A stretch of DNA of 60,234 bases, from assembly GCA_021841025.1 (NCBI GenBank), contig JAKBWA010000048.1:1-60234 (forward strand), given 5' to 3'. Each line of letters opens with the position of its first letter. Positions within the stretch are counted from its first letter, which is position 1. Position numbers and translations under genes: made by a program. The stretch comes from Bacillota bacterium (GTDB lineage: Bacteria > Bacillota > Sulfobacillia > Sulfobacillales > Sulfobacillaceae). Shown here piece after piece: positions 1 through 60,234 of this stretch. The notes below the pieces were generated by a model. It saw only the letters and a program-made list of their open reading frames with translations. It searched no databases and was not told where the DNA came from.

Positions 1-1428
1 TGTTCGATACCGCCTTGAACGGCAAGTGCAGGGCAAGACAGGATTTACCCCCAAAAGCTATCCCGCTTGAGGCTCATCTCGCCGTTTTGCCATCAGACGG
101 CCAAGAAGATTTGATTCGCCGCATTTTCGAACCTTTAGGATATAACGTGGAAATTCGAAAGACTTGGCTTGATCCCGATTTTCCCAGTTGGGGTGAGGCT
201 CCCTATTATGCCCTAACACTCAAGGCAAAAAAACCGCTTTATCCAGTGCGCCGTAAAACCCTGCTGTTTAGGGCGGGGATAGAAGGCGCTCGCCGTCAGG
301 CGAAAGTTTTTTCCTGCAATGCCATACCCGGGTCGTGTCGTGATAACCTAACTGTGTGTTCGCTCTTTGACAATAGGATATATTGGCGGTTGTCTCCCGC
401 AATCGTGGGAGGCGTAAAATATATCGCGTCGTCAAGACCAGACGTTAACAGGATTCGGCGAACGATCATTCCCCGTAACCGGAGACCTTCGGGCGACCGG
501 ATAGGGGGCTTTTGGCTAACCCTTTGCGAGTCAAGCTGACGTCAGTCGGTTCCTCGCAAGAATCTCCTCCCTTCAGGGAGGGGCGTGTCAACAACTCCTA
601 AATCATCTTTATGTATTGATTCCCGTTCTTGACAATGAGAAACATTACTACATCTCGGACGACGAAGTCGTGAAACTGCTCCGCCATGGCAAGGGGTGGC
701 TGGATACTCATCCGGAGTGCGACACTATTGCCTGGCGATACCTCAAACACAATTCACGTTTGACCCAGACCGCCCTCTTGCGTTTGACGCCCTCTCCTTC
801 ACCTCAAGAAGAATCCGTCAAACCACAACCTTTGCGTGAACAGCGTATGCAGGGCGTTCTGAATGTCCTGAAAGAGCATAACGTCCAGCGTGTTTTGGAT
901 CTGGGATGTGGCGAAGGAGAACTCCTTAGACGTCTTCTCCCCGATCCCCAATTTACAGAGCTGGTAGGTCTAGATATTTCCCCCTCAGCCTTAGAAAAGG
1001 CCAAAGAGCGCCTTGATGCCATGCCCGAGCGCCAAGCCCGCCCGGTTCAGTTGTTGCATGGCTCACTTACTTACCGCGACCGTCGTCTCGAAGGGTATGA
1101 CGCCGCATGTGTGATCGAAGTGATTGAGCATATCGATCCGGCGCTTTTGGCTTATTTTGAACAAGCGCTATTTGGCTACGCCAGACCTCGAATTGTCGTT
1201 TTAACAACACCCAACCGAGAGTACAACCGCCTGTTTGGGTCCTTAGATCCCAGCGCATTCAGGCATCCTGATCACCGTTTTGAATGGACACGCCAACAAT
1301 TTAGCCAGTGGACTGAAAAAACCGCCAGCCGCTTTGGCTACCACGTTAAGATCCAAGGAGTGGGTCCTGACGATTCTACCTTGGGCACACCTACGCAAAT
1401 GGGGGTATTCCAACGCTATGACCTTTAA
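1..1428 (+). pseudogene. hen1: Hen1 3'-terminal RNA ribose 2'-O-methyltransferase, interrupted by an insertion
   Basis: Hen1 methylates the 2'-OH of the 3' end of ribotoxin-cleaved RNA before Pnkp seals it. The frame is open from base 3 (gene cut by the window edge) to 242 and carries the N-terminal Hen1 domain (PLEAHLAVLP, then WGEAPYYALTL). It resumes at 592 with QLLNHLYVLIPVLDN and runs to 1428, including the methyltransferase core (DLGCGEGEL), the metal-site EVIEH motif, TTPNREYN and DHRFEW. Bases 243-591 interrupt it. Removing exactly those 349 bases rejoins PLY to QLLNHLY in frame with family-like spacing. Since 349 is not a multiple of three, the insertion frameshifts the gene. A TTG restart at 616 could still yield a 270-residue methyltransferase half lacking the ligase-activating N-terminus. 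The stop overlaps the pnkp start by 11 bases. Confidence 0.88.
243..591 (+). mobile_element. Solo IS200/IS605-type element without transposase or TnpB (possible omega-RNA carrier)
   Basis: This 349-base block is defined by the hen1 reading frame on both sides. It lies directly 3' of TTAT (239-242) and ends in TCAA (588-591), with no target duplication, as expected for single-strand transposition by the IS200/IS605 family. Subterminal hairpins are visible: CCCTGC/GCGGGG at 259-278, and CCTCCC-TTCA-GGGAGG at 566-581 just inside the right end. Further inside, TTTGCGAG (523-530) pairs with CTCGCAAG (553-560) around a CTGACGTCAG palindrome, and CCGG repeats flank a GC-rich loop near 480-500. No open frame resembles TnpA or TnpB. 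The structured right third resembles the scaffold of TnpB guide RNAs, which end at the right end and read into flanking DNA. The family call is inferred from ends and target preference. Confidence 0.7.
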
Positions 1429-3975
1429 CATTCCCGAACTGTCTTTAGTGGTTCTAATTGGCGCATCGGGATCGGGAAAAACCCGTTTTGCGCAAACCCA
1501 TTTTCAACCGTCTGCCATCCTCTCTTCGGACCACTGCCGGCCATGGTATCAGACGACGACAGCAACCAGGAGGCCACTCGCGACGCCTTTGACGTACTGT
1601 ACTACATTGCCCGTAAGCGGCTGGAACGAGGGCGGCTCACGGTCATTGACGCCACCAACGTCGAGGCCAAAAGGCGCCAATCACTTATTGCCCTAGCACG
1701 GGAGTATCATTTCCTGGTGACGGCCATTGTTTTGAATTTGCCCGACAAAGTTCTGTTCGCTCGCAATGATGATAGAACCGATCGTCACATTCCTCGCAAT
1801 GTCGTGCGTCGCCAACTGCGGGGGTTCTCGCCCTCACAGTCTCGGTTGCGCCGGGAAGGATTTCACCAGGTCATTATCTTGTCCTCGGAAAAAGAAATAG
1901 ACCATTTTAACTGGCAAGCTGAGCCCTTGTGGAATAACAAAATGCATGAGCACGGCCCTTTTGACATAATCGGCGATGTACATGGGTGTTTTGACGAACT
2001 TCAGACCTTATTAGAAAAGCTTGGCTACCGGTTAAGCCAGAGTCAAGGTCGTTACCACCTGGAACATCCCCAAAACCGAAAGGTCATATTTCTCGGCGAC
2101 CTGGTAGACCGGGGCCCCAACACACCTGACGTGCTGCGCCTGGTCATGGATGCCCGGGACGAAGGCACGGCTCTGGCCGTCATGGGTAATCACGAATCCA
2201 AACTGCTGAAGAAATTGAAGGGGAATGATGTCTTACTGCAACATGGCCTTCAGCAGACACTGGAGCAGCTCGAAGGAGAATCGCCAGATTTCACCCAGCG
2301 AGTTAGACACTTTTTGGACAGTCTTTTAAGTCATTATGTCCTGGATCAAGGACGGCTGGTGGTAGCGCATGCGGAGCTGCCCGAATCAATGCATGGACGC
2401 GGATCCTCTCGAGTCAGGGATTTTGCCCTCTATGGCGAAACGACCGGTGAGAGAGACGAATTTGGGTTGCCCATCCGCTATAACTGGGCGTCCGATTACC
2501 GGGGTCAGGCGTTCGTCATTTATGGACACACTCCCGTTTTGTATTCACAGTGGCTGAACAGAACCTTAAATATTGATACCGGCTGCGTTTTCGGAGGAAA
2601 ACTCACAGCCTTTCGTTATCCGGAAAATGAATGGAGTGACGTTCAAGTTTTCAAGACTTATTATGACCCCATTCGCCCCGTGGGATCAGCAAGGACAAAT
2701 GAGACGACCTTCATATCCCGAGAACATGACCCCATTCTTGATATCGCCGATTTCCAAGGATCCAAGCGAATTCACACGAGGCTAATAGGAGATATCCTCA
2801 TCCCGGAAGAAAACCAGCAAGCCGCCTTAGAAGTATTAAGTCGGTATACCATCGACCCCAAAGGGTTGATTTATCTCCCGCCTGCGATGTCTCCGGCAGA
2901 AACCAGCAAACGCCCAGGGCTGTTAGAGCATCCCCAGGAAGCGTTTTCCTATTTTCACGCACAAGGTGTTCCCCAAGTGGTGGTAGAGCCTAAACACATG
3001 GGATCTCGCGCCGTTGTCATCGTGTGCCGTGACAATCAGACAATACGTACACGTTTTGGAATTCCGGAAGAGAGCATAGGAACCGTGTACACCCGAACCG
3101 GCAGGAGATTTTTTCGCGATCTTACCCTAGAATCGAAATTCCTGGAACGAATTCAGCAGGCCGCCGAAAAAGCCAACGTGTTCTCACTTGTTGATTCAAA
3201 CTGGCTGATCCTGGATACTGAAATGATGCCATGGTCTTTCAAAGCCGAGGATTTGCTCACTGAACAGTATGCGCGGGTAGGGCGTGCAACCATCATGGGT
3301 TTTGATGCGGCAGAAAGCCTCTTTTCCCAAGCCCAGGAACGAGGCTTGGACGTATCCGAATTGACAGAACGGTTCTCTTTAAGAAAATTAGCCGTGGAAC
3401 AGTTCATTCAAACTTACAGAAGATATTCCTGGGCGGTCCATAGTGTGGAAGACATCAAGCTAGCAGCGTTTCACCTGCTAGCCTCGGAAAAAGGCGTGCA
3501 TAGCGCCCAAAACCATTTGTGGCATCTCGACATAGCGCATAGACTGACAGCGGCAGATCCTGAACTTTTTCAAGACACGCCGTATCTGCAAGTAAACACG
3601 AATGATGAACAAAGCAGGGCACAAGGCATAAAATGGTGGGAAGAATTGACGGCGCAAGGGGTGGAGGGAGTCGTCGTTAAACCTCTGTCCTTTATAGCGC
3701 GCAGTCCTCGGGGCAAATTAGTGCAACCTGCCCTGAAAGTCCGGGGCAAAGAATATCTTCGTATTGTCTATGGCCCCACTTATACGGAAGATGACAACTT
3801 GATCCGGCTTCGCCAACGCTTTGTGGGAAAGAAAAGGCGTTTGGCTTTACAGGAATTCGCTCTGGGCATCGAAGCCTTAAGCCGCTTTGTTGCCCAGGAA
3901 CCCTTGTACCGAGTTCACGAATGCATCCAGGGCGTGCTCGCTTTGGAAACTGAAGGGGTGGACCCAAGACTCTAG
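1418..3975 (+). pseudogene. pnkp: Pnkp polynucleotide kinase-phosphatase-ligase, single-base frameshift
   Basis: Pnkp heals and seals broken RNA: 5' kinase, 2',3' phosphatase and adenylyltransferase/ligase in one chain. From ATG 1418 the frame reads the kinase P-loop GASGSGKT and SSDHCR. At about 1540 the reading shifts: the expected continuation MVSDDDSNQEATRDAF is in the next frame (from 1543). One missing G in CGG(G)CC explains this, and no slippery heptamer is visible. After the shift the kinase remainder (VIDATNV, RNDDRTDR), the calcineurin-type phosphatase (DIIGDVHGC, FLGDLVDRG, VMGNHES) and the nucleotidyltransferase (lysine in VEPKHMGSRA; EGVVVKPL) are intact to 3975. The corrected protein would be about 850 residues, close to the roughly 870 of clostridial Pnkp. 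A start at ATG 1543 would lack the P-loop. A sequencing error cannot be excluded. Confidence 0.85.
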
Positions 3976-4284
3976 TTGCTGACACTCCTCTTACCCCGAA
4001 CCGTACTTTTCCCCTGTTCAGGGACCATCGTGCCAGGGGTCTTGAACAAAGGCCCCTGATCTCTATTGCTTCAAAATGAGCTGAAGTCTTCCCTCCAGTG
4101 AACGACATCCGAAATGAACGACCTTAACATAACCTTCACACCATCATCATCAAACAATAAAGAAGCCGTCATACAATGATGGCGAGGAGATTCAGGGGAA
4201 TCAAACCCCCAATGGGGTTAGGGCCTTAAAAAGTCTGGTTGCCTCATATCATAGGGCCGAGAACCCTGGAAAGGGAGGAATCAT
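3976..4284. other. Gap with a possible weak terminator
   Basis: No gene is visible. An imperfect stem-loop (GTTCA 4016-4020 with TGAAC 4043-4047, extended by GACC/GGTC) follows pnkp and could act as a weak terminator. AAGGGAGGAATCAT at about 4271-4284 is the ribosome binding site of the next gene. Confidence 0.4.
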
Positions 4285-4527
4285 ATGCTAAAACATCGCA
4301 ATCCCCCACTATTTTCACCGGGCCAGTCTGGAAAGTGGGCAGCATGCACGAAGTGTCTGGGATATGGGGAAAGATTTTGTGAGCATTGCGAGGGCAATGG
4401 CTGCAGTCGCTGCGCTTTAGAAGGGCACACCCTGTGTACGTGGTGCCAGGGTTTTGGTGAACTCCCTGTTCAAAGCAACAAAAGAACCGAGAGCTTCTCC
4501 CTTGACTTGTTAGGCGATGTCTTTTAG
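4285..4527 (+). CDS. Small cysteine-rich, DnaJ zinc-finger-like protein
   Basis: An 80-residue protein with four CxxC pairs: CTKC, CEHC, CSRC and CTWC. The glycines after them (CLGYG, CEGNG, CQGFG) match the CxxCxGxG repeat that binds two zinc ions in DnaJ and related domains. No J-domain or other part is attached. AAGGGAGGAATCAT precedes ATG 4285, a good ribosome binding site. The protein probably binds zinc and may act as a small chaperone or protein-binding module, but its partner is not evident from the neighbourhood. Function beyond metal binding is unknown. Confidence 0.7.
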   Translation: MLKHRNPPLFSPGQSGKWAACTKCLGYGERFCEHCEGNGCSRCALEGHTLCTWCQGFGELPVQSNKRTESFSLDLLGDVF

Positions 4528-4738
4528 ACGCTGAAGCCCAGGAAGGCCAAGCACACTTGCGGCAACTTGAAATGTCGGCATCAAAGAATTGTCACGCAAG
4601 AAAAGGTTCATCTCTATGTTCCACAGCTCTCGCCGATTGACGCCACAAATCTTGGCTAAGAAAAAACACTCTTCAGGGCGACATTCATCTCCTCTTCCAT
4701 CTTAGATGCACTTTTACTTTTACGAAGGAGGCAATTCA

Positions 4739-5512
4739 ATGGGATTAATTATTGTGACTAACGATGATGGGTATCAGTCCATAGGTTTGGAGATACTGGC
4801 TCATGCGATAAAAACCTTGGAACATGATGTATTGGTGATCGCTCCGGAAAGCAACCAAAGCGGCAAGAGCCACAGTATCAGTCATGGTCCTCTTCACGTC
4901 AAGAATTTTAGTCAGCACCAGGGTTGGTGGGTCGTTTCCGGAACCCCTGTCGATTGTGTTCGGCTCGCTTTGTCCGAATATGGTCCCCACAACCCCGACC
5001 CCATTTGTGTAATTTCAGGCATTAACCGGGGTTGGAACTTTGGCTATCACCTCATGGCGTCCGGCACAGTGGCAGCAGCTCGTGAAGCCTCATTGCAGAA
5101 TATTCCGAGCATGGCCTTATCAGCGCCAGAAGATGCCTCTTGGGAAAAAATACTGGCCATGACAGTTCTTCATCTCAATGAGTGGATCGCCTATGCTGTC
5201 CGGAACCCCGGGCTTTATCTCAATATCAATTTTCCCGAATCGGGACGGGAATGGCAATGGGCACAACCCAAGACTCAACCGCCTGGCCTATACGTTAGCA
5301 ATGTGGTAAGTACCGCATGGGGAGATAAGGTGTCTTTTGACTATGAAGAGGATCATGGCCTTCAGAGCGGTCCCGAAGACTTGAGCACCGACGTCGCGAT
5401 GGTCAAGTCGGGCATTATTGCCGTATCGGCTCTGCCCCAAGGAACAATGGACGTGGTAGCACCCAAGACACTGCAAATGGCAGGCCCGCTCGCGCAAGGT
5501 TGGCGCTCCTGA
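4739..5512 (+). CDS. surE: 5'-nucleotidase SurE
   Basis: SurE is a metal-dependent 5'/3'-nucleotidase and exopolyphosphatase linked to stationary-phase survival. The N-terminus IIVTNDDGYQSIGLEIL holds the paired metal-binding aspartates, followed by APESNQSGKSHSIS (metal and phosphate site) and SGINRGWNFGYHLMASGTVAAAREA, all family signatures. The chosen ATG 4739 is preceded by GAAGGAGG and gives 257 residues, a normal SurE length. An upstream in-frame start at 4706 lacks a ribosome binding site. The gene stands alone and converges on the secreted protein at 5595-6158. Confidence 0.95.
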   Translation: MGLIIVTNDDGYQSIGLEILAHAIKTLEHDVLVIAPESNQSGKSHSISHGPLHVKNFSQHQGWWVVSGTPVDCVRLALSEYGPHNPDPICVISGINRGWNFGYHLMASGTVAAAREASLQNIPSMALSAPEDASWEKILAMTVLHLNEWIAYAVRNPGLYLNINFPESGREWQWAQPKTQPPGLYVSNVVSTAWGDKVSFDYEEDHGLQSGPEDLSTDVAMVKSGIIAVSALPQGTMDVVAPKTLQMAGPLAQGWRS

Positions 5513-5594
5513 CTTTCCCAAAGTTTTTGTTGAAGACTCGCCCAAGACACTAGAGTAAGCCAGTGGTGTTGCAAACCTCAGTGCACGTGCCGGG

Positions 5595-6158
5595 CTATGA
5601 AGTCTTGGCACTGCTATTTTTTATCGTATTGCCGCTATCCGTGACAGCCATGATCTCCTTGATGCGGCCAGCTTTTGAACTATCGACACCGTACCAGAAA
5701 TATCCATTGTTCGTGGCAAGACTGACCGTGCGCCCGTTCGAAAAGATCACAAGAACACTTCGCACATTAGGCGCAAAAACCCTTCCAAAGATATATTCAA
5801 TCCCTCCGTCACCCAGTTCACCGTACTGGATTGGCCTCGAGACGGTATCTTTGAGTTGAAAAGAATTGCTGCCATAGCCGGATGGAACCATGACAAAACC
5901 CTCAAAGCATGGCCGGCCATTAACCTCAAATGAAGCAAAGGCCAATCCCTTCCCGCTTTTTCGGGCCAGGTGAATCACGCGAATATGGCGAGGGACCCGG
6001 CTTTTTGCGAAAAGTTGGTTTTGCACGTCCAAGGTAACTTGCTTGGCGGAGAACAATTTGGCCGCTGGTGAAGAAGACCGGCGATTGACAGCGTAAGTCT
6101 GGACTCCCAAGACGGTCACAAACAACAAGATAAAGCCCAACCATATTTTCCTTGGCAC
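5595..6158 (-). CDS. Secreted or membrane-anchored protein of unknown function
   Basis: A 187-residue protein with a short basic start followed by a hydrophobic segment (IWLGFILLFVTVLGVQTYAV), so it is exported and probably N-terminally anchored. The rest is soluble and mixed alpha/beta with one cysteine. The GTG start is preceded by GAGGG at good spacing. I recognise no family. The pattern (short TM, then a beta-rich domain with FEVNGRP, GIEYIFGRVF, GRTVSLAT) suggests an extracytoplasmic domain. It faces surE with an 82-base gap. Confidence 0.55.
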   Translation of the reverse strand: MPRKIWLGFILLFVTVLGVQTYAVNRRSSSPAAKLFSAKQVTLDVQNQLFAKSRVPRHIRVIHLARKSGKGLAFASFEVNGRPCFEGFVMVPSGYGSNSFQLKDTVSRPIQYGELGDGGIEYIFGRVFAPNVRSVLVIFSNGRTVSLATNNGYFWYGVDSSKAGRIKEIMAVTDSGNTIKNSSAKTS

Positions 6159-6619
6159 TAAAATCCCTCGTTACGTAATATATTTTTCAAAAAATCATTC
6201 GCGTTTTCTTGGGTTTGCTCAGTGAATACATTTGCCGATATTTTGGCTTATATTCGCATTATATTCTTCGCTAAGACGAGGGGAAAAGGGTTATACGAAT
6301 GAATACCAAAGACCCTGCACAGTAATTCTTTCTCTGCTCAGCCCGCGAGATACCTCAACTGCCGTTTGTTGCACCGAAATTGGTACTCGCTTCATTTTCC
6401 GTCCGAAGGATCGGGAATTGGGAGAAACAATCGTTTCAAGCCCGGGTCTTTCACGAAAGGCCAGTCTCCCCAGACGATTTTCGTGGAGGGAGTCTTCATG
6501 GCTCGCCACAGTTATTTCCATGATAACATCAAGAAAAAAGAAGGCAGATCCCCACACGATAGGACCAACCTCTTCCCGGAAACTTGAAATCTGCCAAAAT
6601 CGGTCTCTTTTCGCGTGGG
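6159..6619. other. Gap without a recognised gene
   Basis: Overlapping open frames exist on both strands (6232-6723 plus, 6291-6686 minus), but neither has a convincing ribosome binding site or a recognisable sequence. The AT-rich part near 6165-6260 probably holds the promoter of the minus-strand gene at 5595-6158. Confidence 0.35.
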
Positions 6620-7261
6620 CTATTTCCGTATCATTCCCTCCGGCGCAGACTGACCCTCCCCCTGACCAGGAGAAGAGACGAGACATGAGTGAAAAATATA
6701 GCCAAACCCGCGAACATTCTTGATATGATCAGCGCCGAGTTCGTGGGTGATGGAATGCAGCGCCGCTTTGAGACTATGAGTGGTCCACGGCGTGAGATGA
6801 CGCGACTGTGATTCTTGGTTGATGTCGACTAAACGCAGGACCTGCTCAGGGTACGTCATAAAAATCGCGAGCAATTGAATAGCTCGCGACGAGAGGGACA
6901 AAACCTGGCCCCGATGCGACAGATGGGGAGAAAACTCGACACATGACAGGGGTGCATAACGCTTCGTCAAAAACTCGGCCGGATCCACTGAGGTCAATTG
7001 CGAAATGCCAGATTGAACGTATCTCGTTAACAATACCACGGGGATGCCGTGATTCGTGGCCGTTTCGATGACGGCATCACATTCCTTTGGATCCGAAAAC
7101 CAGCCCACCTCGACCGCAAACAGATCGACCTCACGGCAAACGAGAGCATGCAAAACCTGGTTAATGGTGTCCAGGCGTCTTAAACGCACTGTTGCCGTCG
7201 TCGTCGGCAAGAAATCGGTAATCGGTTTGACACTAATATAACCCATGGTAACAGGCGGCAT
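6620..7261 (-). CDS. OmpR/PhoB-type DNA-binding protein with a degenerate receiver-like N-terminus
   Basis: A 213-residue protein. The C-terminal half matches the winged-helix domain of OmpR/PhoB regulators: a beta-hairpin entry (LSLSSRAIQLLAIFM), a recognition region (TTHSLKAALHSITHELG) and the closing hairpin IKNVRGFGYIF, equivalent to the usual RGxGYxF. The N-terminal half has the rough alternation of a receiver (VDLFAVEVGW, GIPVVLLTRY, PAEFLTKRY), but the acidic cluster and phosphorylatable aspartate are not clear. It may therefore act without phosphorylation. AAGGAGG sits seven bases before ATG 7261. No sensor kinase is adjacent, so target and signal are unknown. Confidence 0.7.
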   Translation of the reverse strand: MPPVTMGYISVKPITDFLPTTTATVRLRRLDTINQVLHALVCREVDLFAVEVGWFSDPKECDAVIETATNHGIPVVLLTRYVQSGISQLTSVDPAEFLTKRYAPLSCVEFSPHLSHRGQVLSLSSRAIQLLAIFMTYPEQVLRLVDINQESQSRHLTPWTTHSLKAALHSITHELGADHIKNVRGFGYIFHSCLVSSPGQGEGQSAPEGMIRK

Positions 7262-7465
7262 CCGTCATCCTCCTTGGGGCCGTGACCCTCATTCGCCCAA
7301 ATACCCACAATTGCTAAAGTCACTATGCTCAACGAACTGCGCGCCAACATTTTGGTCTTTGTCTCGTGCTTAGCTGCGGCAGTGGGGCATCATAGCCTTT
7401 CTCCCCAAAGACTTCCATCTTAATCAGGCGAAATCTCTTGAGTCCTTTCGTAGGCGCACCTTCAA

Positions 7466-7651
7466 TTACACGTGTCTAAACACGCTGAGAGCTAATGTCA
7501 AAAGCATCACGGCAAGATACGTGACATCATTAGCCCAAGAGGGAAGGAAGCCATGGGCCACTTCCTCTCCGAACATGCCAACAAAGACGCCCCAAAGAAT
7601 TCTTTTGTCTTCGTAAAACAAGTGAGCAATAAATCTTATGCCTTGTTTCAT
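7466..7651 (-). CDS. Small membrane protein, unknown function
   Basis: From ATG 7651 the product has 61 residues and one clear C-terminal hydrophobic stretch (VTYLAVMLLTLALSVF), preceded by an amphipathic segment (ILWGVFVGMFGEEVAHGFL). The start is chosen because GGAGG lies six bases upstream; the longer frame to 7684 would overlap that site. No family is recognised. It may be a single-pass inner-membrane peptide. Confidence 0.45.
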   Translation of the reverse strand: MKQGIRFIAHLFYEDKRILWGVFVGMFGEEVAHGFLPSWANDVTYLAVMLLTLALSVFRHV

Positions 7652-7767
7652 ACCCATCCTCCGCACTAAATGATCTTGGCCCAAATCATCCCGGCCCCTT
7701 GTGAAATCGCTGTCCCAGTCCCATGTTGTCTAAGACACATAAAAGTTCTTGCGCGCCCAGAATTGTT

Positions 7768-8544
7768 CTATGGACTTTTTGCCCCTTCGTCGCTCGAAAA
7801 GGAATGAGCCCTTGCTGAATCGGGCGAAGAACGCGACTTCATAATCACAATCAATATTAGAGAGAACAATAGATATAAAACCAGGAGGCCAAAATAACTG
7901 CCCTTGCCCAAAATCCATTGAACCCCGACCCCTTCTGCCGTCCACAACGTGCCCAAAGCCGTCAACATGACCCCGACCACATATTTGATGCCATTTTCGG
8001 GCAAAGACTGGAGGGGCCGCCGAAATATAAAGCCAAGCAACGCGACGGCGATAATACCTGTGGCACTGCCTATCACGGCATATTTCATCATGTCAGCAAA
8101 CGAGCCAAAGCTCACCACGGTAAAGGCCACTTCAGACCCTTCTAGCACCGTAGCCCCATAAGTGATGGACAAAGCCACGCGATCGACCCGAGAATTCTTG
8201 GGACCACTGTGAGAAAGTTTGACAAACGTCTTTTCAAATGCCTCCCTCTCATCACGGAATTTTTTGAGTCCGCCATAACGTTGAATCGACTTAACCAGCC
8301 AACGTGAACCGAAAAGGAAAAGAAACAATCCAATGACCACATTGAGGAGATGAAGCGGAAGGATACCCATCACCATTTTTCCCAGCAACAGAATCGCGAC
8401 AGCCAGTGTCAAAATTCCTGCCAACAATCCCAAATAGGCCGATTTCCAGTTGCGGGTTAACCCCGTGGCCAAAACCACTGTGAAGGTTTCTATCGATTCG
8501 ACGGCTCCCGCCAAAAAAGTTGCTAACAATATGGAAAGAACCAA
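7768..8544 (-). CDS. Multi-pass membrane protein of the COG4280 kind, possible cation transporter
   Basis: A 258-residue protein with about six or seven hydrophobic segments arranged as two related halves. Each half has an acidic motif in the membrane: GAVESIETFTVVLA near the N-terminus and TVLEGSEVAFTVVSFG in the middle. Paired acidic motifs of this form recur in cation transport families such as GDT1/TMEM165, LysE and FTR1. I place it near the uncharacterised COG4280 group, from memory. The start is TTG 8544, eight bases after GGAGGG. It lies just downstream of the VIT1-like gene on the same strand, which fits a metal or cation role, but the substrate is not readable. Confidence 0.6.
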   Translation of the reverse strand: MVLSILLATFLAGAVESIETFTVVLATGLTRNWKSAYLGLLAGILTLAVAILLLGKMVMGILPLHLLNVVIGLFLFLFGSRWLVKSIQRYGGLKKFRDEREAFEKTFVKLSHSGPKNSRVDRVALSITYGATVLEGSEVAFTVVSFGSFADMMKYAVIGSATGIIAVALLGFIFRRPLQSLPENGIKYVVGVMLTALGTLWTAEGVGVQWILGKGSYFGLLVLYLLFSLILIVIMKSRSSPDSARAHSFSSDEGAKSP

Positions 8545-8618
8545 TACCCCACACCCTCCTCATCGCTTCTGTCAATGGCCCTGCCGCGATTTTTCCGCAA
8601 GGATAATCTTCTCTAAGC

Positions 8619-9353
8619 CTACCTTCCAAAAATCGGAGCAATGAGATTTCCTGCCGCCATACCGATACCGGCGGCAATGGCCGCCACCACTAAAAAGGAC
8701 AGACCCGAACGCCACAAAGGCTTATGGGAAAAGCGGCCGGTAAGGGCTCCCAGCATAAAAGCCGTGAGTGCCGATAACATAATCACCCAAAGAAATACCG
8801 CTTGAGGATGGGGGGAGAAAAAATTTGGAATAAGAGGCGGCAGAGAACCCATGCAAACCGCGAGAGCCATCAGTCCCGCGTTGGTCCAAGGGTTTTCAAA
8901 ATTCTCCGCCAAAATCCCCAGTTCATCACGCAACATCAGGTTTAGCCACAATTTCTTGTCTTGTACAAACCGGTTGAGAAACACTTGCGTTTCATCCTCT
9001 GAAAACCCGTAGCCGCGGTAAATTTGCCGCATTTCATTTAATTCTTCCTCGGGATTTTCTTCGATTTCTCTCTCTTCGCGCACGACCTGGGCTTGATGGT
9101 ACTGAACTTCGGTTCTTGTTGACAAATATGATCCGAGCGCCATAGACACGACAGCTGCTAAAATGGCCGCGATTGTGGCGCCAAGAACCGTCCCTTGCTT
9201 GGCGCCCGCAAAAGTGAGACCGGCAACAAGCCCAACAGTTGCCACCAAGCCATCATTGACCCCAAACACCAGTTGCCTGAGTGTCGTCGCATGAGTACCG
9301 TGCCACGATTCATCTTGATAGCTCTCAGGATGAATGGAACTAATCTGTGCCAT
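8619..9353 (-). CDS. VIT1/CCC1 family iron/manganese transporter
   Basis: A 244-residue protein of the vacuolar iron transporter family, which moves Fe2+ or Mn2+ out of the cytosol by proton antiport. Family marks are the first-helix motif FGVNDGLVATVGLVAGL, a second helix with ALGSYLSTRTE, and the long acidic cytoplasmic stretch (REEREIEENPEEELNEMRQIYR) that binds metal in plant VIT1. Two more hydrophobic pairs follow at the C-terminus. ATG 9353 is chosen because TAAAGGAG precedes it; the longer frame upstream begins in non-coding-looking sequence. It is co-oriented with the COG4280-like gene 74 bases downstream. In an iron-rich acidic habitat an iron-detoxifying role would be sensible, but that is inference. 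Confidence 0.88.
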   Translation of the reverse strand: MAQISSIHPESYQDESWHGTHATTLRQLVFGVNDGLVATVGLVAGLTFAGAKQGTVLGATIAAILAAVVSMALGSYLSTRTEVQYHQAQVVREEREIEENPEEELNEMRQIYRGYGFSEDETQVFLNRFVQDKKLWLNLMLRDELGILAENFENPWTNAGLMALAVCMGSLPPLIPNFFSPHPQAVFLWVIMLSALTAFMLGALTGRFSHKPLWRSGLSFLVVAAIAAGIGMAAGNLIAPIFGR

Positions 9354-9930
9354 GACATTCTCCTTTAGGCTAAGTTTTCTCCACTGAAAATTTGATAAAC
9401 AAAACAACAAGCAGGATATCAAATTCCCGGATCTGGATCCCGCGGGACAGGGCCATTTGAAGCGGCCATAAAAAAGCGTCATGTCTCCCGGTTTAATCCC
9501 TTCGATGAAAAGCCTGACTTTACAAGGTATTGCTTCTAATATTATTGTAGGAGCTCATTAACCCCATGTTACTGAAACATTAAGAAGCCATTAACAAATC
9601 GATTGGCAGGGGCGTTGCTGGCAGCCTTGCTGCAACCCAGCGAAATCTTGGTCTCAATCAGTTCATAGCATTCCTGGGATCCACTCTATCTCTGCCAGTC
9701 TTTTGATGTTTCTGCAGCCTTTCTACTGCCCATGTCCCCATCAATCTCCGTTATTCAAGACGCTAGGGCGGCGAAATCACCTCTCTCCTGCTTCGAGCCG
9801 ATCTCTCCATCTCCTTTCTTAACACGATCTCAATGACGCAATAATCGCAACATCATAATTGCTCGATACACTGAATCCGAGTCAGGATTGTTTCAAGTAG
9901 ACGGCTGTCAATCGCTTGAAGGAGGTTCTT
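9354..9930. other. Divergent intergenic region
   Basis: The region separates the minus-strand VIT1-like gene from the plus-strand ABC operon and must hold both promoters. No strong consensus promoter, operator palindrome or RNA gene is obvious. CTTGAAGGAGG at 9916-9926 is the ribosome binding site of the ABC ATPase gene. Confidence 0.4.
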
Positions 9931-11055
9931 ATGGCCAGTATTGAGTTGAGAAATGTGTCGAAAGTATTTGGCTCCCAGCGGGTTTTAAGTCCAACCCAAC
10001 TCGACATCTCCAATGGCGAGTTCTTTACGGTAGTGGGTCCTTCAGGAAGCGGGAAATCGACCTTGTTACGTCTGATTGCCGGACTGGAAGTTCCCAGCAC
10101 GGGGGAAATTCTCTTCGACAAAGAACGCGTGGACAACAAGCCCGCCTATTCCCGCAATGTGGGCATGGTCTTTCAAAACTACGCCATCTATCCTCATATG
10201 ACGATTTATCAAAACATGAGTTTCGGTCTCGAGTCACAAAAAATACCGAAAACCCAAATTAGCCAAAAGGTCAAGGAAATTGCCAAACTCCTAGAAATCG
10301 ACCATCTTTTGACAAAACGCCCCGGCCAGCTCTCGGGCGGGCAGAAACAGCGGGTTGCTTTGGGACGGGCTCTGGTTAGAAGGCCCAGGGTTTTTTTAAT
10401 GGATGAACCCTTGTCCAACCTGGACACGCAGTTACGAGAGCGTATGCGCAAGGAAATCCGGATATTGCATGACACTTTTCAAATTACCACCATTTATGTC
10501 ACTCATGATCAAACGGAAGCCATGACCATGGCTGATCGCATTTGTGTGGTGGATAGCGGAGAAATCCAGCAAATAGGCACACCTGAAGAGATTTACCAAC
10601 ATCCTGCCAATATCTTTGTCGCAAAATTCTTCGGTTCTCCCGCTATGAATGTGATCTCGGGGCGCGTCATCCCCTTTAAGGACACACTGGCCTTCCAGCC
10701 CGATCATGATCCGGGGCATTTATCTCCTTTGCCCTCAGATGTAGCAGCTCACTGTCGCGAGCGTGGCCTGGATGGTCCAGTTCATCTAGGTTTTCGCCCA
10801 GAAACCACGAAGGGGCAAAACAATACTCCCTCATGGGATATCCCGTTTCTGCCCGTGACGATTGAAGCTTTGGGATCCCATTACCAAATACATGGTGAGT
10901 GGTCAGGACAACCTCTCAGCATCAGTACCACCACCCGACCAGGCGAGCGCAAAATTGTCAATCTCATTATTCCCTGGCCGGAGGTTCACTGGTTTTACGA
11001 CGACGGTTTGCGAATAGACTTTTCGGCACCAGTTAGAGTCAGGCAGGAGGCATAA
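9931..11055 (+). CDS. ABC importer ATPase, MalK/UgpC type
   Basis: A 374-residue ATPase powering carbohydrate-type (CUT1) import. It shows Walker A GPSGSGKST, the Q-loop in VFQNYAIYPHMT, signature LSGGQKQRVALGRAL, Walker B VFLMDEPLSNLD and the switch histidine in YVTHDQTEAM. The C-terminal 130 residues form the regulatory OB-like domain found in MalK and UgpC (GFRPE). That extension marks an ATPase for sugars, polyols or glycerol-3-phosphate. ATG 9931 follows GGAGG closely; the longer frame from 9916 overlaps that site. It is first in the operon ATPase, two permeases, binding protein. Confidence 0.93.
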   Translation: MASIELRNVSKVFGSQRVLSPTQLDISNGEFFTVVGPSGSGKSTLLRLIAGLEVPSTGEILFDKERVDNKPAYSRNVGMVFQNYAIYPHMTIYQNMSFGLESQKIPKTQISQKVKEIAKLLEIDHLLTKRPGQLSGGQKQRVALGRALVRRPRVFLMDEPLSNLDTQLRERMRKEIRILHDTFQITTIYVTHDQTEAMTMADRICVVDSGEIQQIGTPEEIYQHPANIFVAKFFGSPAMNVISGRVIPFKDTLAFQPDHDPGHLSPLPSDVAAHCRERGLDGPVHLGFRPETTKGQNNTPSWDIPFLPVTIEALGSHYQIHGEWSGQPLSISTTTRPGERKIVNLIIPWPEVHWFYDDGLRIDFSAPVRVRQEA

Positions 11056-11059
11056 TCAT

Positions 11060-12034
11060 ATGGCTCAAGCCCCTTCCCGTTCCCTGGTTCAAAACCCGGC
11101 TCAGGATATTTCTTCATCACGTCTTGCGCCATGGCGAGCCCGTCTTAAAACATCCATGTTAGGATATGGCTTGATTCTGCCGAGCCTCTTGGTGTTTCTG
11201 ACATTCTTCTACGGCCCTGCAATATTTCTGGCGTACATCGCGTTCTTTCATTGGAACATTTTCACTCAGGCGAGTACTTTTGTCGGTTTCGAGAATTTTG
11301 TCACTCTTTTTCACCAGCCTGTTTTTTGGCAGGCCTTATTGAATACCGCCTATTATGTGATTGTTCTTGTACCCGCTACCGCGTTATTGGCCCTTGGCCT
11401 GGCTCTTCTCTTACGGGAAGGACTGAGTCACCGTCGCGGGGGTATATCTAGGGCCTTCATTTTTCTACCGCACGTAACCCCGGTTGTCGCGACCTCGATC
11501 ATTTGGGTCTGGATTTTTAACCCGCAGTTTGGTTTAGCCAACACCGTGCTGCATTTTTTCCATATTCCCGCCCTTAACTGGCTGGAAAGTGTGCACTGGG
11601 CTTTGCCTTCGGTCATGATTTACACATTGTGGCATTCGGTGGGACTATACACGGTGTTGTTTTTAGCAGGTTTGGCCTCCATACCCCGTTCGGTCATAGA
11701 GGCTGCGACTACGGACGGCGCCAGGGGTTGGCGCATGTTTAAACGCGTGTTCTGGCCCCTGCTGGGACCCATTACCTTCTTCGTTCTTGTGTTAGCGTCG
11801 ATCAACACCATGCAAACCTTCTCACAGATTTATACCTTAACCGGGGGCCCTCACGGAGGAGCGGGCGGACCCGCATTTTCCACCACTACCGATTCGTTAC
11901 TCATCTACCAAACAGCGTTCTTATACCTGCACTTTTCGTTGGCGTCGGCCATGAGCATCATTCTCTTTATTCTCATCATGACCCTAACGCTTATTCAAAA
12001 ATGGGTAGCCGATCGCTTCGTGTTTTACCGTTAA
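11060..12034 (+). CDS. ABC importer permease, MalF/UgpA type
   Basis: A 324-residue integral membrane permease with about six hydrophobic helices. It has a cytoplasmic N-terminal arm and a long first periplasmic loop containing FVGFENFVTLF, a common motif in MalF/UgpA permeases. The EAA coupling loop is visible as EAATTDGARGWRMFKRVFWPLLGP, which docks on the ATPase. It starts four bases after the ATPase stop, with AGGAGG inside the end of the previous gene, so the two are translationally linked. A second permease follows. Substrate cannot be read from the permease. Confidence 0.9.
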   Translation: MAQAPSRSLVQNPAQDISSSRLAPWRARLKTSMLGYGLILPSLLVFLTFFYGPAIFLAYIAFFHWNIFTQASTFVGFENFVTLFHQPVFWQALLNTAYYVIVLVPATALLALGLALLLREGLSHRRGGISRAFIFLPHVTPVVATSIIWVWIFNPQFGLANTVLHFFHIPALNWLESVHWALPSVMIYTLWHSVGLYTVLFLAGLASIPRSVIEAATTDGARGWRMFKRVFWPLLGPITFFVLVLASINTMQTFSQIYTLTGGPHGGAGGPAFSTTTDSLLIYQTAFLYLHFSLASAMSIILFILIMTLTLIQKWVADRFVFYR

Positions 12035-12100
12035 TGAATCAATCAAAGTGCCGACAGGCGCATTGCCAAGTTAAATGGACCTGCAGCAAGGAGGAGCTAT

Positions 12101-12919
12101 ATGCGTAAGGCCTTTCGTTTCCGGACCCTTCTCTTGATTGTTCTGCCGATATTGTTTTTCCTGCCTATTTATTGGACGTTTGTCATTGCTGTAGGCTACC
12201 ATGGTGCGGCCTATCATCTCCCTCCGGTGTGGGTGCCATTATTCCACTGGACTCCCGTCCTGTACGTACTAACTCATACCCACTGGCTTCGTTATGTAGC
12301 CAACACGGTTGGAATTACGGCGGCGACGATTGTCCTGGTGCTCTTCACCAGTGCACTCGCGGGTTATGCTCTCGCAGAAATCCCGTTTAAGGGCCATTCG
12401 GTCTATTTTTTGCTCGTGATTGGGGTCATGATGCTCCCTCAGCAAGCTCTTTTGGTTCCGCAATATGTCGTCTTGTTCCACTTGCACATGCTAAACACCT
12501 ATTCCGCTATGGTTATTCCCTTTGCCGCCAATAGCTCCAGCATCTTCTTATTTCGGCAATTCTTCAAGAAAATCCCTGTCAGCTTTCCTGAAATTGCGCG
12601 GATCGAAGGAGTCAGCACCATGCGCTATATCTTTCGAGTCGCTATGCCCTTAGCCAAACCGGCGGTAGCCACCTCGGTACTCCTAACCTTTATCGCAGCC
12701 TGGAACCAATTCCAATGGCCGTTAATCATGACCAACAGTCCCCAAATTCAACCCATTGAACTGGCCTTAAGCCATTATATGCAGACATACCAAGCCAACT
12801 GGCGTGAACTGGCATCTGCCGCTCTGCTCGCTTTATCACCCATTCTCATTGTCTTTGCCTTCACCCAAAAGCACATCGTGCAAGCCGTCGCCGGAGGCGA
12901 TTTAAACGCCAAAGACTAG
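12101..12919 (+). CDS. ABC importer permease, MalG/UgpE type
   Basis: A 272-residue permease with six hydrophobic segments and the coupling loop EIARIEGVSTMRYIFRVAMPLAKPA, the usual second CUT1 permease. The sequence VMMLPQQALLVPQYVVLFHLHMLNTY is typical of MalG and UgpE. CAAGGAGGAG precedes ATG 12101. It follows the first permease by 66 bases and precedes the binding-protein gene by 63, so all four genes are probably one transcript. Confidence 0.9.
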   Translation: MRKAFRFRTLLLIVLPILFFLPIYWTFVIAVGYHGAAYHLPPVWVPLFHWTPVLYVLTHTHWLRYVANTVGITAATIVLVLFTSALAGYALAEIPFKGHSVYFLLVIGVMMLPQQALLVPQYVVLFHLHMLNTYSAMVIPFAANSSSIFLFRQFFKKIPVSFPEIARIEGVSTMRYIFRVAMPLAKPAVATSVLLTFIAAWNQFQWPLIMTNSPQIQPIELALSHYMQTYQANWRELASAALLALSPILIVFAFTQKHIVQAVAGGDLNAKD

Positions 12920-12982
12920 AAACACGTATAAATTTTAGGGTTTTCCGACCCAACAAAACCACTGAAAAGGATCTGTGATACT

Positions 12983-14299
12983 ATGCATTTACGTCAATTT
13001 TCCCGATTCAAATCGCGCCGTCTCATGCTCGCAACCGCAGGAACCGCGGCGGTGGCCGTCTCCTTGGCCGGTTGCGGCAGTACTCAAGCTCAAGGCGTGA
13101 AATCCTCCGGTGTTCAGAGCGTTACACTATGGGAATCTCATACCTCATCCACCCCAGCAGGAAAGACAATGACCGCTCTGGTGAACAAATTCAACAGCGC
13201 TCATCATGGCATTCATATCGACCTTGTGGTGACCAAAGCCAGCCATAAGGCTCTTGGTGCTCTGGCCGCGGGAGACGCCCCGGTCTTGGCAGAGATCAGT
13301 CATTATGACGGCAACTTTCTTTCGGCGCATGCGTTGGAATCGTGGAATCCCTATATCGGCCATGAAATCTCTTCGTCGCTTAAACAGTCCATGTACCCTG
13401 CCGTCTGGCACAACGGCGAAGTCAAGGGGCAGCATTACCGGCTACAGGCGGATGCCAAAGTGAGTCAGTTAACGTACAACAAGGCGATCTTTGCCAAAGT
13501 GGGAATTACCCATGTTCCCACGACTTGGACGCAATTAGCTCACGATGTGGCTTTAATCAAAGCCAAAGACCCTGCCGTGATTCCTCTGGCTTGGAAGGAT
13601 TCTTCGGCCCATATCCTTCCGCCCATGCTCAGTAACGGCGGGCATATTTATAAGCCGGGGTCCAGTCAAAAGGCCGCCGACTTCCAATCTTCTGCAGCCA
13701 GCACTGTCTTTAACTATTTTCGCACCATGTATCAAAACAAAGAGATGATTTTCGCCCACGGTACCCAAATTCGAGCTGACTTGGGCGCAGGCAAATTAGC
13801 CATTGCCGACGGCACGTCTGCAGGATATGACAAGGCGCTGGCAGCCGTCGGAGGAAAATTCCCCATTGGCATCTTTCCTTACCCTTCCGGATCCACCGGT
13901 CATCCATCCAACTTGGTGCAAGGGCTGGGATTTGTTCTGATGAGAGGGCATTCGCCTGCCCAATACCGGGCCGCGGCCACATTTGTCAACTGGTTTTTCT
14001 CGCCAAAGCAACAAGCCTTCTGGGGAGAAAATTCCGGGGATCCCCCTGTGACCACAGCAGGATACCAACGGATTCCGGCGAGTTTTCTCTCAAGTCATCA
14101 GGGCATAAAGGTGGCCAGTGAAATAATGAGCTCCCCTTACACCATTTCCCGGCCGATTCCCGATGCCTATAAAGAAGTTCAGTCGTCTCTGGATACGCAG
14201 TTTTTCAACGCTGTAACCGGACGAGAGAGTGTTTCGAAGGCTCTTGCCACCCTAGAGACTGAGGCCAACGGCTATCTCTCCGGGCATTCAGCCTTATAA
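12983..14299 (+). CDS. Extracellular solute-binding lipoprotein, UgpB/MalE-like
   Basis: A 438-residue binding protein that presents substrate to the permease pair encoded upstream. The N-terminus has basic residues, a hydrophobic stretch and the lipobox SLAGCG, so it is lipid-anchored. The mature chain begins VTLWESHTSS and contains MTALVNKFNSAHHGIHIDLV, a pattern common in family 1 binding proteins. GDAPVLAEISHYDGNFL and the C-terminal helices are most like glycerol-phosphate or sugar binders such as UgpB. It is last in the operon. Substrate is unproven; glycerol use elsewhere in the window is only suggestive. Confidence 0.88.
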   Translation: MHLRQFSRFKSRRLMLATAGTAAVAVSLAGCGSTQAQGVKSSGVQSVTLWESHTSSTPAGKTMTALVNKFNSAHHGIHIDLVVTKASHKALGALAAGDAPVLAEISHYDGNFLSAHALESWNPYIGHEISSSLKQSMYPAVWHNGEVKGQHYRLQADAKVSQLTYNKAIFAKVGITHVPTTWTQLAHDVALIKAKDPAVIPLAWKDSSAHILPPMLSNGGHIYKPGSSQKAADFQSSAASTVFNYFRTMYQNKEMIFAHGTQIRADLGAGKLAIADGTSAGYDKALAAVGGKFPIGIFPYPSGSTGHPSNLVQGLGFVLMRGHSPAQYRAAATFVNWFFSPKQQAFWGENSGDPPVTTAGYQRIPASFLSSHQGIKVASEIMSSPYTISRPIPDAYKEVQSSLDTQFFNAVTGRESVSKALATLETEANGYLSGHSAL

Positions 14300-14353
14300 T
14301 CCCAGCGAAGAGCACACCGTATATCATGACATTATTAGGAGAGATTGTGGACA

Positions 14354-14944
14354 ATGCTAGTAGAGGAAGCAATTTTAGGGCGTCGGAGCGTAAAGGTGTT
14401 CGATGCCCGCCCCGTTCCTTCGGAACTCATCGAGCGTTGTTTGTCACTGGCTATTTGGGCGCCTAATCACAAATTAACCGAACCGTGGCGTTTCACAGTA
14501 CTCACGGGCGAGGCCAGGGCCGAACTGTCCCGGCGTATCCGTCAAGACCTCAAGTCTTTGGATCCCGCTATGTCGTGGGCCCAACTGGAAGCCAGTGTCC
14601 TCAAACATCACCGCAAGGTAACCAGTGCTCCGGTTATCATTGCCGTCTATGCTCTTGAGGGGGATGACCCGCTACGTTCCCGCGAAAATTATGCGGCTAC
14701 GGCAGCAGCTATCGAGAATTTGCTTTTAGCCGCTCACTCTATGAAACTTGGAGCTATTTGGAGAACGGGATCCCTATTTGAAGGGACGTCTGTCCGGGAA
14801 TTTTTGCACGCTCCCCCTCACAGTCAATTTGTCGGGGCCGTCTATTTGGGATATTCTGCCCAGCGCGATACCCCGCGCCGCCGGACAGATGCCCGCAGTC
14901 AAACGTACTGGGTCCCTGTCGCTGATGACACCCAGGACTCATGA
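14354..14944 (+). CDS. Nitroreductase family protein
   Basis: A 196-residue FMN-dependent oxidoreductase of the nitroreductase fold, which takes electrons from NAD(P)H to nitro compounds, quinones or flavins. The N-terminal FMN-phosphate motif appears as LGRRSVKVFDARPV, followed by LSLAIWAPNHKLTEPWRF. Mid-chain ENYAATAAAIENLLLAAHSMKLGAIWRTG matches the helix and turn that cover the flavin. ATG 14354 is chosen because AGGAG lies about 11 bases upstream; TTG 14345 would be too close. It stands alone between the ABC operon and the efflux operon. Confidence 0.88.
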   Translation: MLVEEAILGRRSVKVFDARPVPSELIERCLSLAIWAPNHKLTEPWRFTVLTGEARAELSRRIRQDLKSLDPAMSWAQLEASVLKHHRKVTSAPVIIAVYALEGDDPLRSRENYAATAAAIENLLLAAHSMKLGAIWRTGSLFEGTSVREFLHAPPHSQFVGAVYLGYSAQRDTPRRRTDARSQTYWVPVADDTQDS

Positions 14945-15453
14945 TGCTGGTATCCGTTCAATCGCCAAAGATCATCGCCCGAACCTAGGCACGAGACCAC
15001 GGAAAGTCTATGATTCGACAGGCTATCTCTCCTGGTCTTGTGTTTTGGTACCGTCTCGGCACTAGGCTCTCTAAGCCCCATTATTCCAGTTGACACGTGT
15101 GTCAGTCAGAGACAGATAGGGACCGCTGTCTACCATAACCCTTACCCAATGTCGTCATTCACGGTCATATGGCATTGTGCCCTTCTCGCATTTCCTCCCT
15201 TGTAGACTCGTTCTCTGTACACCGGCAGAGTAGTTAAGATGGGCCATGATATGTCCTTGTCGTTCATGGCATTTATGCCAAATTAGAGGGACTAAACTAA
15301 AGTTCAGGATTTCTTCAGTCAGATCTTGTAGTGAAAGATTTACCAAGGGAGTATCCTTTAAAGAGACGTCATTCTTCAAAATTTGGCGTCCAACTTCAGT
15401 CCACATTATAGGTCCTGATATCAATCAATGAAGACAACTTACGGGGTGAAGCC
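14945..15453. other. Gap without a recognised gene
   Basis: About 500 bases with no convincing reading frame. It should contain the promoter of the efflux operon. No palindrome, repeat or RNA gene stands out. Confidence 0.35.
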
Positions 15454-16956
15454 ATGATTGAGCAGCCCGCGTCGGGACGTGCTTTCCGGCGTAAGATACC
15501 ATATCCGCGCGTGTTCATGTTAGCCGGAGGAACGATCCTTGTTTTAGCGGCTCTAAGCTATTATGTTTTGCGTGGCAGTCAGCCGCCGGCACCCACCAAA
15601 TATATGACAGCGCCCATTCGAATCGGATCCTTGTCTGAAACAGACTCGGCCACTGGGGAAGTCGTTCCAGCCAATACTTTTACTGTGTCTGTTCCCGCTA
15701 ATGCCACCTTGCAGCAATTAAATGTTCACTATGGCGAGCAGGTTTCCTCCGGAACTATTCTTGCGACCTTCAGTGATCCCGCTTTAGCTAGTGAGGTGGC
15801 CTCTCAGCAGGCGACCGTGCTAAACGACCAAAACCATGTTAGCGAATTGGCTTCCCCGACCTATACGGCATCCCAGAATGCCGCTTTGGCTGAACTTCAG
15901 GACAATTTAAGCCAGGCGCAAGCGCAATTGACAGCGGATAAATCCTCAGGTACGCTCACGGCACCACAAACAGGCACCGTCAGCCAAATTATTCCTCTTG
16001 GCTCTACCGTGAGCCAAGGCCAGACGCTGGCCATTGTATCTGGCCATAAAGTTACGGCACCCATCTCAGGGACAGTGCAACACATCGACGTCAATACGGG
16101 AGCATCGGTCAATGCCGGTTCCCCTCTTCTCAGCCTCTCATCACCTCAGTTAACGGCTAAAATCCTTGGTGATGAAAGTCAAGTTGCCAACATCCAATCG
16201 CAGCTGGATAAAGCCGAACTTCAGGACAGTCCTTCACAATTATCTACCCAACTCGCTCAAGCTAAAGCGCAATTGCAAAGAGACCAGCAGACCCTCACCC
16301 AAGAACAACAAACATTGGCGGGGCTGACGGTTAAAGCGCCTTTTTCCGGTCAAGTCGTCTCCCTCAACACCTCTTCGGGAACGAAATTACTGACTCTCGA
16401 CAGTGCATCTTTAATGGTAACTGTGCCAATCTCCGAAACCCAGATTAATGCCGTGCACACCAGCCAAAAGGTTTCCCTGTCTTTGCCCGCACTCCCCCAC
16501 CAGTCTCTCTCTGGCCAAGTTCAATCCATTGCGCCGGTGGGCAACTATAGCAACGGCGTGTCAACCTATCCGGTTAATATCGCGTTAAGTGATCCCAAGG
16601 GAATTCGTTACGGCATGACAGCTCAGGTGTCGATTGTCATTCACAGCGTGCAGCATGCCATGCTAGTGCCATTAGCTGCCATACATCAAAGAGGAAGCCA
16701 TAATTTTGTCGAGATATTAGGAAGCAATAACCAAATTTCCCGAGTTCCCGTACACATGGTGTTAACCAACACGACGACCGCGGCCGTGAAATCCCGGAAA
16801 CTCTCTTCTCAAGATCGTGTTGTCACCGCCACCCTCACGTCCACCAGTGGAAAACTCCACTTAAAAACAAAAGGGCGAGCGCTTGGCAAAGGCAAAAAAA
16901 GGTTTAAAGGCGGAAAAGGTCCAAAAGGAGGAAAGGGAGGAAAAGGCGGGATATGA
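15454..16956 (+). CDS. Efflux membrane-fusion/adaptor protein, MacA/HlyD-like
   Basis: A 500-residue adaptor with an N-terminal membrane anchor (VFMLAGGTILVLAALSYYVL). It then has two lipoyl-like half motifs (LTAPQTGTVSQIIPLGSTVSQ and VTAPISGTVQHIDVNTGASV), a coiled-coil hairpin rich in Q/A/L (QAKAQLQRDQQTLTQEQQTL) and a second barrel (KAPFSGQVVSL). It would link the MacB-type transporter to the cell exterior. The C-terminal tail from about residue 470 is almost only Gly, Lys and Pro (KGGKGPKGGKGGKGG), unusual for adaptors and perhaps a surface-binding tail. The stop overlaps the ATPase start in ATGA. Confidence 0.9.
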   Translation: MIEQPASGRAFRRKIPYPRVFMLAGGTILVLAALSYYVLRGSQPPAPTKYMTAPIRIGSLSETDSATGEVVPANTFTVSVPANATLQQLNVHYGEQVSSGTILATFSDPALASEVASQQATVLNDQNHVSELASPTYTASQNAALAELQDNLSQAQAQLTADKSSGTLTAPQTGTVSQIIPLGSTVSQGQTLAIVSGHKVTAPISGTVQHIDVNTGASVNAGSPLLSLSSPQLTAKILGDESQVANIQSQLDKAELQDSPSQLSTQLAQAKAQLQRDQQTLTQEQQTLAGLTVKAPFSGQVVSLNTSSGTKLLTLDSASLMVTVPISETQINAVHTSQKVSLSLPALPHQSLSGQVQSIAPVGNYSNGVSTYPVNIALSDPKGIRYGMTAQVSIVIHSVQHAMLVPLAAIHQRGSHNFVEILGSNNQISRVPVHMVLTNTTTAAVKSRKLSSQDRVVTATLTSTSGKLHLKTKGRALGKGKKRFKGGKGPKGGKGGKGGI

Positions 16957-17642
16957 TCCAGGTGACAAATCTGGTTAAAGACTATACTTTGGCCGCCCAG
17001 GTTTACCGGGTCCTCAATGGCATTTCCTTTACGATTCCCCAAGGAATGCTCTCAGCCATCATTGGACCCTCAGGTTCCGGAAAGACCACGCTGTTGAACA
17101 TTTTAGGAGGACTCGACAGCCCAAGTGCCGGACAATATCTCTTAAACGGCCGTGACGTCAGCCATTTTGGACCAGATGAGTGGGCTCATGAGCGAAATCA
17201 TACTATTGGTTTTGTCTTTCAGTCTTTCCAGCTTATCCCGGCTTTGTCGGCTCGCGACAATGTTGCCCTGCCGCTGGTCTACCGCGGTATTCCTCAGCGC
17301 CTGAGGAGGATTCGGGCGGATGAGGAACTGGAAAAGGTGGGCCTTGGCCACCGCATACATCACCGTCCCCAACAACTGTCCGGGGGACAGCAGCAGCGCG
17401 TGGCTATTGCTAGGGCGCTGGTAGCGAATCCCCCCGTGATTTTAGCCGATGAACCCACGGGCAACTTGGATCACGCCACCGGATTAGAGATTTTGGAAAT
17501 CCTGCGGCAATTGAGCCAGGCAGGTAAAACCGTTGTCATCGTGACACACAGCCAGGAAGTCGCGCAAGTCTGCCGCCAGGTTATTGAGATCCAAGATGGG
17601 CATATCGTCACGAACACCATGGAAATGGAGCATAGCCTATGA
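16953..17642 (+). CDS. MacB/LolD-type ABC ATPase
   Basis: A 229-residue ATPase with Walker [10 protein letters not shown], the Q-loop in [17 protein letters not shown], signature [16 protein letters not shown], Walker [15 protein letters not shown] and switch histidine VTHSQEV. The phrase [12 protein letters not shown] is diagnostic of the MacB/LolD/FtsE branch. It overlaps the adaptor upstream and the permease downstream by four bases each (ATGA), so the three proteins are translationally coupled and form one efflux complex for peptides, lipids or antibiotics. Confidence 0.93.
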
Positions 17643-18805
17643 CGTGGAAGGACGGTTTTATTTTGGCTTTTCACGGCATGATCAGCAACAAGTTGCGGGC
17701 AATCCTGACCATGCTAGGGGTCATAATCGGAGTAGCGGCCGTCATTGTTCTAGTCGCCATCGGCCAGGGAGCTTCTTCCATGGTCACATCACGGATCGAA
17801 ACCTTAGGAACCAATGTCATCTTCGTCTCACCCGCTGCCGGGACCCCGTTTCCGGTTTCTGAAACCAATATTGTCGCCCATGCCTTGCCTTTTTCGCTGC
17901 AAGTGGTTCCATCGATGAATACGGGATCCAAAGTATCCACATTGACCACCCAGGGCAGTGCTCAAATTGCCGGGACGACGCCTTCATATTTGCGGCTGGG
18001 AGGCATTTCCCTGGCAGCAGGGCATTTTATCACGCCCGAGGAAGTGTCCGCATCTCAGCATGTGGCCGTGCTGGGGGCAAACCAGGTGTCGAATTTGTTT
18101 GGCGCTCAAAACCCCGTGGGCTCCTCCATTATGATTATGGGACAGAAATTTCAAGTAGTAGGCGCCTTAAATGCCGTGGGCCAAGGTCCTGGCGCGAGCC
18201 AGGATAACGAAATTTTTATTCCCATTACCGCAGCCCAAACATTATTTCGCACTACCCAGCTCAGTCAGATGATTGTCAAAACATCGAATCCTAATCAGGC
18301 TAATCTCACGGCCGATTATCTTACCAATCTCTACACCAATGAGTTCGGTTCGTCCACTGCCGTCAGCGTGGCCTCGGAGGATCAAGTTCTGCTGACCCTT
18401 CAGGCCACCAGGGCTACCTTTACCAATCTGCTGGCAGGAACCGCCGCTATTGCCCTTCTCGTCGGAGGCATCGGAATTATGAACATCATGCTGGTCTCTG
18501 TCACCGAACGCACGCGGGAGATCGGCATACGCCGGGCTTTAGGAGCCACACGGGAAGATGTTCTCCTGCAATTTTTATTCGAATCCATGACAATGAGCCT
18601 CTCTGGCGGGCTGATTGGCGTGATAGCCGGACTGGGGATAATGCATTTAGTTCCGCTTATTCTCAAAACTCCGGCCGTTTTCTCACCCGCAGCCCTTATT
18701 CTGGCGTTCGTCTTTAGCACTGCAGTCGGCCTAATCTTTGGGCTCTATCCGGCCATTAAAGCCTCGGGACTCGATCCCATTCATGCCTTACGGTACGACG
18801 GATAG
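17639..18805 (+). CDS. MacB-type ABC permease
   Basis: A 388-residue permease of the MacB/FtsX fold: one N-terminal helix (LTMLGVIIGVAAVIVLVAIGQGA), a large extracytoplasmic domain (TSRIETLGTNVIFVSPAAG onward), then three C-terminal helices. The final region has the family motif SVTERTREIGIRRALGATREDVLLQFLFE, which couples to the ATPase. This architecture works by mechanotransmission, without carrying substrate through the membrane. It is third in the operon after adaptor and ATPase. Confidence 0.92.
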   Translation: MTWKDGFILAFHGMISNKLRAILTMLGVIIGVAAVIVLVAIGQGASSMVTSRIETLGTNVIFVSPAAGTPFPVSETNIVAHALPFSLQVVPSMNTGSKVSTLTTQGSAQIAGTTPSYLRLGGISLAAGHFITPEEVSASQHVAVLGANQVSNLFGAQNPVGSSIMIMGQKFQVVGALNAVGQGPGASQDNEIFIPITAAQTLFRTTQLSQMIVKTSNPNQANLTADYLTNLYTNEFGSSTAVSVASEDQVLLTLQATRATFTNLLAGTAAIALLVGGIGIMNIMLVSVTERTREIGIRRALGATREDVLLQFLFESMTMSLSGGLIGVIAGLGIMHLVPLILKTPAVFSPAALILAFVFSTAVGLIFGLYPAIKASGLDPIHALRYDG

Positions 18806-18825
18806 AACTATAGCAAATTCAACCA

Positions 18826-18871
18826 AATTTCATCTGAATTTCAGATGACGTTCAGGTAAAACTGCTATGAT
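18826..18871 (+). promoter_or_regulatory. PhoB/PhoP-type promoter: three 11-bp direct repeats and a -10 box
   Basis: Three contiguous 11-base units are seen: AATTTCATCTG (18826-18836), AATTTCAGATG (18837-18847) and ACGTTCAGGTA (18848-18858), each with TTCA at the same place. The -10 hexamer TATGAT (18866-18871) follows seven bases later, and the third unit covers the -35 position. OmpR-family activators such as PhoB and PhoP bind such 11-bp repeats in place of a -35. The first two units also form the palindrome CATCTGAATTTCAGATG. It lies about 70 bases before the gene at 18943. Confidence 0.6.
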
Positions 18872-18942
18872 ACCCCTGCTTTCAGACAATACCTAATGTC
18901 TCACCATAGCATCCTAATCGCTTACAAGGAGGACCACTAACA

Positions 18943-19926
18943 ATGAAAGTCTCTCTGAGAACCACCCTGGTTGCCAGTGCTTCGTCTGTTCTGGCGCTGG
19001 GTGCCGGCGCTATGATTTACAGCCAGACACTGCCTGTGGGCATTCAGTATTCGGCATCGTACAAACAAGGGACTCCCGCCCATAAGATCCCCCACTCTTA
19101 CTGTGGCCGGATCCAAAGTATCAGCAGCAGCACTCTGACAATTAGCCGAACCCACAATAACAGTAGCACTCAAACCATTCCGCTTAGTCACATTTCCGTA
19201 CGGGCTGGCTGGTATAAACTTCCTCTTCAAACCCTGGTGTCCCAAGAAGCCGTCACGGTCAACCAAACCAGCAGTTCTTCCTGGGTTTTGAACTTGCATC
19301 CGGTGGCCCGAGGAAAGCTCACCCTTAACAATGGGCACTGGATGATACACAAAGAGGCTGTCACCGGGCATCCTACCATGGAAGGCATCACCCAGATGAC
19401 GGCGGGAACTCCAGTAGTGGTGTATGGTACCCGTGACGGCAGTCAAATCGTCGCCCAGGTCGTGCAACTGCGACCGAAAATGGTCATTGGCACCGTCAGC
19501 ACGAATCAGTCCGGCACGCTGAGTGTGACCACGAAGAAAGTCGGCTCCTTGCAATATTCCTATTCCCAAGCACCCAATTCCGGGCAATTGGGCAAAATAG
19601 CCGTGGGACACAAAGTTCTTCTGGGCATCAACGGCACAACTCATCAAGTCCTCTTTGCCCATGCTGTAGAACACATCCATTGGGGCCAGATTGCCAAGAC
19701 ACTGACACATAATGTCTACGGCAAACTCACACAAACATCCGCTTCGTCCCTGAGCATCCAAGGAAAATGGGGTACCCAGCAAGTACATCTTAATCCCAAG
19801 CGGATTAAAGTGCTTTGGATCAAACATCCCAAGACATCTTTGTCCCAAGTTCCCATAGGATCGCGGGTTATGCTTCATCAATCTCGCCACCAGTGGATTC
19901 TTCATGTCATGCCGACTCACAAATAA
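18943..19926 (+). CDS. Exported protein with OB-like repeats, DUF5666-like
   Basis: A 327-residue exported protein with a signal peptide (TTLVASASSVLALGAGAMI). The mature part contains several related beta-rich units that start with a G-x-I/V pattern: CGRIQSISSSTLTISR, IGTVSTNQSGTLSVTTKK and YGKLTQTSASSLSIQGKWG. Each resembles the OB-like repeat of DUF5666-type proteins. AAGGAGG precedes ATG 18943. It sits behind a PhoB/PhoP-type promoter and is followed by a smaller lipoprotein with the same repeat, suggesting a surface stress or phosphate-response role. The role is inferred; function is unknown. Confidence 0.65.
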   Translation: MKVSLRTTLVASASSVLALGAGAMIYSQTLPVGIQYSASYKQGTPAHKIPHSYCGRIQSISSSTLTISRTHNNSSTQTIPLSHISVRAGWYKLPLQTLVSQEAVTVNQTSSSSWVLNLHPVARGKLTLNNGHWMIHKEAVTGHPTMEGITQMTAGTPVVVYGTRDGSQIVAQVVQLRPKMVIGTVSTNQSGTLSVTTKKVGSLQYSYSQAPNSGQLGKIAVGHKVLLGINGTTHQVLFAHAVEHIHWGQIAKTLTHNVYGKLTQTSASSLSIQGKWGTQQVHLNPKRIKVLWIKHPKTSLSQVPIGSRVMLHQSRHQWILHVMPTHK

Positions 19927-19934
19927 TCGGGTGT

Positions 19935-19959
19935 ATCAGGGGGCCTGGTGCCCCCTGAT
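19935..19959 (+). terminator. Intergenic stem-loop
   Basis: ATCAGGGGG (19935-19943) pairs perfectly with CCCCCTGAT (19951-19959) around a seven-base loop, just after the 18943-19926 gene. No T-run follows, so it may be an attenuator or an mRNA stabiliser between this gene and the lipoprotein gene. Confidence 0.5.
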
Positions 19960-19983
19960 TTGAAAGGTGGTCTATTTAACGTC

Positions 19984-20376
19984 ATGGCATCCTTGTTGAA
20001 ACGAATGATCCTAATCTCTGTGATGGCGGTGTCGGTAACAGGATGCGGTGCCGCTCAGGCCAGTCATACTACACCCCAAGCCTCGGCTTCCCACTCGTCT
20101 ACGCATACCAAGAAAAAACCTCACAAACAGAAAGCGTTACATGTTAAAGGTTCTGTCTCCTCCGTTTCTTCATCGAAACTTATCGTGAAAACCAAGGCGG
20201 GCACCGTCTGGACCTTGGCATTAACATCTCATACCAAATATCGCGAAAAAAAGAACACGATTAGTTCTACCCAAATAAAACCCGGTGAAACCGTTGTGGT
20301 TGTGGCCAGACACCGAAAATCATCCATTGTTGCCCGAGTCGTCCGTCTTGCGCCCACTGCACCCTCATCCCCCTAG
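19984..20376 (+). CDS. Small lipoprotein with one OB-like repeat
   Basis: A 130-residue protein from ATG 19984 with a hydrophobic signal and lipobox SVTGCG. A Ser/Thr/His/Lys-rich linker follows, then a single beta-rich unit (VKGSVSSVSSSKLIVKTKAG and IKPGETVVVVARH) like those in the preceding exported protein. AAAGGTGG lies about 14 bases before the start; an earlier start at 19948 would sit in the stem-loop. The shared repeat and the 57-base gap suggest joint action at the cell surface. Function unknown. Confidence 0.6.
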   Translation: MASLLKRMILISVMAVSVTGCGAAQASHTTPQASASHSSTHTKKKPHKQKALHVKGSVSSVSSSKLIVKTKAGTVWTLALTSHTKYREKKNTISSTQIKPGETVVVVARHRKSSIVARVVRLAPTAPSSP

Positions 20377-20471
20377 TCTCTAGGTATCTTAGGCGGAATC
20401 AGGGTTTTTGACGATACACACACGACGGGCCACCCCGGCGCCGCTAGCCTTTCAATCACTTGACCTAACAC

Positions 20472-20492
20472 GCCACCCGCTAAACGGGTGGC
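20472..20492. repeat. Perfect 8-bp stem hairpin
   Basis: GCCACCCG (20472-20479) pairs with CGGGTGGC (20485-20492) around CTAAA. It resembles a terminator stem and also the subterminal hairpins of IS200/IS605-type elements, but no other end or transposase was found, so it is left unassigned. Confidence 0.45.
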
Positions 20493-20505
20493 TTAAATCA
20501 TCATT

Positions 20506-20531
20506 TATATATCACAGCTATATATCACAGC
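20506..20531. repeat. Tandem 13-bp repeat
   Basis: TATATATCACAGC occurs twice without a spacer, just downstream of the 20472-20492 hairpin. It could be a replication-slippage product or part of an operator. Confidence 0.6.
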
Positions 20532-20881
20532 CTTGTTGTCGATCCCTACTCTTCTTACTCGTCAAGCATGACCTTCCCAGAAGAAGAATACAGTTCATGG
20601 GAATCTTCTGCCATTACGCTCCAGCTTTTCACATCATTTCAACCCATAATGATAGAATCATAGTGCCCGGAGTGCTTTTGGCAGCTTCCCTCCTCGTCCT
20701 GATGTGTGAGTTTTGGTGAAAATCTGCGTAAATGCAAGAAAGCCGATAAGACTTCGGTATAATAAGAGGCAATGGGGATTAGCGGTTCTTGTCAGCAAAA
20801 GGACGAAATAGCCGTCCCTCTGGGTTTATTCGGATGCTATGCTAATTGCTAAAGCCCATAAATGCACCACGAGGAGGATAT

Positions 20882-22210
20882 ATGGGACTGAGTAAAGCTG
20901 ATGTATTAGAAAAGGCAGAAGCCCTCAATGTCAAATTTGTCAGGCTGCAATTTACCGACATTTTAGGGATCGTCAAAAATGTCGCGATCCCCCTGCATTC
21001 TTTGGAGGATGCTCTGGACGGCAAAATTATGTTTGATGGTTCGTCCATTGAGGGTTTTGTACGCATAGAAGAATCGGACATGCATTTGGAACCGGATCCG
21101 GATACCTTTGCCATTTTTCCCTGGAGTAGTTCGGACGCCATGACCGCCCGCTTGATGTGTGACATTAAACATCCTGACGGCACACCTTTTGCCGGTGATC
21201 CCAGAACCACACTCAAACGTGTCCTGGCTGAAGCTCATGATATGGGTTATGACATTACAGTGGGCCCTGAACCCGAGTTCTTTCTCTTTGAGCGTGATCC
21301 GGAGGGCAAGGCCACCAACCGGACTGTGGATCAGGCCGGATATTTTGATCTTTCTCCCGTCGATTTAGGAGAAGACGTACGCCGGGACATTGTCTTAACG
21401 CTGGAACAAATGGGCATGCGTATTGAGGCCACCCACCATGAAGTTTCCCCCGGACAACATGAAATTGACTTAGGCTATGCTGACGCCCTGAGAACGGCCG
21501 ACAATATTGTAACTTTCCGTTTTGTCGCGCGCACAGTGGCCTTACAGCGCAATTTTCACGCCACATTTATGCCTAAGCCTTTGCAGGGCGTTAATGGTTC
21601 CGGATTGCACTTGCATCAAGCTTTGTTTAAAGACGGTGTAAACGCTTTCGAAGATCCCCGGCATCCTGATGGCATTAGCAAAGCAGGATTGCGCTATATT
21701 GCCGGCCTCATTTCACACGCCAAGGCCTTTACCGCTGTCACCAATCCTCTGGTCAACAGCTATAAACGCCTCGTGCCGGGATTCGAAGCCCCCGTATATA
21801 TTGCCTGGTCTATGGGCAACCGCAGCCCGATGATTCGAGTCCCTCAAGCTCGCCATGCGGCGACTCGTATCGAACTGCGATCGCCTGATCCGGCCTGCAA
21901 CCCTTATCTGGCTTTAGCCGTGACCATCAAGGCAGGATTGGACGGGATTCGTCATAAACTTGATGCCCCCGCTCCGGTCAGCCGCAATATTTACCGCATG
22001 CATGAACACGAACGCCGTGAATATGGTATTGAAAATCTGCCCGAAGATTTAGCCGAAGCCTTGGATTACTTCGAAAGAGACCAAGTCATGCGCGAGGCTT
22101 TAGGCGAACACATTTTTTCACGGTTCCTCGAAGCCAAACGAATTGAATGGGAGATCTATCGTCAACAAGTCCATGAATGGGAAATCGATCAATACCTCAC
22201 TGTTTATTAG
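20882..22210 (+). CDS. glnA: Glutamine synthetase, class I-alpha
   Basis: Glutamine synthetase makes glutamine from glutamate, ammonium and ATP. The 442-residue length and lack of an adenylylation-site insertion fit the I-alpha class of Firmicutes. Motifs present are DGSSIEGFVRIEESDM, with the arginine that confers feedback inhibition in Bacillus, then GPEPEFFLFE, HHEVSPGQHEID, NGSGLHLHQALF and NRSPMIRVPQARHAATRIELRSPDPACNPYL (read in parts). ATG 20882 follows GAGGAGG; the longer frame from 20846 overlaps it. No glnR is adjacent, so regulation is not visible. Confidence 0.97.
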   Translation: MGLSKADVLEKAEALNVKFVRLQFTDILGIVKNVAIPLHSLEDALDGKIMFDGSSIEGFVRIEESDMHLEPDPDTFAIFPWSSSDAMTARLMCDIKHPDGTPFAGDPRTTLKRVLAEAHDMGYDITVGPEPEFFLFERDPEGKATNRTVDQAGYFDLSPVDLGEDVRRDIVLTLEQMGMRIEATHHEVSPGQHEIDLGYADALRTADNIVTFRFVARTVALQRNFHATFMPKPLQGVNGSGLHLHQALFKDGVNAFEDPRHPDGISKAGLRYIAGLISHAKAFTAVTNPLVNSYKRLVPGFEAPVYIAWSMGNRSPMIRVPQARHAATRIELRSPDPACNPYLALAVTIKAGLDGIRHKLDAPAPVSRNIYRMHEHERREYGIENLPEDLAEALDYFERDQVMREALGEHIFSRFLEAKRIEWEIYRQQVHEWEIDQYLTVY

Positions 22211-22238
22211 CCAAGAAAACGCCAAAGGGTTTAAAGGA

Positions 22239-22270
22239 GAACACGGCAGGGTTTTGACTTTGCCGTGTTC
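22239..22270 (+). terminator. Stem-loop downstream of glnA
   Basis: GAACACGGCA (22239-22248) pairs perfectly with TGCCGTGTTC (22261-22270) around a 12-base loop, 28 bases after the glnA stop. It is the likely end of the glnA transcript, although the following T-run is poor. Confidence 0.6.
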
Positions 22271-22517
22271 TGACTTGATCTCCTGAGTCATCCGGATGTG
22301 ACGAACAGTCTCAAATGTCCTGCCCAAAGCCAATCCACAGCGATAGTTCTCAGATGCAATAAAAATTTTAGTATACTGATAATTTATGGGTTGTCCCGTA
22401 ACTGATCTATAATAGCAAAACGATGGCAATTAACGGCTGGTTCTCTTTGTTTGGTGATAAAGGATATGCGTTATTGCCATAGGGATTTTAGGCTAGGGTT
22501 TATCAATATCTCCTTAA

Positions 22518-22547
22518 TATCGACGCCTCTTTCACTAGGCGTCGATA
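22518..22547. repeat. Perfect 10-bp inverted repeat
   Basis: TATCGACGCC (22518-22527) pairs with GGCGTCGATA (22538-22547) around a ten-base loop. It may be an operator, a terminator lacking a T-run, or a stem of an fdh leader. Confidence 0.55.
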
Positions 22548-23003
22548 AGACAGAGTCATTTCATCCGAAAGGACGAAAGGAAAGAAAAGTTTAACACGTC
22601 CAACTATCGTGTTTTCAGCTCTAGAAATTTTCACTCTTTGCAAGCAGTGTACATCCTAGGCTTTGCTGTTTTTGGCAAATACACTCTGTTTATGAGTGGA
22701 ACATGCATTATGTGTGGAAATGCATGAGTTTGTGTGAGATTGGCGAGAATAAGTAAAAATCGGCGCACGTCAACTGGCAGACACCGTTCTTCGTCATTTG
22801 GTATTTAAAGAGGTGCCCAATATGTGAGCATGAAAGAAGCAGGTGTGGACATGGGTGCTATTGTTCTTGGGCAAATTTGACTTGTCATTGAACCGGAACC
22901 AGGGTCGTTGCCATAGTGCAACAGCACAAAAGGCGAATTTATCCGTCTCCCAGGGGCTTCCTAATTCGCGACTTTACTGACATTTTATGAGGAGGCATGC
23001 TGT

Positions 23004-26000
23004 GTGGATCAATCGCATTGGGTAATACACGTCGATGGGGTAACGTTGTCTGTCCAACAAGAGCAGACAATACTGCAAGTGCTATTAGAAAATGGAAAAG
23101 AACTGCCTCATGTGTGTTATCATCCTGATTTAGGGCCTATCCAAACATGCGACACCTGCATTGTCGAAACCCCGGATGGACTCGTAAGAGCTTGCACGAT
23201 CAGAGTCAGTCCCAATATGACCATAGCCACCAACTCAGATCAGGCACATAATGCCCAAGTCGAGGCCATGAACCGGATTCTTCATAATCATCAACTGTAT
23301 TGCACAGTGTGTGATAACAACAATGGCAACTGCACCGTACATAACACAACCGAGATGATTGGCATTAGTCATCAAACGTATCCGTTCGAACCGAAACCCT
23401 ATAAGAAGATTGATGACACGAATCCTTTCTACCGCTATGATGTAGATCAATGTATCTTGTGTGGCCGATGCGTCGAGGCATGCCAGGACTTGGAGGTCAA
23501 TGAAACCCTCTCCATTGACTGGAGTTTGGAACGTCCCCGGGTCGTATGGGATGGCGGCCAGGATATTGGCGAGTCTTCTTGCGTATCCTGCGGACATTGC
23601 GTCAGTGTCTGCCCTTGCAATGCGTTGATGGAAAAAAGTATGCTGGGATCGGCCGGGTATTTGACCAATATTCCCGCCGACACCTTAAGTTCTATGATTG
23701 AATTCGTAGAAGATATTGAACCGAGTCTTCCACCTGTCTTCAAACTATCCGACATCGAATCCACGCTCCGAAAAAGCCGCATTAAAAAAACCAAAACGGT
23801 TTGTACGTATTGTGGCGTAGGATGCTCTTATGACATCTGGACCAAAGATAGAAAAATACTGAAGGTGGAACCGATTTATGAGGCACCCACCAACGGCATC
23901 TCCACATGCGTGAAAGGCAAGTTTGGATGGGATTTTGTCAATAGTCCCGAACGCTTAACCAAACCTTTGATTCGTCGAGACAACAAATTCTATGAAGCTT
24001 CCTGGGAAGAGGTCTTACAGCTCATAAAAGAAAAAATGACGGACATTCGAAAGAAACATGGGCCGGATGCCTTTATGTTCGTCGCATCCTCTAAAGCCTC
24101 CAATGAAGAAGCCTACCTCGTGCAAAAACTTGCCCGTAATGTGATTGGAACCAATAACGTGGACAATGACTCCACCTATTGCCAAGATCCGGCCACATAC
24201 GGCCTGCGCCACACAGTTGGCTATGGAGGAGACAGCGGCTCTATCCATGACATGGCCCACGCCGACATGATCATGACCTTCGGCTCAAATACCGCGGAGT
24301 CTCACCCCGTATGGGCAACCCGGGTCAAACGCGCTCACAAATTACACGGAACCAAGCTCGTCGTGGTCGATATTCGCAAGCACGAAATGGCTGAGCGTGC
24401 CGATATCTGGGTTAAACCTCATCCGGGCACAGACGGCATCTGGATTCTGGGACTATCAAAATACCTCGTAGACCAGGGGTGGATCGATCATCAGTTTCTT
24501 AACGAACGCGTCGACAATGTGGACGAGTATATCCAATCTCTCGCTCCCTACACCTTAGAGGCTACCGAAAAACTTACCACAATCCCCCAGAACACTACCA
24601 GACAAGTGGCGGAAATGATCCACCAATCCCACGCCCTTTCAATTTTGTGGGCCATGGGCATCACTCAGCAACAAACAGGATCAGAAGCGTCTTTGGCCAT
24701 TTCCAACCTCTTGCTCTTAACCGGAAACTTTGGCCGTCCGGGAACTGGCGGCTATCCTCTGCGTGGTCACAATAACGTGCAAGGAGCGTCGGACTTTGGC
24801 GCCAAGCCGTCATACTTGCCAGGCTATCAAGATCTTTCGGATCCCGAAGCCCGAGAACGGTTCAAACGGGTCTGGGGCACGGATTTGCCTAAGAAACTCG
24901 GCGTTAATAACGAGGAAATTGCCAGGGAGATTCAAAAAGGCCGGATCAAAATGCTATATATTGTCGGTGAAGACACCGCCTTGGTCGACACCAACGCCAA
25001 TGAGGCACAAAAAGCCTTTAGTGAGCTGAATTTTATGGTAGTACAGGAAGTTTTCATGACCAAGACGGCTCAGTTCGCCGACGTCGTCTTGCCGGCGTCG
25101 CCATCTTTGGAAAAAGACGGCACATTTGTCAATACCGAGCGCCGCATTCAGCGTTTCTATCAAGCCCTGGAGCCGTGGAAAGACAGCAAACCAGACTGGA
25201 TCATCTTGCAAGACGTGGCCAAAGCTCTTGGAGCCAACTGGCCTCACTATCATCACCCTGCCGATATCATGGACGAAGTCGCTCAAGTGGCTCCTTTGCT
25301 GGCAGGCGTTAGCTATGATCGGTTGGAGGGATATAAGAGCTTGCAGTGGCCCGTTGCACCGAATGGGAGCGATTCACCACTCTTGTACATTGATCGGTTC
25401 CACACGGATAATGGCCGCGCCAAACTCACTCCTTTGTCCTTGCCAGAACCTTCCCGGGAAACGGATAAGTTCGATTTGCATATCAACAACGGTCAGTTAC
25501 TGGAACACTTCCACGAGGGCAACATGACCTACCGCGTAAAGGGCATCCGCCACTTGGTTCCGGACGTCTTTGTCGAAGTTTCACACCAACTGGCTAAAGA
25601 ACGCCACTTGAAAGACGGGACGATGGTTCGTCTCGTCTCCCCCACCGGATCAGTCAAGGTGCCTGTTTTGATTACAGACCGTGTGACAGCTTACGAATTG
25701 TATTTGCCCATGAATTCCCAGGGAGAAGGAGCTATCAATCTCTTAACGGGAAACCTTATCGACACGCAAACGGACACTCCAGCTTTCAAAGAGACAGTGG
25801 CTTACATGGAAGTGCTGGATGAAAAGTCTCCCTCCTCCACACCTTTGCCGCGTTATAACTGGCGCTTTCACAAGCGTCATCCGCAAATGGGTGTAGAAGT
25901 GCGAAAAAAATGGCGGCGCAAGGACTACGTTCCCTTAGTCACCATACCTGACGAGAGGGAGCATTCAATTAAGAAGGAGGACAGCCATGGCTCAACCGAT

Positions 26001-26006
26001 CACTGA
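23004..26006 (+). CDS. Formate dehydrogenase alpha subunit, YjgC/FdhA-like, Cys form
   Basis: A 1000-residue molybdenum enzyme oxidising formate to CO2. In order: an N-terminal 2Fe-2S ferredoxin-like domain (cysteines in PHVCYHPDLGPIQTCDTCIVE), a His/Cys cluster region (HQLYCTVCDNNNGNC), two 4Fe-4S motifs (CILCGRCVEAC and CVSCGHCVSVCPC), the proximal 4Fe-4S and molybdopterin domain (CTYCGVGC; CVKGKFGWDF) and a C-terminal pterin-binding domain. The active residue is Cys, not selenocysteine (STYCQDPATYGL). GTG 23004 follows GAGGAGG at about eight bases. It overlaps the DUF1641 gene by 20 bases, the same pairing as Bacillus yjgC-yjgD. No beta subunit or fdhD is nearby. Confidence 0.93.
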   Translation: MDQSHWVIHVDGVTLSVQQEQTILQVLLENGKELPHVCYHPDLGPIQTCDTCIVETPDGLVRACTIRVSPNMTIATNSDQAHNAQVEAMNRILHNHQLYCTVCDNNNGNCTVHNTTEMIGISHQTYPFEPKPYKKIDDTNPFYRYDVDQCILCGRCVEACQDLEVNETLSIDWSLERPRVVWDGGQDIGESSCVSCGHCVSVCPCNALMEKSMLGSAGYLTNIPADTLSSMIEFVEDIEPSLPPVFKLSDIESTLRKSRIKKTKTVCTYCGVGCSYDIWTKDRKILKVEPIYEAPTNGISTCVKGKFGWDFVNSPERLTKPLIRRDNKFYEASWEEVLQLIKEKMTDIRKKHGPDAFMFVASSKASNEEAYLVQKLARNVIGTNNVDNDSTYCQDPATYGLRHTVGYGGDSGSIHDMAHADMIMTFGSNTAESHPVWATRVKRAHKLHGTKLVVVDIRKHEMAERADIWVKPHPGTDGIWILGLSKYLVDQGWIDHQFLNERVDNVDEYIQSLAPYTLEATEKLTTIPQNTTRQVAEMIHQSHALSILWAMGITQQQTGSEASLAISNLLLLTGNFGRPGTGGYPLRGHNNVQGASDFGAKPSYLPGYQDLSDPEARERFKRVWGTDLPKKLGVNNEEIAREIQKGRIKMLYIVGEDTALVDTNANEAQKAFSELNFMVVQEVFMTKTAQFADVVLPASPSLEKDGTFVNTERRIQRFYQALEPWKDSKPDWIILQDVAKALGANWPHYHHPADIMDEVAQVAPLLAGVSYDRLEGYKSLQWPVAPNGSDSPLLYIDRFHTDNGRAKLTPLSLPEPSRETDKFDLHINNGQLLEHFHEGNMTYRVKGIRHLVPDVFVEVSHQLAKERHLKDGTMVRLVSPTGSVKVPVLITDRVTAYELYLPMNSQGEGAINLLTGNLIDTQTDTPAFKETVAYMEVLDEKSPSSTPLPRYNWRFHKRHPQMGVEVRKKWRRKDYVPLVTIPDEREHSIKKEDSHGSTDH

Positions 26007-26466
26007 TATCATCCCCAAAACCCCCAGCCTTGAGGAACAATGGGACGAATTAAAGTCCCGTCTGCTGGCGGATCAGGATAGCATAGAGGCATTGCTGCGT
26101 CTAGTTCGTGCGGCTCGTGAGGCTGAGATCCTGCCCTGTTTAACTGGGCTTCTGGAACAAAAAAATTCTGTTCTGACCTTACTCATCCAAGAGATGAACC
26201 AAGACGGTGTCAAACAAGCCATTAATAACCTTGAGCAGCTGGCTGCCTTATGGGGAAACATCCATCAAGATACTGTTCATAGTATGTTGGGGGCTGTGAA
26301 TCAAGGGTTAGAAAGGATGGGGCAAAATAAGGAGGCCGATTCAGCGGGTGGAATGGGTGTAGTCCAACTGTGGCGATATTTGAAAAACCCTGACATCGCC
26401 TATGGTGTCAAAGCGTTGTTCACATTTCTGGAGGGCTTCGGAAAATCCCTGGCATCCCAAAAGTAG
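25987..26466 (+). CDS. DUF1641 protein, YjgD-like formate dehydrogenase partner
   Basis: A 159-residue helical protein of the DUF1641 family, seen beside YjgC-type formate dehydrogenases. The C-terminal block (MGVVQLWRYLKNPDIAYGVKALFTFLEGFG) is the recognisable family core: a Gly-rich turn, then LWRxLKDPDI. It has no catalytic motif or membrane segment and may be an accessory or scaffold of the enzyme. GAAGGAGG precedes ATG 25987 inside the upstream gene, giving translational coupling. Confidence 0.85.
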   Translation: MAQPITDIIPKTPSLEEQWDELKSRLLADQDSIEALLRLVRAAREAEILPCLTGLLEQKNSVLTLLIQEMNQDGVKQAINNLEQLAALWGNIHQDTVHSMLGAVNQGLERMGQNKEADSAGGMGVVQLWRYLKNPDIAYGVKALFTFLEGFGKSLASQK

Positions 26467-26489
26467 AAAGACGTAGAAAGACAAGAGTC

Positions 26490-26523
26490 AAAGGCCCGGG
26501 AACGGTTTTGTTTCTGGGCCTTT
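26490..26523. terminator. Terminator between convergent genes
   Basis: AAAGGCCC (26490-26497) pairs with GGGCCTTT (26516-26523), with a loop rich in T. It lies 24 bases after the DUF1641 stop and 30 before the end of the convergent acyl-ACP-reductase-like gene, and has A/T on both sides, so it can act in either direction. Confidence 0.8.
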
Positions 26524-26552
26524 GCCCTTGGCGTTTATTTCCGTGGCGCGCT

Positions 26553-27662
26553 CTAGAAGCTTACACGGCCAGAAACATCCCTGGGATCCTTTTTGGGGAG
26601 ATAACCCCGAATACGCTCAATTTCAGCATCATCAATAGCCCGCTCAAATCGCCGGAATCCGGCCAGCTTAAATCCATGGTGTTGCCCCAGTTTATGAATT
26701 TCCGAAACCTTAGCCATTTCTATTTCCCCTCCGATCGTAAAATTCTCCAATCGGTGACTTAAAGCCAGTATCATGGTTTCGGCCATGCAAGCCTCAACCA
26801 TTCTCGGCGGAAAGCCAAAATTGAACCCCATATCTGCGTGCACGCCCGGCACTTCAATGACCCCGCCGTCCAGGACCAGTACATCCGGACGCTTCTGGCT
26901 CACCTGAGCCGAAATATTCCTGGGTCTGGCGACATCCGTGATGACTGCCCCCGGTTTTAGATCTCCAGGCTCGACAATAGCCCCGGGCGCAGAAGAAACC
27001 GCGATAACAATATCGGCATCTAACACCGCTTGCCTGGCATCGGTGGAAACATCTATATCGAGATGAGGAAACTGATGGGACAATAGCGCTTTCAGCAAAT
27101 CCAGCTGTTCTCCATGACGGGCTACAAGCCTCAAGTGATGAACAGAAGGAGCTAACACGAAACAGGTTGCCCGACCAATGGAGCCGGTAGCTCCCACCAC
27201 CACAACCTGGGCCGAAGATAAATCCATTTGCATCAGCTGGGCTGCAGCCAGGGTCCCTTCCACAGCCGTAGCCGTGGTGTAGGAGTTTCCCGTCGTAACG
27301 GGTATACGCAAACGATGAGACAAACTTATCCCCCGGTCACCGGCAATTTTGGTAAACGCCCCCAATCCCAAAATTTCTGCTCCGAGATCCTCCGCCATTT
27401 TCCCAGCCTTCTCGAGTTTCTTCAATACCCAGTCATAAGGCGAATGGAGAATGATTTGAGGAGTGAGTGGCAAGCCGATTAACCAGCCTTCAAGTTCTTC
27501 CCCTGTCAACGAACGGACTCCCGTAACATGGCCAGCGAGCACGGGATCAATATGTTTAAAGAACGATTCCACTAAACGCGAGGGAAAATAACGCGTAACA
27601 GGATATTTTCGGGCGAAATCATCAAATCGTAATGGATGCAAGATAAATGCAAAACGGCGCAC
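26553..27662 (-). CDS. Acyl-ACP reductase-like NAD(P)-dependent enzyme (COG5322-like)
   Basis: A 369-residue protein resembling the long-chain acyl-ACP reductase of cyanobacteria, which reduces acyl-ACP to fatty aldehyde. Shared landmarks are LGLGAFTKIAGDRG, the region VTTGNSYTTATAVEGTL where cyanobacterial enzymes have the FTTGNTHTA motif, and the Rossmann motif VVVGATGSIGRATCFVLA followed by LRLVARHGEQL. The C-terminal part GGVIEVPGVHADMGFNFGFPP also has a counterpart. No Cys is visible at the usual acyl-binding position, so the substrate is uncertain. GTG 27662 is chosen because AGGAGG is ten bases upstream. No aldehyde decarbonylase is adjacent. Confidence 0.7.
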   Translation of the reverse strand: MRRFAFILHPLRFDDFARKYPVTRYFPSRLVESFFKHIDPVLAGHVTGVRSLTGEELEGWLIGLPLTPQIILHSPYDWVLKKLEKAGKMAEDLGAEILGLGAFTKIAGDRGISLSHRLRIPVTTGNSYTTATAVEGTLAAAQLMQMDLSSAQVVVVGATGSIGRATCFVLAPSVHHLRLVARHGEQLDLLKALLSHQFPHLDIDVSTDARQAVLDADIVIAVSSAPGAIVEPGDLKPGAVITDVARPRNISAQVSQKRPDVLVLDGGVIEVPGVHADMGFNFGFPPRMVEACMAETMILALSHRLENFTIGGEIEMAKVSEIHKLGQHHGFKLAGFRRFERAIDDAEIERIRGYLPKKDPRDVSGRVSF

Positions 27663-27677
27663 GTTGCCGCCACCTCC

Positions 27678-27697
27678 TGTGCACAAACCTGTGCACA
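27678..27697 (-). promoter_or_regulatory. Two TGTGCACA palindromes before the reductase-like gene
   Basis: TGTGCACA occurs at 27678-27685 and 27690-27697, 12 bases centre to centre, just upstream of the ribosome binding site of the minus-strand gene. Each copy is itself palindromic. It may be an operator for a dimeric regulator; which one is unknown. Confidence 0.4.
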
Positions 27698-28203
27698 TTT
27701 TACCACATCGGCGCAAAACACAAAATTGTTCCCGCAAGCGTGACCCTCACCTCTTCACAATAGGTCCGGGTCGTCACCCATAACAGAGTGATGGGGCCCG
27801 CCTCTTCTTTTCATCTTAGAAGGATACCGAGCTCTGCCCGTATGGAGAAGGACAAATTCGTTCTTCTCTCCTTCATTCACTACCACATCCCGCCATAACA
27901 ACTGTTGGATAACCGCACAGGCAGCTTTCTTGATGGCAAGACGGACATAAGCTATATTAAATGGTGTGTCAAAGCCCAAGAAATTTATTGAGGAATAATT
28001 ATGGGTTCCGAGGGACCGATGGGTGGCTTACTTCTTTTCACATCAAGAAGCAAAAAAAATATTTTTGTTGACTCCGAAAGATCAGTTTTTGCCGTACGAC
28101 TCAGCAAATCGTATGAGAAGGATAATGCTCTTCGCGAGTGGGTAGCAAAGAGGACTCGTCGGCCGTAAAGAGGTTATGGATGCCATGGAAAGGATGACAA
28201 ATC
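27698..28203. other. Divergent intergenic region
   Basis: Lies between the reductase-like gene and the Crp/Fnr gene. A minus frame at 27755-27979 has only a TTG start and no family resemblance. A run of A and T near 28045-28075 (AAGCAAAAAAAATATTTTTG) probably forms part of a promoter. Nothing else is seen. Confidence 0.35.
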
Positions 28204-28854
28204 GTGTCCCCGGAACAAATCCCTCTATTGCAGGATATTCCCCTGGACGCACTCGAAACATGGTCCCTGACCCGTTCATACCGATCAGGCAACACGATTT
28301 TTCATCAGGGAGAAACTACCAGCGGCCTATGGATCGTGCTGGAAGGGCAAATTGCCGTAGAACGTCTAGGGCCTGACGGTTATATTTTTGCAACAGGAAT
28401 CTGGCTGCCCGGCGACATTATTGGCATTGCCGGACTTTGGGACGACAGCCCTTATCCCGCTACAGCACGATGCATGACCACTCCCACAGAAGTTTTGTGG
28501 ATGTCACGCGAACACGTTATGGCAGCCCAGCGCGAAATTCCTGCCTTTGGCATTGCCCTGTGCAAGACTCTGGCTCAGCGCTTGCGTCTAGTTCAAGAAT
28601 CGGCCGCAGACACCAGAGGGCGTCCGGTGGTAGCGCAAGTCGCAGGAATATTAGCGATATTAGCGGAGCGCATGGGTTCGGTAATCAACCTAACTCATGA
28701 AGAATTGGCGCGCATGCTGGGGGTGCAACGTGAAACGATTACGCGTTCCTTGCACACTCTCGTCAAAGAAAACATTATTAGCAGTGGACATGGAACCGTT
28801 CACGTACATGACATCGACAGACTCAAGGAATGGATGACCAAGGCGGTCAATTGA
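28204..28854 (+). CDS. Crp/Fnr family transcription regulator
   Basis: A 216-residue regulator. The N-terminal cyclic-nucleotide-binding fold runs from about residue 15 to 120 (FHQGETTSGLWIVLEGQIAVERLG; WLPGDIIGIAGLW). The usual cAMP-contact Arg-Ser is replaced (PATARCMT) and no N-terminal cysteine cluster exists, so neither cAMP nor an FNR-type Fe-S cluster is expected as ligand. The C-terminal helix-turn-helix is clear: LTHEELARMLGVQRETITRSL. Its RETxxR recognition helix matches that of E. coli CRP and predicts binding to TGTGA-N6-TCACA. GTG 28204 follows AAAGGA. A perfect site of this form lies before the next gene. Confidence 0.9.
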   Translation: MSPEQIPLLQDIPLDALETWSLTRSYRSGNTIFHQGETTSGLWIVLEGQIAVERLGPDGYIFATGIWLPGDIIGIAGLWDDSPYPATARCMTTPTEVLWMSREHVMAAQREIPAFGIALCKTLAQRLRLVQESAADTRGRPVVAQVAGILAILAERMGSVINLTHEELARMLGVQRETITRSLHTLVKENIISSGHGTVHVHDIDRLKEWMTKAVN

Positions 28855-29030
28855 AAGAATCAGAGAATTCGGATTTACGAAGGATCCTGCCGTTTATCCG
28901 AAAAGTCTCAGGAAGGTGAAACCGGATTCTGTGATTCATCGGAAAGATCATGTGAGACGTGCTTCTCCCTCAGACCTGTGTTTGAATTTCCCCCAATGCC
29001 CTCTTTACTGTACTGTAAACCTAACTGCCC

Positions 29031-29046
29031 TGTGATCAGGCTCACA
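29031..29046 (+). promoter_or_regulatory. Perfect CRP-type operator TGTGA-N6-TCACA
   Basis: TGTGATCAGGCTCACA, flanked by C and G to give CTGTGA-N6-TCACAG. It lies 211 bases before the DUF2249 gene and 177 after the Crp/Fnr gene whose recognition helix fits it. A -10-like TATAGTATGAT follows at about 29064-29074, roughly 18 bases downstream, a placement that could give activation or repression. Confidence 0.7.
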
Positions 29047-29257
29047 GTACAGACCGCCATTTTATAGTATGATGAACTTTGTCTTGAGAACCGGGACACT
29101 GTCTATGGTCGTACAACTGCCGCAAAAAAACGCCAAGGCAAAGGACAATTGACCGAGAACTACAGCTCACGGTTTCGTCCTATGCAGTCCGGCAGTTGAT
29201 AAATAGAAGAATTCAGGACAACTCGACAGTCCCAGTTAAAGGGGGTCCCATTGAAAC

Positions 29258-29482
29258 ATGAAACAACTGGATGTCCGTCCGATTTTGAACAATGGCTCAG
29301 AGCCTTTTGACGATATTATGAAATTTGTCAGTGAACTGCAACCAGGGGAAAGCTTCGAATTATTGGCCACTTTTCGCCCTGATCCTTTGCTGCAAGTCCT
29401 TAAAGCCCAGGGGTTTGAAGGCAAGGCGACAGAACAAGGACCCAATTTCTGGTCCGTCGTTTTTACCCCCATAAACGCCTAA
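29258..29482 (+). CDS. DUF2249 domain protein
   Basis: A 74-residue single-domain protein. The pattern LDVRPILNNGSEPFDDIM, then LQPGESFELLATFRPDPLLQVLKAQGFEG, is that of DUF2249, a SirA/TusA-like alpha-beta fold. From memory, this domain is common in genes near nitric-oxide and low-oxygen metabolism, often next to hemerythrins, NnrS or cbb3-like proteins. No cysteine is present, so it is not a sulfur carrier of the TusA type. It follows a CRP-type operator and a Crp/Fnr gene; a two-domain DUF2249 protein occurs at 42033-42530. Confidence 0.8.
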   Translation: MKQLDVRPILNNGSEPFDDIMKFVSELQPGESFELLATFRPDPLLQVLKAQGFEGKATEQGPNFWSVVFTPINA

Positions 29483-29507
29483 CTTCGATCATGCTAGCTC
29501 GCTGACT

Positions 29508-29539
29508 CTCTTGCGAGGGCAACTCAGCCCCCGCAAGAG
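29508..29539 (+). terminator. Stem-loop after the DUF2249 gene
   Basis: CTCTTGCG (29508-29515) pairs with CGCAAGAG (29532-29539), extended by GGGC/GCCC, 26 bases after the DUF2249 stop. A T-run is lacking, but position and strength suggest a transcript end. Confidence 0.6.
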
Positions 29540-29792
29540 ACGAGAATTCGAAAATACCCAATTCAGGCAAATAGCCGTCTGAGATGACTTTCACCATGAG
29601 TCGCCCCGATCCCCTTCGTCTTCTATTTAACGCCTCAGGGCTTTGCAGGGGTCAGGATCTTTCCAACTTTATGCGCTGTAATTGCCACCAACACTTTAAT
29701 CCGATACAATCCAGGGTATTTATCCATGGAAAATCTCAAGACTTTGCCCGCGACCCCACACTTGAGAGCGCGGGTTTGGAAGGAGCCAGGCA

Positions 29793-30995
29793 ATGCAATT
29801 TTTAATCCCAGCCGCACAGATGAAGATGTGGTTGGCATTCCTCGGCCTCATCGGCGGGAGTATTGCTATCCACCGTATTCTGCGAAATGGATGGGCTTTG
29901 CCTGACGTGCCATTCTACTTGATGTGGGGGATGATATGGGGACCAGTGCTCGGTTTTATCCGTGTAGCGTCTAATTCCCCTCTTACACTTAATATTTTAC
30001 CCATAGCGGCCGGAGTGATTCTCTTTGAAGGCGGAGCCGGAATCCCATTGGACGGGTTGCGCCGGATGTGGACCAGCATTACGTCCCTGGCCACATTGGG
30101 GGTTCTCATCGCTTCTTCCGTTCTGGCTCTCACCCTTCATGGAATTTGGCAACTGCCTTGGGTCATCTCGTGGATGATTGCCATTGTCGTCGCAAACACC
30201 GATCCAGCCAGTGTCATCCCCGTACTCTCTCATCTTTCCGTTTCCCGAAAAATTCGCATCACTCTGGAAGCGGAATCAGCCTTTAACGATACGATGAGTG
30301 CCACCATGACTTCCATTCTTATTGTGGCTCTGATTTCTCATGCCTCTTTTACTGGGGTTTTAGCACAATCCTTCAAGCAAGTCTTTGTTGGTCTCGTGGT
30401 GGGGTTGGTTGCGGGATATGTTTCGGGGGCGATCAATTCCAAGTATCCTGCGATAAATATTGTCACGGCACTCATAGCGGCGTTGATTCCATATCTTTTG
30501 GCCCGAGACTTAGGTTCCAATGGCTATATTGCCTCCTTTGCCGCAGGGCTTTCCTGGCAAATTCGTCGGCACTCCTCTGCTACCCGGGTAGTCAGCCGTT
30601 TAAGCACTGTGGCCCGCATTGGCATCTTTTCCTGGCTTGGATTGATGATACCGCTTGGGGTCCTTCAAACTTTCTGGCCATTAGCGGTCGGAACATCGCT
30701 GATTTTGATGTTTGTAGCCCGGCCCTTGACCGTTCTAGGTTCAGTAGGCTGGATCTCCACATGGCGCATCCCCGAACGGCTTTTCATGATGTGGGTTAGG
30801 GAAACAGGTGCTATTTCTGCCGTTCTTGCCATCCAAGTCAGCACCCAGTTTCCACTTTGGAGGCCCCCCATCCTGGCCATCGTCTTTAGCAGTATCCTCT
30901 TTACCGTGGGAATTCAGGCCCCCAGCACAGGAATTCTGGCCCGAATGCTGGGACTGGTTAGTGCACAAAAGGAAAAAATACCGGAATCAGGATAA
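29793..30995 (+). CDS. Na+(K+)/H+ antiporter, CPA1 (NhaP) type
   Basis: A 400-residue protein with about 12 hydrophobic segments that exchanges Na+ or K+ for H+. The family landmarks are GVILFEGGAGIPLDGL, VANTDPASVIPVL (the conserved T/N-D motif of the ion site) and ESAFNDTMSATMTSI, equivalent to the usual ESxxNDxxA. AAGGAG precedes ATG 29793. The last 38 bases overlap the 3' end of the convergent SLC13-type gene, so antisense pairing of the transcripts is likely. Control of internal pH would suit an acidophile. Confidence 0.9.
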   Translation: MQFLIPAAQMKMWLAFLGLIGGSIAIHRILRNGWALPDVPFYLMWGMIWGPVLGFIRVASNSPLTLNILPIAAGVILFEGGAGIPLDGLRRMWTSITSLATLGVLIASSVLALTLHGIWQLPWVISWMIAIVVANTDPASVIPVLSHLSVSRKIRITLEAESAFNDTMSATMTSILIVALISHASFTGVLAQSFKQVFVGLVVGLVAGYVSGAINSKYPAINIVTALIAALIPYLLARDLGSNGYIASFAAGLSWQIRRHSSATRVVSRLSTVARIGIFSWLGLMIPLGVLQTFWPLAVGTSLILMFVARPLTVLGSVGWISTWRIPERLFMMWVRETGAISAVLAIQVSTQFPLWRPPILAIVFSSILFTVGIQAPSTGILARMLGLVSAQKEKIPESG

Positions 30996-32739
30996 CAGTC
31001 AGAACGAACATTACCACCGTAAAGGGAATGCCGATGCGAAAGAAGTCCTGATAACGGTAACGTCCCGGCCCCATTGCCATAATAAAGACTTTGTTGGCTA
31101 AAGGCGTGATGGGCGCCGCTGACAAAGCGATGACCATGGAAATAATCAACCCGTCCGGAGACCAATGGTTGGCCCCTGCGACGGAGATGGCCAGGGGAGA
31201 CAACACCAAGGCGGCAGCCACGTTGCTGATGACTTGCGTCAAGAGTGCCGCAAGCCAGAAGAACACTGCCAAAATCGCGTACGGGCCCAACGGTCCGACG
31301 ATACGAATCATCGTATGGGCAATGGCCGCACTCACACCCAAATGCGTTAAAGCCAGACTCACAGGGGTAATTCCTCCGACCAGGGTGATAATACGCCAGT
31401 CTATGGCACGATATGCCTGGTCCATAGAAATAATCCGGGTCATCAACAGTACCGTAATGCCTACGGCAGCAGCGGCTTGAATCGCTAAAAAATTCACGGC
31501 GGCCGCCACTAATACGCCCAGAACCACCACACTCGCGATGATGCTTCGTTTAGGGCTGGCAGGCACAACGCGTTCCACGTCTGAAAATACCGTTAAATCA
31601 TCGGCCATCTGCAATCTTGCGATGGCATCATCCGTTCCCATTACCAAGAGCACGTCACCCGCCCTGAGAGGTGTTACGGGCAATTCTCGGATACGGGTCA
31701 CACCTTGACGTAAAATGGCGAGAACAGTAGCTCCATATTTTGTGCGAAAATTAGTACCGCGCAGGGTATGATTGACCAAAGCTGAGCGCGGCGGCACCAT
31801 CGTTTCAACTACGCGGGTGTTGTCACGCCTCAGCTTCATCGTGGCGGGATCGGTACCGACCACTTCCATGCCGAATTCGGGTTGTAAATCTAAAATAGCC
31901 TGCAATTCACCTTGTACGACCAGGCGATCTCCTTGATGAATGACATCATTGGCTCCCGGTGTCATAATGTGCCCATTGGGACGAATAATACGCAAGACGG
32001 TCACATGATGCTGACGGAAAAACCCTATTTCACGAAGCGGCTTGTCCACAAGCGGGGAATCATCGTTCACCTGCACTTCGCTAATGTAACTTTTCACCTC
32101 TTGATAATTGCTGAGAAATTCGCTCTGACCATTATTCGTTGGCAGATGGCGAATACCCCACCATTTCATAAACAAGAAACCGGAAAAAACCAGAATAATG
32201 CCCAAAGGTGTAATACCAAACAGAGGAATCGGCTGATAGTGGCTGCTGGCCAATGTGGCATTGCCGATAATGTTTCCCGCTGACCCAATCATACTGAGCA
32301 GCCCGCCTAGAGCGATGGAAAAAGCCAATGGCATCAATAGTCTGTGCAGCGAAATTTTCAAACTCTGTCTAATTCGCATCATTGTTGGCAAAAAGATACT
32401 CATCAGACCCACATCAGAGATAAATGTCGAAGGAACCGGCGGCAAGGCCATTAAGGCAGTAATCAAGGCGGGCTCTCCCCGCCTGCCAATACGCTCAAAC
32501 ATACGGGCCATGACATCGGTGGCGCCGGAACGCCGAAGCCCTTCACCTAAAATAAACATTTCAGCCAAAATAATGGCTGCGTAAGAACTGAATCCACTGA
32601 AAAGACTATGGGTGGGAACGAGATGAAACAAGCCCACCAAAGCTAAAGCGATAACTCCGACAACGTCAATGCGCACACGTCCAGAGACTAAAAGCACCAT
32701 GACCAAAAGTAATATGCCCACTACCAGAAATACGGCCAT
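30958..32739 (-). CDS. SLC13/DASS-type transporter with two RCK_C (TrkA-C) domains
   Basis: A 593-residue transporter in two membrane halves separated by two soluble TrkA-C domains: DSPLVDKPLREIGFF...GDRLVVQG and ALVNHTLRGTNFRTKYGATVLAILR...GDVLLVMG. The membrane parts carry PPVPSTFISDVGLMSIFLPTM and GSAGNIIGNATL, typical of the ion-transporter superfamily that includes citrate, sulfate and arsenite carriers. The RCK_C domains bind small ligands and may gate transport. ATG 32739 is chosen because GAGGAGG lies seven bases upstream. Sulfate, dicarboxylate or another anion are all possible substrates. Confidence 0.87.
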   Translation of the reverse strand: MAVFLVVGILLLVMVLLVSGRVRIDVVGVIALALVGLFHLVPTHSLFSGFSSYAAIILAEMFILGEGLRRSGATDVMARMFERIGRRGEPALITALMALPPVPSTFISDVGLMSIFLPTMMRIRQSLKISLHRLLMPLAFSIALGGLLSMIGSAGNIIGNATLASSHYQPIPLFGITPLGIILVFSGFLFMKWWGIRHLPTNNGQSEFLSNYQEVKSYISEVQVNDDSPLVDKPLREIGFFRQHHVTVLRIIRPNGHIMTPGANDVIHQGDRLVVQGELQAILDLQPEFGMEVVGTDPATMKLRRDNTRVVETMVPPRSALVNHTLRGTNFRTKYGATVLAILRQGVTRIRELPVTPLRAGDVLLVMGTDDAIARLQMADDLTVFSDVERVVPASPKRSIIASVVVLGVLVAAAVNFLAIQAAAAVGITVLLMTRIISMDQAYRAIDWRIITLVGGITPVSLALTHLGVSAAIAHTMIRIVGPLGPYAILAVFFWLAALLTQVISNVAAALVLSPLAISVAGANHWSPDGLIISMVIALSAAPITPLANKVFIMAMGPGRYRYQDFFRIGIPFTVVMFVLTVILIPVFFPFVH

Positions 32740-33335
32740 ACAGGCCCTCCTCATATCACATTTAGACTTATGGTAACCTTGATGGTGATAAAAAGTCCAT
32801 GAAAGCGACTCTTGACAGTTCGTTAAAATTTCGTAAAATTCCAGGCTTGTTAGAAGAAACGTGACAGCGCACGGCCACCAATGCCTGGCAAGACCCGACC
32901 GTGCAACAGGAGTCCCCCCTTACTGCATTGAGGTTCATTGGCGTGAAGGACGTAACCGCAACGGCGCACAACGGAACATTTTGTTTCACCGTTGCGTCTG
33001 AAGTACCGGTTGCGCCAGATGGGGACAATGAACCGGGCAAGACCGTGTCGGACTCAATCGCTCATCGCGCAAAGTTTATTCTTTATAATCGGACGAAATA
33101 CTGGTGACAAATCAGATGCTCTCGGCCACAATCAAGCTATCATAGAATTGAAAAAGTGAATCTTTCGACTCCTTACAGTCTACGGAACATATACCGCAAA
33201 ATGGTGGCAGCATGGGACGGGACCACTTCTTTCAGCAAGTGATTGCTTTCCCAGCATGGTCCCAGACAGTTTTCGGTTACACGGATCGTTTAGGGCGCAA
33301 TAGACCCATGGCTATGCTAATGAGGAGGAATCGAC
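32740..33335. other. Gap without a recognised gene
   Basis: Short frames on both strands (32768-33040 minus, 32901-33107 plus) overlap each other and have no ribosome binding site. AGGAGGAATCGAC just before 33336 is the next gene's ribosome binding site. Confidence 0.35.
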
Positions 33336-33863
33336 ATGAGAAATCGGACTTACAAAATGGCGAGGATGAGCTTGGGTATTGCGGTCGTCGGGGTGGGTTT
33401 GATTATGACCCCCATTTCTTCCCCTGTGATGGCGGAATCGGCTGCCACCTTAGCTAACCCGCATCATGCGGGGATTCCGGGCCCCAAAACATTTCATACG
33501 AATCATTTACCCATTCCTACCCACGCTCAATCGGTCCCCCGGGGACCCTTGCCGCCGAGTGTCACGGTGTCGGCGGGAAAGGCCCGGAGTGTGGCGATAA
33601 AATATATTGAATGGCATCGTCCGACCAAACAGATTGTGCCGCCAACCATTTCCCAGGTGACGTTGGTCACCAGCAGTGCCGCTGAACAGCAGGCCGGATC
33701 CCAACCGGGGCTGCCCCCCTATTTGTGGAAGGTGAATTTTTGTCATGCGAAGTTTGATATGTTTGGAATCTGGCCTCGTGGTGCGCTATACATTAATACG
33801 GAAACGGGAGCCGTAGCCATGGGCCATGGGGCGCCTCATTCGCAACGAGATCAGAGAACTTAG
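33336..33863 (+). CDS. Exported protein of unknown function
   Basis: A 175-residue protein with a classical signal peptide (MARMSLGIAVVGVGLIMTPI, cleavage after VMAES or nearby). The mature part is Pro/His-rich (HHAGIPGPKTFHTNHLPIPTH), then continues with a helix-beta segment (AGKARSVAIKYIEWHRPTKQ; PYLWKVNFCHAKFDMFGIW) that resembles a small PepSY-like fold. That resemblance is tentative. AGGAGGAATCGAC precedes ATG 33336. Confidence 0.6.
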   Translation: MRNRTYKMARMSLGIAVVGVGLIMTPISSPVMAESAATLANPHHAGIPGPKTFHTNHLPIPTHAQSVPRGPLPPSVTVSAGKARSVAIKYIEWHRPTKQIVPPTISQVTLVTSSAAEQQAGSQPGLPPYLWKVNFCHAKFDMFGIWPRGALYINTETGAVAMGHGAPHSQRDQRT

Positions 33864-34329
33864 CTAGCTAACTACCCTTCCCATCCCGTCTCGCGAGTGA
33901 GTGCCAACAGTGCGATCTTGTCTGTAGCAGCCACCGATGTGCCTCCGTCTCTATTGGCTCGACTCTTTTAATAGATTGCACTCAATGGCTTTTTCGTCAA
34001 AATCTAACCGTGGAATTGACCCCACTACCTGAGACTCTAACGAAACTAGGCGTTTCTGTTCAGACTTGACAGAACTTTTTAGCAAATCAATGGAAGGCCA
34101 TTCTTTGAAGACCGACAGCTGCTACAGCATGACAAAGTCGGCGTGGGATTTTTGTTCCCCGGGACAATCCCCGCTTCTATTCAGAACTCGGATGTTTCTC
34201 GCATGTTGAGTAATGCTTGTCTTCTGGTGACACACCTATGCTAGGAGACAATCTAGACCCTCTGCTATTCTTGCCAAAAATACTGGTTTCTTCGTCACAC
34301 TCAGCAATCCTCAATCTTGATCCCCAGCA
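33864..34329. other. Gap without a recognised gene
   Basis: Separates two convergent genes. No frame, repeat or strong terminator stem was found. Confidence 0.35.
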
Positions 34330-34959
34330 TCAAAGGCAGACTCTAGGATGTTCTGCGTGTATGTCATGGGACAAAGAGAGGGGATTTTCTGATTGACGGA
34401 TTGACGCGGGAGAACCTCCCCCACTTAAGATGTGCACTGGCAGTTTCCCTAACAATTTCACAAATCGCACCGCCGCTTCCGCATTCGCCTGGTTCCAATC
34501 GACGATTCGGACCATCTCCCAGAAATGTTTCACATCCCGCGGATCTGGGTCGGGATGGAGCATGAGCTGAAATCCCCTGGCCCAAGAGATAATGAGGGGA
34601 TCTCCTGACTGATGGGCAATATCGACAGATTGGCTGGCCAAACTCCACGCTATTTCCCATTTCCCCATCTCATGAAGAATTTGGGCCAAGTGCATAACAC
34701 TGTCCATCAGATGTCCATCAAAACCGAGCTGGTAAAATTGTTCGTTCCGGTACGGCAATCTTGTGGCAACATGCGACAGAAATCGTTGCGAAGGTTCCTG
34801 CAACCCATTCTCCACCCGACTGACATAGGCCCCGGAAAATTGAGGACTGCCTAAGGCTTCCTGGGATAGCTTGTTAACTAAGCGCATTTGTTGAATATCT
34901 TGACCAATCACCGATGTTCTCCCTTGTAAGTTAAGAAGTTCTGCTAATGCCCTCGTCAT
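34330..34959 (-). CDS. XRE-family regulator with helical-repeat C-terminus
   Basis: A 209-residue protein. Residues about 18-75 form a Cro/C1-type helix-turn-helix (IGQDIQQMRLVNKLSQEALG...SGAYVSRVENGLQEPS). The remainder is alpha-helical with TPR-like units (HLAQILHEMGKWEIAWSLASQ and SGDPLIISWARGFQLML). This matches peptide-sensing regulators of the PlcR/Rgg style in arrangement, but it is shorter, and the last part after LGKLPVHIL looks unstructured. Truncation is possible. No clear ribosome binding site precedes ATG 34959. Confidence 0.65.
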   Translation of the reverse strand: MTRALAELLNLQGRTSVIGQDIQQMRLVNKLSQEALGSPQFSGAYVSRVENGLQEPSQRFLSHVATRLPYRNEQFYQLGFDGHLMDSVMHLAQILHEMGKWEIAWSLASQSVDIAHQSGDPLIISWARGFQLMLHPDPDPRDVKHFWEMVRIVDWNQANAEAAVRFVKLLGKLPVHILSGGGSPASIRQSENPLSLSHDIHAEHPRVCL

Positions 34960-35536
34960 TGCAGCGAATAATCAACTGACTTGTACTGCACCTCTTCGTA
35001 TAGAAAACATATAACATGAGGCACATAGAACCACCGTGATCATCCGCACAAAGAGACAGATCTGTTTCTCACCCAGACGTTTCACGACATGTTTGACTGA
35101 ATACTGGAGATGAAAATTTGGCATGTTCCACGAAATATTCCCATAGAAGATCAAAAGGCATGGCGAATTTTGTCACAAACATCGGGTCCTGGCTAGGATT
35201 AGAGAAGAGTTTAGTCTTGGTTCTATTTCTCTTGCTGAGCTTCTCTGACCACGTGCATCCTGCCACGGCATTTGAATTCCGTAGGCAATTCAACGCTCAA
35301 ATCCCCGCAGTCAACTAAATATTTTTCTCCTCACACATCTCCTAATGGTGACTTCTGTTGCCCCATTGCATCAAGAATGGAAGCACCGCCAACTTTTTCT
35401 TTCGTACCCCCCTTTGTCATCAACCGGAAAACAGAGTATATAATAGTAATGTCGAATTTTAAGATGGACTCGTAAGCATATTCTGAGCTTCAACAATTCT
35501 TGTCAAAACGAATTCATTCCGGAGTAGGTGCCAAAC
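34960..35536. other. Divergent intergenic region
   Basis: Lies between the XRE regulator and the C39-like protein. Short frames here have no family match. GGAGTAGGTG at 35521-35530 serves the next gene. Confidence 0.35.
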
Positions 35537-36436
35537 GTGAAAGATCCTCTGAAATCCCGCAACAAGAAAAAAAATAGTCGAGTCGGCGCGATTATAAGCA
35601 TTATCGTAGCCGTGATTGCGGTAGGCATAGTAGCCAGCGTCTTTTCGCAACAACTTCACGGCCTAGTCGCATCGTCCCCATCGCATAAGGCGATAGCCAA
35701 GAAAAAGAAACCGAAACAGCCGCCGCCTTTGCCGAAACACATCTTATTACCGGTCACTCCGCAGTCTCAAAGCCCCCAACTTCCAAACGGAGCGGAAGTG
35801 ACAACTTTGTCCATGATGCTGTCGGCGGTGCACCACCCAGTGAGCAAGATGGTTCTGGCCAAAAAAATTCATGTAGACCCAACCAAAGAAGTGATTAAAC
35901 ACTACACCACTTCTTCCGGCAAGAAGGTCTATCAAATCACCAAGTGGGGCGATCCGAACATGGGTTACGTAGGGAGCATGTACAAATCCGGAAAAGGATA
36001 TGGTGTCTACCACGGGCCTTTGTTGACATTGCTGAATAAAGTATGGCCAAAACACGGTGTGGATCTCACCAATCATTCGTTTTCCAGTATTTTAGCTGCT
36101 GTAGGCCGTCGTCACCCCGTGGAAATCTGGACCACTTTAAATTTTCAGCCCACCAATTTCTGGATTTCGTGGACCAGTCCGGAAGGAAAATTTGTTGGCA
36201 CACCTGAAGAAAACGCCGCACTCATCGTCGGTTACAATAAATCTAAAGGATTAGTGTATGTCGATAATCCCGGCAACGGAACGTTGCAAAAAGTCTCTCT
36301 CACCCCGTTGGAGAAGTCGTGGAAGCAATTGGGCAGCCAGGCTGTTACCGTCACCGCTACGGTCCCCGTACCGAAATCGCCGGCAAAGTCTAAACACACC
36401 AAAAGCACCAAGACTGCAAAATCTCACAGCGGTTAA
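35537..36436 (+). CDS. C39-like papain-fold protein lacking catalytic Cys and His (predicted pseudoenzyme)
   Basis: A 299-residue protein with an N-terminal membrane anchor (IISIIVAVIAVGIVASV), a Lys/Pro linker and a C39-like domain. Compared with its paralogue at 36655-37557, the active-site motif reads LPNGAEVTTLSMML where the paralogue has LANGCEVTSLSMLL, and ENAALIVGY where the paralogue has EHAVIIVGY. The nucleophile Cys is Ala and the general-base His is Asn. The rest of the domain is well kept (GDPNMGYVGSMYKSGKGYGVYHGP). A binding or scavenging role is more likely than proteolysis. GTG 35537 is chosen; GTG 35528 is possible but too near GGAG. The tail is Lys/Ser/Thr-rich. Confidence 0.75.
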   Translation: MKDPLKSRNKKKNSRVGAIISIIVAVIAVGIVASVFSQQLHGLVASSPSHKAIAKKKKPKQPPPLPKHILLPVTPQSQSPQLPNGAEVTTLSMMLSAVHHPVSKMVLAKKIHVDPTKEVIKHYTTSSGKKVYQITKWGDPNMGYVGSMYKSGKGYGVYHGPLLTLLNKVWPKHGVDLTNHSFSSILAAVGRRHPVEIWTTLNFQPTNFWISWTSPEGKFVGTPEENAALIVGYNKSKGLVYVDNPGNGTLQKVSLTPLEKSWKQLGSQAVTVTATVPVPKSPAKSKHTKSTKTAKSHSG

Positions 36437-36471
36437 ATCGCCAGACTACTCATAGATCGAAACACTCGACC

Positions 36472-36508
36472 AAAAAGGCGAAGCCTGTCAAGAAGGCTTC
36501 GCCTTTTT
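36472..36508. terminator. Strong bidirectional terminator
   Basis: AAAAAGGCGAAGCC (36472-36485) pairs perfectly with GGCTTCGCCTTTTT (36495-36508). The A-run and T-run make it usable from both sides. It separates the two convergent C39-like genes. Confidence 0.9.
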
Positions 36509-36654
36509 CCATCGTCCGTTTCTCGGTTTTTACCCTGGTTCCTTAAGGCCAAAAAAGAGCGCAGCATATGAGCCCAAAGTAAATTCAAGAAGGCCTTAAA
36601 ATCCCGTAACCGTTTGTTTTCCCCAAGCGTTTTGGACTTGATTCTCGGCTGGTG

Positions 36655-37557
36655 TTATGATGTTTTCGATGAAGCTTTGACCGTTATCGCTTGATCGCCC
36701 AACTGATTCCATGCCGCAATAAATGGCGCCTTTGCCACTTTTTGTCCCGCCTGACCTGTCCAGGGATTGTTAATATACAGATAATGTGGGCTGTATCCCA
36801 CAATGATCACGGCATGTTCCAAGGGAGTTGCATGTACTGGCCCTTGGGGACTATTCCATGTAACCCAGTTGCTTGTGGGTTTAAAGGTTAATGTTGTCCA
36901 GACTTCCACCGGAACACCTTTTGCCACATGGGCTAAAATTGCAGAAAAGGGTTGACGGGTCAAATTCACGGCCCGTCCCGGCCAAACTTTATTCAACAAC
37001 TTAGTCATTGGACCATTGTAAATACCATATCCGTACCCAGCCTTATAGACACTCCCCACAAACCCAACGTTGGGATTACCCCACGAAACAACTTTGTTGA
37101 CCTTTTTGCCCTGGGCATTAGTCGTTTGTGCAAGCTTAAGCGGAGCCTGAGCTTTGGGCATTTCTTTCGCTAAAGTCATCTTGCTTACAGGATGACCTAC
37201 GGCTGTCAGCAACATCGACAGCGATGTCACCTCACAGCCATTGGCCAACTGCGGAAATTGAGACTGGGCCGGGACATGCATGAGGTAAGACGCAGGAATC
37301 GATTTAGGGTCTGTTGAATGTTTCGTAGGCGATGCTTTGGCCCCAGTTGATTTCTCCACGCGTTGCTTGGAAGACTTGGGAGCACTGGGGGTGTTCGTGC
37401 GACCAAGCGCATTCAGTCCTAACTGCCCTCCCACATAATCCGCAATTGATCCGCGGTGAACAATTGCGGCGCCCGTCAGACCTCCCGCGACTCCCACAAT
37501 CAAAATCAAACGAGGCCAACTCACTCGGCGTTTCGTGATCCCGCCCTTTCTTGACAC
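36655..37557 (-). CDS. C39-like papain-fold protein with intact catalytic residues
   Basis: A 300-residue exported protein with one N-terminal helix (LILIVGVAGGLTGAAIV), a linker rich in Ser/Thr/Lys and a C39-like cysteine peptidase domain. The Cys is in LANGCEVTSLSML, the His in LEHAVIIVGY and the following Asn in YINNPWTG, so the triad is complete. GTG 37557 is chosen because GAGGTGG lies just before it. It begins 11 bases after asnB ends, so the two share a transcript. Substrate is unknown; candidates are cell-wall peptides or secreted peptides. Confidence 0.8.
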   Translation of the reverse strand: MSRKGGITKRRVSWPRLILIVGVAGGLTGAAIVHRGSIADYVGGQLGLNALGRTNTPSAPKSSKQRVEKSTGAKASPTKHSTDPKSIPASYLMHVPAQSQFPQLANGCEVTSLSMLLTAVGHPVSKMTLAKEMPKAQAPLKLAQTTNAQGKKVNKVVSWGNPNVGFVGSVYKAGYGYGIYNGPMTKLLNKVWPGRAVNLTRQPFSAILAHVAKGVPVEVWTTLTFKPTSNWVTWNSPQGPVHATPLEHAVIIVGYSPHYLYINNPWTGQAGQKVAKAPFIAAWNQLGDQAITVKASSKTS

Positions 37558-37568
37558 TTGGTTCCACC

Positions 37569-39461
37569 TCACAATAAACTGATGGGTCTTCTGGCATCAA
37601 ACTGAGTGTTTGATGCTGCAATAAATTGCTGATACCAAAGAAGAAACACGAGCCCTGTCCAAATTTTTCGATCTCGATTAAATACATATTGCGACGTATC
37701 CAGCAACCCCTGAAAATACCCGGTATCCAAAAATTCAGGGTGGACCGTCGAAAAAATATCCCGGATAAAAGGCTGCATATCTTTGGCAATCCAATCGACA
37801 ATGGGAATAGGAAATCCCAATTTAGGCCGGTTAACAACCTGCTCCGGAACAATCCCTTCGGCCGCTTTTCGTAATGCCACTTTGGTGGTTGACCGATTCA
37901 CTCTCAAGTGCAGGGGAAGAGATTGCGCAGCCCTTTCAAAAAGTTCGACATCAAGAAATGGCACCCGCAGTTCCAAGGAATGCGCCATAGACATTTTATC
38001 CGCTTTCATGAGTATATCCCCCGGCAGCCAGGTATGGCAATCCACCGTTTGCATGATGGCTGAATCGTCCAGTTCATAGGGCAAAGAATAATAAGGATCG
38101 GTAACCCGAAACGAAGATTGTACCTGAGCATAAACATCTTTTTGGAGAAATTCCTTTTTTTCCTCTTCGGAAAACATGCGCGCATTCCCGACGAAGCGCC
38201 GGTTCAAAGGGGTCATCCCGCGCTGGATATATCCACGCCCTTTGGTGCCGGGTGGAAGCTTCTTGGCGGTCCACCACAAAGATTCCCGCAAGGGTCTCGG
38301 CAATTTCCGGAAAAGTTCCAGCGCCAAAGGTTCCTGATAAATGGGATAACCGCCAAACAGCTCATCTGAACCTTCACCGGACAAAATCACCGTCACAAAT
38401 TTTTTGGCCTCTCGCGCCAAAAAATACAATGCTGGAGCACTGGGATCGGCAATGGGATTTTCCTGAGCCCTAATGATCTCCGGAAGCTTCTCTTGATAGT
38501 CTTCCTGGCTCAATTCCACCTCATGATGACGAGTTCCCAGAGCTTTGGCAGTATCGCGGGCAAGATTCAGCTCATTAATTTCCCGGTGCTTGCCGCTGAA
38601 TCCTATACTGAAAGTGTCTACTTCATGCGATTGTCTCAGAAGAGCCACCACTAAAGTCGAGTCAATGCCACTAGACAAATATGCTCCCCAACGCACATCA
38701 CTTTGCTTGTGACGGTTCACGGAATCTGTCATAGCATCTCGTATCCGTTGCGTCGCTTGGGGTAAATCGAGCGTCCGATCAGGGTGAAATTCCAGTGTCC
38801 AGTACCTTTGTAGATGCATCTTCCCATTATGAAGGTGCAGATAATGGGCAGAGGGCAGCTGATATACCCCCTCAAACATGGTCAGAGGATCAGGAACATA
38901 CTGAAACGTGAAATAGTCCCATAAGGCCTGGGTGTTCACGGCAGGAATCTGGGGCAATGCCGATAACAGGCTTTTGATTTCGGAAGAAAATGTCAGTGTG
39001 CCATCTTCGAATCGATAATAAAGAGGTTTAATGCCAAAATGATCACGTACCAAATATAGACTTTCCTTACGAGCATCCCAAATTGCGACGGCAAACATGC
39101 CTCGAATCTTTTCTATCACTCCGTCAATGCCGCCTTCCTCATATAAATGAGGTATCACCTCGGCATCGCTCTGGCTTTTAAAACGATGTCCCTTTTCCTC
39201 AAGCATGCGCCGTAAATCCCGATAATTGTAGATCTCGCCATTGACCACACTGACAATATTAGAATCTTCACCACTCATGGGCTGATGACCGCCCGATAAG
39301 TCCAAAATAGACAGTCTCCTGAAACCAATACCGACATTTTGATGATGCCACATTCCTTCATCATCTGGTCCCCGGTGCGCCAACCTTTTCATCATCGCGG
39401 CTATAACCTGAGGGTCCACAGGGTGATTATTGATATTGACAACGCCACATACTCCACACAC
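37569..39461 (-). CDS. asnB: Asparagine synthetase B, glutamine-hydrolysing
   Basis: A 630-residue enzyme making asparagine from aspartate, ATP and glutamine. The N-terminal glutaminase domain begins MCGVCGVVN with Cys2 as the nucleophile, then LAHRGPDDEG, RRLSILDLSGGHQPM and VVNGEIYNY. The synthetase domain has the PP-loop AYLSSGIDSTLV, followed by SGEGSDELFGGY. The length fits AsnB enzymes of Firmicutes. The start is GTG 39461, with GGAAGG upstream. It is first in a two-gene unit with the C39-like protein. Some AsnB homologues act on peptides or cell-wall precursors, and this pairing would allow that. Confidence 0.93.
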   Translation of the reverse strand: MCGVCGVVNINNHPVDPQVIAAMMKRLAHRGPDDEGMWHHQNVGIGFRRLSILDLSGGHQPMSGEDSNIVSVVNGEIYNYRDLRRMLEEKGHRFKSQSDAEVIPHLYEEGGIDGVIEKIRGMFAVAIWDARKESLYLVRDHFGIKPLYYRFEDGTLTFSSEIKSLLSALPQIPAVNTQALWDYFTFQYVPDPLTMFEGVYQLPSAHYLHLHNGKMHLQRYWTLEFHPDRTLDLPQATQRIRDAMTDSVNRHKQSDVRWGAYLSSGIDSTLVVALLRQSHEVDTFSIGFSGKHREINELNLARDTAKALGTRHHEVELSQEDYQEKLPEIIRAQENPIADPSAPALYFLAREAKKFVTVILSGEGSDELFGGYPIYQEPLALELFRKLPRPLRESLWWTAKKLPPGTKGRGYIQRGMTPLNRRFVGNARMFSEEEKKEFLQKDVYAQVQSSFRVTDPYYSLPYELDDSAIMQTVDCHTWLPGDILMKADKMSMAHSLELRVPFLDVELFERAAQSLPLHLRVNRSTTKVALRKAAEGIVPEQVVNRPKLGFPIPIVDWIAKDMQPFIRDIFSTVHPEFLDTGYFQGLLDTSQYVFNRDRKIWTGLVFLLWYQQFIAASNTQFDARRPISLL

Positions 39462-40115
39462 CTTGACTCACCCTTCCGTTATACCATGTTCAAAATCGCA
39501 GCGAAGACTGCACGCAAGACCTTCCATGGCCATGGCCAGCACAGGTAAAATATCGTCTTGGTTGTCCGTTCTTCTTAAACCTCGCGCCACCCACCCTACC
39601 TGGGTTCAAATACTCATTTCTTGGCCCAATCTTGTTCTAAGCACGACCTTCAAGACAAGCCGTATACAGGGCTATGCGATTTGGTCTGACTAGAGTTCTC
39701 GTATTCACGTTTTGATTCTAGCATCTGCGCACGAACCCAGTCAGATCACTTTGGCACATCCCTGGGCCAGAAAACACTCTACATTGATAAGAAATGCGAA
39801 CAACAAGAAAATCCCCGACTGAAGTCAATCACTCGTCTCCGGTCTCTTGGGACACACCCTCCCGTCACCACAATACATTGTAGTCTAGTGTATCACGGAA
39901 CGAATTCTCTCGCCCGGTTCCATCTGTCATTAAGAAATAGAACGGCAGTGACCACACTTCACAGAAGTGTTTCCATTCACAATGTCGTTTTCAGCCACAT
40001 GGGCATTTTTAGCACCGAGTTGCAGTTTTTTGCCCAAACTGGGCACAATCACGTCATAGGTACCCTGACAAAAATCCCTGCTCAAAGCCTGTCTCTATGG
40101 TATCAAGCTGTATCC
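39462..40115. other. Gap without a recognised gene
   Basis: About 650 bases between two minus-strand genes. Should carry the asnB promoter near its left end. No convincing frame or repeat was found. Confidence 0.35.
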
Positions 40116-41003
40116 TCATTCTTGCGCGGGGAAACCCGGCAGAAGGTTCCGACTCCGGCGCCGGTCCACCCACAGATAAAAAGCCAATAGACCAGCATAA
40201 GAACCCCACAGCCCACTCGCATTAACGAGATGTTGCTGACAAACCTTGCGCTCAAGACCATTCAGCCGACTCCACTGATGTTGCAAAGCAACATCTTGAA
40301 ATGGTATCACATCCACATGACCGAAAACACGAAGAAGAACATAGCGTGCAGTCCAAGGTCCTATTCCCTTGATTTTCACCAATTCTTCCAATGCGTGCTC
40401 AGTCGGCAGGCGGTAAAATCGTTCCAGAGAGAGACCTCTCTCAATCAGGTTGGCCAAATCAACTAAGTACTGTGCTTTGGCTCGACTCAAGTGCAGGCGG
40501 ACGAGATCCTCATAGCCTAGGCGGGCTATAACCGACGAGGACGGAAACACAAATTTTCCACGCCAAGACGTGCCATACTTTTCCGCAATCCGGTTTTTTA
40601 GTGTAGAAGCGACCTGAACGCTAATCTGCTGCCCCAAAATAGCCCAGGCAACGCCTTCAAAGGCATTGACAAACTGAAGGGGTCTGAGCCCCCGGTATTG
40701 AGCATAAAGTGTGCGGCTGACGGAACAATCCACCCGAAGCACCCCATCCGCTCCCTTTAATGAATATTCGCTGAGAAAAATGCGCCGCGCTATATCTAAA
40801 TTGCCCCGTATCTGAGCTTCGGAGCCAGGCAAACATCCCAATTCCTCAACATCCCCCGTCTCGGGATGGCGATAGGCTACCCAAAGCACTCCCCGTTCGT
40901 CCCTGTCGGTCGTATACGCGGACACAGAGGATAAGAACGAACGGGCCAGATCATAACGAAACTGCCCATTAGGATGAAGCTCATGAGCTGTTTTGTCGTC
41001 CAT
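40116..41003 (-). CDS. DNA-3-methyladenine glycosylase, AlkA-like
   Basis: A 295-residue DNA glycosylase of the HhH-GPD superfamily that removes alkylated bases. The central block AWAILGQQISVQVASTLKNRI begins the domain. The helix-hairpin-helix is IKGIGPWTARYVLLR, and the catalytic aspartate lies in VDVIPFQDVALQHQW, 19 residues beyond. The N-terminal part is the AlkA-type cap. ATG 41003 is used because AAGGAG lies 12 bases upstream, inside the preceding gene; TTG 41006 is equally possible. The gene overlaps DUF488 by 23 bases. Confidence 0.88.
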   Translation of the reverse strand: MDDKTAHELHPNGQFRYDLARSFLSSVSAYTTDRDERGVLWVAYRHPETGDVEELGCLPGSEAQIRGNLDIARRIFLSEYSLKGADGVLRVDCSVSRTLYAQYRGLRPLQFVNAFEGVAWAILGQQISVQVASTLKNRIAEKYGTSWRGKFVFPSSSVIARLGYEDLVRLHLSRAKAQYLVDLANLIERGLSLERFYRLPTEHALEELVKIKGIGPWTARYVLLRVFGHVDVIPFQDVALQHQWSRLNGLERKVCQQHLVNASGLWGSYAGLLAFYLWVDRRRSRNLLPGFPAQE

Positions 41004-41364
41004 CAAATGGGTGTACTCCTTGTTCCAAAAATTCCCGGAGAATGGGAACTTGGGATCTTTCGATGTCATGACTGGCTGTTAAAAGCACGACAGATGCTAT
41101 TTGGACCATATGCAACAATTGTTCCAACTGAGATGAGGTGTTGTTTTGGAGTTCATCAATGTACTGAGTGCGAAAGATTTTTATGTCGTTTCGGTGGCTG
41201 TGATAGTAACGCCTTAATTGTGTGCTAGGAGCCACTTCAGGCAACCATTCATCCCACAGGGCTTGGTCTTTGCGAACTCCCCGCGGCCATAGCCTGTCCA
41301 CTAATATCCTATGAAATTCTGAAGGTGTTTCATCTCGAATTCGGGCCATGTGGATCGATCTCAT
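40981..41364 (-). CDS. DUF488 protein, YeaO-like
   Basis: A 127-residue protein of the DUF488 family. The landmarks are FHRILVDRLWPRGVRK near the start, WLPEVAPSTQLRRYYH in the middle and VVLLTASHDIERSQVPILREFL at the end. The function of the family is not settled. ATG 41364 follows AAGGAAAAGG; ATG 41349 is an alternative. It is the upstream partner of the AlkA-like glycosylase, so a role in DNA damage response is conceivable but unproven. Confidence 0.82.
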   Translation of the reverse strand: MRSIHMARIRDETPSEFHRILVDRLWPRGVRKDQALWDEWLPEVAPSTQLRRYYHSHRNDIKIFRTQYIDELQNNTSSQLEQLLHMVQIASVVLLTASHDIERSQVPILREFLEQGVHPFDGRQNSS

Positions 41365-41439
41365 ATGCCTTTTCCTTCTTTCTCCTCGCTTCAGACGCTG
41401 AGTTTGGAGACGCGCCACAACCATCGTCCCCTACCATTG

Positions 41440-41445
41440 TATAAT
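41440..41445 (+). promoter_or_regulatory. -10 box TATAAT
   Basis: A consensus TATAAT lies 28 bases before ATG 41473 in the short divergent region. The -35 is weak. A start site at about 41452 would leave room for the GAGGTG ribosome binding site. Confidence 0.5.
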
Positions 41446-41472
41446 GAAAGGCACAAGCAAAGAGGTGAGCGC

Positions 41473-41997
41473 ATGGCGGAAATCGAAGGGATGGAATTTG
41501 GCCACATTCTTCATGACATGGCCCAAGGCACTCCAACCTGGGCCGGAGGGACAGCAGGGGCCCTTGCAGGAGTACTGGCAGCGGCGCTGGTTCTCAAGAT
41601 TGATGTCTTGACACACAAGGACACGGATGATCGCATTATGAAGCAACTCTTACAATTTGCAGAGCAAGAAAGCCAAATCTACCCGCGTATTCTTCAAACG
41701 CGCCGCAACCTTGAAGAGCATAAAATTCAAATCTTGACGGCTTTAAACCTCTCGCGCGACATTGCTCGCCTATCCCTCCAAGAAGCTCAAACACAATTAA
41801 CGCGATTATCCGAGGTAAAAAAATCCTTACAGGCAGATGTTATCACGTGTGCTCATCTGTTCTCCGCTGCTGCCGCCAGTGCTTTGACCAATATTCGGGC
41901 CAACCTGGCTTTGAGTGCCATAGACTTTCCCATTGACGATCTGGAAGATGACCTGCAAGCCCTGCGAAAAACCTTATCCGCGCTAGAACATGCGTAA
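41473..41997 (+). CDS. Cyclodeaminase/cyclohydrolase (FTCD_C, FchA-like) family protein
   Basis: A 174-residue helical protein. The N-terminal GTPTWAGGTAGALAGVLAAALV is the Gly/Ala-rich loop and helix typical of FTCD_C proteins (usually TPAPGGGSVAALAGALGAAL). This family includes methenyltetrahydrofolate cyclohydrolase FchA and formiminotetrahydrofolate cyclodeaminase. The mid and C-terminal helices (ARLSLQEAQTQLTRL; SAAAASALTNIRANLALS) fit the long helical bundle. ATG 41473 follows GAGGTG and a consensus -10. If active, it would act in one-carbon metabolism, which would connect to formate use elsewhere in the window. Confidence 0.75.
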   Translation: MAEIEGMEFGHILHDMAQGTPTWAGGTAGALAGVLAAALVLKIDVLTHKDTDDRIMKQLLQFAEQESQIYPRILQTRRNLEEHKIQILTALNLSRDIARLSLQEAQTQLTRLSEVKKSLQADVITCAHLFSAAAASALTNIRANLALSAIDFPIDDLEDDLQALRKTLSALEHA

Positions 41998-42032
41998 CGT
42001 GCCGTACCCGCAAATATCTGCCATTGACTTAA

Positions 42033-42530
42033 TTAGTGCGTCTTAAGAATGCGAACAATGGCAGAGTCATCCGGTTGCGCTATCGTTTCATAAGGATAGC
42101 CATCATCGTCCAATTGCCCCAGGAGAAATATGGGAACACGGTCATTATGAATGACGACGACAGTGCCGACTTCCACCTCTTCCAATTTCTGCAGAGTCCT
42201 TTGCATAGGCTCCGGAGGCACCAGACCACGGTTATCCAAAAATTCCTCGGGGCCCTCAATCTGCGCGTGTGTTGCCGTCTCATTCATCTTGTCTTCATTG
42301 TCTGTCTTCTCCCCCGGCGTAAATGTGGTCATAATCACTCGGCCTACTTTTTCTTGATTCACTGTATACCCCCGGCGCCGCATTTGGCTCATCAAAGGTC
42401 TCGGATTGAATGTCGATTTGACGATAAGACTTTGACCTGGTTCTAAATTATTGACCGTATCCATCATATGGGTAAACAACGATAATCCCTGTTTCAAAAT
42501 GCTCTTAACTTCCACTACTACGGGCTCCAT
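42033..42530 (-). CDS. Tandem DUF2249 protein
   Basis: A 165-residue protein with two DUF2249 domains. The first is VVVEVKSILKQGLSLFTHMM...LEPGQSLIVKSTFNPRPLMSQMRRRGY; the second is FLDNRGLVPPEPMQRTLQKLEEVEVGTVVVIHNDRVPIFLLGQLDDDGY. A short acidic linker joins them. The second domain has His-Asn-Asp (VIHNDRVP), as in domains of this family that may bind metal or heme; that is from memory and unproven. GAGGAG lies eight bases before ATG 42530. It is divergent from the 12-TM protein operon, with a CRP-type site between. Confidence 0.82.
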   Translation of the reverse strand: MEPVVVEVKSILKQGLSLFTHMMDTVNNLEPGQSLIVKSTFNPRPLMSQMRRRGYTVNQEKVGRVIMTTFTPGEKTDNEDKMNETATHAQIEGPEEFLDNRGLVPPEPMQRTLQKLEEVEVGTVVVIHNDRVPIFLLGQLDDDGYPYETIAQPDDSAIVRILKTH

Positions 42531-42914
42531 AATTTCAGCTCCTCTATCACAAACCGCACCTCTCTCAGGCTGACTCGGTATTCGGCTCGTCTGGGCCCAG
42601 TGTACCCATATTCACCACATGACCATTGTGACGTTGATCACGGCTCTAGTCTCTAAGCATGAGCTTCTTATTCTGGACCGTCCTGTGTCAAATTTGGCTG
42701 TCCCTCACCTCATTTTCCTTTCTATCTTCTCTTTTGCGGACGCACTCTCGGCCGAAAAATTCTGCTCTGTAATCACATCATGAATCTTGTCCTCTGTCAT
42801 TTCCGCTGACAAAATTATAGCGTGTGATCAGAGACACAGCTTAAAACATGCGGAGATATCAAACTAACCCAGGAATGATAACACTGTGAAGAAAGATTCA
42901 GAGGCGACAAAATC
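42531..42914. other. Divergent control region of the DUF2249 and 12-TM genes
   Basis: No gene is seen. It carries a near-perfect CRP-type site at 42823-42838 and ATGATAACAC near 42876-42885, which could be a -10 for the plus-strand operon. The left part probably holds the promoter of the tandem DUF2249 gene. Confidence 0.45.
42823..42838. promoter_or_regulatory. CRP-type operator, one mismatch
   Basis: TGTGATCAGAGACACA fits TGTGA-N6-TCACA except for one base in the right half. Its first nine bases equal those of the perfect site at 29031. It lies 77 bases before the 12-TM gene at 42915 and may also serve the divergent DUF2249 gene. Confidence 0.6.
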
Positions 42915-44258
42915 ATGAACAACGATACCATTAGTGCCCAAGCTGCACACTATAAACCCACGATAAATATTGCGCAAGCCCCACCCTTGGCGGGACCTGC
43001 TCTGTTTTTGATTTCAGCGTGGATTAGTCTGGTGGTGGCTGCCACACGAATCCTCACTAATCCCCAACAGTGGCAGACTTCTCATTTGGGGTCGAGCCCG
43101 ACCCTCGTCACAGTTCATCTGGTTACCTTGGGATTTTTCACCATGACCATGCTGGGAACTCTGTATCAATGGGTTCCTGTGGTTTTCGACAGGCCTCCCG
43201 TACCCCTGAAAATGATCGTCTTCCACTGGTTTTTGTACACCACGGGACTCATCTTATTTCTTCTGGGCTTTTCTCTTCACCAGGGTATGTTGTTAGCCAC
43301 AGGCGCTTCTTTGCTGGCGGTTAGTCTCATCATGTTTTCCCTCTTGATAGCGAAACGCTTAATCCAGTCATCTCGCAAGACGGACATGTTGAGCTTCTCT
43401 TTAACTGTGGCGCTGGCTGCACTCAATGCCACCTGGATATTTGGTCTCAGTATGGCGCTGGGCATGGCAAAAATCACAGCCTATCCCAACGTGCTCTCTG
43501 AACATTTAAACACGGCTTGGGCCGGGTGGATTGTCATGTTGGTTCTGGCTGTGCAAATCAAACTGTTGCCCATGTTCTCGATGTCCCGCATGGACCCCTT
43601 GCGCCCGGGTCTTCCTGTCGCTTTAGCGTTTTCTGGACTGCTCGTACAATACGCCGTGAGTGTCCTTCCAGGCCTGGAAGTCGTTGCGGTTTTTTTCTGG
43701 GCCTGGGCCTCCTTAAGCGTATTATGGCAACTGCATAGGCTATGGCATCATCGCCAAACTCCCCATCGGGATGGCGTCTTTGCGGGCGTTGTCTTAGGCT
43801 GGCTTCTTTGGCTTGGTGCCGTTCTTAGCCTACTCTTCCAACCGGAGTTAACGGTCTTTTTGGTGGGTTTGGGGGCCATGACCTTCATCTTCAGTTATCA
43901 ATCCCGTATTATTCCCTTTTTGCTTGCGTTATTTGTGGGACGAAAGCTTCCTGGACCGGTGTTCAAAACATTTTTCATGGCCCAGCGCTTCAATTCACCG
44001 GTACTTCCTGTAATCACAGCCATCTGGTCTTTGGTTATCAGTGTCCTCTGGGTTATCGGCATTGAAAATCAGGCCCCTGGCGTTCTGGCCTGGGCAGGAG
44101 CGTTGCTTCTCTTGTGGCCTGTGTTTCACGTGCTGTTTATGGCCAAGGCTGTCCTCAGTGCAGCGAAAACAAGACCTAGCCCACAAGGCACACCCGAAGC
44201 CAGCCCCAGCGAAACTCCCGACATCTCCAACGAGAGGCCAAATCAAGACCATGAATAA
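42915..44258 (+). CDS. 12-TM membrane protein resembling heme-copper oxidase subunit I/NnrS (paralogue 1)
   Basis: A 447-residue protein with about 12 hydrophobic helices. An early helix carries VTVHLVTLGFFTMTMLGTLYQWVPV, the signature shared by all three paralogues in this region. About 150 residues later comes SEHLNTAWAGWIVMLVLAVQIKLLPMF, with a second conserved His. These two histidines could be axial heme ligands, as in heme-copper oxidase subunit I and NnrS-like proteins, but the full metal-binding set of an oxidase is not seen. The C-terminus is a charged tail with Pro/Ser/Glu. GATTCAGAGG precedes ATG 42915. It overlaps the next gene by eight bases. Confidence 0.72.
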   Translation: MNNDTISAQAAHYKPTINIAQAPPLAGPALFLISAWISLVVAATRILTNPQQWQTSHLGSSPTLVTVHLVTLGFFTMTMLGTLYQWVPVVFDRPPVPLKMIVFHWFLYTTGLILFLLGFSLHQGMLLATGASLLAVSLIMFSLLIAKRLIQSSRKTDMLSFSLTVALAALNATWIFGLSMALGMAKITAYPNVLSEHLNTAWAGWIVMLVLAVQIKLLPMFSMSRMDPLRPGLPVALAFSGLLVQYAVSVLPGLEVVAVFFWAWASLSVLWQLHRLWHHRQTPHRDGVFAGVVLGWLLWLGAVLSLLFQPELTVFLVGLGAMTFIFSYQSRIIPFLLALFVGRKLPGPVFKTFFMAQRFNSPVLPVITAIWSLVISVLWVIGIENQAPGVLAWAGALLLLWPVFHVLFMAKAVLSAAKTRPSPQGTPEASPSETPDISNERPNQDHE

Positions 44259-45579
44259 GCGCCACGAACGATGGAACACACATAACTTAGGACGACAGCA
44301 CACAGAAAAAACGGCCAGTCTGACGATTCCCGTCATGTTCCTGCTTACCGGCCAGGGAGGATGGCTAGTGTCCCTGGTTCTCTTAGCGGTCTATCCCCAA
44401 GATCTGATTTTGGGACAATGGGCACAGCCTTCCTTACTGGCCTCCGTCCACCTCTTTACGCTCGGTTTTTTGACTATGACCGTGATGGGCATATTGCACC
44501 AGTTGGTTCCAGTTACCCTGAACGCTAAACCTTGGAGCACGCCCATTGTGAGTATCCAGTATGGGCTTATGGCGACAGGAACCTTGCTTTTTAGCATCGG
44601 CTTCCTTAGCGATCAGCCACTCTTGCTGATTCCTGGAGCTTTGGGTGTTTCCTTGGGAATCTTGTACTTCGTGGGACTGATTCTCTATAGCGTCCGGCAT
44701 GCCCAAAATCACCCCTTCCACAGCCTCTTTATCCAGTCTTCCTTGGGATATTTAGCTGTGACGGTGATTTTAGGTTTCACCTTGGCATGGAACTATGCCT
44801 ATGATCTCGGACTGTCCTCGTCATTTCTTGTTGCCCATATTGCCGTGGCCGCTGAAGGATTTGCCGTTTTTCTTTTGATGGGACTGAGTTACAAACTGTC
44901 GATTATGTTTTTCCCCTCCAAAGGCTCTCCCCGGCACGGAATCTGGATCTTTTACCTTCTTCACACCGCGGTTATCTTAGAATTATTGGCAGGCTTGACA
45001 AGGTGGCATCTGGTCACCATTGGCGTTATCCTCTTCGCGATAGTTTCTGGGTTATATATCTGGGATATGGCGTACATTTGGCACATGCGGCGCAACTCCT
45101 ATCCCGACCCGGTTTTGTTTACCATCGGCTTAGGTACCGTTTCTTTCACGGCTCTTTGGATCCTCCTCGGCTTGTGGGCTTTATTCCCCTCAGACTCTCA
45201 TTTATTCTCAGCCGCAGTTTTCATAGGGTTTGAAGGATGGTTCGGATTGTCCATCCTTGGCTACAGTCAAAAGATCCTGCCCTTTGTTCTCTGGCTCCAC
45301 CGTTACTCCCACGTGCATGGACAAGGCAAAGTCCCCCGGCTTAACGAAATTTTTCCGGAGGACTGGTCTTGGCACATTATGGTATTAGCGGGATCCGGAC
45401 TCATTTTATCGACCGGCGGGTTAATTCTCTCAGAAAAGGCTTTATTCCTAACTGGACTTCTAATCTTACTGGGTGGCGTTCTGAGGATGCATTTTGCATC
45501 ATGGCGTGCTATATTGCGCCGTCCGGTTCACCGGGAAAATCTCCCGAAAAATCTTCGCCGCCGCATTTTCAACTTCTGA
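44251..45579 (+). CDS. 12-TM membrane protein resembling heme-copper oxidase subunit I/NnrS (paralogue 2)
   Basis: A 442-residue multi-pass protein, start ATG 44251 in the ATGAATAA overlap with paralogue 1. Shared motifs are SVHLFTLGFLTMTVMGILHQLVPV (first His), AHIAVAAEGFAVFLLMGLSYKLSIMFF (second His) and GWFGLSILGYSQKILPFVLWLHRYSHVHG, followed by KVPRLNEIF. The last block is also in paralogue 3 as KIIPFLVWINR and TPRVQDL. Overlap implies coupled translation and possibly a heterodimer. No subunit II, cytochrome c or CuA motif is encoded nearby, so it is not a standard terminal oxidase. Confidence 0.72.
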   Translation: MNKRHERWNTHNLGRQHTEKTASLTIPVMFLLTGQGGWLVSLVLLAVYPQDLILGQWAQPSLLASVHLFTLGFLTMTVMGILHQLVPVTLNAKPWSTPIVSIQYGLMATGTLLFSIGFLSDQPLLLIPGALGVSLGILYFVGLILYSVRHAQNHPFHSLFIQSSLGYLAVTVILGFTLAWNYAYDLGLSSSFLVAHIAVAAEGFAVFLLMGLSYKLSIMFFPSKGSPRHGIWIFYLLHTAVILELLAGLTRWHLVTIGVILFAIVSGLYIWDMAYIWHMRRNSYPDPVLFTIGLGTVSFTALWILLGLWALFPSDSHLFSAAVFIGFEGWFGLSILGYSQKILPFVLWLHRYSHVHGQGKVPRLNEIFPEDWSWHIMVLAGSGLILSTGGLILSEKALFLTGLLILLGGVLRMHFASWRAILRRPVHRENLPKNLRRRIFNF

Positions 45580-45708
45580 CTCTCAGCTAAAAACACGGAG
45601 CACACATCTCATTTATGCGAGAATGTTTCCGGTTTTATCGTCTTGCTCCTATTTTGCCATTTCGAGGCAGGGCACTACTCTTAAATTTCGGCAACAACCG
45701 AGCATCTC

Positions 45709-46641
45709 TTAAACCTCTTTCCCCTCGTGTACTTTTTCGTTTGACGAAAAAGAAGCAGTCGCCGAACGGGCCTGACGAGCGGCATGGTATGACGTGCGCA
45801 CCAAGGGTCCCGATTCTACGTGGAGAAATCCGCGCGCTATGCCTTCCTCCCGCAATTTTTCAAATTCTTCCGGGGTATAAAAACGGGCCACAGGCATTTG
45901 TTTGGACGTGGGTCGCAAATATTGACCAATGGTCACAATATCCACATTCACAGCCCGCAAGTCGTCCAGGGTTTCTAAAATCTCATCCCACGTTTCTCCC
46001 ACGCCCAACATGATACTGGATTTCGTGGCCTGGTCACGGCGAATGATTTTGGCCGTGCGCAAGAGTTCCAAAGATCTTTCATAAGTCGCCCGGGAACGCA
46101 CACGAGGGGTCATCCTCCGCACCGTCTCGACATTATGATCCAGCAATTCAGGGTGCACTTCAACAACTTTTTGCAGTGCCACAGCCTCTCCTTGAAAGTC
46201 CGGAATGAGCACTTCTACCTGACAGTGAGGAGACAGACGCCTAATGGCTTCAATCGTCATCCGAAAGATGGTTGCTCCCCCGTCAGGCACATCATCTCTA
46301 TCAACACTGGTGATTACCACATGATCCAAGTCCATTTTCTGCACAGTTTGCGCAACCCGTTCCGGTTCTTCCCAGTCCAAGGCACCAGGATGTCCACTTT
46401 TCACGGCACAGAACCGGCAATTGCGGGTACATGTCTCTCCCAAAATCATAAACGTCGCAGTCTTGTCCCGATCCCAGCACTCATAAATATTAGGACAATG
46501 CGCTTCCTCACAAACTGTATGCAACTGTTCTCCACGCATCATCATTTTCAGTCGATGATAGTTAGGTCCCTGTGTTGCCTTGACTTTTAGCCATTGGGGT
46601 TTTTCCAGCTCTTCCTTCTCTATCACACGTATCACCCTCAT
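45709..46641 (-). CDS. lipA: Lipoyl synthase
   Basis: A radical-SAM enzyme of 310 residues that inserts two sulfurs into octanoyl groups to make lipoyl cofactors. The auxiliary 4Fe-4S motif CEEAHCPNIYEC and the radical-SAM motif CTRNCRFC are both complete, followed by VVITSVDRDDVPDGGA. The C-terminal RTSYHA contains the serine-type ligand region RSSY in altered form (RTSY), which keeps the serine. ATG 46641 is the likely start, though its ribosome binding site is weak. It sits between paralogues 2 and 3 of the 12-TM family and is probably a separate unit. Confidence 0.95.
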   Translation of the reverse strand: MRVIRVIEKEELEKPQWLKVKATQGPNYHRLKMMMRGEQLHTVCEEAHCPNIYECWDRDKTATFMILGETCTRNCRFCAVKSGHPGALDWEEPERVAQTVQKMDLDHVVITSVDRDDVPDGGATIFRMTIEAIRRLSPHCQVEVLIPDFQGEAVALQKVVEVHPELLDHNVETVRRMTPRVRSRATYERSLELLRTAKIIRRDQATKSSIMLGVGETWDEILETLDDLRAVNVDIVTIGQYLRPTSKQMPVARFYTPEEFEKLREEGIARGFLHVESGPLVRTSYHAARQARSATASFSSNEKVHEGKEV

Positions 46642-46994
46642 CTCATAGTTATGCCTTAAAAACACTCCGCGTTTTTCGGTGGATGCTATCTGATGACAAG
46701 CCGAAAATCCTGCATCTTATTATGTTCGCTACGCCCTTGAAGGGAAATTCCTTATTCTCTCAAGAAAATCTGTGAATATGGCCGCCCGTATTTGATATAA
46801 CGCCGAGACTCAGTCATTAGCACTATTACAATAATAAGCCACAATCCCGCTTTCTTGGCAGGATTGTTCTTTTTCTATTTTTCTATTATGGACGCACATT
46901 ATGAAGAATGTGGCACGAACAGCTGCGAGTGAGACAGTCGTCAGCATAAACCTCCCGTTGCCTCAAGTCCACGATCAAATTCCAGGTCTTAACA
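46642..46994. other. Gap with a plus-strand terminator-like stem
   Basis: No gene is seen. ACAATCC (46841-46847) pairs with GGATTGT (46861-46867), followed by TCTTTTTCTATTTTT, a terminator form on the plus strand although no plus-strand gene ends here. It might end an antisense or readthrough transcript. Confidence 0.45.
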
Positions 46995-48329
46995 TCAATT
47001 TCTGGATGACGACTTGTCAGCCATGTGTTTCTTTTCCTCTTGGACTCCCACTCGCTCTACCTGGGGGTGAGCGGAATGGTATAGTGCACGCGCAATATCT
47101 ACGGTTGCCAAAAGTGTTCCACCCATGGCAAAACGAAACGCCCCAAACCACCCCATTAGCAAAAAGACCGCGGCCAAAATCACGGCCGCAAAATACACGA
47201 TATAAGCATAACGATCTCGCGATTCGTGGACAAGGTCCTGGACTCTTGGCGTCTTCTGTTTTCCCATTTTGGACCCAAAGCGGTTGATCCACACCAAAAA
47301 CGGAATGATCTTGTAAAGTTGTGTTAAGGCAAGACCTCCCAGCCAACCATAAAGACCCAGGAATACCAACGCCACATCAAGCCGGGTTCCAAATGAATCA
47401 GGCAGTGCGGCAATGCCGCCGACAACCAAAATCCCCAATATCGCCAGTGGCACAAGCCCAAAACGGGCATTCAACTCAAGACGACGGCGTTTTCTTTGTT
47501 GATACAGTTTTCTCATGTCCAGAAGATACAAGCTTAATCCTATCAATATCACTACCCAACTTGCATCCGCTAAAAAATTGAGACCTTCCCAACGGCCAAT
47601 CCATGTCGCCGTAATTCCTGCCGCCGTAGCAATATAAGCGGTCCAGCCAAGTTTTCCCCGGTGTTCGTCAGAGAGAGTGAACATAGCCAAGAGCTTGTAA
47701 CTAACACCCATAGCCGTCAAAGTCAGCCAGCCCACCACACCGCCAGCCACATGGGAGGCCAGACCTCGTGTTCCCATCATCTGGAGTTGGGAGGGTGTGA
47801 ATAATTCCGGCACAGTCAATGACAACGCCAAAAACAATCCGACCAAAACCGTCACCAACAGATAGAAAATTCCTGTGGCTACCAGCCATGCCGGCAATTG
47901 CCACGGCCATGCCCTCTTAAGCGTCACGCCCAGATTGATTGCCGCAATAATCGATCCGGATACAACGAACGTTCCGCCGACGGGCAATAACCAGGCTACG
48001 TGGGGAACAACTCCCCCTGGCAAGGCCAAAAATCCCAAAATCATTCCAATTAAACCAATGGCGATGCTAATCACACTAACACCGGACCATCCTTGACTGG
48101 ATAATTCGGTTTGCGTGAGAACAGGAACAAACTGGTGCAATGCGCCCAGGATAACCAGCGTCAAAAACCCAATGGTTGTCAGGTGGACACCGACCAAAAC
48201 CCACGGATCGCCAAGACGCTCTAGCGGATTGCCAAGGCCCAAAACCCACAACAATTCGGCCAATATTAATGATACGATCGCCACGCTAAAATAGCTCATG
48301 CTCCACCTGGATAAACGCACTCCTCGCAT
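46995..48329 (-). CDS. 12-TM membrane protein resembling heme-copper oxidase subunit I/NnrS (paralogue 3)
   Basis: A 444-residue protein with about 12 hydrophobic helices. It has GVHLTTIGFLTLVILGALHQFVPV with the first conserved His, then SHVAGGVVGWLTLTAMGVSYKL with the second. Near the C-terminus it has GLYGWLGGLALTQLYKIIPFLVWINR and TPRVQDLVHE. It is closer to paralogue 2 than to 1 in these blocks. GAGGGAGC precedes ATG 48329; ATG 48299 is possible. Two CRP-type half- or full sites lie upstream, at 48492 and 48646. The operon arrangement, with paralogues 1 and 2 on the other strand, suggests an inverted gene duplication. Confidence 0.72.
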   Translation of the reverse strand: MRGVRLSRWSMSYFSVAIVSLILAELLWVLGLGNPLERLGDPWVLVGVHLTTIGFLTLVILGALHQFVPVLTQTELSSQGWSGVSVISIAIGLIGMILGFLALPGGVVPHVAWLLPVGGTFVVSGSIIAAINLGVTLKRAWPWQLPAWLVATGIFYLLVTVLVGLFLALSLTVPELFTPSQLQMMGTRGLASHVAGGVVGWLTLTAMGVSYKLLAMFTLSDEHRGKLGWTAYIATAAGITATWIGRWEGLNFLADASWVVILIGLSLYLLDMRKLYQQRKRRRLELNARFGLVPLAILGILVVGGIAALPDSFGTRLDVALVFLGLYGWLGGLALTQLYKIIPFLVWINRFGSKMGKQKTPRVQDLVHESRDRYAYIVYFAAVILAAVFLLMGWFGAFRFAMGGTLLATVDIARALYHSAHPQVERVGVQEEKKHMADKSSSRN

Positions 48330-48499
48330 AGCTCATGCTCCCTCTTCGAGGTTTTACAGCTGAAATCCGCGGGCATTGTCAAAGAATTCAGCTTGATATC
48401 TCCCTTTGGTCACCAACTATCAGCATGCGCCCTGGGATACCGTCATTATGGAGTCGCATCTTATTCTCTGCCGCCTTTGCCACTGGCATGCTGTGATCA
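48330..48499. other. Upstream region of the third 12-TM gene
   Basis: Contains TGTGATCA at 48492-48499, the same eight bases that begin the operators at 29031 and 42823; its right half (CCGTG) does not match. The promoter of the 48329 gene should lie here. Confidence 0.35.
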
Positions 48500-48813
48500 T
48501 CACCGTGTCGACTTCTTGGCTCCGGCAGCCATGCCACACAGTTTGATTCGTTTTGATTCGTACTCCCAGTACGGCTCCGGCTTACCCCGATGATCGCCCA
48601 ATTGGTGCATCTGTAACAAGAATACCTTGTATGCTTCCACGGCACTGTGACTGGGATCACACGGCCAAAAAGGGCATAGTGAGTCAAAACCCATAGGGGC
48701 AAGGAGCACATCGACTTACATTCTTTGAGAAATTGATCCGCCTGATTCATGGCGTGTTTCGCTGTCAGGAACTGGTCTATGGCCAGATTTCGGCTAATTT
48801 TGGCGATGTCCAT
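48500..48813 (-). pseudogene. Small gene with a probable frameshift, unknown function
   Basis: From ATG 48813 one frame reads NLAIDQFLTAKHAMNQADQFL as far as about 48715. The adjacent frame from there reads VLLAPMGFDSLCPFWPCD, then AVEAYKVFLLQMHQLGDHRG and PEPYWEYESKRIKLCG, ending at 48500. Both parts look like one coding sequence of about 100 residues broken by an extra base near 48710. Two cysteines (PFWPCD; KLCG) may be a metal site. I recognise no family. A perfect CRP-type site lies within it (48646-48661), so the region may instead be non-coding. Confidence 0.35.
48646..48661. promoter_or_regulatory. Perfect CRP-type site inside the decayed gene
   Basis: TGTGACTGGGATCACA fits TGTGA-N6-TCACA exactly. 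It is 317 bases before the start of the third 12-TM gene and inside a possible frameshifted gene. It may be functional at a distance, or fortuitous. Confidence 0.35.
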
Positions 48814-48961
48814 CTACGGCTAAGCTAAAGCTCTTTAGACTAAAGCCATGGGCTGGGCCAACGGACACGAGGGGATTCCTCTCGCCGGTGTTGTCGCGGT
48901 GTCCAGATGTTTCCGGAATCTGCCTCGCTCAAGCCCCCCGCACGGTGAGATCATATTTGCG

Positions 48962-50162
48962 CTATGGAGTCTTTAATACACTCAAACCCAATCCTGCTGT
49001 GAGAATCAATCCGCCAATGCCTAACCCGAGAAAAAATACCGAAACACCGACTTTAGCAATAACCCAACTGCCCATTACCGGCGCAAAGGGTGTAATGATA
49101 CGGGCTACCATTCGAAATGTTGAGATTACCCTGCCAAAGAGTTCCTGGGGAACAATTTCCTGTCGGTAGGTTCGGATATTCAGACTGTACAGGGCCGCGA
49201 TACTACTTATCGAAAGAATTAAAATCAGCCCTGCGGCCAAATGATTAATCCCAAACCAAAAAGCACACAACGCGCTTCCCAAGCTTGCCCCCAGAACAAT
49301 TCCCCACTTTCGTGGCACCCATTGCAAGAATGTGGCAAAGAGGATGGTCCCGAGTAAATTGCCGAGGCCTTCTACAGCAAATGCCACACCTATCAGGGTT
49401 GCGGATAAATGCAAATGACGCCGCAAAACAATAAGAATCACTGGGAATGCCGGCAGACTCGACTATATTTCATACTATGCTGATGCCTAATACCCCGCGA
49501 ATCTCTCGATTAGACCATATATAAGACCACCCGGCCCCAAGATCCGAATGCCATGAGGCGCTTTTCTTGGCCGTCTCCGTGTTCGGCAGACGGATCACAA
49601 GCAACACGAGGAGGGAACAAAAATAGGATAAAGCGATGACCCACAACGTTAGTGTTAGAGAAAACGCGATTAACAATCCCGCGAGAACCGGGGAAAGGAT
49701 GACAATCAGGGCCTCAAGTCCGTGCCAGAGGCTATTTGCTTGGACCAATTGATGCTTAGGAAGCATTACGGGAAAGATTGCCTGAAAAGCGGGCCAATCC
49801 AAGACATCTAATACTCCTAGGAAAAATGCGCCGGAATATATCGCAAGGAGAAGGGTTGAGGGTGCTGTCGACATAATAAGCACGAGCCCTAGCACAGTGA
49901 TCGCTGACAGCCCGTTTGTCATCAGAAGTATTGTTCTTTTGGAATGGCGATCTGCCAATGTCCCCATCACCGGAGCCATAAACTCCGGCAACGATAAAAA
50001 CATCAAACTGCTCCCTAAAACCAGAGCAGAGCCCGTCTTAATATATAAAAACCAGCTGAGGCCGAATTTAAACACGATCCCGCCTAAAACGCTAAAGGCC
50101 CGGGATAGCAACAGCCCATAAAAGTTAAGGGGGCCATGGACCTGTATCTTCATCTTTAGCAA
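48962..50162 (-). pseudogene. MFS transporter, broken in the middle
   Basis: An MFS exporter of about 400 residues would be encoded. The N-terminal part (50162 to about 49468) has LLLSRAFSVLGGIVFKFGLSWFL, then MGTLADRHSKRTILLMTNG, the typical loop 2-3 motif. Its frame stops with ISIV at 49470. The C-terminal half resumes as SSLPAFPVILIVLRRHLHLSA in another frame and runs to 48962 with FAVEGLGNLLGTILFATFLQW. Two stops lie in that frame between, so at least two small changes separate the halves. TTG 50162 after GGAGG or ATG 50153 is the start. Each half has six helices, so independent function is unlikely. Confidence 0.75.
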
Positions 50163-50630
50163 GGAGTCCTCCTTTGGCGAGAGGCATCGCGCCCTGCCAT
50201 CATGTTGCACCATCCCCTGGGGATGCTCCTTTCAATCACCAAGCGCTTTAAGCGCAATCTGCCAAGGCTCAAACACCCTGGCCATATGTATCTTTCGGGC
50301 GTTAACGCTTCCCGGTCCCATCCCCGCCCCATAGGTGTTAATGGAGTCCATACTACTCGGGTCGCGTTCCCGTGTCCTCTTCACATCCTGCACCGCCCGT
50401 ACCGTATAATACCAAAGGAAGACGTGCCTCCTGAAAGGATTGCGCCTGTGTTGGATTGTACACACGGTTTAACGGGGCGCCTATTGGTTGAGGCAAGAGA
50501 GTAGAGTATTCTCACCAACTATCAACTGAAGGCCGCCTTCCGCGCTGACTGTTTCTTCACCATGCATTTTTGCTATGATGAGTAAAGGTCAGTCACAGCA
50601 AATGACTAGCAAGGAGGACAATCACTCCCA
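50163..50630. other. Divergent intergenic region
   Basis: Lies between the broken MFS gene and the MaoC-like gene. TATAAT at 50405-50410 is a possible -10. AAGGAGGAC at about 50611-50619 is the ribosome binding site of the next gene. No gene is supported. Confidence 0.4.
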
Positions 50631-51071
50631 ATGTATTTTGAAGACTTTGAAGTGGGACAGACATTTCATTCCGGAGGGCGAACCCTAACCGAAGGGGAAA
50701 TTATTTCGTTTGCTCATATGTATGACCCCCAAACGATGCATATTAACTCCGAATGGGCCAAAGACGGGCCGTTTCATGGGCTAATAGCCTCCGGGTTTCA
50801 AACCCTCGGCATAGCTTGGTGGCTTTTTCTTCGCATGGGTTTAGTTTTGGAGAGTATGTTCGTGGGTGTCGGCATTGATAACTTGCGCTGGATCCGCCCC
50901 GTCCGCCCCAGTGATACTCTCTCTTTGACACTCACGATTCAAGACAAGGGCGAGGTGCGATCAGGAAGGGGACTGATTACTTTTGGGCATGAACTAACGA
51001 ACCAGGACATGGATACAGTCATGACTTACACCTCTCTTAACCTCATTTATTGCCGCCCAACCGAAGATTAA
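50631..51071 (+). CDS. MaoC-like (hotdog-fold) hydratase/dehydratase
   Basis: A 146-residue hotdog-fold protein. FEDFEVGQTFHSGGRTLTEGEI is the typical MaoC start. ISFAHMYDPQTMHINSEWAK carries the catalytic Asp/His region (usual DxNPxH), and FHGLIASGFQTLGIAWWL follows. Members hydrate enoyl-CoA substrates in beta-oxidation or related pathways. Here the motif reads DPQTMHI, so His is kept at the expected distance. AAGGAGG lies about 12 bases before ATG 50631. It stands alone; its substrate is unknown. Confidence 0.85.
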   Translation: MYFEDFEVGQTFHSGGRTLTEGEIISFAHMYDPQTMHINSEWAKDGPFHGLIASGFQTLGIAWWLFLRMGLVLESMFVGVGIDNLRWIRPVRPSDTLSLTLTIQDKGEVRSGRGLITFGHELTNQDMDTVMTYTSLNLIYCRPTED

Positions 51072-51574
51072 GATTGGGATAATGTTCTGGTGTTCTTCGA
51101 GCCCCTCAAGCTCTTCTGCATCCCCGGGGACTAGGTTAGCATATCTCTGGCGAATGGGGCACTCTTAGTTGCCTGGCAACCCTTGACTGCAACAAACTCC
51201 AGTGGGAATCTCGTTATCCACAGTCACATCAGCATCTACTCCTCTTTATCCCCCCAAAGAGCGTTGCCAGTGCAATCTCAAGATTGCTGTCTCAAGAGAT
51301 CTGGTCTTGGGCCAGGACATTTTCACACATCAGACAAACCGTTCTGATGGACCGATCCATTTCTGATCATCACTGATCAAATCTGGTGCTGTGCCACCTT
51401 TCTGGTTCATTGCATCTTGGCTTCTTAGGGTCCATTTTTGAGCATACCCCTTGCCTTTTTAGGGGGTGAAAAGCCGTCTTTATGATACCCTCTGGGATTT
51501 GAAACGAATTCTCAACGGATTCGACGAACCGAAGTCATCAAATCCGCCAGTCATCCGCTCAAATATTTGTCTCT
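51072..51574. other. Gap between convergent genes
   Basis: No gene is seen. TGATCA recurs twice near 51365-51380 and a weak stem lies at CCCCTTGCCTTTTTAGGGG (about 51446-51464). Nothing further. Confidence 0.35.
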
Positions 51575-52711
51575 TCACAAGCTTTTAGGCTGCCCTTGAA
51601 CGGCCCGAGCCAGGAGTTGTGCCGCCGTACGAACTTCGGCAGAAGTTGTTTGCCGGCCCAAACTTAATCGAATCAGCCCACGGGCCACCGACGCTTCCAC
51701 ACCCATCGCACGCAAAGTCGGAGCCCCTTCATTAGTGTCCGAATGGCAGGCAGAGCCAGTACCCGCGCGCAGTTCGGGGCACAAGAAGAGCAAATCCAGG
51801 CCAAGCCACCCATCGACAGCGAGGCCAACAGTATTAGGCAACCTGGGAACTTGTTGACCGAATATGCGACACTGAGGAATCGCTTGCGTCAAGTAATGCT
51901 CCAGTTCATTACGCAGTGTGCGTTGTTTACCATGCCCTTTATCCGCAAACCATTCCTGCGTAAGAGAAGCCGCCTTTCCCAACCCAACAATTCCGGGCAC
52001 GTTTTCTGTTCCGCTGCGCCGTCCTCCTTCCTGGCCGCCTCCCTGGAGTCCTTGCGGAAAATCTAACCCGGCTTTAATAATTAAAGCGCCAATTCCTTTC
52101 GGCGCGTACAGTTTATGACCGGCTACACTTAACAAGTCAACATCCAAAAGTGGCATGTTCACCACAATCTTTCCCACGGCTTGGGAGGCATCTGTGTGAA
52201 CCAAAGCACCCACTTTGTGAGCACGCTGAGCAACATCGGCAACAGGTTGAATCGTGCCGATTTCGTTGTTGGCAAGCATGACGCTGACTAATGCAGTTCT
52301 TTCATCAAGCAAGGCGTCTAAGGCATCAATCCGCACAATGCCCCGGGAATCCACCGGAATAAACTTTACGTCAATTCCTTCTGAGATCAGAGACTTCACC
52401 GTTTGGGTCACAGAGGGATGTTCCATTTGTGACACTAAGATGCGATCACGTTTGCCATGCCAGTAAGCCAAACTGCCTTGAATGGCCCAATTGTTGCTTT
52501 CAGTGCCGCCGCTAGTCCAGACAACCTGGTCCGGGCTAACCCCAAGCAAATCACCCACAAGCTGCCTGGCTTCGGCTACCGCTTGAGCCACCGCTCCGGC
52601 CTCAGGGTAAGACGCTGAAGGATTGTAAAACTTCTCCGTGAAAAAAGGCATCATTGCCGAAACTACTTCACCGAGAACGGGCGTTGTCGCATTATAGTCT
52701 AGATAAATCAT
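51575..52711 (-). CDS. Cysteine desulfurase, NifS/IscS-like
   Basis: A 378-residue PLP enzyme that takes sulfur from cysteine for Fe-S clusters, thiolation or lipoate. IYLDYNATTPVLGEV is the standard start, then WTSGGTESNNWAIQG, MEHPSVTQTVKSL, HTDASQAVGKI and the PLP lysine in LSVAGHKLYAPKGIGALI. The sulfur-accepting Cys is in GTGSACHSDTNEG, a short loop as in group II/III IscS-like types. ATG 52711 is chosen because GGGAGG lies eight bases upstream. No scaffold or thiI is adjacent. lipA nearby also depends on Fe-S supply. Confidence 0.93.
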   Translation of the reverse strand: MIYLDYNATTPVLGEVVSAMMPFFTEKFYNPSASYPEAGAVAQAVAEARQLVGDLLGVSPDQVVWTSGGTESNNWAIQGSLAYWHGKRDRILVSQMEHPSVTQTVKSLISEGIDVKFIPVDSRGIVRIDALDALLDERTALVSVMLANNEIGTIQPVADVAQRAHKVGALVHTDASQAVGKIVVNMPLLDVDLLSVAGHKLYAPKGIGALIIKAGLDFPQGLQGGGQEGGRRSGTENVPGIVGLGKAASLTQEWFADKGHGKQRTLRNELEHYLTQAIPQCRIFGQQVPRLPNTVGLAVDGWLGLDLLFLCPELRAGTGSACHSDTNEGAPTLRAMGVEASVARGLIRLSLGRQTTSAEVRTAAQLLARAVQGQPKSL

Positions 52712-53314
52712 GGCACAAGCCTCCCGATAAAAATAAAGGAATAAAGCCATCTCACGCCAAGGCAACTGGGGTAATGCCCCAATAACCCAGGCCGCCTGCT
52801 GAACTGATTAGTGCTTTGAGATCAATCGAATCACTTTCACTCCGCTCGTGCAAGAGATTGCCATGACTAAATCTCTCTCAGTCATTATAAGGCTCGTGGT
52901 TTTTCACTCATAGGTGGGTTGGCAAAGCCCTGCCCGATTTGTGAAAGATAACTCACTCGCCTATTCGCCAACCCATCACATGCTCCCACTCTATCTTTAA
53001 TATTGGAAGCCAAATTCCCCCATGCGCCAAAAAGACTCGTGTCGTCTCGGCAGACCGTATAACCAAGCGAACATTGGCATAAACTCTTGATCACATTCAC
53101 ATTCATCAAGGAAGGAAGCCATATTGTGAGCTATCTTGCTCAACCATGCAAAGGACGTAAAATTATGTTAGACTCGATGATGCACTGTGCAGTCCTCTAT
53201 GGTGATGGTAAAGAGACCTTAACGGCTTTTTATCCTCAGCAAAGAGGCTGCACCTTTTATACGCCAATTTGTTTATTTTCGGATGGCCAATTCATGACAT
53301 AATGGGGGGATTCT
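52712..53314. other. Divergent region with a long inverted repeat
   Basis: Separates cysteine desulfurase from the NCS1 transporter. It contains the 9-bp inverted repeat at 52915-52975 and a GGGG/CCCC stem near 52767-52779. No supported gene; the frame 53087-53302 has no homology. Confidence 0.4.
52915..52975. repeat. Inverted repeat with 43-base loop, possible structured RNA
   Basis: TGGGTTGGC (52915-52923) pairs perfectly with GCCAACCCA (52967-52975). The loop contains further complementary pieces (GTGA/TCAC). It is about 205 bases before the cysteine desulfurase start and 340 before the NCS1 gene. It could be a leader RNA, but no known class was matched. Confidence 0.45.
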
Positions 53315-54751
53315 GTGGGGAGAAAACTGGGTTTAGAAACAAACAGCATTAATTTCATACCCCTGGATCAACGATACGGAAAGGCATCAGATTTGCTGTT
53401 TCTTTGGTTCGGGGCGAATACTCAGATGGCGGTCGTCACCACCGGCATCTTGACCATCGTGCCCCATTTCGGCTTCATCTGGGCCGCCTTGGGAATCATT
53501 GCGGGATCGCTTTTAGGGTCCATCTTCATGGCATCTCACTCCGCGCAAGGACCGCATTTGGGCATCCCACAAATGATTCAAAGTCGTGCACAGTTCGGAT
53601 ATTATGGAGCGGTCATTCCGCTTTTAATGGTAGTCGCCATGTATCTGGGATTTTATGCAGCAGGGGCGGTCATTGGAGCTGAGGCTCTGTCGTTGCTCTT
53701 TCACATTCCCATTTACATGGGGATTCTCATCAGCTCTGTGGCCGACCTCCTCTTGGTTATTGGAGGATATCGCTTTATCCACCGGTTTAACCATATCATG
53801 GCGTATTTCTTCTCTGTGGTTTTTCTTGTTATCACCATCCTATTAATTCGAGGGCCTGGTTTAGGCAAAGGATTAACTCACGCAACCTTTTATGGTCATT
53901 TCATGATCGGACCATTTCTTTTGAGCATCTCTTTAGCCGTCATTAACACTTTAGGGTATGCTCCTTATGTGGCTGACTATTCCCGCTATTTGCCCGCAAA
54001 AACCACAATTCAGTCCACCTTTTGGTATTCCTACATCGGCGTCAGCTTATCCAATATATGGATGATGATTTTGGGAGCAGCGGTTCAAGCTCAGTCACCG
54101 CACTCGGACCCAATGGTCGGATTCTTCCACCTTGGCTCCACACTCTTTCCGGTATTCGGGGTGTTTGTTCTGTTGTCAGGCTGGCTTGGGGTCGTAAGTA
54201 TCAACGCGTTAAACGTTTATGGCGCATTTATGTCAACTTTAACCATCACCACAACATTTTACCGCCGCTGGAAGCCCACACTTCAGCTCAGACTGTGGTT
54301 CATTATCCCCATTGGCATACTGGCGACCTATTTGTCGTTTTTTGACAAAAGTCACCTGCTCATGAGTTTTGAGACCTTTTTAACCTTTCTCATCGATTTT
54401 CTGGTTCCGTGGACTGCCATCAATCTTATGGATTTTTACGTAGTACGTCACGGGCACTATGACATTCCGGCTATCTTCGATCCCAACGGACCTTATGGCC
54501 GCATCAATGTCAGGGCGTTAGTGTGCTATTTCGGAGGATTTTTGGCTGAACTGCCATTTATGAACAACGCCATCTATGAAGGCCCCATCGCGAAACTCCT
54601 CGACAACGGAGACACCAGTTGGATAGTGGGACTCATCGTGGCTGGCGCGTTATATTGGATTGGGGCGAAACGATCCCCGGAGAAACTCAGCCAGACCGAT
54701 CAGAATACTGATTATGATATGGCCTCAGGAAATGATAGCGCCATTGACTAA
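53315..54751 (+). CDS. NCS1 family nucleobase:cation symporter
   Basis: A 478-residue protein with about 12 hydrophobic segments that imports cytosine, purines, allantoin or a similar base. FIPLDQRYGKASDLLFLWFGANTQ is the usual NCS1 opening with the substrate-site region, LGIPQMIQSRAQFGYYGAVIP is highly typical, and GYAPYVADYSRYLP matches the loop between helices 5 and 6. The start is GTG 53315 preceded by GGGGGGA. Substrate is not readable. A terminator follows. Confidence 0.9.
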   Translation: MGRKLGLETNSINFIPLDQRYGKASDLLFLWFGANTQMAVVTTGILTIVPHFGFIWAALGIIAGSLLGSIFMASHSAQGPHLGIPQMIQSRAQFGYYGAVIPLLMVVAMYLGFYAAGAVIGAEALSLLFHIPIYMGILISSVADLLLVIGGYRFIHRFNHIMAYFFSVVFLVITILLIRGPGLGKGLTHATFYGHFMIGPFLLSISLAVINTLGYAPYVADYSRYLPAKTTIQSTFWYSYIGVSLSNIWMMILGAAVQAQSPHSDPMVGFFHLGSTLFPVFGVFVLLSGWLGVVSINALNVYGAFMSTLTITTTFYRRWKPTLQLRLWFIIPIGILATYLSFFDKSHLLMSFETFLTFLIDFLVPWTAINLMDFYVVRHGHYDIPAIFDPNGPYGRINVRALVCYFGGFLAELPFMNNAIYEGPIAKLLDNGDTSWIVGLIVAGALYWIGAKRSPEKLSQTDQNTDYDMASGNDSAID

Positions 54752-54800
54752 AAACCCTTGCCCAAATTGATAGGGGACAGTACCATTGGTTGAGACTTTG

Positions 54801-54836
54801 CAACAACCCGGCAAGAACCCCTGTGCCGGGTTGTTG
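54801..54836 (+). terminator. Rho-independent terminator
   Basis: CAACAACCCGGC (54801-54812) pairs perfectly with GCCGGGTTGTTG (54825-54836), followed by TCTTT. It ends the NCS1 transcript 50 bases after its stop. Confidence 0.88.
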
Positions 54837-55080
54837 TCTTTACGGCACCTTTACGACTAAGGGCAGGCAAAAGAGATTGAGATTTTCGGCCTACGCAAGC
54901 TCTATGTGTTCCGCCGCCTGACATGCCGCCACTGACCGGATTACACAGATGCCAGCTCGGGGAATCATTCAGACCCGCAAAAATTTGTACCCTTGTAACC
55001 CATCAAGGCGGGCGAAAACGATTTTCGGTGAGGCATCAATAACTCTGCTCAGAGGAAGACGAATCATCAGAAAGTCCCCT
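54837..55080. other. Gap between convergent genes
   Basis: Nothing is recognised here beyond the terminator before it. Confidence 0.35.
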
Positions 55081-55467
55081 TTAGAGTTTACGAATCTCGT
55101 ATGCCTCCTGGGCGGCTTCTACAGCGTCGTCAACTCCGCCTCCGGTGGTGAGTGCCATGGCCGCCGCCACACTGCCCTCCACGAAGGGAGCATCAACAAT
55201 GCGGATCTCCACCCCATCCCCTAAAAGATCTCGGGCCGTCTCAGCGGCAATGAAGGCACTGCCCAAATCCCCAAATACGAGAATCGCCTCGCATCCTAAG
55301 GCTCTCAGGTGTTCAAATTCTTTGACGACCATCCCCGCATCCGCTCCCAGCGTCTCTTGACCGCCCGCTGTTCCCAGGGCCAGCGTGTCGCCAGCGAGCT
55401 GTTGAATCAACTCCCTCAAACCATCCGCCAATCGTCTAGAATGCGACACGAGCAACATTCCTACCAT
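55081..55467 (-). CDS. dhaM: DhaM, phosphotransferase subunit of PTS-dependent dihydroxyacetone kinase
   Basis: A 128-residue EIIA-like protein that takes phosphate from HPr and re-phosphorylates ADP bound in DhaL. The N-terminal MVGMLLVSHSRRLADGL holds the active His (residue 9). ILVFGDLGSAF and VDAPFVEGSVAAAM are conserved family motifs. It lacks the fused HPr and EI domains that some DhaM have (such as E. coli), so it depends on separate HPr and EI, both of which are encoded next door. It follows DhaL by one base and ends the operon. Confidence 0.93.
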   Translation of the reverse strand: MVGMLLVSHSRRLADGLRELIQQLAGDTLALGTAGGQETLGADAGMVVKEFEHLRALGCEAILVFGDLGSAFIAAETARDLLGDGVEIRIVDAPFVEGSVAAAMALTTGGGVDDAVEAAQEAYEIRKL

Positions 55468-55468
55468 T

Positions 55469-56092
55469 TTAACCTCCTAACACCCTATCGACACACGCCC
55501 ACCATAAGGCGGAAGAAAAAGATCCGGGATCAACGTGTCCAATACTGCGGGCCCCAAGGTACGAGGCTCGGCCTCGCCGGGCCTGCAAATCCTTCGTGTC
55601 TTCCGACCATTGTCGTGCCAACTCCCGTAGAACAGGTAACCGCGCGGATCCTTCTTGGGTGGAGGCTTTCAACCAATTAACCGCCGGGCGCATGACATCC
55701 ACCATCGTCTTGTCCCCTACCTGGGCCTTGCCTCGTTCTTCAATGTTGCTCACAAAAGTCTCTATCCACAACACCAGGGTCTCATCATCACAGGCGGAAG
55801 CGGAAGGCAAGACCGGCGCCGCTTTAACGAGAGCTGAACCCCAAAGCGCTCCCGAGGCACCACCCACCGTGCTCAATAGAGTCATTCCCACTTTTTTGCT
55901 TAAATCGGCCAAATTCCGTTCGGTGTCTATCGGGTCTTTCCACAAATCCTGCATTTTTCCCAGACCTCGGGTGAGATTGGTGCCATGATCTCCATCTCCA
56001 ATCGCCCGATCCAAATCGTCTAAGTGCTCTTGATGTGCGCGCACGACGGTTCCAAAACACTGCCACAATTGCACAAACTGCTCAGTAGTCAT
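55469..56092 (-). CDS. dhaL: DhaL, ADP-binding subunit of dihydroxyacetone kinase
   Basis: A 207-residue helical-barrel protein that holds ADP as a cofactor and transfers its phosphate to DHA on DhaK. The Mg/nucleotide loop LDRAIGDGDHGTNLTRGL has the three conserved aspartates. VGGASGALWG, MRPAVNWL, and the C-terminal RSIGHVDPGSFSSALW are also standard. ATG 56092 overlaps the DhaK stop (56082) by 11 bases, so the two are translationally coupled. Confidence 0.93.
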   Translation of the reverse strand: MTTEQFVQLWQCFGTVVRAHQEHLDDLDRAIGDGDHGTNLTRGLGKMQDLWKDPIDTERNLADLSKKVGMTLLSTVGGASGALWGSALVKAAPVLPSASACDDETLVLWIETFVSNIEERGKAQVGDKTMVDVMRPAVNWLKASTQEGSARLPVLRELARQWSEDTKDLQARRGRASYLGARSIGHVDPGSFSSALWWACVDRVLGG

Positions 56093-57095
56093 ACCCAACC
56101 CCCTGCCTCAAGGCGGGAGTATCACAGGGAGCGTGCAGCCATTTCCTCAACTCCTCATTCAGCCGCAGCAGGGTGAGGGAAGCCCCGGCCATCTCTAAAG
56201 ACGTCATATATTCTCCCATCCACACCACATCGTGAGCGATCTGTTTGGCCGTTAACCATGTTCCCACATTTTTAGCCAGAATGGCCAATTCGATCAGAGG
56301 CGTGGCCCCCATCCCATTGATTAAGCACGCCACATGACTGCCGCCTTCAAGTTTGAGATCCTGGGCAATCTGCTCCAGCAAAAACTCCGCCAATTCATGG
56401 GCGGGCTTGACGTCTTGCCGATGTGTGCCGGGTTCGCCATGAATGCCAATGCCCATTTCCATTTCCGTTTCTGCCAGGGTAAAGGTCGGTTTTCCTGCCT
56501 GGGGCACTGTACAGGGAGCCAAGGCAAAACCCATAGACCGCACATTGTCTATGACCATTTGGGCTCCGTTCTGCACCGCTGGCAAACTCGCCCCCGATTC
56601 GGCGATAGCGCCGGCGATTTTATGCACAAACACCGTTCCCGCAATACCGCGCCGCCCTGTGGTATATAAGGAATCCTCCACGGCAACGTCATCATTCACA
56701 ATCACCCGGGCCGTTTCGATGCCTTCGTCTGACGCCAAATCTTGGGCGATTTCAAAGTTCAGGACGTCCCCCGTATAGTTTTTGATTACCAAGAGAACAC
56801 CCTGCCCGTGATGCGCGGCCCGCATCCCTTCCAGAATTTGATCAGGCGTGGGCGACGTAAAAATTTCTCCGGAAACGGCTGCATCCAACATACCGTATCC
56901 CACATAGCCTCCATGTGCGGGCTCATGCCCAGAACCTCCGCCGGATACGATACCCACTTTCCCGTCCGCTTTCGGCCGTTTTCGCACCAGGACATGAGTC
57001 CCCGGCACTCGGTGCAAGTACTCCGGAAAAGCCCAGACGAATCCTTCTAATGCATCGTTCACCACGTCCTCCACATTGTCTATCAGCTTCTTCAT
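56082..57095 (-). CDS. dhaK: DhaK, dihydroxyacetone-binding subunit
   Basis: A 337-residue protein that binds dihydroxyacetone covalently through a His and presents it for phosphorylation. GIVSGGGSGHEPAHGGYVGYGMLDAAVSG is the family signature region (GSGHEP); the substrate His is in GIGIHGEPG. IKNYTGDVLNFE and VNDDVAV match the rest. ATG 57095 is chosen because GGGGAG lies seven bases upstream. It begins 17 bases after the glpK stop, so glpK-dhaK-dhaL-dhaM form one operon. Confidence 0.94.
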   Translation of the reverse strand: MKKLIDNVEDVVNDALEGFVWAFPEYLHRVPGTHVLVRKRPKADGKVGIVSGGGSGHEPAHGGYVGYGMLDAAVSGEIFTSPTPDQILEGMRAAHHGQGVLLVIKNYTGDVLNFEIAQDLASDEGIETARVIVNDDVAVEDSLYTTGRRGIAGTVFVHKIAGAIAESGASLPAVQNGAQMVIDNVRSMGFALAPCTVPQAGKPTFTLAETEMEMGIGIHGEPGTHRQDVKPAHELAEFLLEQIAQDLKLEGGSHVACLINGMGATPLIELAILAKNVGTWLTAKQIAHDVVWMGEYMTSLEMAGASLTLLRLNEELRKWLHAPCDTPALRQGVGYDY

Positions 57096-57112
57096 TAGAG
57101 TCTCCCCCCCTA

Positions 57113-58969
<1,857 letters not shown>

Positions 58970-59239
58970 CTACTCCGCAACAACCTCGATAATCTCCTCC
59001 AAAGACTTTTCCAACGAGTCCACCTGCGTACCGTCATCGGTGTCATATTGCACGGTCAAGACCTCTCCATGTCGGGCACCCAAGGAGAGAATTTGCAAAA
59101 TGCTTTTAGCATTCACCGTTTTATCCCCTCTAATCAACGTCACGGCAAAGGGACACAGGGCATAAACGTGAACGAGTTGTGCCGCGGGTCGAGCATGCAA
59201 ACCTTCTGCTGCCGTGATCTTATATTGCCGCTGAAACAT
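58970..59239 (-). CDS. ptsH: Phosphocarrier HPr
   Basis: An 89-residue PTS phosphocarrier. AAEGLHARPAAQLV contains the active-site His of the EI-phosphorylated loop, and NAKSILQILSLGARHG carries the regulatory Ser of Firmicute HPr. The C-terminal LEEIIEVVAE is the usual helix. ATG 59239 has a G-rich ribosome binding site (GGGGGGG) close upstream; the longer frame to 59383 has none. It lies between glpK-dhaKLM and the divergent EI gene, so it probably supplies phosphate to DhaM. Confidence 0.93.
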   Translation of the reverse strand: MFQRQYKITAAEGLHARPAAQLVHVYALCPFAVTLIRGDKTVNAKSILQILSLGARHGEVLTVQYDTDDGTQVDSLEKSLEEIIEVVAE

Positions 59240-59970
59240 ATATCCCCCCCCCGAAATGACATCCCAGTTGGAAAAGTGGTCGACCAAGAGTAAAAAACGT
59301 CGACCTCCACTTCCTCTATTGAAGGGCGTGAAATCATAATGTGCGCATGACCCGTTATGATACCTGGGCCTAAGCCAAGTCATGGAAAAAACATCCTCAT
59401 TATGTGGCCTATCCCCTTCCCAATGTCAATATCACGTGTCGCTCGCCGCGGGTTTTTTGTGCAAAAAGATATTGACCCCCTCTCTCTTCTGATGCACTTT
59501 CACCTGACGTCCGCTTTGGGAATGGCGCAGGGGCGACTTGCTTCCCGTGATCATTCCGCTATTTATACTCCTTGGTATTTATACTCCTTGGGCAACTTTT
59601 GCATCTACCCGTACGCGGACAATAGCCCTCTTGTTCTGTCTCGCCTTCAGCATAGTCAAAACCTTTGGTTCCAGACTCGTGATTTCGCACAGCCAGCCTT
59701 TACACGGCTGCCTGGTATTCATTAAGATTATGCTAACAGGTGCATTACATGCCTGAGCGAACAGGTTTGCTAAGCCCAAAACCCCCTTTGAGCCCATGAA
59801 CCTGCTTCAATCGCAGTCAGATGCGCCAAAACCAACGGAATTTGACCTCAAAGCACAACCCATGGCACCATTTCACTTCGCCACGCCAAGAACAACCCGT
59901 CTTGAGGATAAGAAAGAGGGTTCAAGCCAACAAAGTCGTTTCAGAAGGAATATTATGGAGGAAACGGTCA
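59240..59970. other. Long divergent region between ptsH and ptsI
   Basis: About 730 bases; short frames at 59357-59725 and 59538-59756 have no family resemblance. It contains a 16-base tandem repeat (59560-59591) and ATGGAGGAAAC (59954-59964), the ribosome binding site of ptsI. The two promoters must lie in it. Confidence 0.4.
59560..59591. repeat. Tandem 16-bp repeat
   Basis: TATTTATACTCCTTGG occurs twice without spacer. It is probably a recent slippage product, or may be two copies of a regulatory half-site upstream of ptsI. Confidence 0.6.
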
Positions 59971-60234
59971 ATGCGATATAAAGCAGAAATTTTATCTCCT
60001 GGCGTAGCTTGGGCCACCGGAATTGTCCCTTTTCACCCCGAACCGCCGCCATTAGAGAGCCACCGGGATTGGCAAAATGCTCACGCCAAAGCCCAGAAAA
60101 AGTTGAACACACTGTACAATCTGGCCAGCAAAGACAATGAGCGTGCCATCATTGACGCTCAGATCGCCATGTTAAACGACCCTGAGTGGATAAAACGCGT
60201 CGAAAGTTTGGTTACAACCATGGTACCCCCAAAA
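59971..60234 (+). CDS. ptsI: PTS Enzyme I, N-terminal part (cut by the window end)
   Basis: The 88 visible codons from ATG 59971 read MRYKAEILSPGVAWATGIV, the first strand of the EI phosphohistidine domain (usual GxAAxPGxAxG). A helical stretch with AQKKLNTLYNLASKDNERAI follows, then IIDAQIAMLNDPEWIKRVESL, the EI motif for the EIN helical domain (usually IFxAHxxMLxDP). EI phosphorylates HPr with PEP. The gene is divergent from ptsH; the active His and PEP-binding domain lie beyond the window. Confidence 0.9.
   Translation, partial: MRYKAEILSPGVAWATGIVPFHPEPPPLESHRDWQNAHAKAQKKLNTLYNLASKDNERAIIDAQIAMLNDPEWIKRVESLVTTMVPPK

Follow-up and report, generated by a model that had tools for sequence, protein, structure and literature searches.

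The stretch of DNA analysed here (the window, 60,234 nucleotides) belongs to a Bacillota genome of 3.39 Mb in 118 contigs, whose nearest named relatives are Sulfobacillus. Three of its genes, called P1, P2 and P3 in this study, encode membrane proteins homologous to heme-copper oxidases (HCOs; Table 1). P1 and P2 share an overlap of 8 nt, with the ATG of P2 at 44251 and the stop codon of P1 at 44256-44258; a gene for a tandem DUF2249 protein is divergent from them, and P3 is inverted. An earlier, sequence-only reading of the locus had described this arrangement, and its coordinates and orientations were confirmed on the sequence. A lipoyl synthase gene that lies between P2 and P3 was absent from that description. 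The product of 42033-42530 carries two DUF2249 domains, as had been claimed, and scores 76.7 bits against PF10006 (cut-off 29.5 bits, E 1.3e-21). No gene for an oxidase subunit II or a cytochrome adjoins P1, P2 or P3, in agreement with the same reading, and the six true COX1 genes of the source genome are all located on other contigs. This genome also contains a fourth paralogue, P4, at the end of contig C65, and a second cluster on contig C100 that comprises two DUF2249 genes, a MIP18 gene, a Rieske gene and a DUF302-like gene.

Table 1. Genes and palindromes of the window that are discussed in the text.
Feature	Position	Strand	Description
Crp/Fnr-family regulator	28204..28854	+	Pfam cNMP_binding and HTH_Crp_2
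Crp-type palindrome TGTGATCAGGCTCACA	29031..29046	.	exact; between the Crp gene and DUF2249
Single-domain DUF2249 protein	29258..29482	+	74 aa; Pfam E 1.2e-15
Tandem DUF2249 protein	42033..42530	-	165 aa; divergent from P1; two PF10006 stretches
Crp-type palindrome TGTGACGTTGATCACG	42627..42642	.	exact; DUF2249/P1 divergent promoter region; kept in relatives L038 and L039
Weaker second palindrome TGTGATCAGAGACACA	42823..42838	.	one mismatch; 77 bp before P1; conserved block in L038 and L039
P1	42915..44258	+	447 aa; 12-TM HCO-homology protein; His pair H68/H197
P2	44251..45579	+	442 aa; 12-TM HCO-homology protein; His pair H67/H196
Lipoyl synthase gene	45709-46665	-	between P2 and P3
P3	46995..48329	-	444 aa; 12-TM HCO-homology protein; His pair H49/H193; class also present in Pseudomonadota
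Crp-type palindrome TGTGACTGGGATCACA	48646..48661	.	exact; upstream of P3; in a block that L038 and L039 conserve

Pairwise identities among the three proteins are 23-27%, and they form one family. A profile built from them found relatives in 31 of the 41 genomes searched around the window, and the genomes that bear homologues span 12 phyla. The family is abundant in the Sulfobacillus relatives, which are acidophilic sulfur oxidisers. In an alignment of 94 sequences from these 12 phyla, only H68, G81, Q85, G177, H197, M220 and F221 (P1 numbering) are invariant, and exactly two of them are histidines. Because these residues are kept through the whole alignment, we do not attribute the pattern to chance. 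The common motif and the second histidine of the sequence-only reading are both present; its spacing of about 150 residues needs correction, since 129 residues separate the two histidines in P1 and in P2, and 144 do so in P3. In a tree obtained by a quick method, the deep branches of which are uncertain, P1 and P2 each belong to a group of their own that contains only Bacillota (support 100 and 98; 97 for the set with both), and P3 clusters with a group containing 16 proteobacterial rows (support 100). Because of this grouping, which rests on aligned sequences, we regard P1 and P2 as an old Bacillota pair and P3 as the orthologue of a proteobacterial gene, shared with Pseudomonadota. Family members are labelled as hypothetical in the database records that were looked at.

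The family has the fold of the heme-copper oxidases. AlphaFold (AF2) models of P1 (pLDDT 91.4, pTM 0.90) and P2 (pLDDT 93.0, pTM 0.91) contain 12 transmembrane helices arranged as three blocks of four, and the three four-helix units are homologous to one another, with hhalign probabilities of 96.8, 95.3 and 94.7. The P1 model superposes on the NO reductase 4xyd with Z 31.2 (363 residues, rmsd 3.1) and on CcoN (3mk7) with Z 30.2; the P2 model superposes on CcoN with Z 36.9 (385 residues, rmsd 2.9). These values of 30-37 cover nearly the whole chain and are well over the level at which the tool advises caution, and the predicted structures thus display the fold on which the sequence-only reading had staked its case. 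The P2 sequence alone gave no useful match to solved structures. The family profile was required, and it matches solved cbb3 CcoN structures with E 6e-13. The loops of P1 and P2 have far more lysines and arginines inside than outside (18 vs 2 and 21 vs 2, respectively), and according to the positive-inside rule both proteins have the N-in/C-in topology. With the positive loops and both termini inside, TM2 and TM6 therefore carry the two histidines at their outer ends.

Six histidines serve as metal ligands in PF00115 (one each in TM2 and TM6, the HH of TM7 and the HxH of TM10), and only two are kept in the P1-P3 family. The core segment of unit 3 contains no histidine in P1 or P3. Because the CuB ligands and the HxH pair of TM10 are lost, these proteins are neither oxidases nor standard NO reductases; the histidine count likewise rules out a classical oxidase identity, as the sequence-only reading had held. 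A predicted protein of this kind would have neither a copper site nor a catalytic heme-copper centre and would not carry out the usual respiratory reduction of O2 or NO.

When aligned to the TM10 motif of CcoN, HVHAGALGW, H68 corresponds to the second histidine and H197 to the first. Oxidases use the second of these TM10 histidines to hold the low-spin heme, facing unit 1, and the first to hold the high-spin heme, facing unit 2. A colinear global profile alignment to HCOs was left out of the ligand mapping, as its probability was low and its register shifted. Because of the TM10 alignment and the threefold pseudosymmetry, H68 of unit 1 and H197 of unit 2, once rotated, would both face the gap between these two units. 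We infer, as the simplest reading, a single bis-His heme in the pore that oxidases leave without heme. The two histidines would thus hold one heme b between units 1 and 2, towards the outer face of the membrane; the site would resemble that of the low-spin heme in oxidases, displaced by one pseudosymmetry unit.

The tie to DUF2249 proposed by the sequence-only reading proved to be a property of the whole family. A DUF2249 gene is near the family gene in 64 of 79 loci, three of these on weak scores of 26-33, and within 5 kb of it in 25 of the 31 relatives' genomes. DUF2249 occurs in all 31 genomes with the family and in 2 of 10 without it (p 4.7e-7, a value uncorrected for ancestry). The DUF2249 gene adjoining P1-type genes is kept in relatives, and the DUF2249-Crp neighbourhood recurs in several of them; Crp genes are near the family in 20 of the 79 loci. 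In addition, a MIP18-type Fe-S assembly factor is encoded near the family gene in 39 of the 79 loci, and in three members a MIP18 domain is fused in the same chain, which agrees with three long Saprospiraceae open reading frames in the neighbourhood survey.

The neighbourhoods of relatives also speak for the NO-related role that the sequence-only reading had suggested. In Massilia, the family gene is flanked by qNor and Rrf2 genes, both of which are also found in Vineibacter, and in Aminobacter it comes after the nos operon. On pSymA of Sinorhizobium meliloti, the gene order is norD, hemN, pirin, DUF2249, the P3 orthologue, DUF2249, MIP18, nnrS and nirK, followed by a gene of the formylglycine-generating enzyme family, Crp/Fnr, pseudoazurin and nap. 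This is a denitrification island; nirK, norC, azu1, hemN and nnrS of S. meliloti are reported targets of NnrR (PMC6710368). The P3 orthologue is annotated there as a 'hypothetical protein', and a literature search by locus tag returned nothing naming that gene.

The DUF2249 genes, P1 and P3 share promoter palindromes. We picked the pattern TGTGA-N6-TCACR after viewing the P1 region and found the other sites later. The window has three exact matches to it, where 0.28 would be expected. Across the genome, exact matches are found at 26 distinct sites, including one that lies 378 bp before P4; in the cluster on contig C100, the related sites CGTGATCAAGATCACG and CGTGATCATGATCACG precede MIP18 and the following gene. 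A palindrome of this form is what a generic Crp site would have. The Crp/Fnr-family protein of the window carries the helix sequence RETITR, which resembles the helix with which E. coli CRP recognises TGTGA, and it is our candidate for the regulator of these palindromes. The single-domain DUF2249 gene is likely to belong to the same regulon as P1-P3.

In the source genome, a NorB-type reductase (PF22085) and ScdA_N had no match. NnrS had no match in the source genome either, although the same search matched nothing in the control genomes. We count these results against our best explanation, since they bear on the source of NO in this organism or the need to deal with it. At low pH, nitrite chemistry could supply NO. 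According to a survey of Sulfobacillus genomes, S. acidophilus has NirK and an NO dioxygenase and another species has one Nar operon; no further denitrification genes were reported (PMC4378227).

On balance, we lean towards the view that P1-P3, three-unit, two-histidine proteins that belong to the class called heme-copper oxidase homology (HCOH), act with DUF2249 and MIP18 in a Crp-controlled response to NO or related nitrogen species. The link to NO is drawn because of the DUF2249 and MIP18 linkage, the MIP18 fusions and the relatives located beside qNor, Rrf2, nirK, nnrS and nos. Our best reading is of an NO-induced, NnrS-like membrane protein with a single putative heme, held by the two predicted ligands, whose presumed activity would be to guard iron and Fe-S centres. 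NO would bind at the bis-His heme or be dealt with by electron transfer, with the MIP18-type partner encoded elsewhere in the source genome, and cellular iron and Fe-S clusters would thereby be spared. The same has been reported for NnrS, an NnrR-controlled heme protein credited with guarding the iron pool against dinitrosyl complexes (PMC11526790). A more specific form of this proposal is doubtful: P1 and P2 would be an obligate hetero-oligomer and P3 a separately regulated form, and the bis-His heme in the pore between unit 1 and unit 2 would, with DUF2249 and MIP18, form a membrane-anchored route for shielding Fe-S clusters from NO or repairing them in acidophiles that lack an NO reductase.

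Two alternatives deserve discussion. The first is a redox or gas sensor, in which the bis-His heme would bind NO or O2 and signal to gene regulation via cytoplasmic DUF2249, as proposed for Thermus DrpA/DrpB. A role as nitrate sensors in denitrification has been suggested for DUF2249 proteins (PMC11218638), and the tight linkage to DUF2249 and Crp genes, with palindromes at the same genes, would suit such a function. However, the Crp or Rrf2 regulators already there could themselves sense NO, the membrane protein has no signalling domain, and the MIP18 partner and fusions point to Fe-S handling rather than signalling; thus, we find a sensor improbable. Fe-S handling is central to the second alternative, which we also think unlikely: TusA-like DUF2249 and MIP18 would deliver sulfur or clusters, the heme protein would move electrons, and NO would be the inducer only. 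The tandem DUF2249 protein of the window also matches TusA (E 2.2e-6), MIP18 adjoins or is fused to the family, and the sulfur-oxidising Sulfobacillus relatives have many family copies, although the proteobacterial copies are in denitrification islands rather than sulfur clusters.

A quinol-linked NO reductase or oxidase with an unusual active site is very unlikely: NO reductase and CcoN are the closest folds, but the CuB ligands and the TM10 heme histidines are absent, two histidines are invariant family-wide, and the unit-3 core of P1 and P3 offers none. Least probable of all is an assembly or export factor for the heme or copper enzymes of denitrification, which would fit the nos and nir/nor neighbourhoods, yet the family is present in the source genome, where PF22085 found no NorB-type reductase, and the Sulfobacillus survey lists almost no denitrification genes beyond a single Nar operon and the NirK of S. 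acidophilus (PMC4378227).

The guarding of iron and Fe-S centres that we favour concerns a family that is spread over many phyla and tightly tied to DUF2249, itself a domain of unknown function. The two predicted heme ligands, the putative outer-face heme, the Crp-type regulon and the MIP18 fusions make the function of both families testable. Model rhizobia such as S. meliloti are suited to this purpose, with the P3 orthologue lying in the denitrification island.

The sequence-only reading presented the locus as a candidate undescribed system, and this claim does not stand. Pei and colleagues reportedly described the HCOH proteins, NnrS included, in 2014. Because of that description and the homologues in 12 phyla, we do not regard P1, P2 and P3 as a new system; they are members of the three-unit HCOH class. 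Like that class, they have the HCO fold, with 12 transmembrane helices that form three homologous four-helix units (as seen in the AlphaFold models, their superpositions and the hhalign comparisons) and two conserved histidines instead of six (in all 94 sequences). The class is also linked, as P1-P3 are, to DUF2249 and denitrification; DUF2249 has itself been connected with HCO-superfamily proteins and with denitrification (PMC11218638). The P1/P2 pair and the Crp-site regulon may be absent from the 2014 description.

The catalytic subunits NorB/qNor and CcoN (PF00115) share their fold with P1 and P2 along the whole length but differ in the CuB ligands and the TM10 heme ligand, which are missing from the P1-P3 family. 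PF00115 has no match to P1-P3 up to E 1, and two other family members tested alone reached 18-21 bits against a cut-off of 34.8; the Pfam COX1 profile matches 30 of the 94 members, with a best E of 1e-12. P1 was rejected as an NnrS protein (PF05940), having 15.2 bits under a Pfam cut-off of 28, and the S. meliloti NnrS had no match to the P1-P3 family profile. The Pfam NnrS profile matches 14 of the 94 members. NnrS nevertheless belongs to the same fold class, has the same NO context, matches the family weakly (E 0.014 for P1 and 5e-4 for the best member) and occupies one island with the P3 orthologue in S. meliloti.

In the Saprospiraceae, the loci L075, L078 and L087 carry long open reading frames in which the profile of the MIP18-type Fe-S assembly factor was matched within the same chain as the heme-copper-oxidase-homology (HCOH) family, and these are probably gene fusions. 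At L082 (5947-8513), from a Saprospiraceae genome, two family copies lie in tandem and overlap; this pair is an independent duplication. In the close relative L038, an extra ORF (2494-2901) separates P1 from P2. Judged by eye, its sequence resembles the start of an IscB/RRXRR protein, and it is likely a mobile-element insertion.

The second DUF2249 cluster of the window's own genome also contains the strong palindromes CGTGATC/GATCACG. Within the window, the formate-dehydrogenase-like gene lies close to the Crp/Fnr-family regulator and single-domain DUF2249 gene pair, and both secreted-looking paralogues display, by eye, a C39-type-peptidase-like pattern.

Additional features in the window and on contig C100 of the same genome
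Feature	Position	Remark
DUF2249, Rieske, DUF302-like, MIP18, unknown 174-aa protein (second cluster)	C100 10000-29000 (L126, genome G000)	
Formate-dehydrogenase-like iron-sulfur molybdopterin protein	window 23004-26006	by-eye judgement
Secreted-looking protein, paralogue 1	window 35528-36436	opposite strand to 36655-37572
Secreted-looking protein, paralogue 2	window 36655-37572	opposite strand to 35528-36436
ORF with formiminotransferase-cyclodeaminase (FTCD_C) match	window 41350-41997	score barely above Pfam cut-off
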